64,000 nucleotides of DNA, taken from positions 1,798,001 through 1,862,000 of the forward strand of contig NC_017033.1 in the NCBI RefSeq assembly GCF_000242255.2, in the 5' to 3' direction. Positions 1 to 64,000 of the stretch are shown here, one piece after another (position 1 is the first letter of the stretch; each line of letters begins with the position of its first letter). The position numbers and the translations under genes were made by a program. Source of the DNA: Frateuria aurantia DSM 6220 (GTDB lineage: Bacteria > Pseudomonadota > Gammaproteobacteria > Xanthomonadales > Rhodanobacteraceae). The notes under the pieces are model-generated. The model saw only the letters and a program-made list of their open reading frames with translations. It did not search any database and was not told where the DNA came from.

Positions 1-926
1 ACTTCGGACAGGCCGGCCACCGAGCCGGCCGCGAAGACCGCATAAAGCACGAACTGGCCCAGTACGCCCGGATCCAGGGTCCCGGCGACCACTTGCCGGG
101 CGCCTGCCCACAACACCACGGTGATGGCGCCGAAGACCAGCACGATCACGATCATGGTCAGCAGGGCACGAGTGCTGATGCGCCTACGGGCCGTGGACAG
201 TGCGGCGCGGATGGCTTCCGCATAATGGCGGCTCTCGATGCCTTCGCGGCCATAGGCCTTGACGGCAGCAGCGGCATTCAAGGTTTCGTTGGCGATCGCT
301 GCCGCATCCGCCAGCCGATCCTGACTCTGTCGGGACAGGCGTTGGACTTTGCGCCCGAACAGCATGATGGGCAGCATCACGGCCGGGATCACCAAGGCGA
401 TAAGGCCGGCCAGCCGGGGGCTGGTCCAGACCATGGCGATGGCGGCGCCGACCAGCATGACGGCGCTGCGCAAGGCCACCGAGATACCTGACCCGATCAA
501 GGCCTGGACCACCTCGGTATCGGAACTCAGGCGGGAAATCAGCTCCCCGACGCGACTGCGCTCGAAAAAATCCACGTCCATGCGGATGACGTGGTCGTAA
601 AGTCGTTCGCGGAGTGACGCCAGCGCCCGCTCGCCCAGCAGTGTGATGCAGAAATATCGCCCGGCGGTCGCCACGGCGAGCACCAGCGCCAATCCGAACA
701 GGCCCATGAAGGTGGCATTCAGACTGGCCAGACTGGTGTCCTTGAAACCATGATCGATGATACGTCGCACCATGGCCGGCAGCAGCAATGTCGTGCTGGA
801 GGAAATGGCGAGAAAGATCAGCCAGCCGGCACCAAGATTCTTGTGCGGGCGTAAAAACGGCCATAGCTTCGACAGGGAGGAGGGGCGCCCTTTGGGGCGG
901 CTGGCAGCGTTGGAGCGTGGGGGCAT
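1..926 (-). CDS. ABC exporter, transmembrane part (gene runs off the left edge)
   Basis: About 308 residues are visible, reading leftward from an ATG at 926 with no stop before the edge. The protein begins with a short basic segment and then a membrane domain of the ABC type-1 exporter class, with six hydrophobic stretches and conserved pieces such as MDVDFFERSRVGELISRLSSD and VKAYGREGIES, typical of MsbA/ABCB half-transporters. The nucleotide-binding domain would lie outside the window. Substrate cannot be told; lipid A/drug exporters and peptide exporters share this architecture. No convincing ribosome site precedes 926, so the start is provisional. Confidence 0.85.
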   Translation of the reverse strand, partial: MPPRSNAASRPKGRPSSLSKLWPFLRPHKNLGAGWLIFLAISSSTTLLLPAMVRRIIDHGFKDTSLASLNATFMGLFGLALVLAVATAGRYFCITLLGERALASLRERLYDHVIRMDVDFFERSRVGELISRLSSDTEVVQALIGSGISVALRSAVMLVGAAIAMVWTSPRLAGLIALVIPAVMLPIMLFGRKVQRLSRQSQDRLADAAAIANETLNAAAAVKAYGREGIESRHYAEAIRAALSTARRRISTRALLTMIVIVLVFGAITVVLWAGARQVVAGTLDPGVLGQFVLYAVFAAGSVAGLSE

Positions 927-1275
927 GGAGCCGAATGCCTATTCTCGTCAACAGCTGCCAGCAATGGGGGCATGACGACGAGTTATCAAGGTATTTCAGA
1001 TCTGGTGAGCCATCATGCACTTTACTGTTCCGGGCCTTCCTTTGACGGCACTGTTAGTGCTGGCAGTGGGTGCGGTGGTCGCGGCAGCACAGTCGGGTGC
1101 CGGTGCCCCATGGCGTCGTAGTGTCGTTGTGCGGTGACTGTATCGGTCGGCAAAACATTCTCTGTCGGAGACGTGGAGGTGAATGGAGTCGGTCGGAACA
1201 TGCTGCCCGCTTCCTTGACGGGCGGAGGAGGCGGCTGCGTTGCGAAGATGGACGACGGACCGGTATGCTTTTCCC
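927..1275. other. Intergenic region upstream of the copper genes
   Basis: A 349-base stretch between the divergent ABC exporter and the copper cluster. It must hold the promoter of the cop genes. Apart from the small candidate reading frame at 1015 I see no clear gene, strong sigma-70 promoter or terminator. Confidence 0.5.
1015..1137 (+). CDS. Candidate small membrane peptide (40 aa)
   Basis: An ATG at 1015 preceded by GGTGAG at a six-base spacing opens a 40-codon frame. The peptide has one hydrophobic segment (TALLVLAVGAVVAAA) followed by a basic tail rich in Arg, which is the pattern of single-pass small membrane proteins. I recognise no family. The frame could be chance in GC-rich DNA; its position upstream of the copper genes is the only context. 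Confidence 0.25.
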   Translation: MHFTVPGLPLTALLVLAVGAVVAAAQSGAGAPWRRSVVVR

Positions 1276-1716
1276 ATGTCTATCCTTTCACCACGACAGG
1301 ATTCGTCACGGGTGCTCTGGCTGCTGATGCTGGTGGCTTGGTTGTGTCTGGTGCTGTCACCAGTCCTTCTGCCCGGGCATGGGATGGTCTGCTGCCTCGG
1401 ATCAATGCCTGGTTCGGCGATGCAGATGCCAATGACGGCAAAACTAGTTGCCGCTGATGGCTCAGCGGAATCGGCTCTTGCTGTTGCAAGTCGGGCGATG
1501 CATGTGGATTCGTTCTCTGCAGATAGCGGGCCATATGGGAATTCACCTTCCCATGCCGGCTGCCTTGTATGTGCTGGCGCCGGCTGGATGGCAAGCGCGG
1601 ATTGGGTCGTTCCACTCGCCGCTCTTTCGCCTGACCGTCGGCCTGCCGACAAGGCGGTTGCTCAGGCGCCGGAAGGTAATTGGCGCCGGAGAATGAGGCC
1701 GCCCTCCCTGGTGTAA
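1276..1716 (+). CDS. CopL-like / DUF2946-like small exported copper protein
   Basis: 146 residues. An N-terminal hydrophobic signal or anchor segment (about residues 14-32) is followed by a Met/Cys/His-containing stretch (GMVCCLG, GSAMQMPM, HAGCLVCAG) and a proline/arginine-rich tail. In Xanthomonas a short protein of this kind, CopL, is encoded immediately upstream of copAB and is needed for copper-inducible expression; DUF2946 proteins share the single hydrophobic N-terminus and Cys pair. The start at 1276 is chosen because it opens directly before the signal segment. It ends 59 bases before copA and is probably co-transcribed. The assignment rests on position and composition, not on a strong motif. 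Confidence 0.6.
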   Translation: MSILSPRQDSSRVLWLLMLVAWLCLVLSPVLLPGHGMVCCLGSMPGSAMQMPMTAKLVAADGSAESALAVASRAMHVDSFSADSGPYGNSPSHAGCLVCAGAGWMASADWVVPLAALSPDRRPADKAVAQAPEGNWRRRMRPPSLV

Positions 1717-1775
1717 TTGCTCTCAGCGTGCTTGATCGCGCAGGTCAGGCAATGGCCCTTTCAAGGGTCGAACTG

Positions 1776-3446
1776 ATGATGAGTACACCCATGAAATCTT
1801 TCATATCTGGCGTCGGCCTCGACTTGGCGCGACGTCGTTTTGTGACCGGCCTGGGCTTGGCCGGAGCCGGCATGGTTTTGGCTGGGGATGCCTTTTCACG
1901 TGCCTTGCAGCTGCCGAGGCAGACGCTTCAAGGTCAGCGCTTCGAACTGGAGCTTGGCAGCAAGACGGTGAATTTCACCGGGCGCCAGGCGATGGCGACC
2001 ACGGTCAATGGGCAGCTGCCGGGGCCGCTGTTGCGTTGGCGGCAGGGCGACATGGTCACCATCCGGGTCCGCAACCGCATGGCCGTCGAGAGTTCGGTGC
2101 ACTGGCACGGGATCATTCTTCCTTCGGACATGGATGGAGTGCCCGGGTTGAGTTTCGCCGGCATCGCGCCCGGCGGCGAGTACCTGTACCGATTTCAGGT
2201 CAATCAGTCGGGTACCTACTGGTACCACAGTCACAGCCACTTCCAGGAGCAGACGGGGCTGTACGGTCCCATCATCATCGAGCCGCGGGGGGGCGAGCGG
2301 CATCCGGTGGATCGGGACTACGTAGTGATGCTGTCCGACTGGACGGACAGCGATCCCGACACCGTGTTCCACAACCTGTACCGGCAGGGCGATTACTACA
2401 ACTACGGTAGGCGCACGGCGATGACGACGCTGGAGGAGATCCGTCGCAGCGGATTGAAGACTACCTGGCAGATGCGCAGGATGTGGAACCAGATGCGGAT
2501 GAGCTCGACCGACCTGTCTGACGTTTCCGGCCATCTGTACACCTATCTGATGAACGGGACCAGTCCGGCGGGAGGCTGGCAGGCCTTGTTCAAGCCGGGC
2601 GAGCGGGTGAAGCTGCGTTTCATCAATGGCTCGGCGATGACGATCTTCGATGTGCGGATTCCCGGCCTCCGCATGCAGGTGGTCGCGGCTGACGGCCAGG
2701 ATATCGAGCCGGTCAGTGTCGATGAATTCCGGATCGGGGTGGCCGAGACCTATGACGTCATCGTTGCTCCTGCCGGCGACCGTCCCTGGTCGATATTCGC
2801 CCAGAGCATCGACCGCAGCGGGTTTGCCTGCGGCTCGCTGACCCCGCGTGCCGACTGGCGAGCCGTGCCGCCGGCGATGGATCACCGCGTGCCCTTGAGC
2901 ATGAATGACATGATGGGTGACATGATGGGCGGAGACCGGGTTAAGTCTCCGGCCCTTGGGGTGGAAGTCGACATGCAGGTGCCCACCCCGCGTACCAATC
3001 TGGATGATCCCGGCGTTGGCCTGCGGAGCAACGGCCGTCAGGTGCTCTCCTATGCCGATCTGCATGCCGTCGATGCGCCCATCGCGGAGGAGGTGGACAA
3101 GGAACTGACGCTGCATCTGACCGGCAATATGGAGCGTTATCTGTGGTCGTTTGACGGTGTGCGCAGCTCGCAGGCCGAGCCTTTGCGCTTGCAGCGCGGC
3201 ACCCGTTACAGGTTCCGGCTGGTCAATGACACGATGATGGCGCATCCCATCCATCTGCACGGGATGTGGAGCGAGCTGGAAAATCCGGATGGCGAGTTTC
3301 AGGTGCGCAAGCACACGGTACTGGTGCAGCCCGCGCAGGAGCTCAGTTATCGGGTCACGGCCGATGCGGTGGGGCGCTGGGCCTATCACTGCCATCTGCT
3401 GTATCACATGGAAGCCGGGATGTTCCGCGAAGTGGTGGTGGCATGA
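1776..3446 (+). CDS. copA: CopA-family periplasmic multicopper oxidase
   Basis: 556 residues. A twin-arginine signal (RRRFVTG near residues 20-26, followed by a hydrophobic core) sends the folded enzyme to the periplasm, where this family oxidises Cu(I) and sequesters copper. All four copper-ligand blocks are visible: HWHG at about 109, HSHSH at 151, HPIHLHG at 490 and HCHLLYHMEAGM from 538, the last giving the type 1 Cys/His/Met ligands. A short Met-rich loop (MNDMMGDMMGG) precedes the third domain. Start: tandem ATGs at 1776 and 1779 lie about nine bases after AAGGG; an ATG at 1791 is also possible. copB overlaps the stop. Confidence 0.95.
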   Translation: MMSTPMKSFISGVGLDLARRRFVTGLGLAGAGMVLAGDAFSRALQLPRQTLQGQRFELELGSKTVNFTGRQAMATTVNGQLPGPLLRWRQGDMVTIRVRNRMAVESSVHWHGIILPSDMDGVPGLSFAGIAPGGEYLYRFQVNQSGTYWYHSHSHFQEQTGLYGPIIIEPRGGERHPVDRDYVVMLSDWTDSDPDTVFHNLYRQGDYYNYGRRTAMTTLEEIRRSGLKTTWQMRRMWNQMRMSSTDLSDVSGHLYTYLMNGTSPAGGWQALFKPGERVKLRFINGSAMTIFDVRIPGLRMQVVAADGQDIEPVSVDEFRIGVAETYDVIVAPAGDRPWSIFAQSIDRSGFACGSLTPRADWRAVPPAMDHRVPLSMNDMMGDMMGGDRVKSPALGVEVDMQVPTPRTNLDDPGVGLRSNGRQVLSYADLHAVDAPIAEEVDKELTLHLTGNMERYLWSFDGVRSSQAEPLRLQRGTRYRFRLVNDTMMAHPIHLHGMWSELENPDGEFQVRKHTVLVQPAQELSYRVTADAVGRWAYHCHLLYHMEAGMFREVVVA

Positions 3447-4390
3447 GGCGGGCTGACTGGAAAGTCCGGCTGGCGGGTGTCGGGGTCGGACTGGTGACGC
3501 TTGTGGCCATGCCGGTCCGGGCGCAGATGCAGATGGACATGTCTGGCATGCCGATGGTTTCGAAGCTGGCCGGTCATCAGCATCCGCCGGGAGCACCATC
3601 GTCCGACCGGCCAACGCAGGGCCAGCTTCATCCGCCGGGTGTGCATTCGCATTTGTCCGGTCCCCGCGACGGATTGCCCGCCAACGATCATGTCGCTCCG
3701 ATGGTCTCGGCGGATACCATGCCGCTGATGCCGGCCGACAAGGGCATGGCGATGGGGGATGCCCCCTGGCTGGGCATGTTTCTGGCCAACGAACTGGAGT
3801 GGATCGGCACGCCGCAGGGTCCGCAGGCGGCCTGGGATGTCGAGGGCTGGGCAGGGACTCCCACCCGGCGGCTGTGGGTCGAAAGCGAGGGCGAGTCCTC
3901 GTCTCGCCAGGGCAGCAGCGCGCGTACCGAGCTGCTGTTCGATCAGGCCATGAGCCGCTTCTGGGACTGGCGGGCCGGCTACCGGGTGGATGCTGGTGGC
4001 GGTCCAAGTCGCAGCTGGCTGGCCGGCGGCATCCAGGGTCTGGCGCCGTACTGGTTCGAGATCGAGGCGATGGCTTATGTATCGTCTCAGGGGCGGGTCG
4101 CGTTTCGTTTCGAGGCTCGATATGACATGTTGCTGACCCAGCGCCTGATTCTCAGCCCCAAGTTCGAGACCCAGGTCTACAGTCGGGCTGATCCGCGGCG
4201 CGAGCTGGGAGGCGGACTGTCCGATGCCAATCTGGGCCTGCGTCTGCGCTACGAGTTCAGCCGCAAGTTCGCGCCGTATATCGGCGTGGGCTGGGATCAG
4301 CGCTTTGGCGCCACCGGTTCCTGGGCGCGGCGTGACCAGGTCCGGCTGCGCGGCATCGAATGGATGACGGGCGTGCGGCTCTGGTTCTAG
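3443..4390 (+). CDS. copB: CopB outer-membrane copper resistance protein
   Basis: 315 residues. The ATG overlaps the copA stop (ATGA), so the two are translationally coupled. A signal peptide ending near ARGQ-like VRAQ is followed by a Met/His-rich segment (MQMDMSGMPM, HQHPPG, HPPGVHSH) of about 90 residues that can bind copper. The C-terminal two thirds carry alternating aromatic/polar strands ending in a terminal Phe, as expected for the PcoB/CopB outer-membrane barrel (family name CopB). It acts with periplasmic CopA. Length and order match Xanthomonas copAB. Confidence 0.93.
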   Translation: MRRADWKVRLAGVGVGLVTLVAMPVRAQMQMDMSGMPMVSKLAGHQHPPGAPSSDRPTQGQLHPPGVHSHLSGPRDGLPANDHVAPMVSADTMPLMPADKGMAMGDAPWLGMFLANELEWIGTPQGPQAAWDVEGWAGTPTRRLWVESEGESSSRQGSSARTELLFDQAMSRFWDWRAGYRVDAGGGPSRSWLAGGIQGLAPYWFEIEAMAYVSSQGRVAFRFEARYDMLLTQRLILSPKFETQVYSRADPRRELGGGLSDANLGLRLRYEFSRKFAPYIGVGWDQRFGATGSWARRDQVRLRGIEWMTGVRLWF

Positions 4391-4430
4391 TCGGGGTTTT
4401 GCGAGAGGGGCTTGTCGGGTGTCGAGGAGC

Positions 4431-4462
4431 TTGACTCTGGAGTTCGCTCCAGGGTCTATCAT
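4431..4462 (+). promoter_or_regulatory. MerR-type copper promoter for cueR-ATPase-copZ
   Basis: TTGACT (4431-4436) and TATCAT (4457-4462) are separated by 20 bases instead of 17. The over-long spacer holds a dyad, CTGGAGttcgCTCCAG (4438-4453), placed like CueR/MerR operators. Over-long spacers of 19-20 bases are the hallmark of promoters untwisted by MerR-family activators. Transcription would begin near 4469. Confidence 0.75.
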
Positions 4463-4492
4463 TGGCTTATGACATCAGCGATCTCCAAGCCC

Positions 4493-4918
4493 ATGAGCAT
4501 CGGCAGGCTGGCCACGGCCAGCGGCGTGGCCATCGACACCATCCGCTTCTACGAGAAGGAAGGCCTGTTGCCGCCGGCTGAGCGCTCTGCGGCGGGCTAT
4601 CGGCAGTTCGACGGCCAGGCTCTGCGCCGCCTGCAGTTTGTTCGCGAGGCCAAGCAGCTGGGTTTCAGTCTGGACGAGATCCGTCAGTTGCTGGCCTTGT
4701 CCACCGACCGCGAGGCCGGTGTGCAAGGCGTGCAGCAGCGGGCACGCCAGCGCCTGATCGAGCTGGATCAGCGAATTCGCGAGCTGACCCGCATGCGCGA
4801 GGCGCTGGCCGGCCTGGTCGAGGCCTGTCCGGGACAAGGCGATCCGGAGCATTGTCCGATTCTGATGTCACTGCAAGGACGTGTCTGCCACCCGTCGGAG
4901 TCTGATCGTGAGTCCTGA
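4493..4918 (+). CDS. cueR: CueR-like Cu(I)-responsive MerR-family regulator
   Basis: 141 residues. The N-terminus MSIGRLATASGVAIDTIRFY is the winged-helix MerR DNA-binding motif, then a long dimerisation helix and a C-terminal metal loop, CPGQGDPEHC, with Cys112 and Cys121. E. coli CueR has Cys112 and Cys120, so this loop is one residue longer, and position 77 is Val where CueR has Ser. The gene lies directly behind its own MerR-type promoter and heads the ATPase-copZ unit, which supports copper sensing. An in-frame ATG at 4469 exists but coincides with the predicted transcription start; 4493 matches the family N-terminus. Confidence 0.88.
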   Translation: MSIGRLATASGVAIDTIRFYEKEGLLPPAERSAAGYRQFDGQALRRLQFVREAKQLGFSLDEIRQLLALSTDREAGVQGVQQRARQRLIELDQRIRELTRMREALAGLVEACPGQGDPEHCPILMSLQGRVCHPSESDRES

Positions 4919-7346
4919 CATGCACAGCAGAGAAGCTGACTTTCCGGTTGAAGGCATGACCTGCGCGGCCTGCGCCGCCAGTGTCGAGCAGGTGCTCAAT
5001 CGCCTGCCGGGTGTGAAGGCCCAGGTCAATCTGGCGGCCGAGCATGCGCATCTCAGCTACGATCCGCGGCAAGTCCGGCCGATGCAGTGGCTGGAAAGCG
5101 TACGGCGCGCCGGTTTCGATGTGCCCCGTCGCCAGCTGGTGCTGGGCGTCGAGGGCATGACCTGCAGCGCTTGCAGTGGTGCGGTGGAAAAGGTCTTGCA
5201 GCAATTGCCCGAGGTCAAGGCCAGTGTGAATCTGGCAGCCGGGCAGGTCAGCATCGATTACCAGCCGGCCTTGGTCAGCGAGGCGGAGCTGGAGGATGGC
5301 ATCCGTCGCAGCGGATATATCCCGTTCCAGCAGGTACGGCTGAAAGGCCAGGCACTGGAGGCCAGCGAGGCGGCCGAGCTCAAGGCCTGGCGGCGCTCCC
5401 GGATACAGGCCGTGGCAGCCAGTCTGCTGGCCTTGCCCCTGCTGCTTCCGATGCTGTTGATGTGGGTCCCTGGCGACATGCCTGGCTGGCTTCATGACGG
5501 GCTGCCTCGTGGCTGGCAGCTGGCGCTGGCCACGCCGATCCAGTGCTGGGCCGCGGCCGGCTTCTATCGCGCCGCATGGCGGGCCGTGCGGGGCCGTCAT
5601 GCCAATATGGATGTGCTGGTGGTGCTGGGCACCAGTGCGGCTTATCTCTACAGCCTTGTGCTGACCTTGGGGCGATGGCCGGGTGAAGTCTATTTCGACA
5701 GCAGCGCGGTGATCATCAGTCTGATCCTGTGGGGGCGGCTGATGGAAGGGCGTGCCCGCCATCAGACCACGGCGGCGGTGCGTGCGCTGATGCAATTGCA
5801 GCCGGAGACCGCCCGGGTCGAGCGTGATGGCGAATTGATCGAGCTGGATGTGGGCCGGATCGTGGCTGGCGATGTCGTCCAGGTGCCGGCGGGCGAGCAG
5901 GTGCCGGTGGATGGCCGGGTAATCGCGGGCGAATCCAGCATCGACGTGTCGATGCTGTCCGGCGAAGCCATGCCGGTGGCCAAGTCGGCGGGCGCGATGG
6001 TCCATGCGGCCAGCGTGAATGGATCGGGCTGGTTGCGGGTCGAGGTCACCGGGGTGGGGGGCGATACGCTGCTGGCGAGGATGATCCAGCGGGTCGAGCA
6101 GGCTCAGGGCTCCAAGGCCCCGGTGCAGCGGCTGGCCGACCGGGTCGCGGCCGTGTTCGTGCCGGCCGTTCTCGGGCTGGCCTTGCTGACTCTGGTGGTG
6201 ACCTGGATCTGGAGCGGGCATTTCTCGCTCGCGATGGTCCGCGCTGTGGCGGTCCTTGTCATTGCCTGCCCGTGTTCGCTGGGCCTGGCCACACCGACTG
6301 CCATCATGGTCGGGGCCGGCGTGGCGGCGCGCTCGGGCATCATGATCCGCGATGCCGAGGTGCTGGAGCGTCTGGGCAAGGTCAAGGTGGTGGTTTTCGA
6401 CAAGACCGGGACGCTGACGCGCGGCCGGCCGGCGATCCGGTCCGTGAGGCTTGCGCCGGGTCGCCGGCGTGAACAGGTGCTGCAATGGGCGGCTTCGCTG
6501 GAGCGTGGCTCGGCGCATCCGCTGGCGCGGGCTTTTTTGGACGCGGCCGAGGTCGAGGGCATCGACTTGCTGCCGCTGGAGGCCTTGCGCACCGAGGCTG
6601 GCAAGGGGCTGCAGGCCAGCATGCAGGCTGGTCGGATGCGGCTTGGCCAACTGGAATGGGTCTTGGACGGGCGGCCGGCGCCGGACTGGCTGGACGTTTC
6701 GGGTGATGGCAAGTCGCTGGCCCAGGTGGCTATGGCGGTGGACGGCCGTCTGGTCGCCTGCTTCGAGATTTCGGATGCCTTGCGTGAGGATGCCTTGCAG
6801 GCGGTATCGGCCTTGCGCGACATGGGTCTGCATACGGTCATGCTGACGGGGGATCAGCCGCAGGTGGCGGCGGTCATCGCCCGTGCCACGGGCATTGATG
6901 ACTATCGGGCCGGGGTCCTGCCCGAAGGCAAGGCCGATAGGGTGCATGAATTGCAGCAATCCGCCGCCGGTCCGGTGGCGATGGTGGGCGATGGCATCAA
7001 TGACGGTCCGGCGCTGGCGACCGCTGATATCGGCATCGGCATGGGCGGTGGCTCGATGGTGGCGATCGAGACTGCCGGTGTGGTGCTGATGCAGGATCGA
7101 CTGATGGCGGTAGTGCAGGCGATAGCGTTGTCCCACGCGACATTGCGGACCATCCGCCAGAATCTGTGCTTTGCATTTGGCTACAACCTTGTGGGGATTC
7201 CGCTGGCCGCGTTGGGCTGGCTGAATCCGATGCTGGCCGGCGCGATGATGGCCCTGAGTTCGGTCTCGGTGGTCGGCAATTCACTGCGACTGGGGCGATG
7301 GGCACATCCCGGGATCGATGCCCCGGTTGCGCAATCTGGACACTGA
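4908..7346 (+). CDS. Cu(I)-exporting P1B-type ATPase
   Basis: About 812 residues. Two heavy-metal-associated domains (CxxC at about residues 19-22 and 86-89, both GMTCxxC) precede eight membrane segments. The channel motif CPC is at 454-456, the phosphorylated Asp in DKTGTLT at about 498, and GDGINDGPA marks the hinge of the ATP-binding domain. The family exports Cu(I) from the cytoplasm and is also called copA/copF; I leave the symbol blank to avoid confusion with the oxidase. A GTG at 4908 has CGGAG seven bases upstream; ATG 4920 is the alternative. cueR overlaps by a few codons, so they form one operon. Confidence 0.94.
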   Translation: MSPDMHSREADFPVEGMTCAACAASVEQVLNRLPGVKAQVNLAAEHAHLSYDPRQVRPMQWLESVRRAGFDVPRRQLVLGVEGMTCSACSGAVEKVLQQLPEVKASVNLAAGQVSIDYQPALVSEAELEDGIRRSGYIPFQQVRLKGQALEASEAAELKAWRRSRIQAVAASLLALPLLLPMLLMWVPGDMPGWLHDGLPRGWQLALATPIQCWAAAGFYRAAWRAVRGRHANMDVLVVLGTSAAYLYSLVLTLGRWPGEVYFDSSAVIISLILWGRLMEGRARHQTTAAVRALMQLQPETARVERDGELIELDVGRIVAGDVVQVPAGEQVPVDGRVIAGESSIDVSMLSGEAMPVAKSAGAMVHAASVNGSGWLRVEVTGVGGDTLLARMIQRVEQAQGSKAPVQRLADRVAAVFVPAVLGLALLTLVVTWIWSGHFSLAMVRAVAVLVIACPCSLGLATPTAIMVGAGVAARSGIMIRDAEVLERLGKVKVVVFDKTGTLTRGRPAIRSVRLAPGRRREQVLQWAASLERGSAHPLARAFLDAAEVEGIDLLPLEALRTEAGKGLQASMQAGRMRLGQLEWVLDGRPAPDWLDVSGDGKSLAQVAMAVDGRLVACFEISDALREDALQAVSALRDMGLHTVMLTGDQPQVAAVIARATGIDDYRAGVLPEGKADRVHELQQSAAGPVAMVGDGINDGPALATADIGIGMGGGSMVAIETAGVVLMQDRLMAVVQAIALSHATLRTIRQNLCFAFGYNLVGIPLAALGWLNPMLAGAMMALSSVSVVGNSLRLGRWAHPGIDAPVAQSGH

Positions 7347-7361
7347 AACAGGAGATGCACG

Positions 7362-7574
7362 GTGACGCATATTGAACTGAATGTAGATGGCATGACCTGT
7401 GGCGGCTGCTCCGGCCGCTTGAATCGCGTGCTGCGAGCACGCGAAGGCATCGCCGCTGCCGAGGCCGACCATGCCGCGCACCGGGTGGTGGTGGACTATG
7501 ATCCGGCCCATATCGACGAGGCGCAGATCTGTCAGGCCATCACCGATGCCGGTTTCGAGGTCAGGTCGGGCTGA
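7362..7574 (+). CDS. copZ: CopZ-like copper chaperone
   Basis: 70 residues forming a single heavy-metal-associated domain with GMTCGGC near residues 10-16. It would carry Cu(I) in the cytoplasm to CueR or to the HMA domains of the ATPase encoded 15 bases upstream. The start is GTG at 7362 with AGGAG about eight bases upstream. A typical CopZ/Atx1 length and the third gene of the cueR unit. Confidence 0.92.
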   Translation: MTHIELNVDGMTCGGCSGRLNRVLRAREGIAAAEADHAAHRVVVDYDPAHIDEAQICQAITDAGFEVRSG

Positions 7575-7602
7575 GGGGTTGCTTGAGGGACGCCAGGGGG
7601 GC

Positions 7603-7631
7603 TTGCGTCGGACTCGGGTTTATGGTTTAGT
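7603..7631 (+). promoter_or_regulatory. Predicted promoter of the asnB leader
   Basis: TTGCGT (7603-7608) and TTTAGT (7626-7631) are 17 bases apart. Transcription would start at about 7638, which is the first ATG of the leader peptide, so the leader may be translated from a leaderless message. No Shine-Dalgarno sequence lies in front of that ATG. Both boxes are imperfect. Confidence 0.45.
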
Positions 7632-7637
7632 CCGAGC

Positions 7638-7763
7638 ATGATGATTCTTTCGACTCCGCTGAAATGCACGACGATCCCTTCCGGGTCGGCCGTCTTGGCG
7701 GCCGTCGACAATAACGCGAACAATAATCTTCAGGCTCTCTCGGGCAGGTGGATCTTCGCGTAA
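7638..7763 (+). CDS. Asn-rich leader peptide (41 aa) of a putative asnB attenuator
   Basis: ATG ATG at 7638-7643 opens a 41-residue frame ending in TAA at 7761-7763. Its middle reads DNNANNNLQ: the codons at 7710-7727 are AAT AAC GCG AAC AAT AAT, five Asn in six. The frame ends 22 bases before a 13-pair terminator hairpin and 100 bases before asnB. This is the layout of amino-acid-operon leader peptides (his, thr, leu, phe, trp), where a ribosome stalled at codons of the scarce amino acid prevents termination. I infer that low charged tRNA-Asn raises asnB expression. The peptide has no other recognisable feature. Confidence 0.8.
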   Translation: MMILSTPLKCTTIPSGSAVLAAVDNNANNNLQALSGRWIFA

Positions 7764-7785
7764 TCGAATCAACGATCACGAGATC

Positions 7786-7815
7786 ACAAAGGCCCGCTGA
7801 AGAGCGGGCCTTTGT
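7786..7815 (+). terminator. Attenuator terminator upstream of asnB
   Basis: ACAAAGGCCCGCT (7786-7798) pairs perfectly with AGCGGGCCTTTGT (7803-7815), a 13-pair stem with loop GAAG, followed by CGTTTC. It sits between the Asn-rich leader peptide and asnB. Five bases of its left arm, GCCCG (7792-7796), are complementary to CGGGC at 7741-7745, and AGAG (7801-7804) to CTCT (7737-7740), a candidate antiterminator. A smaller hairpin can form at about 7751-7785 just upstream. Confidence 0.8.
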
Positions 7816-7863
7816 CGTTTCAGACGCTGCAAAACCGACTGACAACAACCCAAGGGGCTTGGC

Positions 7864-9534
7864 ATGTGTTCGATTTTTGGCATGTTTGATCTGCATCCCG
7901 GTGATGATCTGCTGGCGCTGCGCCAGCAGGCGCTGGCCTTGTCGCAGCGGCAGCGGCATCGCGGCCCGGACTGGAGTGGCGTGTATGTGGCGCCCGAGGT
8001 GATTCTGGTCCATGAGCGTTTGGCGATTGTCGATCCGGCCAGCGGTTCGCAGCCGCTGCGGTCGCGGGACGGGCGGCTGGCACTGGCGGTGAATGGCGAA
8101 ATCTACAACCATCGCGAACTGCGGGCAGCCAGCGACTACGACTTCACCACCGGCTCGGACTGCGAAGTCATCAATGCCTTGTATCTGGCCGGGGATGCCG
8201 ATCTTGCCAACAAGCTCAACGGCATTTTCGCCTTTGCCTTGTGGGATGGCGAGTCCCGCCGCTATATGATTGCGCGCGATCCGATCGGGGTCTGCCCCTT
8301 GTACTGGGGGCATGATGCGCAAGGTCGCCTGCTGGTGGCCTCGGAGCTGAAGTCGCTGTCCGGCATCTGTGCCGACGTGGCCGAATTTCCGGCCGGTCAT
8401 ATCTATGACAGCGCCAGCGGTGAGCTGCGGCAATATTATCAGCGACCGTGGCGCGACTATGCCGTCGTCCAGGGCAGGCCGGCCGACAGGGCCGCCCTGC
8501 GGCAGGCGTTCGAGCAGGCCGTGCACCGGCAGTTGATGACGGATGTCCCCTATGGGGTATTGCTCTCGGGCGGGCTGGACTCCTCGCTGGTGGCTGCCTG
8601 TGCCGCCCGTTTCGCCCGCGAGCGGATCGAGGATGATGATCGCAGCGAAGCCTGGTGGCCGCGGCTGCACTCGTTTGCCATCGGCCTGGAAGGCTCGCCG
8701 GATCTGGCGGCGGCCGAACGCGCGGCACAGGCGCTGGGCACGGTGCATCACGGTTTTGTCTACAGTTTCGAAGAAGGTCTGGATGCCTTGCCCGAGGTCA
8801 TCCGGCATATCGAGACCTATGATGTCACCACCATCCGCGCATCCACCCCGATGTATCTGCTGGCCAGACGGATCAAGGCGATGGGGGTGAAGATGGTGCT
8901 GTCCGGCGAGGGCTCGGACGAAATCTTCGGCGGCTATCTGTATTTCCACAAGGCGCCCTCGGCCGAGGCCTTCCACGAGGAGCTTGTGCGCAAACTCGAT
9001 GCCTTGCACAGCTATGACTGCCTGCGTGCCAACAAGTCGATGATGGCCTGGGGCGTCGAGCCACGGGTGCCGTTCCTGGATCGCGAGTTCATGGATGTCG
9101 CCATGGGCTTTGACGCGGCCGACAAGATGGCCGGCGGCGGCCGGATGGAAAAGGCGGTGCTGCGCGAGGCCTTCGAAGGGGCCTTGCCGGACGAGATTCT
9201 CTGGCGTCAGAAGGAGCAGTTCAGTGACGGGGTGGGCTACGGCTGGATCGATGGCCTGAAAGCCCATGCCGAAGCCCAGGTCAGCGATCGGGAATTCGCG
9301 GCGGCGGCGGCACGTTTCCCGCACAACCCGCCGGCTACCAAGGAGGCTTATTACTACCGGGCCGTGTTCGAGCAGTTCTATCCCGGTCCGGCGGCCGCCG
9401 CGACCGTGCCGGGCGGCAAATCCATCGCCTGTTCCTCGCCGGCCGCCATCGCCTGGGATCCGGCCTTTGCCACAGCCGCCGATCCATCGGGGCGGGCGGT
9501 GCAGGGGGTGCATCTGCAGGCGAGCCCTGCCTGA
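7864..9534 (+). CDS. asnB: Asparagine synthetase B, glutamine-hydrolysing
   Basis: 556 residues, like E. coli AsnB (554). It makes asparagine from aspartate, ATP and glutamine in the cytoplasm. Residues 1-200 are the class II glutamine amidotransferase domain starting MCSIFG with the nucleophile Cys2 and the RGPD and NGEIYNH motifs; the synthetase domain contains the pyrophosphate loop LLSGGLDSS near residue 235 and LSGEGSDEIFGGY. Start: AAGGGG six bases before the ATG. The upstream leader peptide and terminator suggest attenuation by asparaginyl-tRNA supply. A C-terminal tail rich in Ala/Pro is slightly longer than usual. Confidence 0.96.
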   Translation: MCSIFGMFDLHPGDDLLALRQQALALSQRQRHRGPDWSGVYVAPEVILVHERLAIVDPASGSQPLRSRDGRLALAVNGEIYNHRELRAASDYDFTTGSDCEVINALYLAGDADLANKLNGIFAFALWDGESRRYMIARDPIGVCPLYWGHDAQGRLLVASELKSLSGICADVAEFPAGHIYDSASGELRQYYQRPWRDYAVVQGRPADRAALRQAFEQAVHRQLMTDVPYGVLLSGGLDSSLVAACAARFARERIEDDDRSEAWWPRLHSFAIGLEGSPDLAAAERAAQALGTVHHGFVYSFEEGLDALPEVIRHIETYDVTTIRASTPMYLLARRIKAMGVKMVLSGEGSDEIFGGYLYFHKAPSAEAFHEELVRKLDALHSYDCLRANKSMMAWGVEPRVPFLDREFMDVAMGFDAADKMAGGGRMEKAVLREAFEGALPDEILWRQKEQFSDGVGYGWIDGLKAHAEAQVSDREFAAAAARFPHNPPATKEAYYYRAVFEQFYPGPAAAATVPGGKSIACSSPAAIAWDPAFATAADPSGRAVQGVHLQASPA

Positions 9535-9636
9535 GCGGTGCGTGGCAGGTGATGGACGGATTTTGAATCGGTATCACCGAGCCGCGTGTCCTGAACCGAT
9601 CCGGTCGCCATCGGGGCAGGCGGCCGGATCCCTCGC

Positions 9637-9642
9637 TATACT
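9637..9642 (+). promoter_or_regulatory. Possible -10 box for the dsbG-like gene
   Basis: TATACT lies 44 bases before the chosen start codon in the gap after asnB. I see no good -35 box at the right distance, so only the -10 is proposed. Confidence 0.3.
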
Positions 9643-9685
9643 GTCTGATCACACCCGGTGGTTGATGGAAAGTCTCAGGATGCGC

Positions 9686-10480
9686 ATGTTGAACAGGTAC
9701 GCCTTGCTGGCCGCGGCCGGCTTTTTGCTGATGGGCTGCAACAAGGTCCAGAGCAATCCCACGCCATCGGCCACGGCCGGCTCCACGGTGCCGGCCCCGA
9801 TCCAGGCGCTGGCCAAGGCGGGCGGCATCGAAATCACCGGATCCATGGATGCCCCGCAGGGCTATCAGGGTTTTCTGGGCCGTTATCATGATCAGCCGGT
9901 ACCGGTCTATCTTTTGCCCGACGGCCAGCATGCCGTGATCGGCAGCCTTTATGACGCCAAGGGGGGCGATCTGACCTCCGGCCCTTTCCGTGACGCGCTC
10001 ACGCCCAGGCTGGATGCCGGTCTGTGGAGCTCGCTGGAGAAAACCGCCTGGGTCGCCGAGGGCAGCAATCACCCCAAGCACATCGTCTATGTGTTCACCG
10101 ATACCGAGTGCCCGTATTGCCATCGGCTGTGGCAGGCCACCCAGCCCTATCTGCAGCAGGGTGATGTGCAGATCCGCAACATCATCGTCGCAGTGATCGC
10201 GCCGCAGAGTCTGGGCCGCGGCGCGGCGGTGCTGGCTGCAGCGGACCCGCATGCGACCTATGTGGCGCATGAGCAGCATTTCCGCGACAACAGTCCGGTG
10301 CAGGTGCTCAAGGATGTGCCGGAGGCGATCCGCAAAAAGATCGACGGCAACGAGGCCTTGATGGACAAGCTCGGCATCGACGGTACCCCGACGCTGCTGT
10401 ATCAGGATGCCAAGGGCACGATCCGGATGGTGCCGGGCATGCCTTCGGCGGCTACCTTGAAGACCATTTTCGGCAGCTGA
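9686..10480 (+). CDS. dsbG: DsbG/DsbC-type thiol:disulfide isomerase, lipoprotein
   Basis: 264 residues. The N-terminus is a lipoprotein signal with lipobox LLMGC near residue 17, so the protein is probably anchored in the envelope facing the periplasm. A DsbC/DsbG-type dimerisation region precedes a thioredoxin fold with active site CPYC (TECPYCHR) and the cis-proline GTPTLLY. It would reduce or isomerise wrong disulfides or protect single cysteines. CAGGA precedes the ATG at 9686 by five bases; ATGs at 9665 and 9680 are in frame. DsbG rather than DsbC is suggested by the lipoprotein form and length, but the two are hard to separate. Confidence 0.85.
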   Translation: MLNRYALLAAAGFLLMGCNKVQSNPTPSATAGSTVPAPIQALAKAGGIEITGSMDAPQGYQGFLGRYHDQPVPVYLLPDGQHAVIGSLYDAKGGDLTSGPFRDALTPRLDAGLWSSLEKTAWVAEGSNHPKHIVYVFTDTECPYCHRLWQATQPYLQQGDVQIRNIIVAVIAPQSLGRGAAVLAAADPHATYVAHEQHFRDNSPVQVLKDVPEAIRKKIDGNEALMDKLGIDGTPTLLYQDAKGTIRMVPGMPSAATLKTIFGS

Positions 10481-10512
10481 GCGGCGGCGACTTGATCGCC
10501 TCGCTGATCTGA

Positions 10513-10518
10513 TAAAAT
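10513..10518 (+). promoter_or_regulatory. Possible -10 box for prfB-lysS
   Basis: TAAAAT stands out in a short AT-rich patch between dsbG and prfB. A TTGATC hexamer lies 15 bases upstream (10492-10497), a spacing shorter than ideal. Confidence 0.4.
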
Positions 10519-10551
10519 AAGCCGTTTGAATCCACCGACCGCATGGCAGTT

Positions 10552-11677
10552 ATGATCGAGACCAATCCCATCCAGGCGCAGATTTCCGACCTCATCGAGC
10601 GCGTAGCCTTGCTTAGGGGGTATCTTTGACTACCCTTCCAAGAGCGAGCGTCTGGAAGAAGTAAATCGCGAACTGGAAAGCCCCAGCGTCTGGGATGACC
10701 CCGCGCGTGCCCAGGAACTGGGCCGCGAGCGTGCCCGGCTGGCGACCATCGTCAACGGCATTGACGAGCTGGGCTCGGGGCTGGACGATGCCGGCGAACT
10801 GCTGGAGATGGCGGCCGCCGACGGTGACGAAGACACCGTCAACGCCATCGTCGGCGATGTCGCCGCACTGGAGGCCCGCGTCGGCAAGCTGGAATTCCAG
10901 CGCATGTTCTCCGGCAAGATGGATGCCTGCAACGCGTTTATCGACATCCAGGCCGGTGCCGGTGGCACCGAGGCCCAGGACTGGGCCGAAATGCTGCTGC
11001 GCATGTATCTGCGCTGGTGCGAATCCCGCGGCTGGAACACCGAGCTGCTGGAAGTCAGCGGCGGCGACGTGGCCGGCATCAAGTCGGCGACCTTCCGGGT
11101 CGAAGGCGATTATGCCTATGGCTGGCTGAAGACCGAGATCGGCGTGCACCGGCTGGTCCGCAAGAGCCCGTTCGACTCCGACAATCGCCGCCACACCAGT
11201 TTCACCTCGGTGTTCGTGTCGCCGGAAGTCGATGACGACATCGAAATCGACATCAATCCGGCCGACCTGCGTACCGATGTGTACCGCTCCAGTGGGGCCG
11301 GCGGTCAGCACGTCAACAAGACCGAATCGGCGGTGCGTATCACCCACGTGCCGACCGGCGTGGTCGCGGCGTGCCAGACCGAGCGCAGCCAGCATGCCAA
11401 CCGCGACCGCGCGATGAAGATGCTGAAAGCCAAGTTGTACGAGCTGGAAGTGCAGAAGCGCAATGCCGAAAAGGATGCGCTGGAAGCCTCCAAGTCCGAT
11501 ATCGGCTGGGGTAGCCAGATCCGCAACTACGTGCTGGACCAGAGCCGGATCAAGGATCTGCGCACAGGCATCGAACGCACCGATACCCAGAAAGTGCTGG
11601 ATGGCGACCTCGACGAATTCGTCGAGGCCAGCCTGAAATCGGGCCTGGATGCTGGCGCAAAGCGCCTTGACGCCTGA
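10552..11677 (+). CDS. prfB: Peptide chain release factor 2 with programmed +1 frameshift
   Basis: 374 residues after frameshifting. Translation starts at ATG 10552 (or 10543, MAVM), reads 25 codons to CTT, meets TGA at 10627-10629 and shifts +1 to continue at GAC 10628. RF2 recognises UGA and UAA; when it is scarce the slow TGA allows the shift, giving autoregulation. The product has the stop-recognition tripeptide SPF (RKSPFDS) and the peptidyl-hydrolysis GGQ motif ([11 protein letters not shown]). lysS follows, as in E. coli. Reading the gene without the shift would give only a 25-residue peptide. Confidence 0.97.
10615..10630 (+). promoter_or_regulatory. prfB programmed frameshift signal
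   Basis: The sequence AGGGGGTATCTTTGAC is the canonical RF2 recoding site: an internal Shine-Dalgarno AGGGGG, three bases, then the slippery CTT followed by TGA and C. It is the same 16-base string as known in E. coli. Confidence 0.95.
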
Positions 11678-11685
11678 TCGCCCAC

Positions 11686-11714
11686 GGTCTCCGGGGCCGC
11701 TGTCCCCGGAGACC
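11686..11714 (+). repeat. Hairpin between prfB and lysS
   Basis: GGTCTCCGGGG (11686-11696) and CCCCGGAGACC (11704-11714) form a perfect 11-pair stem with a seven-base loop. No U-run follows, so it is more likely an RNA-stability or pausing element inside the prfB-lysS transcript than a strong terminator. Confidence 0.7.
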
Positions 11715-11749
11715 ATCAATACACGCAAGCCTTCAAAGACACCAAGACC

Positions 11750-13276
<1,527 letters not shown>

Positions 13277-13299
13277 TCGCTTCCCGTCTCTGAACACTG

Positions 13300-13335
13300 A
13301 AGCCCGGACACGCTGCAAGGCCGTCCGGGCTTTTT
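13300..13335 (+). terminator. Terminator after lysS
   Basis: AAGCCCGGAC (13300-13309) pairs with GTCCGGGCTT (13323-13332), followed by TTTG. A typical rho-independent terminator 24 bases after the lysS stop. Confidence 0.9.
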
Positions 13336-13679
13336 GTTGGCCATATTCGCCGTGCCGGAGCGGGGAGGCTGCCAACCGGTTCCGGATGTGGGTGATGATG
13401 CCATGGCATGCTTCCCAGCATGTGCGGAGGCCAGTTCCGGTGGCACACTCGTACGCAAAGTGACCTCGCAGGATGTCAGGCCACTTCTGCAGATGGCGAT
13501 TGCTGCCGCCTCGCGGCTACGGTTGTGCACGGTGTCTTTGCCATCACCTTCGTGCGATGCTGTCTCCGATTGAGCATCCCGAAAAACCTCGCCAAGCGCA
13601 CCTGTCGGCATCATTGAATCCATGAGTCGCGTGATTTCATGGGCGGGAATTCGGGGTTGATGGGGATTCCCGTTATTGC
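13336..13679. other. Intergenic region without recognised gene
   Basis: A 344-base stretch between the lysS terminator and the broken protease-like gene. If that gene once had a catalytic domain, this is where it would have been, but I see no serine-protease motif in any frame here. Confidence 0.5.
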
Positions 13680-14327
13680 TCATCTGCTGATCTGGTGGAT
13701 CAGACGGCTTGAATGTCTATCGACTCGAACAGGTGCCTCCACCATCTGCCTGGCGATGTCGTGCCATGACCTGGCCTGGGAGGGGCTGCCGTAAACATCC
13801 AGCACGACTTCGCCTGTTCTCTGGTCGGCGTAAATCCCTTGCAGTCCGGGCACGGCGGCCTTCAGGTCGGACATATGACGTTCAATCAAATCCTGCAATT
13901 CCCGCAGGGTGTGGCTTGCGCCGCCTGTAATGGTGACGGGTGCATCGTCAGGCAGGTACTTTGATGCATCGATCGCCTCCTGGGCAGAAGCTTTCAGGCG
14001 CACGACAAGATGGGTTTCAGACCTGTGAGTGATGTAAAGGCCAGCTCATCGATCTGCGTATTTAGCCTTCAGTTCAGAGGCAAGCGTGGACAGAAGATCT
14101 TCATCCTTCAGATGTCTGGCCGCCTGTTCTGGCGTGAGCTGTCCGGATCTGGCGATATCCTTGGCGTCATCCATCATGGTTTGATGTCTTGCCTCCCCGG
14201 ATGCTGACGATGGCGTCCGGGCAACAGGGTTTTGGCCGCCAGGATCTGCGGCAGCTCCTGGCGAGATGCAAGCCATGCCAAGCAGCAGGATGGTCGTGCC
14301 GGAGCGGGTCCGGGAGGGGTGGTTCAT
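13680..14327 (-). pseudogene. Broken secreted protein resembling a serine-protease propeptide
   Basis: Reading leftward from an ATG at 14327, a signal peptide (GTTILLLGMACISPGAAA) and about 94 codons end at an in-frame TGA (14046-14048). The same frame continues without another stop for 122 codons to 13680. The part after the TGA contains AGLYITHRSETHLVVRLKA and VPGLQGIYADQRTGEVVLDV, which resemble the propeptide of alpha-lytic/streptogrisin-type proteases (a family resemblance from memory). No catalytic His-Asp-Ser domain follows. So this looks like a truncated gene with a nonsense mutation. Alternatively a GTG at 14003 starts a separate 107-residue protein. Confidence 0.55.
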
Positions 14328-14658
14328 GGCTCTTCCGACAGGAAGGGACAGGAAGACCATTCTGTTCCGGGTTTACGCCTAGTTATGGTCAAGATGTCGT
14401 GGAAGATGTGTTTGCATGCCGGCTTTCCGTGGTTCCCGGAAAATATTTCAGTCCAGATACTGTCGACAGACGCCATTCTGGATGCAATTGCCAAGGACGG
14501 CGACGACGTGGGCCGTCGATGCAAGCCGAACCGGCTATTGGATTCACGACTTCCTCATGCGCTCTTCGTCTTTGGCTCATCGGCACCTGGCTTAGGATAA
14601 AGGCCTTGGACAGGGATGTTCGCGCCATACGGAAGCTGTGCGATATGGAGCAAGGACG
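14328..14658. other. Intergenic region
   Basis: 331 bases between the divergent protease remnant and the small membrane protein gene. Presumably promoters for both; no distinct gene or strong regulatory motif seen. Confidence 0.4.
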
Positions 14659-15009
14659 ATGACCACCGACAGGGAAGCCGAAAAGCAGGCCCGGCTGCGC
14701 GAGCTTTTCATTCATTATCTGCTGGGATGGGGAGCGTGGCTGGCTTCCATGCTGGTGGCCTATGTGTTGTTCACGATTGCCCACTGGTTTGGCGCCAAGG
14801 AGGCGATCTTCTCGCTGCTGCCTTGGCTGGCCTATCTTGGCGTGGGTTTTGCGCTGACCAAGTACTGTCTGCCGCGGTATATCGATTTTCATCCGGTGTG
14901 GAAGACCATCGACAATCTGGTGGGCGTGAAACTGCGCGGAATATTCCTGTGGCCGTTGTTCTATCTGGTATTGCTGTTCAAGCTGGGTTTCCTGCATGTG
15001 ATGCGTTGA
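14659..15009 (+). CDS. Small integral membrane protein, function unknown
   Basis: 116 residues. A charged, Glu/Arg-rich N-terminus (about 20 residues) is followed by three likely membrane segments (around residues 23-44, 55-72 and 92-112). The ATG at 14659 has GGAG and AGGA just upstream; an ATG at 14638 is in frame but less well placed. I do not recognise the family. It faces the convergent transporter gene downstream with a 36-base gap. Confidence 0.7.
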   Translation: MTTDREAEKQARLRELFIHYLLGWGAWLASMLVAYVLFTIAHWFGAKEAIFSLLPWLAYLGVGFALTKYCLPRYIDFHPVWKTIDNLVGVKLRGIFLWPLFYLVLLFKLGFLHVMR

Positions 15010-15045
15010 AGCAGCACCGAGGCGGAGTTCAAGGGATATCTGGTC

Positions 15046-16080
15046 TCAATGCCGATGCCGGTGATGCAGATCCGGGTAATGCGCATGGCTGTGGCGCAGC
15101 GGAGCATGGCGGTGCGGATGGCTGTGCCATTCGCCGGGTGGATCATCGGGCTGGTGAGCGTGCTGATGATGTTCGTCATGACGATGGCGGTGTTCGTGTT
15201 CCATCGGTTCGTGTTGATGTTCGTGGGCATGGTCTTCCAGCAGATGCAGGCCGACTCCGAGGGCCATCAGCAGGGCGGCCAGTATCATGAGTCCGGTCAG
15301 CGGCTGGTGCAGGATCGCGACGGCAAACGCGGCACCGGCAAAAGGGGCCAGCGCGAAGTAGGCGGCGCTGCGGGCGGCACCCAGGCCGCGGCTGGCCAGG
15401 ATATACAGCACCAGGCTCAGGCCATAGGCCAGCAGGCCCAGCAGCATGGCGGTCAGGCTGATGCCGATGGCGGGCAGAGCATGGCCGGCGGCAACGGCCA
15501 GCAGCAGATTCCAGGGGCCGGCGATCAGGCCTTTCAGCATCGCCAGCCGGACCGGATCGGCATGGGATAGTCGGTTGGTGGCATTGTTGTCGATGCCCCA
15601 GCACAGACAGGCAGCCGTGATCAGCCAGCCGCCCTGGCTGGCATGGCCCTGACCCTGCCAGCTGAGGCACAGGCTGCCGGCGACAATCGCCAACGCTCCC
15701 AGCAGCAGACGCCGGTCAACGGCTTCGCGCAGGATCAGCCAGGCGATCAGCAAGGTGGCGACGCTCTCGAGGTTCAGCAGCAGTGAGCCGCGCGCCGCAT
15801 CCGTGTGTTGCAGTCCTTCCATCAGCAGCCAGGGGCCGAGCAGGCCGCCGCAGATCACCATCAGGCCGAGAGCAGGCAGATCCTTGCGTCGCAGCGGGGC
15901 TTCCTGTCCCTGGGACGGACGCCATAGCCGCCACAACGCCAGTCCCGAACCTGAGCCCAGATACAGCAGGCCAGCCAGCATCTGCGGACTGGTGTCATTC
16001 AGCAACAGTCGGGCAAGCGGGGCCCCGAAGCCGAACAGCAGGGCCGAGACGATGGCGAAGATAATGGCGGGGGAAGACAT
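15046..16080 (-). CDS. EamA/DMT-family transporter with a His-rich C-terminal tail
   Basis: 344 residues. Ten hydrophobic segments arranged as two EamA repeats fill residues 1-280, the drug/metabolite transporter fold of the inner membrane. The last 63 residues are cytoplasmic-type, soluble and contain 23 histidines with repeated HxH pairs (HEHRHRHDEHH, HSHPHRHAP, LHHRHRH). Such tails usually bind divalent metals, so a role in metal efflux or metal-gated transport is possible, but the core gives no substrate. Similar tails occur in other DMT proteins, so this is a subfamily, not an accident. Confidence 0.85.
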   Translation of the reverse strand: MSSPAIIFAIVSALLFGFGAPLARLLLNDTSPQMLAGLLYLGSGSGLALWRLWRPSQGQEAPLRRKDLPALGLMVICGGLLGPWLLMEGLQHTDAARGSLLLNLESVATLLIAWLILREAVDRRLLLGALAIVAGSLCLSWQGQGHASQGGWLITAACLCWGIDNNATNRLSHADPVRLAMLKGLIAGPWNLLLAVAAGHALPAIGISLTAMLLGLLAYGLSLVLYILASRGLGAARSAAYFALAPFAGAAFAVAILHQPLTGLMILAALLMALGVGLHLLEDHAHEHQHEPMEHEHRHRHDEHHQHAHQPDDPPGEWHSHPHRHAPLRHSHAHYPDLHHRHRH

Positions 16081-16416
16081 AAAGGGCGGGGTAGGGGCGG
16101 GGCTTTCATTGTGCCATGCCGGCCATGCAGACGAGGACCTCTTGTGCAGAGGGTGACCGTCCGGCGAACAGCCGATGCCTTTGCCGCCTGCGGCGGTCCT
16201 GATGTTGACGAAGTTGGCGGCGGCCGCGTGATTGCATGGTGCAGAGTCATCGTCATGATCGCGCGGGGCAGGCCTGCCAGCGTAGCGAGGCTATTCTGCC
16301 CCGCATGAAGCCGGTTCGCCAACATGGGAGGTCGCGTAAAATCCTGGGGGTAGGACTTGATCCTGCGGCCGTTTGGTCGCACCGTGGCAGGATATCTTGA
16401 GTCGAGGAGAAGCGTG
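16081..16416. other. Intergenic region
   Basis: 336 bases between the divergent DMT transporter and the royal-jelly-like gene. A purine-rich ribosome site lies at its right end. No other gene or clear regulatory motif recognised. Confidence 0.4.
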
Positions 16417-17628
16417 ATGGCGGTTTTCTGCAAACGGGTGGCACCATGGCTGGCGCTGGGAGCGATGGCCATGGTGCCTGCGGCCGGTGCGGCCACGGCG
16501 GCGGCCGGCAGTACCCAGTCACCGCCTGCGCCGTTGACCACGGCCGGTCCGGCCGAAGTGGTGGCCTCGTTGCCGGATACCGAGGCTGCCGGTGTGGCGG
16601 TGACGCCCGAAGGACGCTTGTTCCTGACCCTGCCGCGGGTGGGTGTCAATCATCGTGACGCCTCGCTGGTCGAGATCGTCAATGGCAAGCCGGTGCCCTT
16701 TCCCGACGTGATGACGACGGTGGACCCGCAGCTGCTGCTGCGCGGCCGGGGGCCGGGCACGGCTGTGCGTCCTTACAGTGACTGGATCGTCTCGCCGCTG
16801 GGACTGACCCGCGTCGGCCATACCTTGTGGGTACTGGACGAAGGCAAGCGTGCCGGCATCGAGGGTATCCCCGATGGCGCCGCCAAGCTGGTCGCCATCG
16901 ACATTCCTTCGCGCAAGGTGATCAAGACCATTGTCTTCCATCATCCTTTTCTGCGGGACACGATGCAGCTGAACGATCTGCGTGTCGATCCCAGTCATGG
17001 CGAGCAGGGCACGGTATTCATTTCCAACAACGGTTTCGCCAAACCGGACAGCTCGATCATTGTCGTCGACATAGCCACCGGACATATGCGCGAGGTATTC
17101 CGCAACGCGCCGCAGGTCTCGCCAGCACCGGGCTTCATGAGCTATGTCGAGGGCCAGCCGTGCGCCTACAGTCTGGAGCATCCCTGCATGCCGCAGGGCG
17201 GAGTCAATGGCATCGAACTGTCGAACGATCACCAGACCCTGTACTGGTCGATTCCTACGAATCCCGAGTACTACAGCATTCCGACCGCAGCCCTGAGCAA
17301 TCAGGACCGCCTGGAGTCCTCGTTGCGCAAGGCGATCCACCCCGAGGGGCAGACCGTCTCCAATGGCGGCATGGCCATCGATCCGGACGGCAATCTGTAT
17401 TTTGGTGATGCCTCGCGCTATGCCATTCTTGGCAAGAGTCCGCAGGGGACGTTTTCGCTGGTCGCCCATGACGGTCGCCTGATCTGGCCGGATGGCCTGG
17501 TGGTGCAGAATGGCTGGCTCTACGTCAGCATTGGCCAGTGGCAACGGGTGCCGGGTCTGCATCAGGGGCATGATCTGCGGCATGGTCCTTATCAGGTGCT
17601 GCGCTTCAAACTGGGGGCGGGACATTGA
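16417..17628 (+). CDS. Secreted major-royal-jelly/yellow-type protein
   Basis: 403 residues. An N-terminal signal peptide (hydrophobic core, cleavage near AAGAA) precedes a beta-propeller-like protein with family pieces such as YSDWIVSPLGLTR, MQLNDLRVDP, FISNNGFAKPDSSIIVVD and GGVNGIELSNDHQTLYW. These match the MRJP/yellow family (Pfam MRJP), in bacteria periplasmic or secreted proteins of uncertain enzymatic role. The start at 16417 follows GAGGAGAAG. A hairpin lies right after the stop. Confidence 0.82.
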   Translation: MAVFCKRVAPWLALGAMAMVPAAGAATAAAGSTQSPPAPLTTAGPAEVVASLPDTEAAGVAVTPEGRLFLTLPRVGVNHRDASLVEIVNGKPVPFPDVMTTVDPQLLLRGRGPGTAVRPYSDWIVSPLGLTRVGHTLWVLDEGKRAGIEGIPDGAAKLVAIDIPSRKVIKTIVFHHPFLRDTMQLNDLRVDPSHGEQGTVFISNNGFAKPDSSIIVVDIATGHMREVFRNAPQVSPAPGFMSYVEGQPCAYSLEHPCMPQGGVNGIELSNDHQTLYWSIPTNPEYYSIPTAALSNQDRLESSLRKAIHPEGQTVSNGGMAIDPDGNLYFGDASRYAILGKSPQGTFSLVAHDGRLIWPDGLVVQNGWLYVSIGQWQRVPGLHQGHDLRHGPYQVLRFKLGAGH

Positions 17629-17633
17629 GCCTC

Positions 17634-17668
17634 GGCGGATGCCGGTGCCGATCACGCCGGCATCCGCC
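17634..17668 (+). terminator. Hairpin after the royal-jelly-like gene
   Basis: GGCGGATGCCGG (17634-17645) pairs with CCGGCATCCGCC (17657-17668), 12 perfect pairs with an 11-base loop. Only GCTTGG follows, so termination would be weak or factor-assisted. Confidence 0.65.
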
Positions 17669-17713
17669 GCTTGGATTAGAATGCAGGTTCTTGATTGACA
17701 GCAGGCACGAACA

Positions 17714-18019
17714 ATGAAGTGGTATCTGATTCTGGCGCATGACGCGCCGGGCAGTCTGTCCGCAAGGCAGGAGGCCCGTCCCGCCCATCTGGCCCGGCTG
17801 GAAGTGCTGCAGGGCGAGCAGCGCCTGCTGGCCGCCGGTCCGCTGCCGGCCAGTGATACCGAGGCTCCGGCCATTGCCGGTTTCAGCGGCAGCGCCATCA
17901 TTGCCGCGTTCGATTCCATCGATGAGGCGAAGGCCTGGGCCGATCTGGATCCCTATGTGGCGGCGGGTGTGTATGACCATGTCGAGATCAAGCCGTTCCT
18001 GAAGGTGTTCCCGCAGTGA
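17714..18019 (+). CDS. yciI: YciI family protein
   Basis: 101 residues, the length of E. coli YciI. It is a small dimeric ferredoxin-like fold protein; the N-terminus [15 protein letters not shown], with the conserved His9 and Asp10, and the [17 protein letters not shown] segment are characteristic. The biological role of the family is not settled. The stop overlaps the start of the bolA-like gene (GTGA), so both are co-translated. Confidence 0.9.
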
Positions 18020-18273
18020 CGAATCCCATGGTCGAAACGATCCGCGAGCGGATCCAGCAAGGTCTCGGTCCGGTGGAGCTGGAGGTTCTGGATGAAGGTC
18101 ACAAGCATGCCGGGCATGCCGGTGCCGGCAAGGGCCACTTCCATGTCCGGGTGGTCAGTGCGGCCTTTGCGGGCAAGCTGCCGTTGCAGCGGCACCGAAT
18201 GGTCTATGCCACCGTCGAGGATCTGATGAATCACGGGATTCATGCATTGTCCATCGACGCGGCGGTGCCCTGA
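18016..18273 (+). CDS. bolA: BolA family protein
   Basis: 85 residues. The BolA fold is visible from the helix [11 protein letters not shown] through [12 protein letters not shown] to the helix-turn [17 protein letters not shown] and the ending HALSIDA. BolA proteins act with monothiol glutaredoxins in iron-sulfur cluster handling and can bind DNA. It starts at GTG 18016, overlapping yciI by four bases, an arrangement common in Xanthomonadales. Confidence 0.9.
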
Positions 18274-18376
18274 GCCGGCAGCAGAGTGGCAGCCCGGTCG
18301 TTCGCCGCCATAGCGGCGTTCGGCCGGATCAGGCCGGACCCGGGTCCGGATCGGCGGGGATTCTGGCGGGTGGTCC

Positions 18377-21300
18377 ATGCGTCTGAGCACGATCAAGCTG
18401 GCGGGCTTCAAGTCCTTTGTCGATCCCGCAACGCTCCCCTTGCCGACCAATATGACCGGCGTGGTCGGGCCCAATGGCTGCGGAAAGTCCAATATCATCG
18501 ATGCGATCCGCTGGGTGATGGGCGAGAGTGTGGCCAGTCGTCTGCGCGGTGATGCGCTGACCGACGTGATCTTTGCCGGTTCCACGACCCGCAAACCGGT
18601 CGGACAGGCGACCGTTGAACTGGTCTTTGACAACAGCGATGGAGGTATCCAGGGCGAATACGGTGCCTATGCCGAGATCTCGGTCAAGCGGTTGGTCGCC
18701 CGTGACGGGCAGTCCGCCTATTTCCTCAATGGCAGCCGCTGCCGCCGACGTGACATCGCCGACCTGTTTCTGGGGACCGGTCTGGGGCCCCGCAGTTATT
18801 CCATCATCGAGCAGGGCATGATCAGTCAGATCGTCGAGGCCCGGCCCGAGGATTTGCGCGTGCACCTGGAAGAAGCGGCCGGGATTTCCCGTTACAAGGA
18901 CCGGCGCCGGGAGACCGAAAGCCGGATGCGTGCCACCCGCGAAAACATGGAACGGGTCGCCGATGTGCGCAACGAAGTGGACAAGCAGCTGGAGCATCTT
19001 CAGCGGCAGGCGCGGGCGGCCGAGCGCTGGACCGCCTTGAAACAGGAGCAGGGCCGCAAGGATGCCGAATGGCGGGCTCTGGAATACCGCCATTTCATGC
19101 AGCAGCTTGACGCCGAGCTGGCCGGTTTGCAGGCCGTCGAGGCCGAGACGGGGCAGGCCGAGGCGAGTCAGCGGGAGCTGGAGGCCGGGCTGGAAACTGC
19201 CCGTGGGCAACAGCATGAGGCCGGCCAGCAGCTCAATCGCAGCCAGGCGAAGGTGTATCAGCTCGGGGCCGAGCTGGCGCGGATCGAGCAGCAGATCCGC
19301 TTTCAGCGGGAAACCAGCGAACGCCTGCAGCGCGACCGTGCCGAGCTGCATCAGGATGAGCTGGCACTGGATCAGCATCTGACGGAGGATGGCCTGCAGT
19401 TGCAGCAAGTGCAGGCCGATATCGATGCCGGCGAGCCGAAGCTGGAGGCACTGCAGAACCTGCATGAAGAGGCCCGCCTCGAATTGCGTCAGGCCGAACA
19501 GGCGCTGGCCGACTGGCAACAGAGCCGCGACGAGCTGCAGCAGATGGCGGGAGAGGTCGGCCGGCTTGCCGAGGTGGAGCGGACCCGTCTGGGCCTGCTG
19601 CAGCGCCAGCATGATGAAGTCGCGCATCGCGCCGAGCGGCTGGCAGCGGAAGCGGCTGACATCGATACGCAGGCTCTGGCCGCCGGGCTGGAGACCTTGC
19701 GTGAAGAGGAGGCAAGCCAGCAGGCGCTGACGGATGCACTGTCCGAACAGGCTGAACGGCACCAGCAGATGCTTGAGCAGCACCTCGAGCATGAACGAAA
19801 CCTGCAGAAGAGGCTGGATACGCAACGCCGGGCGCTGCAGCAGGCGCATGGCCGGGCCAGTGCGCTGCAGGCCTTGCAGGCGGCGGCGCTGGGGCAGGAG
19901 GATCACCCTGCACAGTCATGGCTGGCCGCAGCGCAGCTGACGCATGCTCCGCGGCTGGGCGCCCGGTTGCGGGTTCAGCCGGGATGGGAGGTGGCTGTCG
20001 AAACGGTATTGGCTGGCTGGATGGATGCGATTCTGGTCGATGAGCCATCCGCGCGTGCGGGCGATCTGGCTCGCCTGGAGGGGGCGGATCTGCTGTTGCT
20101 GGCGGCGGCACCTGCGCTGGACGATGGCGCCGCAAGGACGCTGGCATCGGTCGTCGAGGGCCCTGCCGGGTTGCAAGTCATCCTGTCCAAGGTTCATACC
20201 GCCACGGATCTGGAGGCGGCCCGTGCCCGGCTGCCTGGCCTGCCGGCGGGCGAGTCCGTGATCACGCCCGATGGATGCTGGCTGAGTCAGGCATGGGTCC
20301 GGGTCCGGCGAGGTCAGGGCACCGGTTTCGGCGTGCTGGCACGCGAGCGCGAACTCGAGGCGCTGCAGGCCTGCCTTGATGCACTGGAAGACGATGTGGA
20401 CACGACCTTGGCCGAGCGGCAGACCGTGCAGCTGGCCCGGCAGCAGGAAGAAGGCCGGCGCGACGAGGTCCAGGCCGCTTTGTACCAGTCACGGCACCAT
20501 CTGGCGGAACTGGCTGGACAGTGGCAAAGCCGGCATGGCCAATGGCAGCAGGCCTGTCAGCGCAGCGAACGCCTGGCGCAGGAGGGCACCCAGCTGCAGC
20601 TGCAGCTGGGGGCGCTGGCGACCCAGTTGCAGCAGGTTCGCGCCGGCCTGGAAGCAGCCGATACCCGCTTGGATGGGCTTGAGCTTCAGCGCCAGCCGCT
20701 GGAGGAGGCCAGGCAGGCTTGTCAGACCAGGCTGGAAACCGCGAGGCGGCAGACCGGTGAGCTGCATGAGCAGGTGCATCGGCTGGCCATGGAGCTGGAG
20801 TCCCGGCGCAGCAGTCAGGCGGGTCTGCTGCTGTCCCTGCAGCGCGGTGAAGGTCAGCGCCTGCAGTTGCAGCAGCGGCGGCAGGCATTGGAAGCCCGGC
20901 TGCATCCGCAAGCCGAACCCTTGCAGGCGCTGGAAGCCGAACAACAGAAGTGGATGCAGCAGCGGCAGCAGGCCGATCAGGAGCTGCTGCAGGCGAGAGC
21001 TCGGCTCGATGCCTTGGAATCCGGGCGGCGAGAGCTGGAGTCGGCGCGCCAGCGTCTCGAGTTGCGGCTGGTCGATCTGCGTGCCCGCCACGCCGAGCAG
21101 CGTCTGGCAATGCAGGCGCTGCAATTGCGCGCCGAACAGCAGGCGCAGGCCGTGATAGATGCCGGCCTGGAACTGAGCGTGCTGCTGGCCGAGTTGCCGT
21201 CCGAGGCGGAGAGCGGACTCTGGCGTCGGCAGCTGGCTGAGCTGGCTGTGAAAATCCAGCGTCTGGAGCCGGTCAACCTGGCGGCGATCCAGGAATATGC

Positions 21301-21880
21301 CGAGCAGAGCGAACGACGCGAGTATCTGGAACGTCAACTGGCCGATCTGTCGGCCGCGCTGGAGACGCTGGAGAGCGCGATCCGCAAGATCGACCGGGAG
21401 ACGCGTGCCCTGTTCAAGGATACCTTCGAGCGGGTGGATGCCGGCCTGCAGACGCTGTTCCCGCGCCTGTTCGGCGGTGGCCAGGCCTATCTGGAGCTGA
21501 CGGGAGATGATTTGCTGAGCACGGGCGTATCCATCATGGCGCGGCCGCCCGGCAAGAAGGTGTCCAATATCAGCCTTCTCTCCGGCGGCGAGAAGGCCTT
21601 GACCGCCGTCGCACTCGTATTTGCGATCTTCGGCCTGAATCCTGCGCCGTTCTGCCTGCTGGATGAAGTCGATGCGCCGCTGGATGAAGCCAATGTGGGG
21701 CGGTTTTCAGCTATGGTGCGGGAGATGAGTGAGCAGGTACAGTTCATCTTCGTCAGTCACAACAAGGCCACCATGGAAGCCGCCAGTCAGCTGTGTGGTG
21801 TCACCATGCGTGAGCCTGGCGTGTCCCGGCTGGTGCAGGTGGACCTCGCGGAGGCCGCCCGACTGGCTGGCACCGCCTGA
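18377..21880 (+). CDS. smc: Chromosome segregation ATPase SMC
   Basis: 1167 residues, full length for bacterial SMC. It compacts and segregates the chromosome with ScpAB. The N-terminal head has Walker A GPNGCGKSN near residue 33 and the partner region SRYKDRRRETESRM; two long Gln/Leu/Glu-rich coiled coils flank a hinge around residues 500-650; the C-terminal head has the signature LLSGGEKALTAVAL and Walker B FCLLDEVDAPLDEAN. zipA follows by 14 bases. Xanthomonads use SMC rather than MukB, which fits the taxonomic call. Confidence 0.97.
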   Translation: MRLSTIKLAGFKSFVDPATLPLPTNMTGVVGPNGCGKSNIIDAIRWVMGESVASRLRGDALTDVIFAGSTTRKPVGQATVELVFDNSDGGIQGEYGAYAEISVKRLVARDGQSAYFLNGSRCRRRDIADLFLGTGLGPRSYSIIEQGMISQIVEARPEDLRVHLEEAAGISRYKDRRRETESRMRATRENMERVADVRNEVDKQLEHLQRQARAAERWTALKQEQGRKDAEWRALEYRHFMQQLDAELAGLQAVEAETGQAEASQRELEAGLETARGQQHEAGQQLNRSQAKVYQLGAELARIEQQIRFQRETSERLQRDRAELHQDELALDQHLTEDGLQLQQVQADIDAGEPKLEALQNLHEEARLELRQAEQALADWQQSRDELQQMAGEVGRLAEVERTRLGLLQRQHDEVAHRAERLAAEAADIDTQALAAGLETLREEEASQQALTDALSEQAERHQQMLEQHLEHERNLQKRLDTQRRALQQAHGRASALQALQAAALGQEDHPAQSWLAAAQLTHAPRLGARLRVQPGWEVAVETVLAGWMDAILVDEPSARAGDLARLEGADLLLLAAAPALDDGAARTLASVVEGPAGLQVILSKVHTATDLEAARARLPGLPAGESVITPDGCWLSQAWVRVRRGQGTGFGVLARERELEALQACLDALEDDVDTTLAERQTVQLARQQEEGRRDEVQAALYQSRHHLAELAGQWQSRHGQWQQACQRSERLAQEGTQLQLQLGALATQLQQVRAGLEAADTRLDGLELQRQPLEEARQACQTRLETARRQTGELHEQVHRLAMELESRRSSQAGLLLSLQRGEGQRLQLQQRRQALEARLHPQAEPLQALEAEQQKWMQQRQQADQELLQARARLDALESGRRELESARQRLELRLVDLRARHAEQRLAMQALQLRAEQQAQAVIDAGLELSVLLAELPSEAESGLWRRQLAELAVKIQRLEPVNLAAIQEYAEQSERREYLERQLADLSAALETLESAIRKIDRETRALFKDTFERVDAGLQTLFPRLFGGGQAYLELTGDDLLSTGVSIMARPPGKKVSNISLLSGGEKALTAVALVFAIFGLNPAPFCLLDEVDAPLDEANVGRFSAMVREMSEQVQFIFVSHNKATMEAASQLCGVTMREPGVSRLVQVDLAEAARLAGTA

Positions 21881-21894
21881 AACAATCAACAGAC

Positions 21895-22890
21895 ATGGAG
21901 TTTGCAGCAGTGATGGCATTGGCCTGGAATCCTTCAATCGGCGTACCCATGCTGATTGGAGGTGTGGTTATTTGGGGGTTGGTCTATCTTTTCGGCCGGC
22001 CCAGGCAGGAGCAAGGACGTCAGCGACCGGCACCGCCTTCCTCGGCACGTGATCGGCGCGATCCGGTGATCGGTGACGAGGACGGCCGCCAGGATCCGTT
22101 CGGTGCCGACAGTGATCTGAAGCTGGGACCGCTGGATGCCCGCAGCGAAGTGACCGACGGCGGTCTGCGCGAGGAGCTGGAGCGGCTGGGAGCGACTCTG
22201 GCCGGTGAGCGCGGCACGGGCGAGGCGGTCCCCGCGATCACTGCGCATCGACCGTCCAGTGGCGCGCAGGCCATCATCGAGGCCTTGCGTTCGCCATCAC
22301 TGCCCGAAGACGGACTCGCGCCGCTGCCGTCGATCGCCGCTTCGCGTGCCGAGCCCGAGATCCACGTCGCGCCCCCTGCAGCGGAAGTTCCCGCTCCGCC
22401 GCCGGTGGCAGCGACACCGCGGCCTCTGCATGCCGAGATCGGCAAGCGGCCCTCCCACCTGCCCATCGACCGCATCGTCAGCCTGTATGTCGTAGCGCGC
22501 GAAGGTCAGGATTTCGCCGGCAGTGATCTGATCGTGGCCGCCGAAAAGGCCGGGCTGGAATTCGGCGACATGAACATCTATCACCGCCTGCAGGACGGCA
22601 AGCGCGACCAGGGCCCGATCTTCAGCGTAGCCAACATGCTCAAGCCGGGCAGCTTCGATCTGGCCGCTGCGGCCCACCTGCGCTCGCCGGGACTCAGTTT
22701 CTTCATGACCTTGCCGGCGCCGGTGCCGGCGCTGGATGCCTGGGACACGATGCTGCCGACCGCGCAACGGATGGCCGAGCTGCTTGATGGTCTGGTGCTG
22801 GACGAGGAGCGCAATGCCCTGGGGCGGCAGCGGATCGCCCATATCCGCGACGAGCTGCGCAGCTGGGATCGCGATCACGATTACGAATGA
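21895..22890 (+). CDS. zipA: Cell division protein ZipA
   Basis: 331 residues. One N-terminal membrane segment (about residues 14-33) anchors it in the inner membrane; a proline/charge-rich linker spans about 35-180; the C-terminal FtsZ-binding domain (about 185-325) contains IVSLYVVAREGQDFAG and IFSVANMLKPGSFD. It tethers FtsZ to the membrane at the division site. smc-zipA order is typical of the group; ligA, which often follows, is absent here. The first ATG (21895) is used; 21913 also lies before the membrane segment. Confidence 0.92.
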   Translation: MEFAAVMALAWNPSIGVPMLIGGVVIWGLVYLFGRPRQEQGRQRPAPPSSARDRRDPVIGDEDGRQDPFGADSDLKLGPLDARSEVTDGGLREELERLGATLAGERGTGEAVPAITAHRPSSGAQAIIEALRSPSLPEDGLAPLPSIAASRAEPEIHVAPPAAEVPAPPPVAATPRPLHAEIGKRPSHLPIDRIVSLYVVAREGQDFAGSDLIVAAEKAGLEFGDMNIYHRLQDGKRDQGPIFSVANMLKPGSFDLAAAAHLRSPGLSFFMTLPAPVPALDAWDTMLPTAQRMAELLDGLVLDEERNALGRQRIAHIRDELRSWDRDHDYE

Positions 22891-23023
22891 AGTCTGTCCG
22901 GGCGTGCCGGCTTGTCATCAAACCGGCACGCCACGGGTCTACACTGGAGCAAGGCGCCTGCATCCTGGTTCTTCGGGGCCCGCAGCGGGATGGACATGAG
23001 CAAGACAAGAGACGGCAAAAGCG

Positions 23024-25207
23024 ATGACTGCAAGTATTGAGGGCGAGACCAGCGATTCGACCCAGGAGCCGGCCGTCGAGCCGCTGGCTGCACCGGCTCC
23101 GTCCGTGCCTGCGCCGGATTTCAATGATGCTTCGCTGTACATCAATCGCGAACTGTCCCAGCTGCAGTTCAATATCCGCGTACTGGATCAGGCGCTGGAC
23201 GAGTCGATGCCGCTGCTGGAGCGCCTCAAGTTTCTGCTGATTTTCTCCGGCAACATGGACGAGTTCTTCGAGATCCGGGTGGCCGGTCTGAAGGACCAGA
23301 TCGACTTCGGTCACGAGCTGATCGGACCCGACCGGCTGGCACCCAAGCAATCGCTGGCCGCGATCAGCGAAATCGCGCATCGTCACATCGAGCGCCAGTA
23401 CAGCATTCTCAACGAGCGGATCCTGCCGGAGCTGGCGGAGCACGGCATCCGTATCGTCCGGCGCAATCACTGGACCCACAAGCAGAAGCTTTGGGTGCGA
23501 CGCTACTTCAGGCATGAGGTGGCCCCGTTGATCACCCCGATCGGCCTGGATCCCACCCATCCGTTTCCGCTGCTGGTCAACAAGAGCCTGAACTTCATCG
23601 TCCAGCTCGAAGGTGTCGATGCGTTCGGGCGGGATTCGGGGCTGGCCATCGTACCGGCGCCGCGGGTGCTGCCGCGCATCATGCGCATGCCTGACGAGGT
23701 CTGCGAGGGCGGCGACAATTACGTGCTGCTGTCTTCCATCATCCACGCCCATGCCGACGAGCTGTTCGCCGGCATGACGGTGCATGGCTGCTATCAGTTC
23801 CGGCTGACCCGCAATGCGGACCTGACCATCGATCAGGAGGATATCGACGATCTGGCCCATGCCTTGCGTGGCGAGCTGTATTCGCGGCGTTTCGGCGATG
23901 CCGTGCGGCTGGAGGTCGCCGACAACTGCCCGCGGGATCTGATCGACTATCTGCTGAAGCAGTTCGGATTGCGGGAGGCCGATGTCTACGAGGTCAACGG
24001 TCCGGTCAATCTGACCCGGCTGTTCGGCATCATCGACAGCAAGACCTATCCGCAGCTGCAGTTCAAGCCTTTCACGCCGTCGATTCCCAAGATATTGGCC
24101 AAGGTCGAAGATCCCTTCGCGGTCATCGGCAAGCACGACTTGCTGTTGCTGCATCCCTACGAATCGTTCTCGCCGGTGGTGGATCTGCTGCGACGTGCGG
24201 CCAAAGACCCGCAGGTGCTGTCGATCAAGCAGACCCTTTACCGCAGTGGTGCCAACTCGGTGATCGTCGATGCACTGGTCGATGCCGCGCGGGCCGGCAA
24301 GGAAGTCACCGCCGTGGTCGAGCTGCGCGCGCGCTTCGACGAGGAGTCGAACCTGTCGCTGGCCGCACGGCTGCAGCAGGCCGGTGCGGTGGTGATCTAT
24401 GGCGTGGTCGGGGTCAAGACCCATGCCAAGCTGATGCTGATCCAGCGACGGGAAGGTCGTGATCTGGTGCGCTACGCGCATCTGGGCACCGGCAATTACC
24501 ATACCGGCAACGCCAGGCTTTATACCGATTACAGTCTGCTGACCTCCGATCAGGTGCTGTGCGAGGATCTGCACAAGCTGTTCAGTCAGCTGACCGGCAT
24601 GGGCAAGGTACAGCGCATGAAGAAACTGCTGCATGCGCCGTTCACCTTGAAGAAGACCCTGCTGGATCTGATTGCCGGCGAAGCGGCGATTGCCGCGGCG
24701 GGCCGTCCGGCGCAGATCATCGCCAAGGTCAACGCGCTGACCGATGCCAAGGTGATCGCGGCCCTCTGCAAGGCCAGTCGTGCCGGGGTCAAGATCGATC
24801 TGATCGTGCGCGGCATGTGCTGCCTGCGGCCCGGGATTCCCGGCATCTCCCAGAATATCCGCGTGCGCTCCATTGTCGGCCGCTTTCTGGAACACAGTCG
24901 TGCCTACTGGTTTGCCAATGACGGTGAAGACAAGCTGTATCTGGCCAGCGCCGATCTGATGGAACGCAATCTGGACCGCCGCATCGAGACCGGCTTTCCG
25001 GTCGAAAGCAAGAAGCTGAGGTTGAGGGTGAAAAAGGAACTGGACATGTATCTGGCCGACAATTCCAGTGCCTGGATCCTGCAGGCTGACGGGGCCTATC
25101 AGCGGCTGCAACCCAGCAGCAACCAGAATGTCCGCAATGTGCAGCAGCAGTTGCTGGACAAGCTGGCTGCGTCCACCGGCTCGATCGAGGTGGGCAGCGT
25201 CGGGTGA
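23024..25207 (+). CDS. ppk1: Polyphosphate kinase 1
   Basis: 727 residues. It polymerises the gamma-phosphate of ATP into polyphosphate. An extra Pro/Ala-rich N-terminal stretch of about 35 residues precedes the conserved YINRELSQLQFNIRVLDQA and FSGNMDEFFEIRV. The two phospholipase-D-like catalytic histidines are in VKTHAKLMLI and YAHLGTGNYH. The YdcF-family gene overlaps its stop codon. Confidence 0.96.
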   Translation: MTASIEGETSDSTQEPAVEPLAAPAPSVPAPDFNDASLYINRELSQLQFNIRVLDQALDESMPLLERLKFLLIFSGNMDEFFEIRVAGLKDQIDFGHELIGPDRLAPKQSLAAISEIAHRHIERQYSILNERILPELAEHGIRIVRRNHWTHKQKLWVRRYFRHEVAPLITPIGLDPTHPFPLLVNKSLNFIVQLEGVDAFGRDSGLAIVPAPRVLPRIMRMPDEVCEGGDNYVLLSSIIHAHADELFAGMTVHGCYQFRLTRNADLTIDQEDIDDLAHALRGELYSRRFGDAVRLEVADNCPRDLIDYLLKQFGLREADVYEVNGPVNLTRLFGIIDSKTYPQLQFKPFTPSIPKILAKVEDPFAVIGKHDLLLLHPYESFSPVVDLLRRAAKDPQVLSIKQTLYRSGANSVIVDALVDAARAGKEVTAVVELRARFDEESNLSLAARLQQAGAVVIYGVVGVKTHAKLMLIQRREGRDLVRYAHLGTGNYHTGNARLYTDYSLLTSDQVLCEDLHKLFSQLTGMGKVQRMKKLLHAPFTLKKTLLDLIAGEAAIAAAGRPAQIIAKVNALTDAKVIAALCKASRAGVKIDLIVRGMCCLRPGIPGISQNIRVRSIVGRFLEHSRAYWFANDGEDKLYLASADLMERNLDRRIETGFPVESKKLRLRVKKELDMYLADNSSAWILQADGAYQRLQPSSNQNVRNVQQQLLDKLAASTGSIEVGSVG

Positions 25208-25947
25208 TTCTGGCGGCTGCGCTGGGCCTGTGCCTGTTGGCATGGGGCGCTCTGGCTCTGCGACGCCGCCCGCTGGCCCTTGGGTCAGTGCTGCTGGCCG
25301 TGGCCGGCCTGCTGGTGGCCGGCGAAGGCTGGACGGCGCGTCTGCTGATGGATCCGCTGCAGCGGCCTTGGCTGGCGCCACCGGTCGTGGCCTGGCAGCC
25401 ACGCAATACCATCGTGATGCTGGGCGCCGGCGAGGTTCGTCTGCTGCAGGACACCCAGTCGTCGATGCAGCCTGGGCTTTTCGCCTATCCGCGATTGGCG
25501 AAAACCATGGCGCTCTATCATGACTGTGCACGGGAAAGTCGCCAATGCACGGTACTGCTCAGCGGCGGCGATCCCTTGCGGCTGGGCGCATCGGAGGCCG
25601 CGACCTATGCCCATGCGCTGCAAGCGATGGGCCTGCCGGCGACCGATCTGCTGCTTGAGACCCGCAGTCTGAATACCCGCCAGAATGCGACCTTCACTGC
25701 GGAGCTGCTGCGGCAGCATCCGTCCGGGCAATTGCTGCTGGTGACGTCGGCCTATCATATGCGCCGGGCAAGGGCCTGTTTTCTGGCCCATGGTCTGCAC
25801 GTGGTGCCGGTGGCCTCTGATGTGTTGCAGCCCGGGCCGGGCGGGCTGCCGTCCTCCTACAATCTGACGCTCAGCGATCTGGCCCTGCATGAATGGGGTG
25901 GCTGGCTGCGGGATCGCCTGCTGGTCTGGCTGGGGCGGCCGCTGTAG
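25204..25947 (+). CDS. YdcF/ElyC-family membrane protein (DUF218)
   Basis: 247 residues. Two N-terminal hydrophobic segments are followed by a DUF218 domain: IVMLGAGE, LLSGGDPLRLGASEA, SLNTRQNATFTAELL and LVTSAYHMRRA. Family members such as ElyC and SanA are linked to cell-envelope integrity; the exact reaction is unknown. The GTG start overlaps the ppk1 stop (GTGA), so it is translationally coupled to polyphosphate kinase. Confidence 0.85.
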   Translation: MILAAALGLCLLAWGALALRRRPLALGSVLLAVAGLLVAGEGWTARLLMDPLQRPWLAPPVVAWQPRNTIVMLGAGEVRLLQDTQSSMQPGLFAYPRLAKTMALYHDCARESRQCTVLLSGGDPLRLGASEAATYAHALQAMGLPATDLLLETRSLNTRQNATFTAELLRQHPSGQLLLVTSAYHMRRARACFLAHGLHVVPVASDVLQPGPGGLPSSYNLTLSDLALHEWGGWLRDRLLVWLGRPL

Positions 25948-26092
25948 AACCCGCTGAGCTTACGCGCTCACAACCGACAGGTAGCCGCCGCTGAATGCCT
26001 TGCCGGCTCGGGCAGCGGATCTTCAGCCGCGGCGGGCCTCTGGCAGACCTTCATGGCTGGATGCGGCAGGCCATCGAGTTTCCCTGGCGAAT

Positions 26093-27448
26093 TCAGTCGA
26101 TGTTGTCGAGCACCTGCAGTGACAACGTCCCGTCGGCCAGTCGGCCCTGCAGTCGCTGCCCCGGAACAGCAGCATCCGCACGCCGCACGACCTGGCCTTG
26201 TTGATCCAGCAGGATGGCATAGCCACGCTCCAGCGTGGCCAGCGGGCTGCTGGCATGGAGGTTGTGTCCGGCCTGGCGCAGGCGCTGGCTGCGTTGCTCC
26301 ATGTTCTGTTGCAGGGCACGTTGCAGACGTTGTTGCAGGCCTTGCAACTGCTGGGCCTGCGCGCTCAGCTGGCGCTGGGGACTCAGCAATTGCCAGCGCT
26401 CGTGCAAATGCTGCACCTGTTGCCGTCGCTGCCGTTGCGGGGTGGTCCAGGTCGTCAGCAGCCGCTGCCGCAATTGCTCCAGACGTTCACGGCCCCGCTC
26501 AAGCCGCGCCAGCGGCTGCTGGCCGGCCAGGCGGATCTGCAAGTGATCCAGTTGCTGACGTCGACGCTGCAGATCATGTCCCGTCTGCTTCAGCAGTCGG
26601 CCCTGCCACTGCTGCAGCCGGTGCAGCAGGGCTGCTCGATCAGGCACCAGCAGCTCGGCCGCGGCCGAGGGCGTCGGCGCGCGCAGATCGGCGACCAGAT
26701 CAGCAATCGTGAAATCGATCTCGTGCCCTACGGCACTGACCACCGGCACCGCGGAGGCATAAATGGCACGGGCCAGCGCTTCGTCGTTGAAGCACCACAG
26801 ATCCTCCATCGAGCCTCCGCCGCGGGTCAGCAGAATCGCATCGTAGCGCTGACTGCGCTCCGCCTTGTGCAACATGGTGACCATGGCGGCGGCCGCTTCG
26901 CGACCCTGCACGGGCACCGGCAGGATCTCGGCATCGACCAGCGGAAACCGTCGCGCCCAGACACTGAGCACATCGCGGATCGCTGCTCCGCTGGGGGAGG
27001 TGATCACGGCGATCCGGCGCAGATAAGTGGGCAGCGCCTGTTTGTGCTCGGCGGCAAACAGCCCCTCTGCGGCCAGCCGCGTTTTCAGTTGCTCGAATTC
27101 ACGCTGCAGGGCACCTTCACCGGCCGGCTCCATATGATCGACGATCAGCTGGAACTCGCCGCGCGGCTCGTAAAAGCCCACCCGGGCCCGCATCAGGACT
27201 TGCAAGCCATCCGCCGGTCTGAATTTCAGCCAGCTGCTCTTGGGCTTGAACATGGCACAACGGACCTGGGCCTGGCTGTCTTTCAGTGTGAAATACAGAT
27301 GCCCGGAGGCTGGGCGGGCGACATTGGAAAGCTCGCCTTCGATCCAGATCAGGGGCAGGCTGTCTTCCAGCAGATCACGCACCAGCCGGTTGAGACCGGT
27401 CGGCGTCAGGATCTGGGCATCGGAACGGGAAGCTTGGGTCATGGCCAT
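26093..27448 (-). CDS. xseA: Exodeoxyribonuclease VII large subunit
   Basis: About 451 residues. The N-terminal OB domain (IWIEGELSNVARPASGHLYFTLKD) is followed by the catalytic region with ITSPSGAAIRDVLSVWARRFP, LTRGGGSMEDLWCFNDE and VSAVGHEIDFTIADLVADLRAPTPSAAAEL, then a Gln/Leu/Arg-rich coiled coil and a C-terminal beta segment. It degrades single-stranded DNA with XseB, which is not in the window. ATG 27448 is used; GTG 27454 and ATG 27442 are alternatives. Confidence 0.95.
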   Translation of the reverse strand: MAMTQASRSDAQILTPTGLNRLVRDLLEDSLPLIWIEGELSNVARPASGHLYFTLKDSQAQVRCAMFKPKSSWLKFRPADGLQVLMRARVGFYEPRGEFQLIVDHMEPAGEGALQREFEQLKTRLAAEGLFAAEHKQALPTYLRRIAVITSPSGAAIRDVLSVWARRFPLVDAEILPVPVQGREAAAAMVTMLHKAERSQRYDAILLTRGGGSMEDLWCFNDEALARAIYASAVPVVSAVGHEIDFTIADLVADLRAPTPSAAAELLVPDRAALLHRLQQWQGRLLKQTGHDLQRRRQQLDHLQIRLAGQQPLARLERGRERLEQLRQRLLTTWTTPQRQRRQQVQHLHERWQLLSPQRQLSAQAQQLQGLQQRLQRALQQNMEQRSQRLRQAGHNLHASSPLATLERGYAILLDQQGQVVRRADAAVPGQRLQGRLADGTLSLQVLDNID

Positions 27449-27488
27449 CAGCACGACACGCTAGCACATGGCCATGCCTGGCGAGAAG

Positions 27489-28958
27489 TCAGCGGGGTTT
27501 GCGGTGCCGCCGCCACTGGGCGATGGCCATGTTCAGCGCCACCCACAAGGCCAGCGCCGCGCATGGCCAGGCCAGTACCGCAGGCCGGTAGATGGCGATG
27601 GCGGCAGTCAGCAGAAGGCTGCCGATGCCGGCCAGAGCGGGCAGGGACGATTGATCATCCAGTACCCTGCGATTGATGATGACTGCGCCCACGGTATTGG
27701 CCAGCCGGATCGCGCTGGCTGCCGCCCGGCCCGAGCTGCCGCCGGCGTGATGCGGGCGGGGTGGTCGTGCTCCCTGAGTCTGTACGGTACTGCGGCGGTG
27801 GCGTCTGGCCAGCACGATCTCGGTGGCTTGTTCCAGATCGCGCAGATACTGGTCCTCCATCTGCCGGGCGAAGCCGGGATCTTCGACGGCCAGATCGATT
27901 TCCTGATTGTTCAGCCAGCTGGCGATGTTCAGATTGGAAGAGCCCACCCGGGCCCACTGTCCATCGGCGACCGCCGTCTTGGCATGCAGCATCGAGCCAT
28001 TCCATTCAAAGACCCTTACGCCGGCCTGCAACAGCGGCCGGTAACCGGCCCGCGACAGACTGGCCACGACCGGAATATCACTGCTGCCGGGAACCAGCAG
28101 TCTCACATCGACGCCATCGCGGGCGGCGGCGGCCAAGGCCTGCACATAAGGCGCGACGCCGACGAAATAGGCATCGGTGATCCACAACGAACGACGTGCG
28201 ATGGCGGCAATCAGCTGATCGACCCGGAACATGGTGGCGGTGGCCGGTTGTGTCGCGATCAGGCGGACGGCCATGTTGCCTGCTCCGGCGCAGGGTGGCG
28301 CTTCGGGATCCAGCCGGGCCGCGAGGGACGGTGGCAGTACTCCGCCGGTCTGTTGCCAGCTCTGGGCAAAGGCGCGCAGCAGTTCGGTGACGACCGGGCC
28401 GCGCAGGCTGACGCCGGTATCCCGCCAGGGTGTCACCGATCGCGAGGGGTCGCCCAGCCATTTGGCACTGATGCAGACGCCTGACAGAAAGCCCAGTTCG
28501 CCATCCACCACCAGCACCTTGCGATGATCGCGGCTGATCCATTGCAGGGCCTTGCCCCATTGGGGCGGATTGTAGACACGGATCTGTCCTCCGGCGAGGA
28601 CCAGCGGCTGCCAGAAGCGCCGGCCACTGGCACCCAGGCAACCCAGCCAGTCGCAGATCACCCGCACCTCGATGCCGCTGCGCGCAGCTTGTACCAGTGC
28701 ACCCAGAAAGGCCTGGCCGATTTCATCGTCGCGGACGATATAGTTTTCCAGCACAATGCTGCTGCGTGCCTTCTGGATCGCCGCCAGCCAGGCCTGAAAA
28801 TGTGCGCGGCCATCCATCAGAGGTTCGACCCGGTTGCCATGGCTTAGGCTGGCGCCTGCGGCCCGGCTGAAGGCGGCGCCCATGACTTCATGAGGAATGG
28901 TGCGGGGCGAAACGGCTCCGGGCAGCACGGACCTGGATGGATAGGGTCGATTCGGCAT
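27489..28958 (-). CDS. Phospholipase-D-type cardiolipin synthase
   Basis: 489 residues. Two HxKxxxxD active-site motifs are present, SRDHRKVLVVDGELGFLSG near residue 143 and MLHAKTAVADGQWARVGSSN near 323, defining a PLD-superfamily enzyme that condenses phospholipids to cardiolipin. The overall form resembles ClsB/YbhO rather than ClsA, because N-terminal membrane segments are missing; instead two hydrophobic segments sit at the C-terminus (about 437-475). The extended N-terminus may be shorter in reality, an ATG about 25 codons in being possible. Confidence 0.87.
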   Translation of the reverse strand: MPNRPYPSRSVLPGAVSPRTIPHEVMGAAFSRAAGASLSHGNRVEPLMDGRAHFQAWLAAIQKARSSIVLENYIVRDDEIGQAFLGALVQAARSGIEVRVICDWLGCLGASGRRFWQPLVLAGGQIRVYNPPQWGKALQWISRDHRKVLVVDGELGFLSGVCISAKWLGDPSRSVTPWRDTGVSLRGPVVTELLRAFAQSWQQTGGVLPPSLAARLDPEAPPCAGAGNMAVRLIATQPATATMFRVDQLIAAIARRSLWITDAYFVGVAPYVQALAAAARDGVDVRLLVPGSSDIPVVASLSRAGYRPLLQAGVRVFEWNGSMLHAKTAVADGQWARVGSSNLNIASWLNNQEIDLAVEDPGFARQMEDQYLRDLEQATEIVLARRHRRSTVQTQGARPPRPHHAGGSSGRAAASAIRLANTVGAVIINRRVLDDQSSLPALAGIGSLLLTAAIAIYRPAVLAWPCAALALWVALNMAIAQWRRHRKPR

Positions 28959-29187
28959 CGTCGCAGTGTAGGTGAACCACGCGACGCATGGCGAGCCTGT
29001 CGGCCCGCCCGTTCCGGAAGTGTGGTCCGTTGCTGCCCCTGTGGGCGCTCAAAGGGGGGGAGAACGCGCACAGGGACAGAACGGTAGGGCATGGACCTTG
29101 CGGTCGACGGAGTCATCTTGAGTCCCAGGCGCACCGATGACAAAGAACCAGGAAGCATGGTGATATGTCGATCGGCTGGGTACGCAC

Positions 29188-30636
29188 TCAGCGACGCAGG
29201 CGATGGCCGCTCAGTTCGGCGCCGGCTTCGGCTGCGAAGGCGCGATGCCACCAGGTCGAGCTGAGCGAGATCAGGGTGATCGCGACAAAGGTGATCGAGA
29301 AATCCGAATGCTGCGGCTGGACATGGCCGCGCGCCGTCATGGTCAGTCGCAGCAGCAGGGCTCCGATGCAGACGCCGACCGACAGCATCAGCTGTTGCAG
29401 CATGGTGTAGAAACTGTTCGCCGCGCTCATCTGTTCCATGGGCACGGCTTCGTAGGCGACGGTGTTGTAGGCACCGAACTGGAAGGACATAAAGGCGCCA
29501 CAGCAGAACAGGCAGCCGAAGATCAGCCACATCGGCCAGTCCGGCTGGAATACCGCGCAGACGGCATAGCCGAGGCTGGCCAGCACGCCATTGCCGATCA
29601 GGCCGTTGCGGAAGCCGGTCAGTCGCAGCAGGCGGGGCGTGACGCTGCGGGTCACCACCGCGCCGAAGGCGGTGGCTAGTACCAGTTCACCGCTGCGTAC
29701 CGCGCTGTAGCCGAAGCCGACCTGGAACAGCAGGGGCAGCAGGAACGGCTGGGCACCCTGGGTGATCCGCATCAGCGAGCCGGAAATGACCGACAGACGG
29801 AATGAGTCGATCTTCAGCAGGTCCAGATCCAGCAGGGGATGAGGACGGCGGCGGGCATGCCGCACATAGAGCCCGGCGGTGATCACGCCGCAGGCCAGCA
29901 GCGGCATGGACAGCTGGCCGGGATGATCCGGTCCGGACCACTCCAGGCCGAACAGCAAGGCGCTGGAGCTGACGCCGCAGAGGATGAAGCCGGAAAGATC
30001 GAAGGGATGGGCGCCGCGCGGGCGGCAGACGTCGGGAATGAACTTCCAGACCAGATACAGCCCCAGCAGTCCGATCGGCAGATTGATGTAGAAGATCCAG
30101 CGCCAATCCAGATGGGTGACGATCAGGCCTCCCAGCGGCGGGCCCAGGATGGGGCCGAGAAAGGCTGGTACCAGCGCCCAGGACATCGCCGAGACAAGAT
30201 CCTTGCGATCCACCGTGCTGAGAATGATCAGGCGTCCGACCGGCGTCATCATGGCGCCCCCCATGCCTTGCAGCAGCCGGGCCGCGACGATCCCCGGCAT
30301 GCTGTGGACCAGGGAGCAGGCGATCGAGCCGAACATGAACACCGCGATCGAGGCGCACATCACCCGGCGGCTGCCGAAACGGTCCGCGATGACCCCGCTG
30401 GTCGGTATCAGCACCGCGAGGGCCAGCAGATAGCTGGTCAGCGCCACGCTCATGGCCGGAGCTGCCACGTGGAAGTCGCGGGCCATCGCCGGCAGTGCCG
30501 TCGCCAGCACGGTGGCGTCCAGCTGCTCCATGAAAATCGCGCAGGCGACAATCAGGGCAATGGTCCGATAGGACCGTGGCGGGGCCGGAGCCGCATGGGT
30601 ATCGAAAGGGCTGGAGGCAGGTGCCGATGGCGGCAT
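29188..30636 (-). CDS. MFS multidrug exporter, DHA2 (EmrB/QacA) type
   Basis: 482 residues with about 14 membrane segments. Motifs of the DHA2 family are seen: MEQLDATVLATALPAMARDF in helix 1, the loop ADRFGSRRV, and motif C-like GPILGPPLGGLI followed by WRWIFYINLPIGL. It would expel drugs or other toxic compounds using the proton gradient. No EmrA-type adaptor gene is adjacent. nhaA is divergent. Confidence 0.92.
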   Translation of the reverse strand: MPPSAPASSPFDTHAAPAPPRSYRTIALIVACAIFMEQLDATVLATALPAMARDFHVAAPAMSVALTSYLLALAVLIPTSGVIADRFGSRRVMCASIAVFMFGSIACSLVHSMPGIVAARLLQGMGGAMMTPVGRLIILSTVDRKDLVSAMSWALVPAFLGPILGPPLGGLIVTHLDWRWIFYINLPIGLLGLYLVWKFIPDVCRPRGAHPFDLSGFILCGVSSSALLFGLEWSGPDHPGQLSMPLLACGVITAGLYVRHARRRPHPLLDLDLLKIDSFRLSVISGSLMRITQGAQPFLLPLLFQVGFGYSAVRSGELVLATAFGAVVTRSVTPRLLRLTGFRNGLIGNGVLASLGYAVCAVFQPDWPMWLIFGCLFCCGAFMSFQFGAYNTVAYEAVPMEQMSAANSFYTMLQQLMLSVGVCIGALLLRLTMTARGHVQPQHSDFSITFVAITLISLSSTWWHRAFAAEAGAELSGHRLRR

Positions 30637-30841
30637 GGGAGCAAGATCCTCAAGGCATCGCCTGACGACCGGAAGCCACCGCGGAGCGGGTGACCGGCCG
30701 TGGTCGGCGAAGAACGCCTATTATCGTGCCGAGGGACAGCCCGGGCAATCGGTCGCAGTCTGTCACTGCGCCGGGCGGGCGTCGGATATCGCCATCGCGT
30801 CACCCGGCTATGCTAGGATCACGGTCCAGGGTGTCTTGGCC

Positions 30842-32095
30842 ATGGTGGCGCAAGACAGGTCGATGCGCAGGTCGGGCCGCCGCGCGGACAAGCCGTCGAT
30901 GACTGCCAAGCCTGCCGTTCCCCTTATGGATTCTGCCGGGGACCACCCGGTCCATGCCGGGCGCCGATCCGGCCTGTTGCTGGTGCTGGCCGCCCTTGCC
31001 GGCTTGTGCCTCGCCAATGTGCTGCCCGCGGGGCGGGTGACGGATTTCTGGGACCAGCCATGGAGGCTGGCGAGTTCCTGGCAGCTGCCTTCCCTGGCGA
31101 ACATGTTCGACGAAGGGCTGATGGCCTTGTTCTTTCTGGCCGCCGGTCTGGAAATCAAGCTGGAACTGTGTTGCGGCAGTCTTCGCGGGTTTCGCCGTGC
31201 CGCCTTGCCGGTGGCTGCCGCCTGCGGTGGCGTGCTGGTGCCGGCTTTGATCTACCTGATCTGCAATGCGGGCTTGCCGCAGGTTTCGGGCTGGGCGGTG
31301 CCGACGGCTACCGACATCGCCTTCGCCACCGGCATGCTGGGCTTGCTGCCGCAGAGCCTGGGGCGTTCTCTGCGGCCGCTGTTGCTGGCACTGGCGATGA
31401 TCGACGACGTGATTGCGGTGCTGGTGGTCATGCTGTTCTACAGTCAGGCACTGGCGCCGGGCGGAGCTATCTGGCTGCTGGCGGCCGCGACCCTTTATCT
31501 GTTGCTGCGGTGCCGGGACCAGGCCGCCACGGTGATGCTGCTGAGCGTCGGCGTGCTGATCTGGATCGGCCTGTGGCGGTGCGGCCTGCATCCGGCGCTG
31601 GCGGGCATGGTGCTCGGCCTGCTGTGGCCGGCGGGACGCACAAGACCCTGGCATGGTGCGAGGCGCCTCAAGGCAGCCCTGGATCCCTGGGTCGCCTATG
31701 TCGTCATGCCGGGATTCGCCCTGATACATGCCAGCATCGACCTGCATGGGCTGGTGCTGACTTCCACCGCAGCCTTGCGCCTTGGTGTGGGCGTGGTGGC
31801 CGGTCTGGTGCTGGGCAAGCCGATCGGGATCGTGCTGGCGGCATGGGCGGCGATACGGCTCGGACTGGCCCGGCGGCCGGCGGGCATGAGCTGGCCACAG
31901 CTGGCGCTGATCGGGATGCTGGCCGGGATCGGACTGACCATGGCGATGTTCATCACCACCCTGGCACTGACGGATGTCCATGCACAGCGTCTGGCGCGAT
32001 GTGCCGTACTGCTGGGCAGCCTGTTGTCGACCCTGCTGGCGCTGGGCTTCGGCGGGTGGCTGAGTCGCCGAGGCCCACCCATCGAACCTGTATGA
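30842..32095 (+). CDS. nhaA: Na+/H+ antiporter NhaA
   Basis: About 417 residues. An inner-membrane antiporter exchanging Na+ (or Li+) for protons. The family signature is clear: GLMALFFLAAGLEIKLEL, ATDIAFATGMLGLLP, and AMIDDVIAVL with the paired aspartates that carry the transport, then MSWPQLALIGMLAGIGLTMAMFI in the later helices. The start is uncertain: ATGs at 30842, 30863 and 30899 all precede the first helix. Confidence 0.93.
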   Translation: MVAQDRSMRRSGRRADKPSMTAKPAVPLMDSAGDHPVHAGRRSGLLLVLAALAGLCLANVLPAGRVTDFWDQPWRLASSWQLPSLANMFDEGLMALFFLAAGLEIKLELCCGSLRGFRRAALPVAAACGGVLVPALIYLICNAGLPQVSGWAVPTATDIAFATGMLGLLPQSLGRSLRPLLLALAMIDDVIAVLVVMLFYSQALAPGGAIWLLAAATLYLLLRCRDQAATVMLLSVGVLIWIGLWRCGLHPALAGMVLGLLWPAGRTRPWHGARRLKAALDPWVAYVVMPGFALIHASIDLHGLVLTSTAALRLGVGVVAGLVLGKPIGIVLAAWAAIRLGLARRPAGMSWPQLALIGMLAGIGLTMAMFITTLALTDVHAQRLARCAVLLGSLLSTLLALGFGGWLSRRGPPIEPV

Positions 32096-32485
32096 TTTCA
32101 GGGAAGGCATTCCACGGGAGAGGGCAATCGGCTTTGCCTGAGGTTGGCCCGTGTTCCCATCAATCATGCCGAAGAGTGGCGGTAGAGTGGCGGTGGTAGA
32201 CGGCGCCGAAGTCACCGCGGGTGATCGAATTGCCGCAGCCGCATGCCGGAAGGGCTTTCGACGGGTCATACCGCCGATCATTCCGGGTCGGTAGCCAACA
32301 AAGGTCGGGTGGCTGCAGTCCATCTCGGGATATGGCCGGAAGGCTTGAAAAGCCCGCGGGGCAAAGGTTTCAGCGCATCGGTCGAGCCGATGGAGGAGAT
32401 CAGCGCGAGCCTTGGCCAATCCGGCCGGTCGGCTTGCCAGGGCTGCTTGATAGTCAAAAGCTATCGTTGGGATGCTTACAGTCGA
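32096..32485. other. Intergenic region upstream of the peroxidase gene
   Basis: About 390 bases with a short near-repeat (AGTGGCGGTAG then AGTGGCGGTGG near 32175) and no convincing reading frame. A promoter follows at its right end. Confidence 0.4.
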
Positions 32486-32515
32486 TTGGAGTGAAGGCTC
32501 TGCGCTGACTAGTAT
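32486..32515 (+). promoter_or_regulatory. Predicted promoter of the tri-heme peroxidase gene
   Basis: TTGGAG (32486-32491) and TAGTAT (32510-32515) with an 18-base spacer, 38 bases before the start codon. Confidence 0.45.
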
Positions 32516-32553
32516 GGTTTCCAGTCAAAGCCCCGGTAGGGGTGCTTCAGCCA

Positions 32554-33999
32554 ATGGGGAATATATTGAAAAAGATCATTCTGAGCTTGGTGGTATTGGG
32601 TCTGGCCGCCTACGGCGGCTCGGTCGCCTATCTGCAACACTGGGACCATGCCACCGCACCGCAGTTGCCTGCGAACTCGCCGACACGTAACGATCCCGTG
32701 GCGCTGGCGGCCTTCAATTCGCTGCGCGAAGCCCGCTGTGACTTCTGCCATGCCACCCATACCGAGCTGCCGTTCTATTTCCATGTGCCGCTTGCCAACC
32801 AGTTGATGAGCAAGGATGTTTCCGAAGGTCTGCGTCACTTCCGGATCGAGCCGGTGCTGTCGGCCCTGCAAGAAGGCAAGCCGGTCAATGAAGAGCAGCT
32901 CGGCCGCATCGAGGAAGTGATCAGTCAGGGGCGCATGCCGCCTGATCTCTATGTGTTCATGCATTGGCATGCCCATCTGAACGCCCAGCAGAACCAGGCC
33001 GTGCTGAGCTGGGTACAGCAGGAGCGTCGTCAGCACTATGCGATGCCGGGCGTGGCCAGCGATCACGCCGCCGATCCGATCCAGCCGGTTCCGGCCTCGC
33101 TGCCGGTCAATGCCGAGCAGGTCGCGCTGGGCCAGAAGCTGTTCTTCGACAAGCAGTTGTCCGGTGACGGTACCCTGAATTGCGCCAGCTGCCACGATCT
33201 GCAACACGGTGGTGTCGATCATCTGGTGACGGCCACGGGTATCCACGGCCAGAAGGGCCCGATCAATGTGCCCACCGTGTACAACGCCGTATTCAACGTG
33301 TTGCAGTTCTGGGACGGACGCGCCAAGGACCTGGCTGATCAGGCTGCGGGTCCGGTGATGAATCCGCTGGAGATGGGGTCGCACGACTGGAACGATGTCG
33401 CCGCCCGACTGAATCGGGACCCGGCCTACGCCGCCCAGTTCCAGAGCGCCTTCGGCAGCCCGGTGATCGATCAGCGCAGCGTCACCTCGGCCATCGCCGC
33501 CTATGAAACCACCCTGATCACCCCTGATTCGCGATTCGACAAATATCTGAAGGGTGATGCCCAGGCCATCAATGCCGAAGAGAAGCATGGCTACGAGCTG
33601 TTCAAGCAGGTCGGCTGCTCGGGCTGCCACAATGGTGTCGCCGTCGGTGGCGGGGCTTTCGAAGTGATGGGGCTGGAAGGCAACTACTTCGGAGATCGCG
33701 GCGGCCAGCTGACTGCGGCGGACGCCGGCCGCATCGGTGTCACCAAGGATCCGCTGGATGACCATCGCTTCAAGGTGCCGACCCTGCGCAATGTGGCCCT
33801 GACCGCCCCGTACTTCCATGACGGCAGTGCCAAGACTCTGGAGCAGGCCGTGCGCGAGATGGCCAGATACCAGACGCCGGATCACAACATGTCCGATGCC
33901 GACGTGCATGCCATCGTGGCTTTCCTGAACACCCTGACGGGTACCTACCAGGGCAAGTCGCTGGCGACTGACGACAGCCAGGCGGCAACTGCCAAGTAA
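32554..33999 (+). CDS. Tri-heme cytochrome c peroxidase (YhjA-like)
   Basis: 481 residues. An N-terminal membrane anchor (about residues 8-26) is followed by three heme-c sites: CDFCH at 62-66, CASCH at 210-214 and CSGCH at 355-359. Classical bacterial peroxidases have two hemes; an N-terminal third heme domain plus anchor is the layout of E. coli YhjA, a quinol peroxidase. It would reduce hydrogen peroxide in the periplasm with electrons from the quinol pool. ATG 32554 follows TAGGGG by 11 bases; GTG 32542 is in frame. Confidence 0.92.
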   Translation: MGNILKKIILSLVVLGLAAYGGSVAYLQHWDHATAPQLPANSPTRNDPVALAAFNSLREARCDFCHATHTELPFYFHVPLANQLMSKDVSEGLRHFRIEPVLSALQEGKPVNEEQLGRIEEVISQGRMPPDLYVFMHWHAHLNAQQNQAVLSWVQQERRQHYAMPGVASDHAADPIQPVPASLPVNAEQVALGQKLFFDKQLSGDGTLNCASCHDLQHGGVDHLVTATGIHGQKGPINVPTVYNAVFNVLQFWDGRAKDLADQAAGPVMNPLEMGSHDWNDVAARLNRDPAYAAQFQSAFGSPVIDQRSVTSAIAAYETTLITPDSRFDKYLKGDAQAINAEEKHGYELFKQVGCSGCHNGVAVGGGAFEVMGLEGNYFGDRGGQLTAADAGRIGVTKDPLDDHRFKVPTLRNVALTAPYFHDGSAKTLEQAVREMARYQTPDHNMSDADVHAIVAFLNTLTGTYQGKSLATDDSQAATAK

Positions 34000-34037
34000 G
34001 CCTGTTGCACTCCCGCTGTGGCGGAGTCAGGCAGAGA

Positions 34038-34064
34038 CCCCCGGTGATCTTCGATCACCGGGGG
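34038..34064. terminator. Terminator between the peroxidase gene and hpaI
   Basis: CCCCCGGTGATC (34038-34049) and GATCACCGGGGG (34053-34064) pair perfectly around a TTC loop, with GCTTCTTT after it on the plus strand. It lies between two convergent genes and may stop both. Confidence 0.85.
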
Positions 34065-34140
34065 GCTTCTTTGTCCACGAGCACCATCCCCGGAAGCAGG
34101 GGCCTGGCAGGTCGGTTCGGGGCGGATGTGCAACGTACTT

Positions 34141-34908
34141 TCAGTGATGGAAGCGGACGGCCAGCTGGCGGGCAGCACCGAGCAGCAGACGAGTGTCAAC
34201 GCCGACCGCCACGAACAGCGCGCCCATCCGCAGCCAGTTTTCGGCCTGAACGGGATCCGTGCTCAGAATGCCGGCGGCCTTGCCGAGCCCTCGCACCGTG
34301 GCGATGCCTTCCGCCAGGGCCTGCTGCACCTCTGGCGCATCCGCCTGCCCCAGATGGCCCAGGGAGGCCGACAGGTCGGCCGGTCCGAAAAACACGCCAT
34401 CCACGCCAGGGACGGCCGCGATCTCCGCCAGTGCTTTCAGGCCCCGGTCCGATTCGACCTGTACCAGCACGCAGATCTGTCTGGCAGCATGTTGCAGATA
34501 GCCGTCGATTCCGTTCCAGCGGGAGGCCCGGGCCAGTGCGCTGCCGACGCCACGGATGCCGGCGGGTGGATAACGGGTGGCGGCCACCAGCCCGGCGGCT
34601 TGTTCGGCACTCTCCACCATCGGCAACAGCAAGGTCTGTGCACCGATATCCAGGTATTGCTTGATCAAGGCGGTATCACCTTGTACCGGCCGCACCACCG
34701 GCTGACTGGGATAAGGCGCAATGGCCTGCAATTGGCTGAGTACGCTGCGCAGGTCATTGGGGGCGTGCTCGGCATCGATCAGCAACCAGTCGAAGCCGGC
34801 GCTGGCCAGCAATTCGGCCGGATAGGCATCGGCCAGGCCCAGCCACAGTCCGATCTGCGGAATCTGTTGCTGCAAACGCTGTTTGAAACGGTTGACGGGA
34901 AGTTTCAT
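34141..34908 (-). CDS. hpaI: 4-hydroxy-2-oxo-heptane-1,7-dioate aldolase
   Basis: 255 residues, close to E. coli HpaI (262). A class II metal-dependent aldolase that splits 4-hydroxy-2-oxoheptanedioate into pyruvate and succinate semialdehyde, the last step of this operon. Motifs: [33 protein letters not shown] at the N-terminus, [11 protein letters not shown] with the metal-binding Glu region, and [16 protein letters not shown]. It is the last gene of the leftward hpaGEDFHI operon, 14 bases after hpaH. Confidence 0.95.
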
Positions 34909-34922
34909 GGTGGACTCCTGGC

Positions 34923-35726
34923 TCAGACGAAGCGGCAGGCGATGCTGCCCAGGCGGTCGTAATCGACATGGAAGGTATCGCCGGCGCGAATATCCACCGG
35001 CCGTGTGAAAGATCCGGCAAGAATGATCTGTCCGGCTTGCAGTTCCACTCCGTGACGGGCGAGCTTGTTGGCCAGCCAGGCGACTCCGTGTGCCGGGTGA
35101 TTCAGTACGGCTGCCGAGACGCCGGATTCCTCGATGACCCCGTTGCGCCAGAGCACGGCCATGACCCGGCGCAGGTCGATCGTATCGGGTCGCACCGGCA
35201 AGCCGCCCAGCACCAGTCCGGCATTGGCGGCATTGTCCGAAATGGTGTCGGTGACCTTGCGGGTCTCGCCATTGGCGGGATCGAGGCGTTGGATGCGGGC
35301 ATCGATGATTTCCAGTGCAGGCATGATCCAGCGCGTGGCATCCAGCACCTCGGTGATGGTGATGCCCGGACCGCGCAAGGGGCGGTCCAGGACAAAGGCC
35401 AGTTCGACCTCCAGTCGTGGCACGATGAAATCGCTGACGGCTATGTCGCCGCCTTCGCCGTACAGCATATCGTCGAGAAGAATGCCATGATCGGGCTCGT
35501 CGATATGGGACGATATCTGCATGGCGCGCGAGGTCAGTCCGATCTTGTGGCCGATCACGCGGCGCTCATCGGCCAGCTTCATGTCCACCCACGCGCGCTG
35601 GATGGCATAGGCATCGTCCAGATCAAGCTGCGGATACTCTTGTGAAAACTGAGGCAGCTGCTGGCGGCTGCGCTCAGCCTTGTACAGACGCCGGGCAGCC
35701 TGCCGGATGGTTTCGGCCTGCAACAT
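34923..35726 (-). CDS. hpaH: 2-oxo-hepta-3-ene-1,7-dioate hydratase
   Basis: 267 residues, the same as E. coli HpaH. It adds water to 2-oxohept-3-enedioate ahead of the HpaI aldolase. The fumarylacetoacetase-like hydratase fold is shown by [39 protein letters not shown] and the metal-site region [15 protein letters not shown]. The start at 35726 has AGGAG nine bases upstream. Confidence 0.95.
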
Positions 35727-35773
35727 GGTGGGGATACTCCTGCAAGGAAGGCGGATCACGGCGGTCGCCGGTC

Positions 35774-36181
35774 TCAGTGTTCATGGAAGTGGGCATGCAA
35801 GGTGCCGGACCGTGCCTGGTAGACCTGGCCCTGGTTTTCGTCGATCTGCAAGGTGATGCCGATCGGCCGCTCGCGGCGTCCTGGATTCAGGCCTTTCTGC
35901 AATACCGCAAGCAAGGCATCGCCCACGGCGCGATGGACCGCCGCGGGGCGTCCGCGTCCGATCCGCAGCAGGGCATACAGGAAGTCGTAGCGACCGGCCC
36001 CGTCTGCGATGGCGGCATGCGCGGCCGGACTGGCGAATACCCGCACGCCGCCGATGGGGAAGACCGGCTGGCCCGCCTCGTCCTTCTGCTGGCACAGGAT
36101 ATCGGCCAGCTGGCGGACCAGTCCGTCAAAATCGATCTCGGCATCGAGATCGGCGGTGTAGAGCATGGTCAGATGTGGCAT
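35774..36181 (-). CDS. hpaF: 5-carboxymethyl-2-hydroxymuconate Delta-isomerase
   Basis: 135 residues. It isomerises 5-carboxymethyl-2-hydroxymuconate to its oxo form. A small trimeric tautomerase-superfamily enzyme starting [12 protein letters not shown], so after Met removal the N-terminal catalytic Pro is in place. Slightly longer than the E. coli enzyme (126). Spacing of 47 bases to hpaH and 36 to hpaD fits one operon. Confidence 0.92.
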
Positions 36182-36217
36182 GGGCGTCTCCTTGAGGCCT
36201 GCAGCCTGGGCGGTGGG

Positions 36218-37141
36218 TCAAAGACGGGCCGAGGCCGGCACCGGTCGATGCGCGATGGCCTGGGGGGCAGGGATCCTGTCGCCGTCCTGCGGCGTGACGG
36301 GGAACAGGACATTCACCTGACCGGTCCCGGATGACGGGAAGTAGGGCGTGATCAGCCGGGCATGTCCCGAATAGGCCGACCACCCCAGCGCACCAAGCAG
36401 CATCGCGGTGTCATGCATGAAACCTTCGCCGTGGCCTTTGGCTGCGTATTCGGGCAGCATTGCGCAGAATTCGGGCCAGCGGCCGTGCTGCCACAGCTGC
36501 AGGACCTGCTGATCCAGCATGTCCAGAAACGGACTCCAGATCCTGTCGATATAATCGGGCGCCAGCCCGTTCTGGGCGAAACGATGGGACAGCGAGCCGC
36601 TGGCCAGAAAGGCCACGGTGCCCTCGTAGTGATCCTCGATCGCCTTGCGCATCGCCCAGCCCAGACGGGCACTGTCATGGAGGTAATGGACGGTGCACAA
36701 GGCCGAGATCGAGATCACTTTGAAATGCTGATCGCCGTTCATGTAGCGCATCGGTACCAGGGTGCCGTATTCGGGGGCCAGGGTGGTGCTGTCATGAGCC
36801 AGGGTTTCCACCCCGTAGTCGCCGGCAACCTTGGCCAGCAGCTGGCCAAGAGCTGGGTTGCCGGGAAAGGCATAAGGCATGTTGCGGATGAAATGAGGCA
36901 GCTCATTGCTGGTGTAGATGCCTTCGAACCGGGCCGGACAGTTGATGTGATAGCCGGCATTGACCAGCCAGTGCGTGTCGAAGACCACGATGGTATCGAC
37001 GCCTCGCTGGCGGCAGAGCCGTCCGATTTCGTGATGGCCTTCGATCGCAGGGCGCCGCAGACCTTCGTACAGCCGGCCCGGCTCGCTGAGGTACATCGAA
37101 GGCACGTGAGTGATCTTGGCGGCCAGGGCGAGTTTGCCCAT
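36218..37141 (-). CDS. hpaD: 3,4-dihydroxyphenylacetate 2,3-dioxygenase
   Basis: 307 residues. An extradiol (LigB-type, class III) ring-cleaving dioxygenase that opens homoprotocatechuate. The beginning GKLALAAKITHVPSMYLSEP and the blocks VVFDTHWLVN, TSNELPHFIRNMPY, ASGSLSHRF and FPSSGTGQVN are nearly as in E. coli HpaD. The C-terminal tail is about 20 residues longer. AAGGAG lies eight bases before the ATG. Confidence 0.96.
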   Translation of the reverse strand: MGKLALAAKITHVPSMYLSEPGRLYEGLRRPAIEGHHEIGRLCRQRGVDTIVVFDTHWLVNAGYHINCPARFEGIYTSNELPHFIRNMPYAFPGNPALGQLLAKVAGDYGVETLAHDSTTLAPEYGTLVPMRYMNGDQHFKVISISALCTVHYLHDSARLGWAMRKAIEDHYEGTVAFLASGSLSHRFAQNGLAPDYIDRIWSPFLDMLDQQVLQLWQHGRWPEFCAMLPEYAAKGHGEGFMHDTAMLLGALGWSAYSGHARLITPYFPSSGTGQVNVLFPVTPQDGDRIPAPQAIAHRPVPASARL

Positions 37142-37298
37142 GACGTGTACTCCTTGGGTGGATGATCAGCCTGTGTTGCGACCGCGCCGACGCGCAGCGG
37201 GCTGGAAGGCGGCAGAAGGCGCTGCCTTGGCCGCCCATCGGGTCTGGAGCCGGCTAGGTGGAGGCACCCGTGCCGGCTGCCGCGGCTACCGGTCTGGC

Positions 37299-38771
37299 TC
37301 AATGCGCCTTCGGCAGGCCCCAGCGTGGAATCGGGTGCTGTCCCATCGAGACACAGACATTCTTGGTCTCCGTAAACACCTCGAAGCTGTATTCGCCGCC
37401 CTCGCGACCGGTTCCCGAGGCCTTGACGCCGCCGAAGGGCTGGCGCAGATCGCGTACGTTCTGGCTGTTGATGAAGACCATGCCGGCCTCGATCCCGCGG
37501 GCGACCCGATGGGCGCGCCCGATATCCTGGGTCCAGACATAGGAGGCCAGGCCATAGCGGGTGTCGTTGGCCAGTTGCAGTGCTTCGGCCTCGTCCTTGA
37601 ATTTCATCAGGCAGGCTACCGGGCCGAAAATTTCCTCCTGGGCGATGCGCATGCGGTTGTCGACGTCGGCAAAGACCGTGGGGCGTATGAAATGGCCGCG
37701 AGCCAGATGGGCGGGCAGGCCGGCGGGGCGTTCCGGACCTCCGGCGAGCAGGCGGGCACCTTCCTCGATGCCGATCCGTATATAGCCGGTGACTTTGTCG
37801 TAATGACGGGAGGTGATCATGGAGCCGATCTGGGTGGAAGGGTCCTCCGGATCGCCGAGGATCAGCCGCTCGGCACGTTCGGCAAAGGCCGTGACGAAGG
37901 CGTCATGGACGCTTTCCTGGACAAAGATCCGGCTGCCGGCGGTACAGCGCTCGCCATTGATGGAAAAGATGGTGAACAAGGCCGCATCCAGTGCCCGTTC
38001 GATATCGGCGTCTTCGAATACCAGTACCGGTGACTTGCCGCCCAGTTCCATGGAATATTTCTTGACCCCGCCATGGCCGAGAATGGTGTGGCCGGTCTCG
38101 GTGCCTCCCGTAAAGGAAATGGCCCTCACATCGGGATGTTGCACCAAGGCATTGCCGGCACTGGCACCATAGCCCTGGACCACATTGAACACGCCGGCAG
38201 GGATACCGGCCTCCAGTACCAGCCGGCCCAGTTCGTGGGCGGTCAATGGCGAGAACTCGCTCATCTTCAATACCGCGGTATTGCCCAGGGCCAGGCAGGG
38301 CGCAGTCTTCCAGGTGGCCGTCATGAACGGAACATTCCATGGCGAGATCAGTCCGCACACGCCGACGGGCTGATGCAGGGTGTAGTTGAGCATCTGGTCA
38401 TCCACCGGATAGCTGTGGCCATCCATCCGGGTACAGACTTCGGAGAAGAACCGGAAGTTGTGCGAGGCCCGGGGAATCAGCACGTTCCGGGTCTGATGGA
38501 TGGGCAAGCCGGTATCGCGGGTTTCCAGGGCTGCCAGTTGCGGGATCTGCTGATCAATCAGATCGCCCAGTCGCCGCATCAGCCGCGCCCGCTCCCTTGC
38601 CGGGGTGGCGGCCCATCCGGGAAAGGCCTGGCGGGCGGCAGTGACGGCGGCATCGATTTCGGCGGCACCACCACTGGCCACCTCCTCGATCACATCGCCC
38701 GTTGCGGGATTGAAGGTCTCGAAGACTTCACGGCTTTCGACCTCGCGGCCGTTGATCCAGTGCTTGATCAT
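37299..38771 (-). CDS. hpaE: 5-carboxymethyl-2-hydroxymuconate-6-semialdehyde dehydrogenase
   Basis: 490 residues, an NAD-dependent aldehyde dehydrogenase. It oxidises the ring-cleavage semialdehyde to 5-carboxymethyl-2-hydroxymuconate. The catalytic Glu is in MELGGKSPVLVFEDAD and the nucleophilic Cys in GERCTAGSRIFVQ; the C-terminal PFGGVKASGTGREGG is the usual ALDH ending. The 157-base gap before hpaD is the largest in the operon and holds no clear promoter. Confidence 0.95.
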   Translation of the reverse strand: MIKHWINGREVESREVFETFNPATGDVIEEVASGGAAEIDAAVTAARQAFPGWAATPARERARLMRRLGDLIDQQIPQLAALETRDTGLPIHQTRNVLIPRASHNFRFFSEVCTRMDGHSYPVDDQMLNYTLHQPVGVCGLISPWNVPFMTATWKTAPCLALGNTAVLKMSEFSPLTAHELGRLVLEAGIPAGVFNVVQGYGASAGNALVQHPDVRAISFTGGTETGHTILGHGGVKKYSMELGGKSPVLVFEDADIERALDAALFTIFSINGERCTAGSRIFVQESVHDAFVTAFAERAERLILGDPEDPSTQIGSMITSRHYDKVTGYIRIGIEEGARLLAGGPERPAGLPAHLARGHFIRPTVFADVDNRMRIAQEEIFGPVACLMKFKDEAEALQLANDTRYGLASYVWTQDIGRAHRVARGIEAGMVFINSQNVRDLRQPFGGVKASGTGREGGEYSFEVFTETKNVCVSMGQHPIPRWGLPKAH

Positions 38772-38821
38772 CTTGTGCTCCTTGCCTTGAACGGTAGGTC
38801 GGACGGGCCGCTGAGGCGGCT

Positions 38822-39565
38822 TCAGGGATCGCCGACGATGGTGTTGAGCAGGCGGCCCACGCCTTCGACTTCGACCACTACTTCATCGCCGGCCACCACG
38901 GACGCCAGCCCTTTGGGAGTGCCGGTGGCGATCATGTCGCCCGGCGCCAGGGTCATGAAGCTCGACAGATACTCGACCAGAAAGGGGATGTCGAAGATCA
39001 TGTCGGCGGTATTGCCCTGCTGTTTCAGCTCGCCATTGATCCAGCTGCGCAGCTGCAATCGGGACGGATCGGGCACGTCGTCGACATCGACGATCCAGGG
39101 TCCCAGCGGGGTGCCGGCATCCCGATTCTTGACGCGCAGGTTGGGGCGGTAGTAATTCTCGAGATAGTCGCGGATCGCGTAGTCGTTGCAGACGGTATAG
39201 CCGGCCAGGTAATCGAGGGCGGCGTGACGGGGCACTTTGCGGGCGGTCTTGCCGATGACGGCCACCAGTTCGCACTCGTAATGCATGTGCAGAATGTCCC
39301 GGGGGCGACGGGTGGTCTGGCGATGGCCGATATAGCTGCTCGGTGACTTGACGAAAATCAGGGGTTCGGTCGGCGCCTTGAAATCGAGTTCGGCGGCATG
39401 GTCGGCATAGTTGAGCCCCAGTGCGAACAGAGTGCCATTGGCGGGAGGCAGCCATTCGACCTCATCCTCGCCGAGGCGACGCCCATCGGTCAGACGCAGA
39501 CCACCATCGGCTTCGACGATGGCGTCCCGGGACTGCCCTTGATAACGGATCCTGGCATGTTTCAT
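38822..39565 (-). CDS. hpaG2: Homoprotocatechuate degradation isomerase/decarboxylase, C-terminal-type half
   Basis: 247 residues. A fumarylacetoacetase-fold enzyme: LFALGLNYADHAAELDFKAP, FVKSPSSYIG, HYECELVAVIG with metal ligands, and GDMIATGTPKGLA. In E. coli the decarboxylase is one fused HpaG protein with two FAA repeats; here the halves are separate genes one base apart. It decarboxylates 5-oxo-pent-3-ene-1,2,5-tricarboxylate. The ATG at 39565 follows the hpaG1 stop directly, indicating coupled translation and a heteromeric enzyme. Confidence 0.92.
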   Translation of the reverse strand: MKHARIRYQGQSRDAIVEADGGLRLTDGRRLGEDEVEWLPPANGTLFALGLNYADHAAELDFKAPTEPLIFVKSPSSYIGHRQTTRRPRDILHMHYECELVAVIGKTARKVPRHAALDYLAGYTVCNDYAIRDYLENYYRPNLRVKNRDAGTPLGPWIVDVDDVPDPSRLQLRSWINGELKQQGNTADMIFDIPFLVEYLSSFMTLAPGDMIATGTPKGLASVVAGDEVVVEVEGVGRLLNTIVGDP

Positions 39566-39566
39566 T

Positions 39567-40223
39567 TCAGTCGGCCTCGGCCACGATGGTATTGTGCAGC
39601 TGACCCAGACCATCGATTTCCACGATGACTTCGTCGCCGGGCAAGACATCGACCCGGCCTTCGGGACTGCCGGTGATCAGTACATCGCCCGCCTGCAGTG
39701 TCATGAAGCCGGAGATGGACGCCAGCAGTTGCGGAACCGTGCGGACCATGTTCGAGGTATGGTTGTGCTGGCGCAGCTCATGGTTGACCTGCAGCCGGAT
39801 GCCTAGTCCATGCGGATCGGGAATGGCGGTCGCGGCGGTCATGGGGCCTACCACGCAAAAGCCGTCACGGCATTTGTCCTTCAGTGCGGGCCGGTAATAG
39901 CTTTCTTCAGGCAGACTGAATTCATTGACGATGACGTAGCCGGCAATATGACTGCCGGCCTGATCGGCATGGATCCGCCGGGTTTCGTTTGCGATCACAA
40001 CCCCAAGAGCCGGGCCGGGTTGCAGTCGATGACCGCGTGGCCGGGTCACCCTGCCACCATCCTGGTTGCGGGTATTGGGCGTCTTGATGAACAGTACCGG
40101 CTGTTGCGGGGCCTGCAGGTAAGGCGGCCGTTCGAAACGGGGCCGCCATTGCTCGAGCAGGCCTCGATAATTGAGCGCGACACCCAGCAGGCAGGGCGCG
40201 AGGGTGGATGAAAGGTGGTTCAT
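39567..40223 (-). CDS. hpaG1: Homoprotocatechuate degradation isomerase/decarboxylase, N-terminal-type half
   Basis: 218 residues and first gene of the operon. The FAA fold is recognisable in LLGVALNYRGLLEQW, LFIKTPNTRNQ, SGFMTLQAGDVLITGSPEGR and the DEVIVEIDGLGQLHNTIV ending. It is the partner of the adjacent hpaG2. The metal-ligand motif H-x-E-x-E of the partner is not obvious here (ALGVVIAN), as expected if one repeat is degenerate. GGAG precedes the ATG at 40223 by seven bases. Confidence 0.9.
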   Translation of the reverse strand: MNHLSSTLAPCLLGVALNYRGLLEQWRPRFERPPYLQAPQQPVLFIKTPNTRNQDGGRVTRPRGHRLQPGPALGVVIANETRRIHADQAGSHIAGYVIVNEFSLPEESYYRPALKDKCRDGFCVVGPMTAATAIPDPHGLGIRLQVNHELRQHNHTSNMVRTVPQLLASISGFMTLQAGDVLITGSPEGRVDVLPGDEVIVEIDGLGQLHNTIVAEAD

Positions 40224-40723
40224 GTGGATCTCCTCAGAGCGTGCCACTTCAGAATCAGGACTTGCCGGCCGGCCGGTCGATGGCGGATGCGAAGTCGATA
40301 CATGGGCTGGAGCACTTCCTTTCGGACGCCGGCAGATGACCTGTCGCCGGATCAAGCGGCTGCGGCGCGACTGCATGATGGGCGAGGGCGTGGGTCAGCG
40401 GAAATGGCCTTTCCGGTGCATTGACAGGTACTTTCCATGGAGCGCCGCGGCTCGGTCTGACGTGTGCCGGCTGATGACCTCGGGCTTGCGAAAGGCCCGC
40501 CTTCGCTATCCGCTATCCGCTGGCAGCCTGAAGGCCTGCATGCATATCAATCGGCGACATGCACGCGAAGATCACGTCGGCGTGGCTAGCGTGGCAGTGC
40601 CTGCCCGGTCATCGGATGGTGATGGCCGAACGGCGCGCATGGTTGGCGGAAGGGCCGCGTCCCGCCAGCGGCAAAGGTGTTCGTGCCCGAATCGCGGCCT
40701 GATCGAAGGCAAAGGAGGCCGTC
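40224..40723. promoter_or_regulatory. Divergent control region between hpaG1 and hpaA
   Basis: 500 bases between the divergent hpa operon and its regulator gene. It must hold both promoters and probably HpaA sites. TTGACA occurs at 40421-40426 but without a matching -10. I found no confident operator or gene. Confidence 0.5.
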
Positions 40724-41662
40724 GTGCCCAAGTTGATCCCTTCAGCGCTTCCGGAGCTTGCCGAGATGCAACCGCAGGCATGGCCGGATGACGACATCAG
40801 GCTGGCCAGTGTGGCGCAGATGGCGGGACTGCATGGCCGGTCGATGGCCGCGCATTTCCACGATCGCTGCTATCAGCTCCACTACATCCGCAATGGCGGC
40901 GTGACGGTTTGTCTGAATGACCGTCGATATCGGCTGGAAGGACCGATGTGTTTCCTGACTCCCCCGGCGGTGGTGCATGCCTTCAGTCTGGATCCGGCTT
41001 GCGAAGGCCATGTCCTGACCCTCCGCCAGCAATGGATCTGGCCTCTGCTCGATCCCCGTCACGGCCTGGTGTCCGACGGCCGGGTAAGGCCGTTGTGCGT
41101 CGCCGCCGCGACCTTGGTCGAGAATGAGCGGGCCTTGCTGCTGCAGGTCGACAGCTGGCTGGAGCGGCTCGCCGGTGAATTGACGGTTTTCCGGGCAGGT
41201 CAGGATGTTGCCGTTGCGGCCTTGATCCGGCTGATCTTTGTCAGCTTGCTGCGACTTGAGCGGCAGGCCATGTCGAATGGCCGACTGCGCCGTCATGATG
41301 TCCGCTTGTTCCGTCGCTTCAATGCCCTGATCGAACAGCACTACCGGGAACACTGGCCCTTGCTGCGCTATGCCCGCGAGGTCGGAGTCACCGCCAGTCG
41401 TCTCAACCAGGTCTGCCGTCTGTTTGCCGGCCGCTCCTCGAAGCGACTGGTTTTCGAGCGTCTGACGGACGAAGCTCGCAGGCAGCTGCGCGCCACAGGC
41501 GCCTCGGCCAGCGAGATCGCCTACGCCCTGGGCTTCAAGGATCCGGCCTATTTCAGTCGATTCTTCGCACGCCATACGGGGATGTCGCCGGGGGCCTATC
41601 GACTGTCGGGGCGGGCGGCGCTGGCAGGAGTCACGGATGCAGGTGCCGCCGAGGGGGGCTAA
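40724..41662 (+). CDS. hpaA: AraC-family activator of the hpa operon
   Basis: 312 residues. The N-terminal cupin ligand domain (MAAHFHDRCYQLHYIRNGGV, residues about 40-120) is followed by a C-terminal AraC double helix-turn-helix with LRYAREVGVTASRLNQVCR and SEIAYALGFKDPAYFSRFFARHTGMSPGAYR. The family member HpaA answers 4-hydroxyphenylacetate. Start is GTG 40724 with an excellent AAAGGAGG five bases upstream. Divergent orientation to hpaG1 supports its role. Its stop overlaps the convergent gene by four bases. Confidence 0.9.
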   Translation: MPKLIPSALPELAEMQPQAWPDDDIRLASVAQMAGLHGRSMAAHFHDRCYQLHYIRNGGVTVCLNDRRYRLEGPMCFLTPPAVVHAFSLDPACEGHVLTLRQQWIWPLLDPRHGLVSDGRVRPLCVAAATLVENERALLLQVDSWLERLAGELTVFRAGQDVAVAALIRLIFVSLLRLERQAMSNGRLRRHDVRLFRRFNALIEQHYREHWPLLRYAREVGVTASRLNQVCRLFAGRSSKRLVFERLTDEARRQLRATGASASEIAYALGFKDPAYFSRFFARHTGMSPGAYRLSGRAALAGVTDAGAAEGG

Positions 41663-42387
41663 GCCGGTTCGAGCAGCGACTCGATGCGGGATGGTCGGAA
41701 GCCCACCGCCGGCCATTCCGTGATCGGCCTGACTGGCCCATCGGCAACGGCAGGCTGGTCGTCACCGGCATCATAGCCGGCACGATTCAGCCCATGGCGC
41801 ACTTCCTCCAGCAGCCGGCGGGCGGTCAAGGCGTCGAGACCGCCACACAAGGTATGCAGACAAGTCGATCCTTCGACATCCAGCCGGTAGCTCACCTCGA
41901 TGATCCTGCCACGATGACTCGGCCTGCGGCCATGCGCGTCGTTGCCCGCATCTTCCGCGATGCGTCCGGCAGATGCTTGCTGGTAGGCCATCAGCGGTTG
42001 TGATCGCAGGGGGGCGGCGTATTCCAGCTGGGTGATCTCGTTACGGACCACCAGTCGGCGGATGTCGCTTGCCCGGATGCTGAATGCCCGGTTCTGCAGC
42101 CCTTCGCGACTCACCACGAAAGCCTGCGGGACGCGGAAAGTGCGAGCCGGGCCAGGACGCCAGCTCCACTGGAAGATGCACCACAACGCCACCGATTCGA
42201 TGGCTGCGGCGATTGCGGTTATCGCAGGTGGTTCATTGCCACAGGTGATCAGCAGCAGTCCCAGCAGGATCCAGAGGCTGCCCAGGCTCGCCGCGATCAT
42301 CCGCGGGAACGGCAGGCTCGCAGGGTGGATCTTGAACCAGACAAAATCGGCCTCGAGGTTTCGAATGTAGCTGGCGGATGCAGGCAT
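41659..42387 (-). CDS. Membrane protein of unknown function
   Basis: 242 residues. Two hydrophobic segments (about 29-50 and 55-75) near the N-terminus are followed by a soluble domain of about 160 residues containing FRVPQAFVVSREGLQNRAFSIRASDIRRLVVRNE, which reads like a PH-domain-type membrane protein, though I cannot name the family. The C-terminus is Pro/Asp-rich. It converges on hpaA with a four-base stop overlap. Confidence 0.6.
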   Translation of the reverse strand: MPASASYIRNLEADFVWFKIHPASLPFPRMIAASLGSLWILLGLLLITCGNEPPAITAIAAAIESVALWCIFQWSWRPGPARTFRVPQAFVVSREGLQNRAFSIRASDIRRLVVRNEITQLEYAAPLRSQPLMAYQQASAGRIAEDAGNDAHGRRPSHRGRIIEVSYRLDVEGSTCLHTLCGGLDALTARRLLEEVRHGLNRAGYDAGDDQPAVADGPVRPITEWPAVGFRPSRIESLLEPA

Positions 42388-42970
42388 GGTGTTTTGCTTT
42401 CAGGTGCTGATGGTGAAGGGGCTGATGGTGAAGGGGCTGTTCCCAAGGCTTGATGCACTTTATCCAACTGAAGCGGAAGCATGTCGGGACCGGGTAAAAC
42501 AGCATCCGTCGCTGGTCAGTCGCCTGAGCCAGGCGATCGGGGCCGCAGCATCCGCCAGCCGCATCGCAAAGTCCTCATTATCGGCAAACGAAGTTCAAAC
42601 GTTGCGCAAGCTGTTGATTTTACGTATTGAATGAGGGGCTTTCGGTATGGGGCACGATCTGGACGGCAAGTCCTCGCCCTGGAAAAAGCGGTGCGATTCC
42701 TGAGGGCTTGCCATTCATCGGAGGGATGGCGGTTCGTCTGACACACGAGAGTGCGCGGGCCAGTGGCACAGCTGAACCTGCCGTCTGTTGGCAACCGAGG
42801 GGCAGGCCGAAGCGACAGGGCGTCTCGTTGTCGGGTTGTACGGGCTGGCTCGTTTCGTGCGGCAAAGCCGCCGCCTGGAGTCCATGCCGCTCATGGGTCT
42901 GGCGGAGAACGAGGTGGCCGTGTCATGCAACCGACGGACGCAGCGCATTCCTGCAGTAGAATCGGCGGCC
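42388..42970. other. Intergenic region with a 15-base tandem duplication
   Basis: 583 bases between divergent genes. The left end carries CTGATGGTGAAGGGG twice in tandem (42407-42436). The 42560-42635 part is poorer in GC than its surroundings. No convincing gene is seen. Confidence 0.5.
42407..42436. repeat. Tandem 15-base repeat
   Basis: CTGATGGTGAAGGGG is repeated twice without a gap, followed by a further CTG. It lies 20 bases before the start codon of the leftward membrane protein, so it falls in that gene's 5' region. Confidence 0.85.
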
Positions 42971-44092
42971 ATGATTCCCATCGATCCCGCCACTCTGTTT
43001 CTGGTCAACGCGATCTCGTTGCTGATGTTCGCGGTGGTATATCTGGTGGCGTGGTGGCGTGGTTCGGATCGGCCTTATTGGTTGAACCTGGCCATGTCCG
43101 AGATCGTGTTCGCTATCGCTTTCGTCATGTTTGCCCGATTGATTGATGGCGACTCGCATGTCTTGCTGGTGCCGAATGTGCTGCTGGTGGCGGCACTGGG
43201 CTTGCGATGGAGGGCTCTGCACGGATTTTTCGGGTATCGAGCCAGGGCCATATGGACGCTCGCTGCGGCATTGCTGGTGTCAGGAGCGCTGCTGGCGGCT
43301 GACCACTGCGGCAAGGGGCTGGCTTTTGGCGCGGTCAATATCGTGTTGATCTTGCAGATGCTGGCGATCATGTCCACCTTGTGGCGTGCGACGCCCAGAC
43401 TGCCTTCCCGCTGGGGGCTGATCGTCGCCTACCTGATCATGCTGTTGTCATCGGTGTTGCGAGTGGGCGAGGGCTGGTTGTTGCATCCTGGCATGACCAG
43501 CCTGTTGCCGCTGGATGGGCTGCTGGCCGTGCACTTGGGGGCGGCCGCAATTCACATCGTGGCCAGTGGGGCCTTCAGCTTGTCGTTGGCCTACGAACGC
43601 GGCATCGCGGACCTGCGTCGCATGGCTTCTCGTGATGCGTTGACCGAGTTGCTGAATCGTCGCGGTCTGCAGGAGGCCTTGTCGAACGCGCCCATCAAGG
43701 GATGCGGGTTGGCGATCGATATCGATGACTTCAAGCAGATCAATGACAGACATGGCCATCCTGCCGGTGATCAGGTGATCATGCATTGCGCCGGGATCAT
43801 CCATCGATGGACTCGTGAGCAGGATCTTGTCGCCCGGATCGGCGGTGAGGAGTTCTTTGTCTGGTTGCCCGGCAGCAGTCAGGAGCAAGGCCGGCAGGTC
43901 GCCGAGCAGATCCGCCTGGCCATCGAATCGCGCAGCGTGAATGCTGGTGGGCTGTGGATCAGCTATACCGCCAGCATAGGGGTGCGTCATGGCGGCAGCG
44001 GACCGTCGTCGTTCTCGCAGCTGATGGTGGAAGCCGATCGTGCCCTGTATCGAGCCAAGGCGGCAGGGCGCAACTGTGTCCGCAGCGGATAG
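42971..44092 (+). CDS. Membrane-bound diguanylate cyclase
   Basis: 373 residues. Six to seven hydrophobic segments fill residues 1-205, then a GGDEF domain. The active site reads GGEEF and the product-inhibition site RxxD is present five residues upstream (REQD). It makes cyclic di-GMP at the inner membrane in answer to an unknown signal. The ATG at 42971 is used because the first helix begins immediately after it; upstream in-frame codons do not look like protein. Confidence 0.9.
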   Translation: MIPIDPATLFLVNAISLLMFAVVYLVAWWRGSDRPYWLNLAMSEIVFAIAFVMFARLIDGDSHVLLVPNVLLVAALGLRWRALHGFFGYRARAIWTLAAALLVSGALLAADHCGKGLAFGAVNIVLILQMLAIMSTLWRATPRLPSRWGLIVAYLIMLLSSVLRVGEGWLLHPGMTSLLPLDGLLAVHLGAAAIHIVASGAFSLSLAYERGIADLRRMASRDALTELLNRRGLQEALSNAPIKGCGLAIDIDDFKQINDRHGHPAGDQVIMHCAGIIHRWTREQDLVARIGGEEFFVWLPGSSQEQGRQVAEQIRLAIESRSVNAGGLWISYTASIGVRHGGSGPSSFSQLMVEADRALYRAKAAGRNCVRSG

Positions 44093-44157
44093 GCTGGCGA
44101 GCCTTCGCGTCCGCGCCGGTCATGCCGGCATGGCGTGCCTTGCGACAGGCGGGATGG

Positions 44158-45564
44158 TCAATCCGCCGTGGGAGAAATCCGGCTGACGCAGACCTGGTTG
44201 CGCCCGGCCTGTTTGGCCTGATACATCGCCGCATCCGTCCGACGCATCAGGTACTCATAGTCTGGATGGCCGTCGTAGGCGGCCACACCGATGCTGGCTG
44301 TGACGGTGATGCCTTGATCGACTCCGCTCCAATCCATGGGAGTGGCGGACAACTGCCGGCAGATCTGATCGGCGATCATGGTGGCTCGGGCCTCTTCGCA
44401 GTCGACCAGGACGACCAGGAATTCTTCGCCACCGAGGCGGAACAAGTAATCGCTGCCCCGGGTCAGGCGCCCCAACAGGTCGGCGACATGCCGAAGTGCC
44501 GCATCACCGGCCGCATGGCCGAAACGATCATTGATCGTCTTGAAGTGGTCGATATCCAGCAACAGCAGGGCAAAACGGTCGCCACTGCGATCGGAAAGCA
44601 GAATCTCACGCCGCAATACAGAGGGCAGGAAACGACGATTCAGCAAGGCCGTCAAAGCATCGGTTCCGGAGTCCAGTTCGCTGACCTGTTCGAACAGCAC
44701 CGTCAGTGACTGGCGGATGTTGCTGAGGTGGTCGCGAATGGCTTCCAGCAGATGCATGCGGTCAGAGCCTGCATCCGGCAACCGCCAGAGCAGCGCGTCA
44801 ATGGCGAGCATGGCTCTTTGCACGGTGACCACGGCCTCGTGGTCACCGAAGCTGGGGGCGCCCTTGTGAATGAACCAGCGCCCGAACTCCGTCTCGGTCA
44901 GGGTGCTGATGGACGAGATATCACCGCCGCTGGCCATCATGTAAAGCAGGCTGTTCTCCCAGTCCAGCAGCATGGCGCGCTGCCGCTCGCGTTCGGTGCC
45001 GGCATTGCGCATCAAAGAGAACAGTCGGTAGGTGGCGTCGCTGCGCGCCGAGCGCTCGGAGCCTGAGACATAGGCGGCGCTCATGCCTTCCAGTCCCAGG
45101 TCCATGGACTCGCCGGCGACGCACAGGGCGCTGTAAGCCAGGGCGGGATCGGGTTCCTCCCGCTGCAAGGCCTCTGCCAGCCGGTGACGCAGAATGCGGA
45201 ATCCCTGGGTCATCAGGTCGACCGGCAGATCAATGCGGGCATGCAATGACCCAGCTCGATGATTGAGCTGGGTCAGCTCCATCGCATCATCGGACTTCGC
45301 CTTGAGCACGGCGTGCAGCCAGCGCTCCAGCGCCGGCTTGAGCCGCGTCCAGACATCGTCATAACTGAGAAAGCGCGATGCGCGAGGATCGTCCAGCAAG
45401 GCTCGGTAAAAATCGTTGGCCAGATCGGCCACCACGGGACCGGGCAGCGCGGCCAGCAATTGCAGTGTGGCCTGGGGGGCCTTTGACAGATGATCTCGCC
45501 AAGACTGTGCCATGCGATCCAGGCGCGTGGCTTCATCGGACTCTTGGCGTGGGGTCAAAGGCAT
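44158..45564 (-). CDS. Globin-coupled (heme) diguanylate cyclase, DosC/DgcO-like
   Basis: 468 residues. The N-terminal 160 residues align by eye with the globin sensor of E. coli YddV/DosC: distal Tyr53 in NDFYRALL and proximal His108 in SLHARIDLP, at the spacing seen in DosC (Tyr43/His98). A middle domain contains WENSLLYMMASGGD and FGRWFIHKGAP. The C-terminal GGDEF domain has GGEEF and an RxxD inhibition site (RGSD). It would make cyclic di-GMP in response to oxygen bound at heme. ATG 45564 is chosen; 45513 would cut into the sensor. Confidence 0.9.
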   Translation of the reverse strand: MPLTPRQESDEATRLDRMAQSWRDHLSKAPQATLQLLAALPGPVVADLANDFYRALLDDPRASRFLSYDDVWTRLKPALERWLHAVLKAKSDDAMELTQLNHRAGSLHARIDLPVDLMTQGFRILRHRLAEALQREEPDPALAYSALCVAGESMDLGLEGMSAAYVSGSERSARSDATYRLFSLMRNAGTERERQRAMLLDWENSLLYMMASGGDISSISTLTETEFGRWFIHKGAPSFGDHEAVVTVQRAMLAIDALLWRLPDAGSDRMHLLEAIRDHLSNIRQSLTVLFEQVSELDSGTDALTALLNRRFLPSVLRREILLSDRSGDRFALLLLDIDHFKTINDRFGHAAGDAALRHVADLLGRLTRGSDYLFRLGGEEFLVVLVDCEEARATMIADQICRQLSATPMDWSGVDQGITVTASIGVAAYDGHPDYEYLMRRTDAAMYQAKQAGRNQVCVSRISPTAD

Positions 45565-46016
45565 GCAGGACGGCCGAGCTAAAGTGGCTGTCAATTGTGA
45601 CAGATGCCTCGATTGTTGTGAAATCCGCGTGAAGAAAAGAGTGCATCCTATTGATAGTATTTCAATAAACGACCGCCGCACTCCCCGGCATGCTTGCATG
45701 ACGGCAGTCGGGTGCGGATCGGATGTTGTCGAAGGTCCAGGGCCTTAGTACTGAATTCGCCTCGCATCGACGGGCTGGCTTGATGGCCTGGACTTCGGAG
45801 GGGGCATCGCCAGTGCCGGGGTTGATGTTGCGTATCGACTTTGCGTTGACGGGGCGCCGACTGGCTGCGATCCGGCACGCCTGAGGAGGATGCGTGGGTA
45901 TGCCGGCACAGGTGGGGGAGTCCTGTCTTCGCGGCATATCTGGCCGGATATCCGGCTGAGAACCGGGCAGGCCCTGGATGTGATGGCCAGAGGCTTCTTG
46001 ATCGCAAACCGGAAAA
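45565..46016. other. Intergenic region between the heme cyclase gene and tRNA-Pro
   Basis: About 450 bases. The part at 45590-45665 is AT-rich and likely holds the promoter of the leftward cyclase gene. The remainder shows no gene I can support. Confidence 0.4.
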
Positions 46017-46047
46017 CAACAAGGCCACCGCGAGGGTGGCCTTGTTG
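46017..46047 (-). terminator. Terminator of the left tRNA-Pro
   Basis: CAACAAGGCCACC (46017-46029) pairs with GGTGGCCTTGTTG (46035-46047) around a five-base loop, nine bases from the CCA end of the tRNA; on the minus strand TTTT-like sequence follows. Confidence 0.85.
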
Positions 46048-46055
46048 TCGAATTT

Positions 46056-46132
<77 letters not shown>

Positions 46133-46145
46133 CTGGAAGCCGGCT

Positions 46146-46174
46146 ATTCTATCTGTCTGGCATCGCCTCGTCCA
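46146..46174 (-). promoter_or_regulatory. Promoter of the left tRNA-Pro
   Basis: On the minus strand TGGACG (46174-46169) and TAGAAT (46151-46146) are 17 bases apart, 13 bases before the tRNA 5' end. Confidence 0.6.
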
Positions 46175-46352
46175 GAGCTTTGTTGAAATTTGTTTGCCGC
46201 CGTTTCGGCCGACCAGTCTCGGTCTTCGCGCATCGCGACTGGCGGGTCGGTCCGGGGTGCCGGTTTCGGCGGGGTGGTCGACCGGGCGGGGATGGCCATT
46301 GTCCCGGGGCGGATCTTGCCGATCAGTTCCGGCAAGCCTTGAAGGCCGCAAA

Positions 46353-46383
46353 CAAGAAAGCCACCGCAAGGGTGGCTTTCTTG
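46353..46383 (-). terminator. Terminator of the right tRNA-Pro
   Basis: CAAGAAAGCCACC (46353-46365) pairs with GGTGGCTTTCTTG (46371-46383), five-base loop, directly after the tRNA in its direction of transcription. It resembles but is not identical to the terminator of the other copy. Confidence 0.85.
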
Positions 46384-46391
46384 TCGAATTT

Positions 46392-46468
<77 letters not shown>

Positions 46469-46481
46469 TCAGGAGCTGCGT

Positions 46482-46510
46482 ATTTTAGGGATGCGCCAGG
46501 TCTTTGGCAA
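46482..46510 (-). promoter_or_regulatory. Promoter of the right tRNA-Pro
   Basis: TTGCCA (46510-46505) and TAAAAT (46487-46482) on the minus strand with an ideal 17-base spacer, 13 bases before the tRNA. Confidence 0.75.
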
Positions 46511-46571
46511 GCATTTTCTATGGAATTCTTTCATTTTTTTGGGAATGACCCGGCAAGGCGCGCAGGCGGGC

Positions 46572-46601
46572 TTGCTGGTATCCTTGCGCATTGCATATAT
46601 C
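46572..46601 (+). promoter_or_regulatory. Predicted promoter of hisS
   Basis: TTGCTG (46572-46577) and TATATC (46596-46601), 18-base spacer, 34 bases before the start codon. Confidence 0.5.
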
Positions 46602-46635
46602 CGCCGTATTCGGCTTACCGTCTGTTGAGGAAATC

Positions 46636-48015
46636 ATGGCGCTGACCCAGGCCCGTACCATTCCCGGTGTGCTCGAGCTGCTGCCGCTTGACCAGATCGC
46701 CTTCCAGCGCATGCTGGACACCATCCGTCGCAACTACGAGCGTTTCGGCTTTCTGCCGATCGAGACGCCGGTGATCGAGCATACCGATGTGCTGCTGACC
46801 AAGACCGGCGGCGAAACCGAGCGCCAGGTCTATTTCGTGCAGTCCACCGGTGCACTGGAAAAAGGTCAGGAGGGTGTGCCCGAGCTGGCGCTGCGTTTTG
46901 ATCTGACCGTGCCCCTGGCGCGTTACGTGGCCGAACACGAACACGATCTGTCCTTTCCCTTCCGTCGCTATCAGATGCAGCGTGTGTACCGCGGCGAGCG
47001 TGCCCAGCGCGGCCGCTTCCGCGAATTCTATCAGTGCGATATCGATGTGATCGGCAAGGATGCCTTGTCGGTTCGTTACGATGCCGAGCTGCCGGCCGTC
47101 ATCTACAGCGTGTTCCGCGAGCTGGCGATCGGGCCCTTCTCGATCCAGCTGAACAATCGCAAGTTGATGCGCGGTTATTTCGAGAGTCTGGGTGTTGCCG
47201 ATGCCGCGCAGCAGACCCTGGTGCTGCGCGAAGTCGACAAGTTGGACAAGCGCGGCCCCGACTATGTGGCCAGCACCTTGCGGGGCGAGGGCTTTGGTCT
47301 GGCCGAAGATGTGGTCGCCAAGATCCTGGCCCTGGTCCAGGTGCGCTCGACCTCGGTGGATGACGCCTTTGCCAAGCTCGATGCCCTGGGCACCGGCTCT
47401 GACTTGATGGAGCAGGGCCGGGACGAGTTGAAGCAGGTGATGGCCCTGATTCGCGATTTCGGTGTGCCGGAGACCCATTTCTCGCTGAATCTGTCGATCA
47501 TGCGCGGTCTGGACTACTACACCGGCACGGTCTACGAGACCACGCTGACCGAGCATCCTGAAATCGGTTCCATCTGTTCCGGTGGCCGTTACGAGAACCT
47601 GGCGGGTCAGTACACCAAGTCGCATCTGCCTGGCGTCGGCATTTCCATTGGCCTGACCCGGCTTTATTGGCAGTTGCGCGAGGCGGGTTTGCTGAACACC
47701 GCTCAGAGCACCGTGGACGTGCTGGTCACCCAGATGGATGCGGCGCATCTGCCGGATTATCTGGCGGTGGCCGGTGAGCTGCGTGCGGCGGGCATTGCCA
47801 CCGAGGTGGTATTGGACAACGGCAAGCTGGGCAAGCAGTTCAAATACGCCGATCGCGCCGGTATCCGCTTTGTACTGGTGCTGGGCGAAGACGAGCTGGC
47901 CAAGGGCATGGTGACGGTCAAGGATCTGCATCGCGGCGACCAGTTCGAGGTTGCCCGGGCGGAGCTGGTGAAGTCGCTGCGCGTCGAGCTGGCCCAGGCT
48001 CGCATCGAGCAGTAA
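46636..48015 (+). CDS. hisS: Histidyl-tRNA synthetase
   Basis: 459 residues. It charges tRNA-His. Class II motif 1 region is [23 protein letters not shown], motif 2 [20 protein letters not shown], and the histidine-binding motifs [12 protein letters not shown] and [12 protein letters not shown] are present; a C-terminal anticodon-binding domain (about 365-455) follows. GAGG lies six bases before the ATG at 46636. A terminator follows the stop. Confidence 0.96.
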
Positions 48016-48068
48016 GCCTGCTGCTGCCATATGTGACGGATCGACTCCGCTCGCTTGTGGACATGTTG

Positions 48069-48096
48069 AAAGAGACCGGCTGTGGCCGGTCTCTTT
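48069..48096 (+). terminator. Terminator after hisS
   Basis: AAAGAGACCGGC (48069-48080) and GCCGGTCTCTTT (48085-48096) form a 12-pair stem with loop TGTG. Confidence 0.88.
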
Positions 48097-48278
48097 GCAT
48101 TCGGAGTCGGCTCTGTGCCCGGTCAGGCATTCCGAACGCCTGCTGGCTTTCATATGGCCAGTTCAGTGAGTGAATGGCAGCTGATGCGTTGCTGGAGTAG
48201 GATGATTGCGGTCCTTCGGTGATCACTTCTTGCTCCGGAAAGCTTCTTTTGACGGTTCAATGATTCGAGGACGAATTG

Positions 48279-48457
48279 ATGTATATCAAAGACCTCAAGT
48301 CTGCGCTGGCGGTGATCGAGCCGCATTCGAAAAAAATACTGCCACCCCGGAAACGGCGCTCAAGGCGCTGCAGGAGTTGGGCGTTGTTACAGCCAAGGGC
48401 AAAATTGACAAGAAGTACGCACAGGAGCCCGTATTGAAAAAGCTTGGGTCCAAGTGA
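48279..48457 (+). CDS. Small antitoxin-like gene, apparently frameshifted at an A7 tract
   Basis: An ATG at 48279, with GAGG eight bases upstream, opens MYIKDLKSALAVIEPHSKK and then runs into a run of seven A (48330-48336). After it the sensible protein continues in the other frame as NTATPETALKALQELGVV and ends KKLGSK with TGA at 48455-48457. With eight or five A the frame would be intact at about 60 residues. Alternatively an ATG at 48260 starts an unbroken 65-residue frame, but its first half does not look like protein. It overlaps the next gene by four bases, as antitoxins often do. Confidence 0.5.
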
Positions 48458-49056
48458 GTCATCTTCACACCTCGTTCGTGCTTGGATACCACGGCCGTTC
48501 AAAGGCCGTCGCCAAGAAGCTTGTCGAGTGCAAGGCCTCGCCCTCCAGGTCTGAACGAGATTACGACTGGCTCGGCCCCGGCTTTTATGTCTGGGAGTCC
48601 GATCCACTTCGTGCGTGGGAATGGGCGAAAACTCGGCGTGACCGTGGCAAATCATACGCACCTTGCGTGGTGGGCGTGGTCATTGATCTCGGGAATTGCC
48701 TTGATCTGAGTAATCGTGACGATTTGGCGATGGTAATGAGGTCTTATGGTGACCTGGTTGAGACTTGCCGCGAGGCAGGTCAGGCGCTGCCACAGAATCA
48801 GGATATCGCGCAGGACAAGCATCAAAACAAGTTGATTCGAAACCTTGATTGCGCGGTTATCAAGAATCCGCATCGTATAGCCAGTAGTGACAAGTCCGAT
48901 GTGATAAGGCCTTTCGATACGGTACGGGCGCCATTCCTTGAGGGCGGTGAGTTGTATCCTGGAAGCGGGTTTGCGGCCAAGGCCCATGTTCAGATTGCAG
49001 TTGTCAATCTGAACTGTATCAAGGGTATTTTTCACGTACCGACGCCAACTGACTGA
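48454..49056 (+). CDS. Putative ADP-ribosyltransferase-like toxin (unrecognised family)
   Basis: 200 residues. Visible blocks are LGYHGRSKAV (His13), DYDWLGPGFYVWESDPLRAWEWA (Tyr45), a central variable part, and EGGELYPGSGF...AHVQIAVVN (Glu163/Glu166). A His, Tyr and Glu in this order and setting recall DUF3990/HYE-type ADP-ribosyltransferase folds. The small gene in front overlaps its GTG start by four bases, so the pair looks like a toxin-antitoxin operon. Base composition is less GC-rich than in the flanking hisS and his genes, suggesting transfer. I cannot name the family with certainty; a non-toxin enzyme remains possible. Confidence 0.6.
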   Translation: MSHLHTSFVLGYHGRSKAVAKKLVECKASPSRSERDYDWLGPGFYVWESDPLRAWEWAKTRRDRGKSYAPCVVGVVIDLGNCLDLSNRDDLAMVMRSYGDLVETCREAGQALPQNQDIAQDKHQNKLIRNLDCAVIKNPHRIASSDKSDVIRPFDTVRAPFLEGGELYPGSGFAAKAHVQIAVVNLNCIKGIFHVPTPTD

Positions 49057-49581
49057 CTTTTTGTGTCAGGGTGCTGGGTGGCGGAGGTTGCTTGGGGAAG
49101 TCTCGATTAACTCACTTGTCCTGTGGATATGAGGCCAAATGCGTTGATCACGTCCCCTGCGCGGCCGGGAAAAGCGCCGAATGATTGCATGCGACGTGCC
49201 CACAGACGCGTTTTCGATGATGAGGGTGCTGGAAGCTGGTCCTTCGAGCTCAGATAGGTACTACGCCTCGGTGTTGCCGGCGCGCAAAATGTATCAGGGT
49301 ATCGGCAATCACCTTCAAGTCGATGACGACCTCGGCTCTCGCCAAGCCAGTGCCGTGCAGATATTTACCAGTCCATCTGGACCATCGGCGCACACTAAAT
49401 TCAATCAGTGACAGGTCGAGTTGAGATTGAGCTCGCTTTGCGGTCGGGGCATGGCCTCGCACCCCAAGTCAAACTGCTGAGTCGAATACATCCGGGCTGC
49501 AGTAGTGGGCAGCTCGTCAACTGGGTATCTGCCCTCCATCGGCTTGCCGGCGAGCTGGCGCTGTCGTATGCTTCACCTATC
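49057..49581. other. Intergenic region, possibly remnant DNA
   Basis: 525 bases with less GC than the surrounding operons and no reading frame I can support on either strand. It separates the toxin-like gene from the histidine operon. Confidence 0.45.
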
Positions 49582-49599
49582 GTATTAACGCATTAGTAC
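49582..49599. promoter_or_regulatory. TrpR-type palindromic operator of the his operon
   Basis: GTATTAACGCATTAGTAC is an imperfect 18-base palindrome, 14 of 18 positions symmetric, ending three bases before the start codon of the TrpR-family gene. It resembles the E. coli trp operator (GTACTAGTTAACTAGTAC), as expected for a TrpR-fold regulator. I infer autoregulation of the whole his operon, with histidine or its tRNA state as a possible signal. Confidence 0.65.
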
Positions 49600-49602
49600 A
49601 TT

Positions 49603-49935
49603 ATGAAGCGTCGATCTCTCAGTCCCTCAGTTCCAGACGAAGAGGCCGAGGCCAGTCTGTGCGAGGCCCTGGTCTCGTTGAAGTCGGTGGAGTCGATGCA
49701 GGCTTTTCTGCATGACTTGTGCACGCCGGCCGAGCTGGAAGTCATGATCGACCGCTGGCGGGTCGTGCCCTTCCTGTTGGAAAAACTGTCCTATCGTGAA
49801 ATCCATGAGCGCACGGCGGTGAGCATCACCACCATCGGCCGGGTCGCCCGTTATTTGAACCAGGGTAGCGGTGGCTACCTCGCCGCGGCTGCGGCGGCTG
49901 CAGGTCGCCCGCTGGCGACGGAAGAGAAGGCTTGA
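49603..49935 (+). CDS. TrpR/YerC-family repressor heading the his operon
   Basis: 110 residues. The TrpR-like all-helical fold shows in LHDLCTPAELEVMIDRWRVVPFLLEKLSYREIHERTAVSITTIGRVARYL, where TPAELEVM...REI...VSITTI is the YerC/YecD (TIGR02531-like) pattern. A poly-Ala stretch precedes the C-terminus. It lies three bases before hisG and overlaps a palindromic operator, so it most likely represses histidine biosynthesis. No Shine-Dalgarno precedes the ATG, so a leaderless or near-leaderless message is possible. Confidence 0.88.
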   Translation: MKRRSLSPSVPDEEAEASLCEALVSLKSVESMQAFLHDLCTPAELEVMIDRWRVVPFLLEKLSYREIHERTAVSITTIGRVARYLNQGSGGYLAAAAAAAGRPLATEEKA

Positions 49936-49938
49936 TCT

Positions 49939-50832
49939 ATGAGTACACGTGACCGTTTGCGTATTGCCATGCAGAAGTCCGGCCGATTGACCGAGCCGGC
50001 ACAGGATCTGCTGACCCGTTGCGGGTTGAGTTTCAGGCAGAGCCGCGACAAATTGTTCTGTTTTGGCGAAGGCGAGCCGGTAGACCTGCTGTTGGTGCGT
50101 GATGACGATATTCCGGGCCTGATCGCCCAAGGCGTCTGTGATCTAGGCATCGTGGGGCGCAATGTGCTCAGCGAATTTCAGTTGACGGCACCGCCGGAGC
50201 AGGCCGAACTCAGCGAATTGCGGACCTTGGGTTTCGGTCGTTGCCGGCTGTCCATCGCGGTGCCGCAGGAGCTGAATTACCAGGGGCCGGAAACCCTGCA
50301 GGGTCTCAGCATCGCCACCTCGTATCCCGGTCTGGTCGGCGACTGGCTGCAGCGCCGGCAGATCCAGGCCAAGGTGATTACCTTGGCGGGCTCGGTGGAA
50401 ATAGCGCCGCGACTCGGTACGGCCGATGCGATCTGTGACCTGGTGCAGAGCGGCGGTACCCTGGTCGCCAACCAGTTGCGCGAAACCGACATCCTGCTGG
50501 AAAGCGAGGCCGTACTGGCAGGACCGAAGCAGCTGCCGGCCGATGAGCGCGGTGACATGCTGGAGCTGCTGCTGAAGCGACTGGACGGCGTGATCCAGGT
50601 CCGTGAATCCCGCCTGTTGCTGCTGCAGACCTCGCGTCAGCATCTGGAGCAGGTCACCCGGCTCCTGCCGGGCGGACCGCAACCGATCCTGCTCGGCATC
50701 GCGGGCCAGCCCGATCAGGTATTGCTGCAGGCACTGTGCGCCGGAGAAGTCACCTGGCGCGAGCTGGAAGACATCAAGAAGGCCGGTGCCCGCGAAATGC
50801 TGGTCCTGCCGGTGGAGAAGATGCTGGCATGA
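49939..50832 (+). CDS. hisG: ATP phosphoribosyltransferase, long form
   Basis: 297 residues, the long hexameric form with a C-terminal regulatory domain (about 225-297). It condenses ATP with PRPP, the first and feedback-inhibited step of histidine synthesis. [20 protein letters not shown] at the N-terminus and the PRPP-binding region ATRYGRCDL-like [18 protein letters not shown] are seen. ATGA overlap with hisD. Confidence 0.96.
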
Positions 50833-52166
50833 ACACCCTGGATTCACTGGATATCGATATCCGCCTGCAGGACTGGGCCCGACTCGACGAGCGCGCGCGT
50901 GAGGCTGCGCTGACGCGGCCGGCGCAAAGTCAGGCCGAGGCGCTGAAGCGGGATGTGGCGGCCTTGGTGGCCGAGGTACGACAGGACGGAGATGCCGCTC
51001 TGCGGAGACTGACGGCACGACTTGATCGCTGCCAGCTGGATGCCCTGGAAGTGCCGGCCGAGGAGTTCGCGGCGGCCGAGGCCGCCCTGGCACCTGAGCT
51101 GAAAGCGGCCATCGAGGAGGCGGCCGCCCGCATCAAGCTGTTCCACGCGGCGGCGGCTCCGCTGCCGGTGGCGGTGGATACGGCGGCAGGCGTGCGGGTG
51201 GAGCGGGTGCTGCGCCCGGTGCAGCGGGTCGGTCTGTATGTGCCGGCCGGGTCGGCGCCCCTGCCGTCCACGGCCTTGATGCTGGGCGTTCCAGCGGTAC
51301 TGGCCGGCTGTCGAGAGATCAGCCTGTGTTCGCCGGTCCGGGCGGATGGTCGTTGCGACGAGGCGGTGCTTTATGCGGCCAAGGTGGTCGGTGTGCATCG
51401 CGTGTTCAAGCTGGGTGGGGCCCAGGCGGTGGCGGCCATGGCCTACGGCACCGCCAGCGTGCCCAAATGTGACAAGATTTTCGGTCCCGGCAACAGCTGG
51501 GTCACCGAGGCCAAGCTGCAGGTTTCGGCTGATCCGCAGGGGGCGGCGATCGATATGCCGGCCGGTCCTTCGGAGGTGCTGGTGATTGCCGATGCGGCGG
51601 CCAATCCCGTCTTTGTAGCCAGCGATCTGCTGTCACAGGCAGAGCACGGTCCGGATTCCCAAGTCATACTGCTCAGCCCGTCCTCGGAACTGCTGCAGGC
51701 CGTACAGGCCGAAACCATCCGCCAATGCCGTGAACTGCCGCGTGGCGAGGTGGCGGCCAGGGCGCTCAGCCAGAGCCGGTTGCTCAAAGTCGAGTCGCTG
51801 ACGCAGGCCATCGAGGTCAGCAATCGTTACGCCCCCGAACATCTGATTCTGCAGGTGGCTGATCCCCGCGCCCTGCTGGATGGCATCGAAAGTGCCGGTT
51901 CGATCTTTCTGGGGGCCTGGACACCCGAATCGGTGGGTGACTACTGCAGCGGCAGCAACCATGTGCTGCCGACCTATGGTTATGCCCGCAGTTACAGCGG
52001 CGTGTCGGTCGCCAGTTTCCAGAAGCAGATCACCGTGCAGGAAGTGTCAGCCGAGGGCTTGCGCCGGATCGGTCCGTGCACGGCTTTGCTGGCCGAGGCC
52101 GAGCAGCTGGAAGCGCATCGTCGTGCCGTGACCTTGCGTCTGGCCACGCTGGAGGCCGGGGCATGA
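50829..52166 (+). CDS. hisD: Histidinol dehydrogenase
   Basis: 445 residues. A zinc enzyme that carries out the last two oxidations, histidinol to histidine, with NAD. Conserved blocks: [59 protein letters not shown] and [11 protein letters not shown] with a metal-site His. The ATG at 50829 overlaps the hisG stop; the stop overlaps hisC. Confidence 0.96.
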
Positions 52167-53242
52167 GTATTCTCGAGCGGGCCCGTGCCGAGATTCGCGC
52201 CATGCAGCCCTATGCCTCGGCCCGCCTTGAGGCCAGTGGCGGGACGGTGATGCTCAATGCCAATGAACTGGGCTGGGCACCCGAAGGTGAATTCAGCGAA
52301 GGCTGCAATCGCTATCCGGCGCCCCAGCCGGTCGAACTGGTGCAGGCTCTCGCCGAGGTCTATCAGGTGCGGCCCGAGCAGTTACTGGTCGGGCGCGGCA
52401 GTGACGAGGCCATCGATCTGCTGCTGCGCGCCTTCTGCCGGGCCGGTGAGGATGCGATCATCATCAATCCGCCGACCTTCGGCATGTATGCCATCGCCGC
52501 CCGGGTCCAGGATGCAGCGGTGATCGAAGTGCCGCTGGCGGAGGATTTCACGCCGGATGCCGCAGCGATTCTGGCGGCCTGGACGCCGGCCGTAAAGCTG
52601 GTCTTTGTCTGCGGGCCCAACAATCCCACCGGCAAGCGGATCGATCCGGCCGTGATTGTCCAGCTGGCCGAAGGCTTGCGCGACAAGGCGATGCTGGTGG
52701 TCGACGAGGCCTATATGGAATTCGCCGCAGGCTCATCCAGTGCCAGTGCGCTGCTCGAGCGTCATGACCATGTCGCGGTGTTGCGGACCCTGTCCAAGGC
52801 CTGGGGGCTGGCCGGTGCCCGCATCGGCTGCCTGCTGGCCGATGCGACGGTGATCGATCTGCTGCGCCGGATCATGGCGCCGTATCCCTTGCCGGTGCCA
52901 AGCATCCGCGCGGCGATGGAAGCCCTGTCTGCTGGTGCCCGGCCTCTGGCGCGACAGCGGGTGGGTATCGTGCTGCAACAGCGCCAGCGTCTGGTCGAGG
53001 CACTGGCCGGCTGGCCGGGGGTGCGCGAAATCCTGCCCTCGGATGCCAATTTCATCGCGGTGCGGCTGGACGATCCGGGCGAGACCTATCGCCGCTTGCT
53101 GGCGGCAGGTATCGTGGTGCGTGATATCCGGAAATATCCGCGGCTGGGGGATGCTCTGCGGATTTCGATTGGAACACCTGAAGAAAACGACCGGCTGCTG
53201 GCCGTGCTCAGGGCGTGGCTGGGTGAAGAGGGGCAGGCATGA
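52163..53242 (+). CDS. hisC: Histidinol-phosphate aminotransferase
   Basis: 359 residues. A class I/II PLP aminotransferase. The substrate-side N-terminus [34 protein letters not shown] and the PLP lysine in [14 protein letters not shown] are all visible. It overlaps hisD and hisB by four bases each. Confidence 0.96.
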
Positions 53243-54306
53243 GTGCAAAAATTCTTTTTGTCGACCGGGATGGCTGTCTGATCGAGGAGCCGGCTGACGA
53301 GCAGATCGACAGCTATGCCAAGTTCCGGCTGATGCCCGGCGTGATCGCGGCGCTGCAGCGCTGTGTCGGTGCCGGTTACCGGCTGGTGATGGTGACCAAT
53401 CAGGATGGCCTGGGTACGGATGCCTTTCCCGAGGCTGATTTCGTCGGCCCGCAGGCGCTGCTGCTGCAGATCCTTGAATCCCAGGGCATCTGTTTTGACG
53501 AGATCCTGATCGATCGCAGTTTTCCGCACGAGGCCAGGGATACCCGCAAGCCTGGTGTCGGCCTGCTGCGTCATTACCTGGCCGACGATGGCTGGAGTCG
53601 GGCCGCCTCGGCGGTGATCGGCGATCGCGAAAGCGATATGCAGCTGGCGGCCAACCTTGGCGTGCGCGGACTGCGGGTGGGCACGGACGGTCTCGGCTGG
53701 GCGGAAATCGCCCATCTGCTGCTGGATGCTCCGAGGATCGCCACGGTGGTGCGTGATACGAAGGAAACCCGGATCCGGGTCAAGGTGGATCTGGACCGGG
53801 TCGCCGATCCGGTGGTACACACCGGCCTGGGCTTTTTCGACCATATGCTGGAGCAGATCGGCAAGCACGGCGGCTTTGCCCTGGACCTGCAATGCGATGG
53901 CGACATCCATGTCGATCCGCATCACACGATCGAGGATTGCGGACTGGCCCTGGGGCAGGCCTTGCGCCAGGCCCTCGGTGATCGTCGCGGCATCGCCCGC
54001 TACGGTTTCAGTCTGCCGATGGACGAAGCCGCCGCCGATGCCCGGCTGGATCTTTCCGGACGGCCGTACCTGGTTTTCGAGGGTACCATCCCGGCCGAAC
54101 GGGTCGGGGATCTGCCGGTGGAGATGATTCCGCATTTCTTCCGATCCTTGTGCGAGACCCTGGGAGCGAATCTGCATCTGAATTTGCGCGGTGACAATGC
54201 CCATCACATGATCGAAGCCGCCTTCAAGGTCACGGCGCGTACCTTGCGGCAGGCGATGGCTCGCACCGGCAACGATCTGCCCAGCACCAAAGGAGTGCTG
54301 GCATGA
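53239..54306 (+). CDS. hisB: Bifunctional histidinol-phosphatase / imidazoleglycerol-phosphate dehydratase
   Basis: 355 residues, the same as E. coli HisB. Residues 1-165 are a HAD phosphatase ([39 protein letters not shown]); residues 170-355 are the dehydratase with its metal-binding [18 protein letters not shown] and [17 protein letters not shown]. The HAD motif has Cys where E. coli has Thr (DRDGC). The two steps flank HisC in the pathway. Confidence 0.96.
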
Positions 54307-54893
54307 GCGTTGTGCTGGTCGATGCCGGCGGCACCAATATCGGCTCGGTCCGTTATGCCTTGCAGCGCCTCGGCGTCGAGGCGGCACTGACCTCCGATGC
54401 CGCCGCCATCCGGGGTGCCGACAAGGTGATTCTGCCTGGGGTGGGCGCGGCCGCACCCGGCATGGCACGTCTGCAGGAGCTTGGCCTGATCGATGTGCTG
54501 CGCGGGCTGACCCAGCCGGTGCTGGGGGTCTGCCTGGGCATGCAGTTGCTGTGCGCGCATTCGGACGAAGGCAATGTCGATTGCCTGGGCCTGATTCCGG
54601 CACCGGTTCGCCATTTCGAGGCGGCACCGGGGCGACGGGTGCCGCATATGGGTTGGAACCAGCTGCAGGCCGTGGCGGCCCATCCTTTGACCGAGGGGCT
54701 GGACGCGCCGGCCTGGGCATATTTCGTCCACAGCTATGCGGTGCCGGTGGGCGATTGGACCTTGGCCACCTGCGAATACGGCAGCCCGTTTTCGGCCATG
54801 GTCCGGGCCGGCAATTTCCACGGTGCCCAGTTCCATCCCGAGCGTTCATCGGAGATCGGTGCGCGTGTCCTGAAGAATTTTCTGGCGTTGTGA
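54303..54893 (+). CDS. hisH: Imidazole glycerol phosphate synthase, glutaminase subunit
   Basis: 196 residues. Class I glutamine amidotransferase with catalytic Cys in [10 protein letters not shown] and the His-Glu pair in [13 protein letters not shown]. It feeds ammonia to HisF. Overlaps hisB by four bases (ATGA). Confidence 0.95.
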
Positions 54894-54907
54894 AGGAAGC
54901 CAGCAGC

Positions 54908-55633
54908 ATGTTTACAGTCATTCCGGCGATCGATCTGCGGGCAGGGCAGGTCGTCAGACTCAAGCAGGGCGATTATGCCCGGCAGACGGTGTATGCCGAC
55001 ACCCCGCACGCACTGGTGGCCGACTATGTCGCGGCCGGTGCGCAGTGGCTGCATGTGGTGGATCTGGACGGGGCCCGCAGCGGCAGTCTGGAAAACCTGC
55101 GGGTGATCGAGGCCATGGCGGCCTCGGGCTTGCGGGTGCAGGCCGGCGGCGGTGTTCGCGAGCGTGCGGATCTGCAGCGTCTGTTCGATGCGGGCGTCGA
55201 ACGCGTGGTGGTCGGCAGTGTGGCGATCCGTGATCCGGAAGCGACGGCCGGCTGGCTGTCCGAATTCGGTTCCGATCAGCTCGTTCTGGCACTTGATACG
55301 CGCTGGCTGGAGGGTCAGTGGCGTCTCCCCAGTGCAGGCTGGACCGAAATGGAAGTGCGCGGGCTGGACGAGCTGGCGCCTTGGTATGCGTCGCGCGGCG
55401 CCCGTCACTTGTTGTGCACCGATATTGATCGGGACGGCATGCTGGCGGGGTTCAATCTGGACCTGTACCGGCATCTGAAGGATATCGTCCCGGACATGCA
55501 GGTGCAGGCTTCCGGCGGAGTTCGATCGCTGCAGGATATTGGCGATGCGCGTGCCGCCGGCGCCGATGCGGTGATTCTCGGACGGGCCCTGCTGGAAGGG
55601 CGCTTCGACCTGAAGGAGGCACTGTGCCTGTGA
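54908..55633 (+). CDS. hisA: Phosphoribosylformimino-AICAR ribotide isomerase
   Basis: 241 residues, a (beta/alpha)8 barrel. The catalytic Asp near the N-terminus ([19 protein letters not shown]) and the second one in [13 protein letters not shown] are present, as is QAGGGVRER. Start at 54908, after AAGGA at a longish spacing. Confidence 0.95.
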
Positions 55634-55673
55634 AACCGGAAATCGTCACCGGCCTTGCAAGGAGTCCGCGCCC

Positions 55674-56468
55674 ATGCTGAGTCGCCGCATCATTCCCTGT
55701 CTGGACGTACGCGACGGCAAGGTCGTCAAGGGTGTCCAGTTTCGCGATCATGTCGTGATGGGTGATATGGTCGAGCTGGCCATGCGTTATCGCGATGAAG
55801 GGGCCGACGAGCTGGTGTTCTACGACATCACGGCCAGTCCCGAGGGGCGCCGTGTCGACCGTCGCTGGGTAGAGCAGGTGGCGCGGGTGATCGATATTCC
55901 CTTCTGCGTCGCCGGTGGCATCCGCAGTGTCGACGATGCCCGTGAGGTGCTGCATGCCGGTGCCGACAAGATTTCGGTCAATTCGCCGGCGCTGGAACGT
56001 CCGGAGTTGATCAATGAACTGGCGGCTGCCTTCGGGACCCAGTGCGTGGTGATCGGAATCGACAGCCTGCGTGACGGTGATGGGGAATGGCGGGTCCGAC
56101 AGTATACCGGTGACCCGTCACGGACCCGTGCGCTGGCACGTCGCACGCAGGACTGGGCACTGGAGGTGCAGCAGCGCGGTGCCGGCGAGATCGTGCTCAA
56201 CTGCATGGGCAGCGACGGCGTGCGGCAAGGCTATGATCTGGAACAGTTGAGTGCCTTGCGCTCGATCTGCCAGGTGCCCCTGATCGCTTCCGGTGGCGCC
56301 GGTCTGCCCTCCCATTTCCGCGATGCATTCGTGCGGGCGGATGTTGATGGGGCCTTGGCCGCCAGTGTTTTCCATTCCGGAAACATCGAGATTCCGGTCC
56401 TCAAACAGTATTTGCGGGATGAAGGGCTGGCCATGCGCTGGCAGAATCCCAAGGTGGCTTATCCATGA
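55674..56468 (+). CDS. hisF: Imidazole glycerol phosphate synthase, cyclase subunit
   Basis: 264 residues, paralogous barrel to His[45 protein letters not shown] and [10 protein letters not shown] carry the catalytic Asp residues. It acts with HisH to form imidazole glycerol phosphate and AICAR. Overlaps hisI. Confidence 0.96.
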
Positions 56469-57097
56469 CGACCGACCTGACTGATCTTTCGACGCTGGAC
56501 TGGGACAAGGGCGAAGGATTGCTGCCTGTGATCGTGCAGCATTGGCTCAGTGGCGAGGTTCTGATGCTGGGTTACATGAATCGCGAGGCGCTGGCCCATA
56601 CTCAGGCCACGGGCCAGGTCACCTTTTTCAGTCGCAGCAAGCAGCGCCTGTGGACCAAGGGCGAACGTTCGGGGCATGTTCTGCAGCTGAAATCCATTCG
56701 TCGCGATTGCGATGCCGATACCTTGCTGGTGCAGGCCGATCCGGCGGGGCCGACCTGCCATCTGGGAAGCAGCAGTTGTTTCGGTGCGGACCAGCAGCCA
56801 CCTCTCGGGTTTCTCGCCCAGCTGGATGAGCTGGTTCGGCAGCGCCATGAGCGGCGTCCAGAGGGCAGCTACACGACGCGCCTGTTTGAAGGCGGGATCC
56901 GCCGTATCGCTCAGAAGGTAGGTGAAGAGGGCGTGGAAACTGCCTTGGCCGCGGTAGCCCAGGACGATGCCGAATTGCTGGGCGAGGCGGCCGATCTGGT
57001 ATTCCACCTGACTGTCGCGCTGCGCGCGCGCGACTTGTCGTTGCGCGATGTGAGCGCGATTCTGGCCGGGCGGAACCCGGCGCCATCCGATTCCTGA
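56465..57097 (+). CDS. hisI: Phosphoribosyl-AMP cyclohydrolase / phosphoribosyl-ATP pyrophosphatase
   Basis: 210 residues, the fused HisIE. The N-terminal cyclohydrolase has [38 protein letters not shown] and the zinc-binding [12 protein letters not shown]; the C-terminal pyrophosphatase (about 115-205) has YTTRLFEGG and [13 protein letters not shown]. It performs steps 2 and 3 and closes the operon. Confidence 0.96.
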
Positions 57098-57227
57098 CAT
57101 CACACTTTCGGTCAAGGGACTGCGACCTTGCAACGCGGCCCGGCCGGGGCCGGACGGCCGGGTCGGCGTGCGGGACTATGGCAGACTGGGTTTCCTTGAA
57201 CGAATGGTGTGTGATCAGGTGCGTGCA

Positions 57228-57917
57228 ATGGCGGTACGAGAGTCCAGACCTGATCGGTTGTTGCGGCAGGCCTTGCGCTTGCCTGCCGGCATGGGGATCG
57301 ATGTGGGGCTGAACGGGCCGGCACCGCCTCCAGCGCCTTACCACTGGCTGCCGTCACGGATCCGCCAGGCATCCAGCAAGCGCCGGCCTGCCTTGGCGGG
57401 CAGTTTTTGCGCCCGCCGGGCCTTGAGCCGTGCCGGCTATGCCGGCACGGCCAAGGTCAAGACCGAGCCCGATGGTCCTGCCATCTGGCCGGAGGGTTGG
57501 ACCGGAAGCATCGGGTGTGCCGATATCGGTGCAGTGGCGGTGGCTGCGCCCAGTCATGCCGGTGAGTGGCTGGGCGTGGATCTCAGTGTGCCTCTGACCG
57601 AATTGCAGCGCCGCTGGCTGGAGCCATTGCTGGCGACGCGCGCTGAACTGGAGGCGTTGACTTCACGCTCCACCGAGACCTTGAGTCTGCTTTACTCGGC
57701 CAAGGAGGCCTTGCAGCGGGCTTTGCAGCCGTTGCTGGGGGACATACCGGACTATCAGGCCATGCGCTGCGTGCGCATGGACGGTGAATGGCTCTGGTTC
57801 GAACCCGCCGTGGATATGGATCCGCATTGGCCTGCGCAACGGCTTGTCAAGGTCCGCTATCTGAGTACCGGGCAGTGGGTACTGACCGTGGCGTCCAGCC
57901 TGCAGCAGATCGATTGA
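57228..57917 (+). CDS. EntD/Sfp-type phosphopantetheinyl transferase with altered catalytic motifs
   Basis: About 229 residues. The layout of an EntD-type transferase is clear: KRRPALAGSFCARRALSRAG, WPEGWTGSIGCA (93-98) and LLYSAKEALQRAL (156-161). In active relatives the middle block is GSISHC and is followed by GIDxE; here the His is missing (GSIGCA) and the second acid is Ser (GVDLS, 116-120). So it may be weakly active, use other ligands, or have lost function. AGGTG lies about six bases before the ATG at 57228. It stands alone, with no polyketide or peptide synthetase nearby. Confidence 0.72.
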   Translation: MAVRESRPDRLLRQALRLPAGMGIDVGLNGPAPPPAPYHWLPSRIRQASSKRRPALAGSFCARRALSRAGYAGTAKVKTEPDGPAIWPEGWTGSIGCADIGAVAVAAPSHAGEWLGVDLSVPLTELQRRWLEPLLATRAELEALTSRSTETLSLLYSAKEALQRALQPLLGDIPDYQAMRCVRMDGEWLWFEPAVDMDPHWPAQRLVKVRYLSTGQWVLTVASSLQQID

Positions 57918-57930
57918 GAGAGGGGCGCGC

Positions 57931-58983
57931 TCAGTCGGCCTCGTCAGTGGCATCCTGGGCAGCGGCATCCGCGGCATGGGATGGTCGCAGCGGATAGTCC
58001 AGCATGGGCGTCGGGCGGACATGAGTCGACCAGTTCCGGATCTGGCCGTCGATGCCGCTGCCTATATCGATCTGCGGTTCCGAAGGCTCCAGCTTGTCGC
58101 GATGCTCCCATTGACCGACCTCGGTGCTGGCACGATGGAAGGCGGCGATGAAATCCGGGGTCTGATTGAGGCCATCGACCAGCCAGGCGCGGCCGAAATA
58201 GGTGGCTGCCGTGTCGTTGCTGCAACCGAAAGAGCTTCGATCCGCGGCGGCCGCCGTCAGCACCAGAGTCCCGGCACCATGCAGTTCGGGCACGAAACCG
58301 CCCGAATAGCAGGCGTTGACCACCACCACCTTCCATTTGAAGGGGTATTTTTTCAGAATTCGCGCGAGATCGCCGGTTCCGATCTGATCCAGCGGGAGCG
58401 GGTCCATATCCACCAGCAGACTGTGATCTTCGCTGCCATGGGTGGTCAGATACAGCAGCAGAATATCCTGTTGCGGATTCATGACCTTGGACAGCGCGGC
58501 GAGGCCGGTTTCCAGGTTGGACCAGCTGGCCAGCGGCCGGCTCTGCAAGGTGTCGGGATTGTTTTCCAGCAGCAGGCTGTGGCCGGGAGCAGCCAGGCGC
58601 TTGTCCACCAGTTGCGCGCCATATTCCGCCTCGTTGCGAAACACGTTCTCCTCGCCGTCGCCGGCAAAGGTGATGGCATACAGGTTGGTCTGGCCGGGCG
58701 TGCGTGGCCGCAATTGCCGAATGGCCTCCTGCATCAGCCGCGGCTGGTCATAGATGACCTGTTCCGGCGAGGGGGCGTCCGCAGGCCAGCTGTCGTTGCC
58801 TGCCGCGGCGTCGTCCTGGTTCTGGCTTACCTCGACCGAAGTTGTCGCTGCCGGCTTGCCGGCATGGCTGACCGCCACCGCCGGCGTGGTGGCCTGGCGG
58901 CCGATCCATCCGCCATGGCCGCTGACCTGCATCAGCAGGATGCCTGCGGCAAAGGCCAGAATCGCAATCAACGCGCTGCGCAT
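57931..58983 (-). CDS. C13-family (legumain-like) cysteine peptidase, membrane-anchored
   Basis: 350 residues. One N-terminal hydrophobic segment is a signal or anchor. The peptidase part (about 100-290) has the catalytic His in LLLYLTTHGSEDH and Cys in VVVNACYSGGF, the caspase/legumain-fold dyad. A Ser/Asp/Ala-rich stretch links the two. It would cleave proteins in the envelope. It starts 19 bases after mtnC in the same direction, so it may be the last gene of the mtn operon, though no functional link is known to me. Confidence 0.85.
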   Translation of the reverse strand: MRSALIAILAFAAGILLMQVSGHGGWIGRQATTPAVAVSHAGKPAATTSVEVSQNQDDAAAGNDSWPADAPSPEQVIYDQPRLMQEAIRQLRPRTPGQTNLYAITFAGDGEENVFRNEAEYGAQLVDKRLAAPGHSLLLENNPDTLQSRPLASWSNLETGLAALSKVMNPQQDILLLYLTTHGSEDHSLLVDMDPLPLDQIGTGDLARILKKYPFKWKVVVVNACYSGGFVPELHGAGTLVLTAAAADRSSFGCSNDTAATYFGRAWLVDGLNQTPDFIAAFHRASTEVGQWEHRDKLEPSEPQIDIGSGIDGQIRNWSTHVRPTPMLDYPLRPSHAADAAAQDATDEAD

Positions 58984-59002
58984 GGGCTGGAGTTTCCGCC
59001 GA

Positions 59003-59692
59003 TCAGACAAGTATGGAATCGAAGTGGCGATGTGCCTCGTGTGACGATACAGGAAGTCCCTCGACCTTGTCCCGTACCAGCCATGCGGTCTGCATCCCTG
59101 CCTCGCGGGCGGCATCCAGTTCGGCTGTCACATCCGACAGGAACAATATCTCGGCCGGCGGACGCTGGATGGCTTCGGCGATGCGCAGGTAAGAGCCGAC
59201 CTCTCGCTTGGGGCCGATTTCGGTATCGAAATAGCCGCTGAAAAGTCCGCTCAGATCGCCGGCCTCGCTGTAGCCGAAAAACAGCTGCTGGGCCGGTACC
59301 GAGCCGGAAGAATAGACATACAGATCCAGCCCGGCCTGCTTCCATTGCCGCAGTCGTGCGGGTACCTCCGGATAGAGGTGGGCGCGGTAGGCGCCATCAC
59401 GGTATCCCTGGGCCCAGATCAGACCTTGCAAGGCTTTCAGCGGAGTCGCCTTGCGATCCTCGTCGATCCAGGTCTGCAGCATGCCGGCGATCTCGCCATC
59501 GCTGGCGGTGGCTGGCAGGCCGCCATCAGCCGCCGCCTGGCTCAGCCACTGCCGGACCTCGGGGTCCTGTCCATGGTTGGCGACATAGGCGGGCAGGTGC
59601 TGGCGGGCGTAGGGGAACAGCACGTCCTTGACGAAGTCAATCGAACTGGTGGTGCCTTCAATATCGGTCAAAACGGCGCGGATCGGTGCCAT
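59003..59692 (-). CDS. mtnC: Acireductone synthase (enolase-phosphatase)
   Basis: 229 residues. A HAD-type enzyme with the motif LTDIEGTTSSIDFVKDVLFPYAR at the N-terminus, VYSSGSVPAQ and FLSDVTAELDAAREAG. It converts 2,3-diketo-5-methylthiopentyl-1-phosphate to acireductone. It follows mtnD after an 88-base gap containing a CTCCGGC/GCCGGAG hairpin (59714-59731). Confidence 0.95.
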   Translation of the reverse strand: MAPIRAVLTDIEGTTSSIDFVKDVLFPYARQHLPAYVANHGQDPEVRQWLSQAAADGGLPATASDGEIAGMLQTWIDEDRKATPLKALQGLIWAQGYRDGAYRAHLYPEVPARLRQWKQAGLDLYVYSSGSVPAQQLFFGYSEAGDLSGLFSGYFDTEIGPKREVGSYLRIAEAIQRPPAEILFLSDVTAELDAAREAGMQTAWLVRDKVEGLPVSSHEAHRHFDSILV

Positions 59693-59713
59693 GGGTACTC
59701 ATCAAGGTGAAAG

Positions 59714-59731
59714 CTCCGGCTTTGGCCGGAG
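59714..59731 (-). repeat. Small hairpin between mtnD and mtnC
   Basis: CTCCGGC and GCCGGAG pair around TTTG. With no U-run it may affect stability of the message rather than end it. Confidence 0.5.
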
Positions 59732-59780
59732 TGGTGAAAACAGAGGGCGGCCGCCCCGCCTGCGGCCGGGTCTTGCAGAT

Positions 59781-60353
59781 TCAGGGCAGCAGCTGGCGGG
59801 CCGAATCGTGCACGGCCATGCGCGGGAAGCGCTTCGCGATCGGCTCACCGGTGAAGCTGGCCACCCAGCCCTCGGGATTGCTGAACAGGCGAATGGCCAC
59901 GAAGTAGGGTGACTCACTCATGTCGAACCAGTGCCGAGTGCCGTCCGGCACCGAAATAAGGTCGCCTTGCTCGCACAGCACTTCATAGACCTGCTGCTGC
60001 ACATGCAGGGTGAACTGACCGGCACCGGCGACGAAGAAGCGGACCTCATCTTCGCTGTGGGTATGCTCGTCCAGAAATTTCTCGCGGAAAGCGGCCCGCT
60101 GCGGGTGGTCGGGTTTCAGGCTGACCACGTCGACCGCCTGATAACCTTCGCTGGCGCAGAGCCGGTCGATATCGGCACGATAGGCGGCGATGACCTCATC
60201 CTGGCTGGCACCAGGCAGCAGTGCATGCGGCGTGGCCCACTGCTCGAAGCGTACGCCGACCTCGGCCAGTCGGGCGGTGATGGCGGCATGATCGGTCAGA
60301 ATGTCGATGACCTGATCGGGCTGATCTTCGTTGTAAATGCGCAGGCGGCTCAC
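59781..60353 (-). CDS. mtnD: Acireductone dioxygenase
   Basis: 190 residues. A cupin with metal ligands in HTHSEDEVRFFVAG and the later His of GTRHWFDM. Depending on Fe or Ni it makes the methionine precursor or off-pathway products. The GTG start at 60353 overlaps the mtnB stop (GTGA) and has GAGGAG nine bases upstream; an ATG at 60383 would add ten residues inside mtnB. Confidence 0.94.
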   Translation of the reverse strand: MSRLRIYNEDQPDQVIDILTDHAAITARLAEVGVRFEQWATPHALLPGASQDEVIAAYRADIDRLCASEGYQAVDVVSLKPDHPQRAAFREKFLDEHTHSEDEVRFFVAGAGQFTLHVQQQVYEVLCEQGDLISVPDGTRHWFDMSESPYFVAIRLFSNPEGWVASFTGEPIAKRFPRMAVHDSARQLLP

Positions 60354-60997
60354 GGCGACAGTCTCCTCAGGTCGAGTTCGCATCCGAGCAGAAACTCGAA
60401 GGCTTCCAGATGGCGCAGGGTTTCCTGCATGCTGCGGCCCCAGGTGTAGATGCCATGACCGCTGATCAGATAGGCATGCAACGGCTTGCCGGCATCGAGC
60501 CAGGCATCGACCTGAGCCATCAGCTCGGGCATGTACTGGCTGTTGGGCAGCACCGGCACCTCGATCACGCTTTCATGGGTGGTATGCCCGGTGATGGCCT
60601 TCTGCAGCTCCCAGCCTTCGAAGCGAACCACGCCCTCGGCGGCATAGAATCGCGAAGCGACGCTCTGCTGACGTGAGTGGGTATGCAGAATGGCCTGTGC
60701 TTCGGGAAAACGTTGATAAATCTGGGTGTGCAACAGGGTTTCGGCACTGGGGCGGTGCTGGCTGCCGACCGGCTGGCCCTGATAATCCACCACCATGATG
60801 TCTTCGCGGCCCAGCCTCCCCTTGTCGCGGCCCGATATGGTTACCGCAATGCGGCTGTCATCCAGACGTGCCGAGAAATTGCTGCTGGTGGCTGGCGTCC
60901 AGCCATGACCGGCCACATATTTGCCGGCTTCGGCAATGGCATCGGCCTGGCGATTGAACAGTTCCTGGTCCAGAGGGGCGAGGGGGGCGGTGGTCAT
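60350..60997 (-). CDS. mtnB: Methylthioribulose-1-phosphate dehydratase
   Basis: 215 residues. A class II aldolase-fold, zinc-dependent enzyme: GHGWTPATSSNFSARL, HTQIYQRFPEAQAILHTHSR with zinc ligands, and YLISGHGIYTWG. It is the first gene of the mtn operon. A 12-base palindrome lies seven bases upstream of the ATG. Confidence 0.94.
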   Translation of the reverse strand: MTTAPLAPLDQELFNRQADAIAEAGKYVAGHGWTPATSSNFSARLDDSRIAVTISGRDKGRLGREDIMVVDYQGQPVGSQHRPSAETLLHTQIYQRFPEAQAILHTHSRQQSVASRFYAAEGVVRFEGWELQKAITGHTTHESVIEVPVLPNSQYMPELMAQVDAWLDAGKPLHAYLISGHGIYTWGRSMQETLRHLEAFEFLLGCELDLRRLSP

Positions 60998-61003
60998 GAT
61001 TGA

Positions 61004-61031
61004 TTGGACGTCCAAACGGTAGGTCACTATA
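61004..61031 (-). promoter_or_regulatory. mtn operon promoter with a 12-base palindrome
   Basis: TTGGACGTCCAA (61004-61015) is a perfect palindrome whose core GACGTC matches the core of MetJ boxes (AGACGTCT in E. coli). On the minus strand the -10 candidate TATAGT is at 61031-61026, placing the palindrome over the start of transcription. A methionine- or SAM-linked repressor is likely; which one is unknown. Confidence 0.55.
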
Positions 61032-61174
61032 GCATGAAAGGGGTGGGTTCGTGGATTCGCGTCCAGTTGCGAACCATTCTCGACAGTCAGGCATGACGCG
61101 AGCCAATTGCCTACCATGTCGGTCGTTATCGAGCTCGTCTCGAGATTATCTGCTTGTGGAGTTGATGCCTCATC

Positions 61175-61504
61175 ATGTCTGACAACACGCTGTTGAAGTC
61201 CCGTCGGCGCTTTCTCGGTACGGCAGGTGGTCTAGGTGCCGCCGCCCTCGGTCTGACGCTGCTGCCCGCGGCCGGCCGATCGGCCGAGTTGCCGCATGTG
61301 ACCGATGCCGATGCCACCGCCAAGGCGCTGAGCTACACCGCTGATGCGGCCAAGACCCGAAATCCGGCACACAAGCCGGGCACCGATTGCAGTGACTGCC
61401 AGTTTTACTCCGGGGCTGGCGGCAAGGGCTTCGGTCCCTGCCAGATGTTCCCGGGCAAGGCCGTCAGTGCCAAGGGCTGGTGCCAGGCCTACGCGGCGCG
61501 CTGA
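61175..61504 (+). CDS. High-potential iron-sulfur protein (HiPIP)
   Basis: 109 residues. A twin-arginine signal (SRRRFLGTAGG) and hydrophobic core precede a mature part with four Cys in the HiPIP order: CSDC...GPCQMFPG...GWC. The [4Fe-4S] protein carries electrons in the periplasm. Divergent from mtnB. Confidence 0.93.
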   Translation: MSDNTLLKSRRRFLGTAGGLGAAALGLTLLPAAGRSAELPHVTDADATAKALSYTADAAKTRNPAHKPGTDCSDCQFYSGAGGKGFGPCQMFPGKAVSAKGWCQAYAAR

Positions 61505-61717
61505 GCCTCCATCGCGTCAGGTCATCCTGCAGCGGTATCGGCTGTCGATATCCGCTGCCTCTTGGGTCGCTGTACCGCCGGTCGGGTGCAAGCCGTCCTT
61601 TGCGGGACATCGATCGCCGGATCGGCGGCGGCCGGTGCCCTGGCTACGGTCCGATCTTGAGAGTGGCCGGAAGCGCCTCCATCCTGTGAGCTTGATCTTG
61701 CCCAGGAGGCCGTCGCG

Positions 61718-62140
61718 ATGAGCATGCAAGAGAAGACCCGGACCTTTCCCGTCAGCTTCAGCGACGAAGAGTGGCGGCGCCGTCTGACTCCCGATCAATA
61801 TGCCGTACTGCGGGGTCATGCCACCGAGCGACCGGGCAGCTGCTCGCTGCTGCACGAAAGCCGGCCGGGGGCTTTTGCCTGTGCCGGCTGCGGCCAGCCG
61901 CTGTTTGCCGGTCTCACCAAGTTTGAAAGCGGCACCGGCTGGCCCAGTTTTGACGTACCGCTTGAAGGCGCGGTGGAAATCTCGATTGACCGCAGCCATG
62001 GCATGGTGCGGCACGAAGTGCATTGCAGCCGTTGCGGCGGCCATCTGGGGCATGTCTTTCCGGACGGCCCGCCGCCGACGTTCCAGCGTTACTGCATGAA
62101 TGGCATCGCGCTGGAGTTTGTGCCGGCCGAGGCCGGCTGA
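61718..62140 (+). CDS. msrB: Peptide-methionine (R)-S-oxide reductase
   Basis: 140 residues. MsrB fold with zinc ligands CAGC (55-58) and CSRC (103-106), SGTGWPSF and catalytic Cys126 in RYCMNGIAL. Cys42 (PGSC) is a possible resolving residue. It repairs oxidised methionine in proteins. Its stop lies four bases from the convergent epmB stop. Confidence 0.95.
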   Translation: MSMQEKTRTFPVSFSDEEWRRRLTPDQYAVLRGHATERPGSCSLLHESRPGAFACAGCGQPLFAGLTKFESGTGWPSFDVPLEGAVEISIDRSHGMVRHEVHCSRCGGHLGHVFPDGPPPTFQRYCMNGIALEFVPAEAG

Positions 62141-62144
62141 ATCG

Positions 62145-63170
62145 TCAGTTGAGCGGGCGCTTGGCCGGGTCGCCGGCCACCTCGCGCACCAGTCTGGGCA
62201 CCAGATAGCCGGGCAGGCGGCCGCGCAATGCCTCGATCAGAGCCAGCGCGCGCGCATCATCCACTTCGAAATGGGCGGCGCCTCGAACCTGGTCCAGCTG
62301 GTGCAGATAGTAGGGCAGCACCCCGCAGGCCATCAGGGTTTCGGACAGCTCGGCCAAGATATCGGCATCGTCATTGACGCCTCGCAGCAGCACGGCCTGG
62401 TTGAGCAGGGTAACCCCGACAGCCCTCAGTCGCGCGCAGGCGGCGTCGACCTCGGGACTGATTTCCCGCGGGTGGTTCACATGCAGCACCACCACTTTCT
62501 GCAGGGGCAGCGCTTCCAGCCATTCCAGCAGTCCGGCATCGACCCGCTCCGGCAGCACCGCCGGCAAGCGGGTATGGATACGCAACCGTTTCAGATGCGG
62601 CAGTCCGGCCAGTTGCGGCGTCAGCTGGGCCAGCTTGGCATTGCTCAAGGACAGCGGATCGCCGCCGGACAGCAGCAGTTCGCTGATACTTTGGTCACCG
62701 CGCAGATAGTCGACGGCTTCCTGCCACTGGCCGGCGGCAGCGGTTTCCTCGGCATAGGGGAAATGCCGGCGAAAGCAGTAACGGCAATGGATGGCGCAGC
62801 TGCCGCTGGCAATCAGCAAAGCCCGGCCCTGGTATTTGTGCAATACGCCATGACTGGCCAGCGCAGGCATGTCGCCGACCGGATCCAGCCGGTAACCTTC
62901 GGTCTCATCCAGCTCGGCCAGTTGCGGCAGCACCTGCAGCAACAGCGGGTCGGTCGGGTCGGCGGGGCGGATCCGGGCCAGGTAGCCGGGCGGTACCCTC
63001 AAGGGAAAACCGGCGTCGGAGGCCGGCAGACGGTCTGCCAGATGCTCCAGATCCAGTCGTCGCAGCAGTTCCTGCGGGTCGGTGATCGACTGGCGCCACA
63101 ATTCGCGCCAGTCGGGCAGGGCGGGAGTGGCAACGGCAGGCGTGCGGGCTTCAAGGCTTGCGGTTATCAT
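62145..63170 (-). CDS. epmB: EF-P beta-lysylation protein EpmB (radical SAM)
   Basis: 341 residues. A KamA-like lysine 2,3-aminomutase with the radical SAM cluster motif CAIHCRYC (Cys125, 129, 132) and LLSGGDPLSL. It converts alpha-lysine to beta-lysine for EpmA to attach to EF-P. It is divergent from efp, 83 bases away, which fits the role. The C-terminal region lacks the long extension of clostridial KamA, as in E. coli EpmB. Confidence 0.95.
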   Translation of the reverse strand: MITASLEARTPAVATPALPDWRELWRQSITDPQELLRRLDLEHLADRLPASDAGFPLRVPPGYLARIRPADPTDPLLLQVLPQLAELDETEGYRLDPVGDMPALASHGVLHKYQGRALLIASGSCAIHCRYCFRRHFPYAEETAAAGQWQEAVDYLRGDQSISELLLSGGDPLSLSNAKLAQLTPQLAGLPHLKRLRIHTRLPAVLPERVDAGLLEWLEALPLQKVVVLHVNHPREISPEVDAACARLRAVGVTLLNQAVLLRGVNDDADILAELSETLMACGVLPYYLHQLDQVRGAAHFEVDDARALALIEALRGRLPGYLVPRLVREVAGDPAKRPLN

Positions 63171-63211
63171 GGACGGCTCGGTTCTCGGGCACCTGCCCGC
63201 CGGTCTATTCT

Positions 63212-63231
63212 AACCGTCGCTGCTGACGGTT
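63212..63231. repeat. Inverted repeat in the epmB-efp divergent region
   Basis: AACCGTC (63212-63218) and GACGGTT (63225-63231) around six bases, 22 bases before efp. It could be an operator or a hairpin in the efp leader; no assignment possible. Confidence 0.5.
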
Positions 63232-63253
63232 TACATTTGGAGATGAGCAATCT

Positions 63254-63820
63254 ATGGCCACTTATGGTCTCAACGACGTCAAAACCGGCTTGAAAATCAT
63301 GGTCGACGCCGATCCCTACGTGATCGTCGACGCCGAATTCATCAAGCCGGGCAAAGGTCAGGCCTTTACCCGCATCAAGATCCGCAACCTCCGCAATGGC
63401 CGCGTCGTCGAAAAGACCTTGAAGGCCAGCGAGTCGTTCGAAGGTGCCGATGTGCTGGACACCGACATGCAGTTCCTGTATTCGGATGGCGAGTTCTGGC
63501 ACTTCATGCAGCCGGACAGCTTCGAGCAGCACCAGGCCGACAAGAATGCGGTCGGTGATGCCGCCAAGTGGCTGAAGGGCGAGGAAGACTGTGTGGTGAC
63601 GTTGTGGAACGGCGCTCCGCTGTCGGTGCAGGCCCCCAATTTCGTGGAGCTGCAGATCGTCGAGACCGATCCTGGCGTGCGTGGCGACACCTCGGGCGGT
63701 GGCGGCAAGCCGGCACGACTGGAAACCGGTGCCGTGGTCCGCGTGCCGCTGTTCGTCAACCAGGAAGAAGTCATTCGCGTCGACACCCGTTCGGGTGAAT
63801 ACGTCAGCCGCGTCAAGTAA
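63254..63820 (+). CDS. efp: Translation elongation factor P
   Basis: 188 residues, standard length, three OB-like domains. It relieves ribosomes stalled at polyproline. The tip Lys34 in [10 protein letters not shown] is the residue modified by EpmB/EpmA beta-lysine, consistent with epmB next door. GGAG is 11 bases before the ATG. Confidence 0.97.
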
Positions 63821-63832
63821 TTGCGCGCTCAA

Positions 63833-63862
63833 GGGCGTGGCCGGTCCGGACCGGTCACGCCC
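63833..63862. repeat. Inverted repeat after efp
   Basis: GGGCGTGGCCGGTCC is followed directly by its near-complement (one G-T pair) ending CACGCCC. There is no U-run, so it is at best a weak terminator. Confidence 0.5.
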
Positions 63863-63913
63863 GGGCCGCCTGCGGCCCATCCCTGGTTTGTATGATTTGG
63901 AGTGGTGCAGTTG

Positions 63914-64000
63914 ATGAAGAGTTCCCGTCCCGTCGCCGTGGATCTGCTGATCGAGGCACGCTGGGTTGTTCCGGTGGAGCCGCATGCGGTGGTGCTGGAA
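63914..64000 (+). CDS. Start of a TRZ/ATZ-type amidohydrolase (runs off the right edge)
   Basis: 29 codons are visible, with CDLL-type text VDLLIEARWVVPVEPHAVVLE, the N-terminal beta-sandwich start of TRZ/ATZ hydrolases. In related xanthomonads a gene with this beginning is annotated as methylthioadenosine/S-adenosylhomocysteine deaminase. The proximity to mtnBDC suits that. A GTG at 63904 could be the start instead. Confidence 0.6.
   Translation, partial: MKSSRPVAVDLLIEARWVVPVEPHAVVLE

What the first reader, a model, noticed from the sequence alone, without database searches (positions are those of the whole stretch)
7638..7815. Asparagine attenuator: Asn-codon leader peptide and terminator in front of asnB
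Seen: a 41-residue frame whose codons at 7710-7727 are AAT AAC GCG AAC AAT AAT, ending 22 bases before a perfect 13-pair hairpin and 100 bases before asparagine synthetase. Known: leader-peptide attenuation controls his, trp, thr, leu, ilv and phe genes in gammaproteobacteria; asparagine genes in Gram-positives use T-boxes. Inference: this is ribosome-mediated attenuation responding to charged tRNA-Asn. I know of no described Asn leader peptide of this sort, so it may be new.
Basis: partly seen in the sequence, partly recalled or inferred. Interest (0 to 1): 0.9.

Follow-up and report, generated by a model that had tools for sequence, protein, structure and literature searches.

The report
Asparagine-sensing attenuator before asparagine synthetase
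In front of the asparagine synthetase gene lies a tiny gene packed with asparagine codons and a stop-transcription hairpin, kept in nearly all close relatives examined, which most likely lets the cell make the enzyme only when asparagine runs short.

Summary
It is not chance: the Asn pattern occurs once in the 3.6-Mb genome, and an Asn-rich leader ORF plus hairpin precedes asnB in 143 of 145 loci with asnB 73% or more identical and enough upstream DNA, in three families (the two misses are Rhodococcus). Fourteen loci with asnB 60-70% identical lack it. The peptide's N-terminus varies; the Asn run, frame and stop-to-hairpin spacing stay. RNA coding the leader's end can pair with the terminator's 5' arm: a ribosome stalled on Asn leaves this antiterminator free, one at the stop codon covers it. 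New: promoter-like boxes lie directly against the leader start, almost without Shine-Dalgarno sequences, so the leader mRNA is probably leaderless. Best reading: ribosome-mediated attenuation sensing Asn-tRNA charging, a new specificity of a known mechanism; ten paper searches found no description. Not shown: translation, termination, response. The window's own antiterminator is no better than synonymous shuffles, and its U-tract is weak.

The parts
7603..7608 (+). -35-like box TTGCGT
   Evidence: TTGC 35 nt before the leader ATG; TTGC at -38..-32 in 121 of 130 distinct leaders, 3 of 130 asnB starts (start chosen by a fitted matrix, so partly circular). Not found by the consensus scan.
7623..7631 (+). 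extended -10-like box TG-G-TTTAGT; 17-nt spacer to the -35 box; 6 nt before the ATG
7638..7763 (+). leader peptide ORF (41 codons, TAA stop), probably starting at or next to the RNA 5' end
7710..7727 (+). regulatory Asn codons AAT AAC GCG AAC AAT AAT
7714..7761 (+). proposed 1:2 (pause) structure, base helix 7714-7720 with 7755-7761, enclosing Asn codons
   Evidence: minimum-energy fold; z -0.79 against synonymous shuffles in the window
7741..7796 (+). proposed 2:3 antiterminator: 7741-7745 with 7792-7796, 7749-7755 with 7781-7788
   Evidence: fold of 7731-7798, -22.0 kcal/mol, z -2.63 against dinucleotide shuffles; z 0.0 against synonymous shuffles; supported mainly by relatives
7786..7815 (+). 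3:4 terminator hairpin, 13 pairs, loop 4, followed by an imperfect U-tract
   Evidence: helix 97.3% paired with 6 double-changed pairs among 44 relatives
7864..9534 (+). asnB, glutamine-hydrolysing asparagine synthase B, 556 aa

Best explanation
A ribosome-mediated transcription attenuator specific for asparagine. RNA polymerase starts at or next to the leader AUG, so the first ribosome loads at the 5' end of an RNA that is probably leaderless. If Asn-tRNA is plentiful the ribosome runs to the stop codon and covers the RNA coding the leader's C-terminus; the downstream hairpin then forms and transcription ends before asnB. If Asn-tRNA is scarce the ribosome stalls on the Asn codons; the RNA coding the leader's end is left free, pairs with the 5' arm of the terminator, and polymerase reads on into asnB. 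Shown by sequence: ORF, Asn run, hairpin, conservation, alternative pairing in relatives, promoter-like boxes. Inferred: translation, termination, stalling, response to Asn-tRNA.
For: Asn pattern unique in the genome; covariance model R1 finds one full-length place in the genome at 61.2 bits, next match 28.2 bits on the hairpin part only. Leader plus hairpin in 143 of 145 testable close-asnB loci; 131 distinct upstream sequences; stop-to-hairpin distance 19-34 nt, median 24; hairpin -15.4 to -33.0 kcal/mol. In 130 distinct leaders 125 have 4 or more Asn in 8 codons. Asn stays Asn while its third base varies: AAC 440, AAT 388 in leaders against 570 and 86 in asnB genes. Terminator helix: 97.3% of cells paired, 6 pairs with double changes. 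Antiterminator: 90.9% of cells paired against at most 53.7% when slid; fold z mean -2.22 against synonymous shuffles, 66 of 95 at p<=0.05. Terminator 5' arm paired upstream: 0.62 stalled on Asn, 0.15 at stop, stall above stop in 130 of 130, window 0.53 against 0.00. Gene is asparagine synthase B; own genome has asnS and no AsnA match.
Against: No expression data. In the window itself the antiterminator is not better than synonymous shuffles (z 0.0; 0.53 real against 0.64 shuffled). Stall-above-stop is partly trivial, because more upstream RNA is free: synonymous shuffles average 0.53 against 0.66 real, and only 48 of 130 leaders reach p<=0.05. Column covariation in the antiterminator is thin: 2 pairs with double changes, not above shuffles (273 of 500). 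The 1:2 hairpin is weakly supported (28 of 95 at p<=0.05), and the no-ribosome fold also hides the terminator arm (0.61). Own U-tract weak. Fourteen loci with more distant asnB lack it.
Confidence: 0.92

Rival explanations
1. The hairpin is only the terminator of the upstream copper genes (copA and the small metal-binding ORF at 7362-7574), and the Asn run is an accident.
For: Those genes end just upstream on the same strand, and the hairpin would also stop their transcripts.
Against: The same leader and hairpin recur before asnB in 143 of 145 testable loci, including genera and families with other upstream DNA, with a stop-to-hairpin spacing of 19-34 nt.
Confidence: 0.02
2. The leader encodes a conserved working small protein (or a modified peptide made with an AsnB-like enzyme), not a regulatory ORF.
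For: Asn run and C-terminal end (GWAGV, WRARA, RARPMR..) are conserved; peptide-cyclising enzymes are distant relatives of AsnB.
Against: N-terminus and length vary widely; the conserved C-terminal codons overlap the antiterminator strand; the enzyme is an asparagine synthase B equivalog.
Confidence: 0.03
3. The leader acts by translation control or Rho-dependent release rather than by an intrinsic terminator.
For: The window's U-tract is weak, and asnB has its own Shine-Dalgarno-like tetramer in 125 of 130 loci, which could be masked.
Against: The hairpin is conserved with compensatory changes and followed by 4-10 T in the 12 bases around its 3' end in 143 of 143 leaders.
Confidence: 0.05

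Closest known systems
Leader-peptide attenuators of his, trp, thr, leu, ilv and phe operons in proteobacteria (recalled; general mechanism also in the abstract of PMC1183508, seen in a search listing)
   Same: Run of cognate codons in a short ORF, intrinsic terminator, competing antiterminator, cognate biosynthetic gene downstream.
   Different: Asparagine specificity; asnB as target; antiterminator strand lies in the leader's own C-terminal codons; probable leaderless start; 1:2 hairpin weak or dispensable in folds.
Leaderless trpL attenuator of Sinorhizobium meliloti (PMC10117765, PMC7298713; passages seen)
   Same: Attenuator leader peptide whose mRNA begins with the AUG of the leader ORF.
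   Different: Trp, alphaproteobacterium, 14 aa; here Asn, gammaproteobacteria, typically 20-45 aa, start of RNA only predicted.
Mycobacterial leaderless poly-cysteine short ORFs (Canestrari 2020, seen only as a reference in PMC13236596; paper not held)
   Same: Leaderless short ORF with a run of one codon kind controlling downstream genes.
   Different: Cysteine, actinobacteria; mechanism details not read.
T-box asparagine regulation in Gram-positives (recalled)
   Same: Senses tRNA-Asn charging.
   Different: T-box RNA binds the tRNA directly; no Rfam family, T-box included, reached its gathering score here.

Membership tests
Ribosome-mediated transcription attenuator | short ORF with a run of codons for the amino acid made by the downstream gene | tested here: met
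Ribosome-mediated transcription attenuator | conserved position and frame before the cognate gene in relatives | tested here: met
   143 of 145 testable loci with asnB 73% or more identical
Ribosome-mediated transcription attenuator | intrinsic terminator between leader ORF and gene | tested here: met
   hairpin in 143 of 143 leaders, covariation; U-tract weak in the window
Ribosome-mediated transcription attenuator | antiterminator that takes up the terminator 5' arm and is covered by a ribosome at the stop codon | tested here: met
   in relatives; in the window alone inconclusive
Ribosome-mediated transcription attenuator | 1:2 pause or protector hairpin | tested here: inconclusive
   28 of 95 at p<=0.05, mean z -1.24
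Ribosome-mediated transcription attenuator | read-through rises when the cognate tRNA is uncharged | not testable with these tools
   needs a reporter or RNA data
Leaderless leader ORF (as S. meliloti trpL) | transcript begins at the leader AUG | tested here: inconclusive
   promoter rule met at 107 of 130 leader starts, 0 of 139 out-of-frame ATGs, 0 of 130 asnB starts; no mapped start
Rfam Trp/Thr/Phe/His/Leu leader families, T-box | match at the family's gathering score | tested here: not met
   window: Phe_leader 22.5 of 55 bits, Trp_leader 19.3 of 41; 8 relatives: none

The most novel reading that the evidence does not exclude
An undescribed asparagine-specific attenuator, conserved over three families of one gammaproteobacterial order, whose leader mRNA begins with its own AUG, so that termination depends on the first ribosome loading at the 5' end right behind polymerase and reaching the stop codon; without translation the default would be read-through. 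The short terminated RNA would then be a small leaderless mRNA that could also act in trans, as reported for S. meliloti rnTrpL and peTrpL.
Probability: 0.45. Interest if true: 0.75.

Novelty: new member of a known kind. Interest (0 to 1): 0.64.

Why it matters
It adds asparagine to the amino acids sensed by leader-peptide attenuation and gives an order of soil bacteria a direct Asn-tRNA switch for a gene that appears to be the own genome's only asparagine synthase of this type (one asnB match, no AsnA match). About 130 natural variants give a ready data set for testing how stalling position, antiterminator strength and a probably leaderless start set attenuation.

Tried and rejected
First scan of relatives seemed to show the leader in only about half of the loci; this was my error, because loci of minus-strand matches were not turned round; corrected. 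The 1:2 test began after the last Asn codon and so cut the 5' strand; its 1:2 figures (11 of 95) were set aside and redone; its 2:3 test gave 45 of 95 at p<=0.05. A class-wide model search (274 genomes, strict filters) gave one match outside the order, on model positions 54-115 only; its neighbourhood holds no asnB that I recognised, and I set it aside as a terminator-like match. A class-wide asnB search gave 4 of 274 genomes, one outside the order (62% identical), without leader. T-box and other Rfam families: nothing at gathering score. Rhodococcus asnB (L107, L117; 79-80% identical) lacks the leader; L117 has a 6-codon ORF MRGNNE followed by a -32.4 kcal/mol hairpin, too little to call.

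Full report
What is there. The ORF 7638-7763 (41 codons), the Asn codons 7710-7727, the 13-pair hairpin 7786-7815 and asnB from 7864 are exactly as described. asnB is asparagine synthase B (NF006949, 850.9 bits, cut-off 499). The genome has asparaginyl-tRNA synthetase (621.7 bits), one asnB match at E<=1e-100 and no AsnA match. The Asn pattern AAYAAYNNNAAYAAYAAY occurs once in 3.6 Mb, with no reverse or control match.

Conservation. I collected DNA upstream of asnB from 41 of 41 relatives with a match among 61 genomes, 80 named records (capped at 80 of 554 candidates), 40 places that I chose among the 214 of 299 order genomes with a match (not a random draw) and one more: 162 loci, some being the same genome twice. 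An ORF with at least 3 Asn in 8 codons, ending 19-34 nt (median 24) before a hairpin of -15.4 to -33.0 kcal/mol, stands before asnB in 143 of 162. The 19 without: 14 with asnB only 60-70% identical (L032-L041, L157-L159, L179), three with 60-250 nt of upstream DNA (L072, L093, L119) and two Rhodococcus (L107, L117). So 143 of 145 testable loci with asnB 73% or more identical have it; 131 distinct upstream sequences. They fall in three anonymous families, f1, f2 and f3; record titles in f1 are Dyella, Rhodanobacter, Frateuria, Fulvimonas and Dokdonella; that f2 is Xanthomonadaceae is my guess. Three f1 genomes with a divergent asnB (64-66%) lack it. Among 130 distinct leaders the best 8-codon window holds 3 Asn in 5, 4 in 14, 5 in 36, 6 in 63 and 7 in 12. 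Peptide N-termini and lengths vary; the Asn run and the C-terminal end are kept. Asn is coded AAC 440 and AAT 388 times in leaders against 570 and 86 in asnB genes (Fisher p 3e-46; sequences are related, so the p-value overstates): the residue is kept while the codon varies, and AAT is favoured.

RNA structure. Terminator: on 44 leaders that I chose of 95 distinct (alignment A1), 97.3% of cells pair, 6 of 11 pairs have double changes, 58 such cells. Antiterminator: RNA coding the leader's end (GGGYGGGCC) pairs with the terminator's 5' arm (GGCCCGCY); in f2 the arm is CCCGCATC and the leader carries GATGCGGG instead. On A1 90.9% of cells pair, at most 53.7% when slid; but only 2 pairs show double changes, no more than in shuffles. 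Duplex energy beats mononucleotide shuffles at p<=0.05 in 87 of 106; with the peptide held fixed and codons shuffled, 45 of 95 by duplex and 66 of 95 by folding, mean z -2.22. The 1:2 hairpin around the Asn codons is weaker: 28 of 95, mean z -1.24. In the window the antiterminator (7741-7745 with 7792-7796, 7749-7755 with 7781-7788; -22.0 kcal/mol) beats dinucleotide shuffles (z -2.63) but not synonymous shuffles (z 0.0).

Ribosome states. Folding only RNA downstream of a ribosome and upstream of the terminator's 3' arm, the fraction of the 5' arm paired upstream averages 0.62 with the ribosome on Asn codons, 0.15 with it at the stop codon and 0.61 without ribosome; stall exceeds stop in 130 of 130; the window gives 0.53, 0.00 and 0.52. 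Part of this follows merely from having more RNA free: synonymous shuffles give 0.53 against 0.66 real (113 of 130 above their mean, 48 of 130 at p<=0.05; the window lies below its shuffles). The no-ribosome value suggests that termination needs translation; this is an equilibrium fold, not kinetics.

A probably leaderless leader. Aligned on the leader ATG, 130 distinct leaders share CTTGC about 35 nt upstream and a T....T hexamer ending 6-7 nt before the ATG. TTGC lies at -38..-32 in 121 of 130, against 3 of 130 asnB starts and 24 of 752 other ATGs; spacer 17 in 99 of 121; Shine-Dalgarno-like tetramers at 11 of 130 leader starts against 125 of 130 asnB starts. The start had been chosen with a fitted matrix, so I applied a plain rule: met at an in-frame ATG or GTG in 107 of 130 leaders, at 0 of 139 out-of-frame ATGs, 27 of 5954 other in-frame codons and 0 of 130 asnB starts. 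The nine loci without TTGC show by eye a TTG box before another in-frame ATG or GTG. In the window: TTGCGT 7603-7608, TG-G-TTTAGT 7623-7631, ATG 7638. The consensus scan found no promoter, so this rests on comparison.

Known or new. Rfam gives nothing at gathering score. Ten paper searches of an open-access library gave no description of an Asn leader peptide; subscription papers are mostly missing, including the 2004 survey of proteobacterial attenuators (recalled). The premature-terminator survey PMC2965389 has no 'asparagin' or 'asnB' in its main text (passages seen), nor has the actinobacterial survey PMC1262725. Leaderless attenuator peptides have precedents: S. meliloti trpL (PMC10117765, PMC7298713; passages) and mycobacterial poly-Cys ORFs (title only, as a reference). 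I therefore rate it a new member of a known kind: the mechanism is familiar, the amino acid, the gene and probably the leaderless start in this lineage are new.

Noticed in passing
L107, L117 (Rhodococcus records): asnB 79-80% identical to the window's, in records titled Rhodococcus; looks like gene transfer, without the leader. L117 has a tiny ORF MRGNNE followed by a strong hairpin.
   Followed up: partly
L042 and genome G027 (C44:53521-55168): asnB is split in two pieces in different frames with a TGA inside one piece, yet the Asn leader and hairpin are intact.
   Followed up: no
L018 (also L014, L155), between terminator and asnB: Repeated element of the type ATGGCCATGGATGGCCGGTAT..GCCGGAAACGCAGGAGC; several copies in L018 push the leader 440 nt from asnB.
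   Followed up: no
window 10543-11677: The release factor 2 ORF (prfB) begins without its N-terminus, behind a 28-codon ORF ending in ..LLRGYL and a stop: looks like the usual programmed frameshift (recalled; not tested).
   Followed up: no
leaders, 130 distinct: AAT is 47% of leader Asn codons but 13% in asnB genes, perhaps for slower decoding or to avoid structure.
   Followed up: partly
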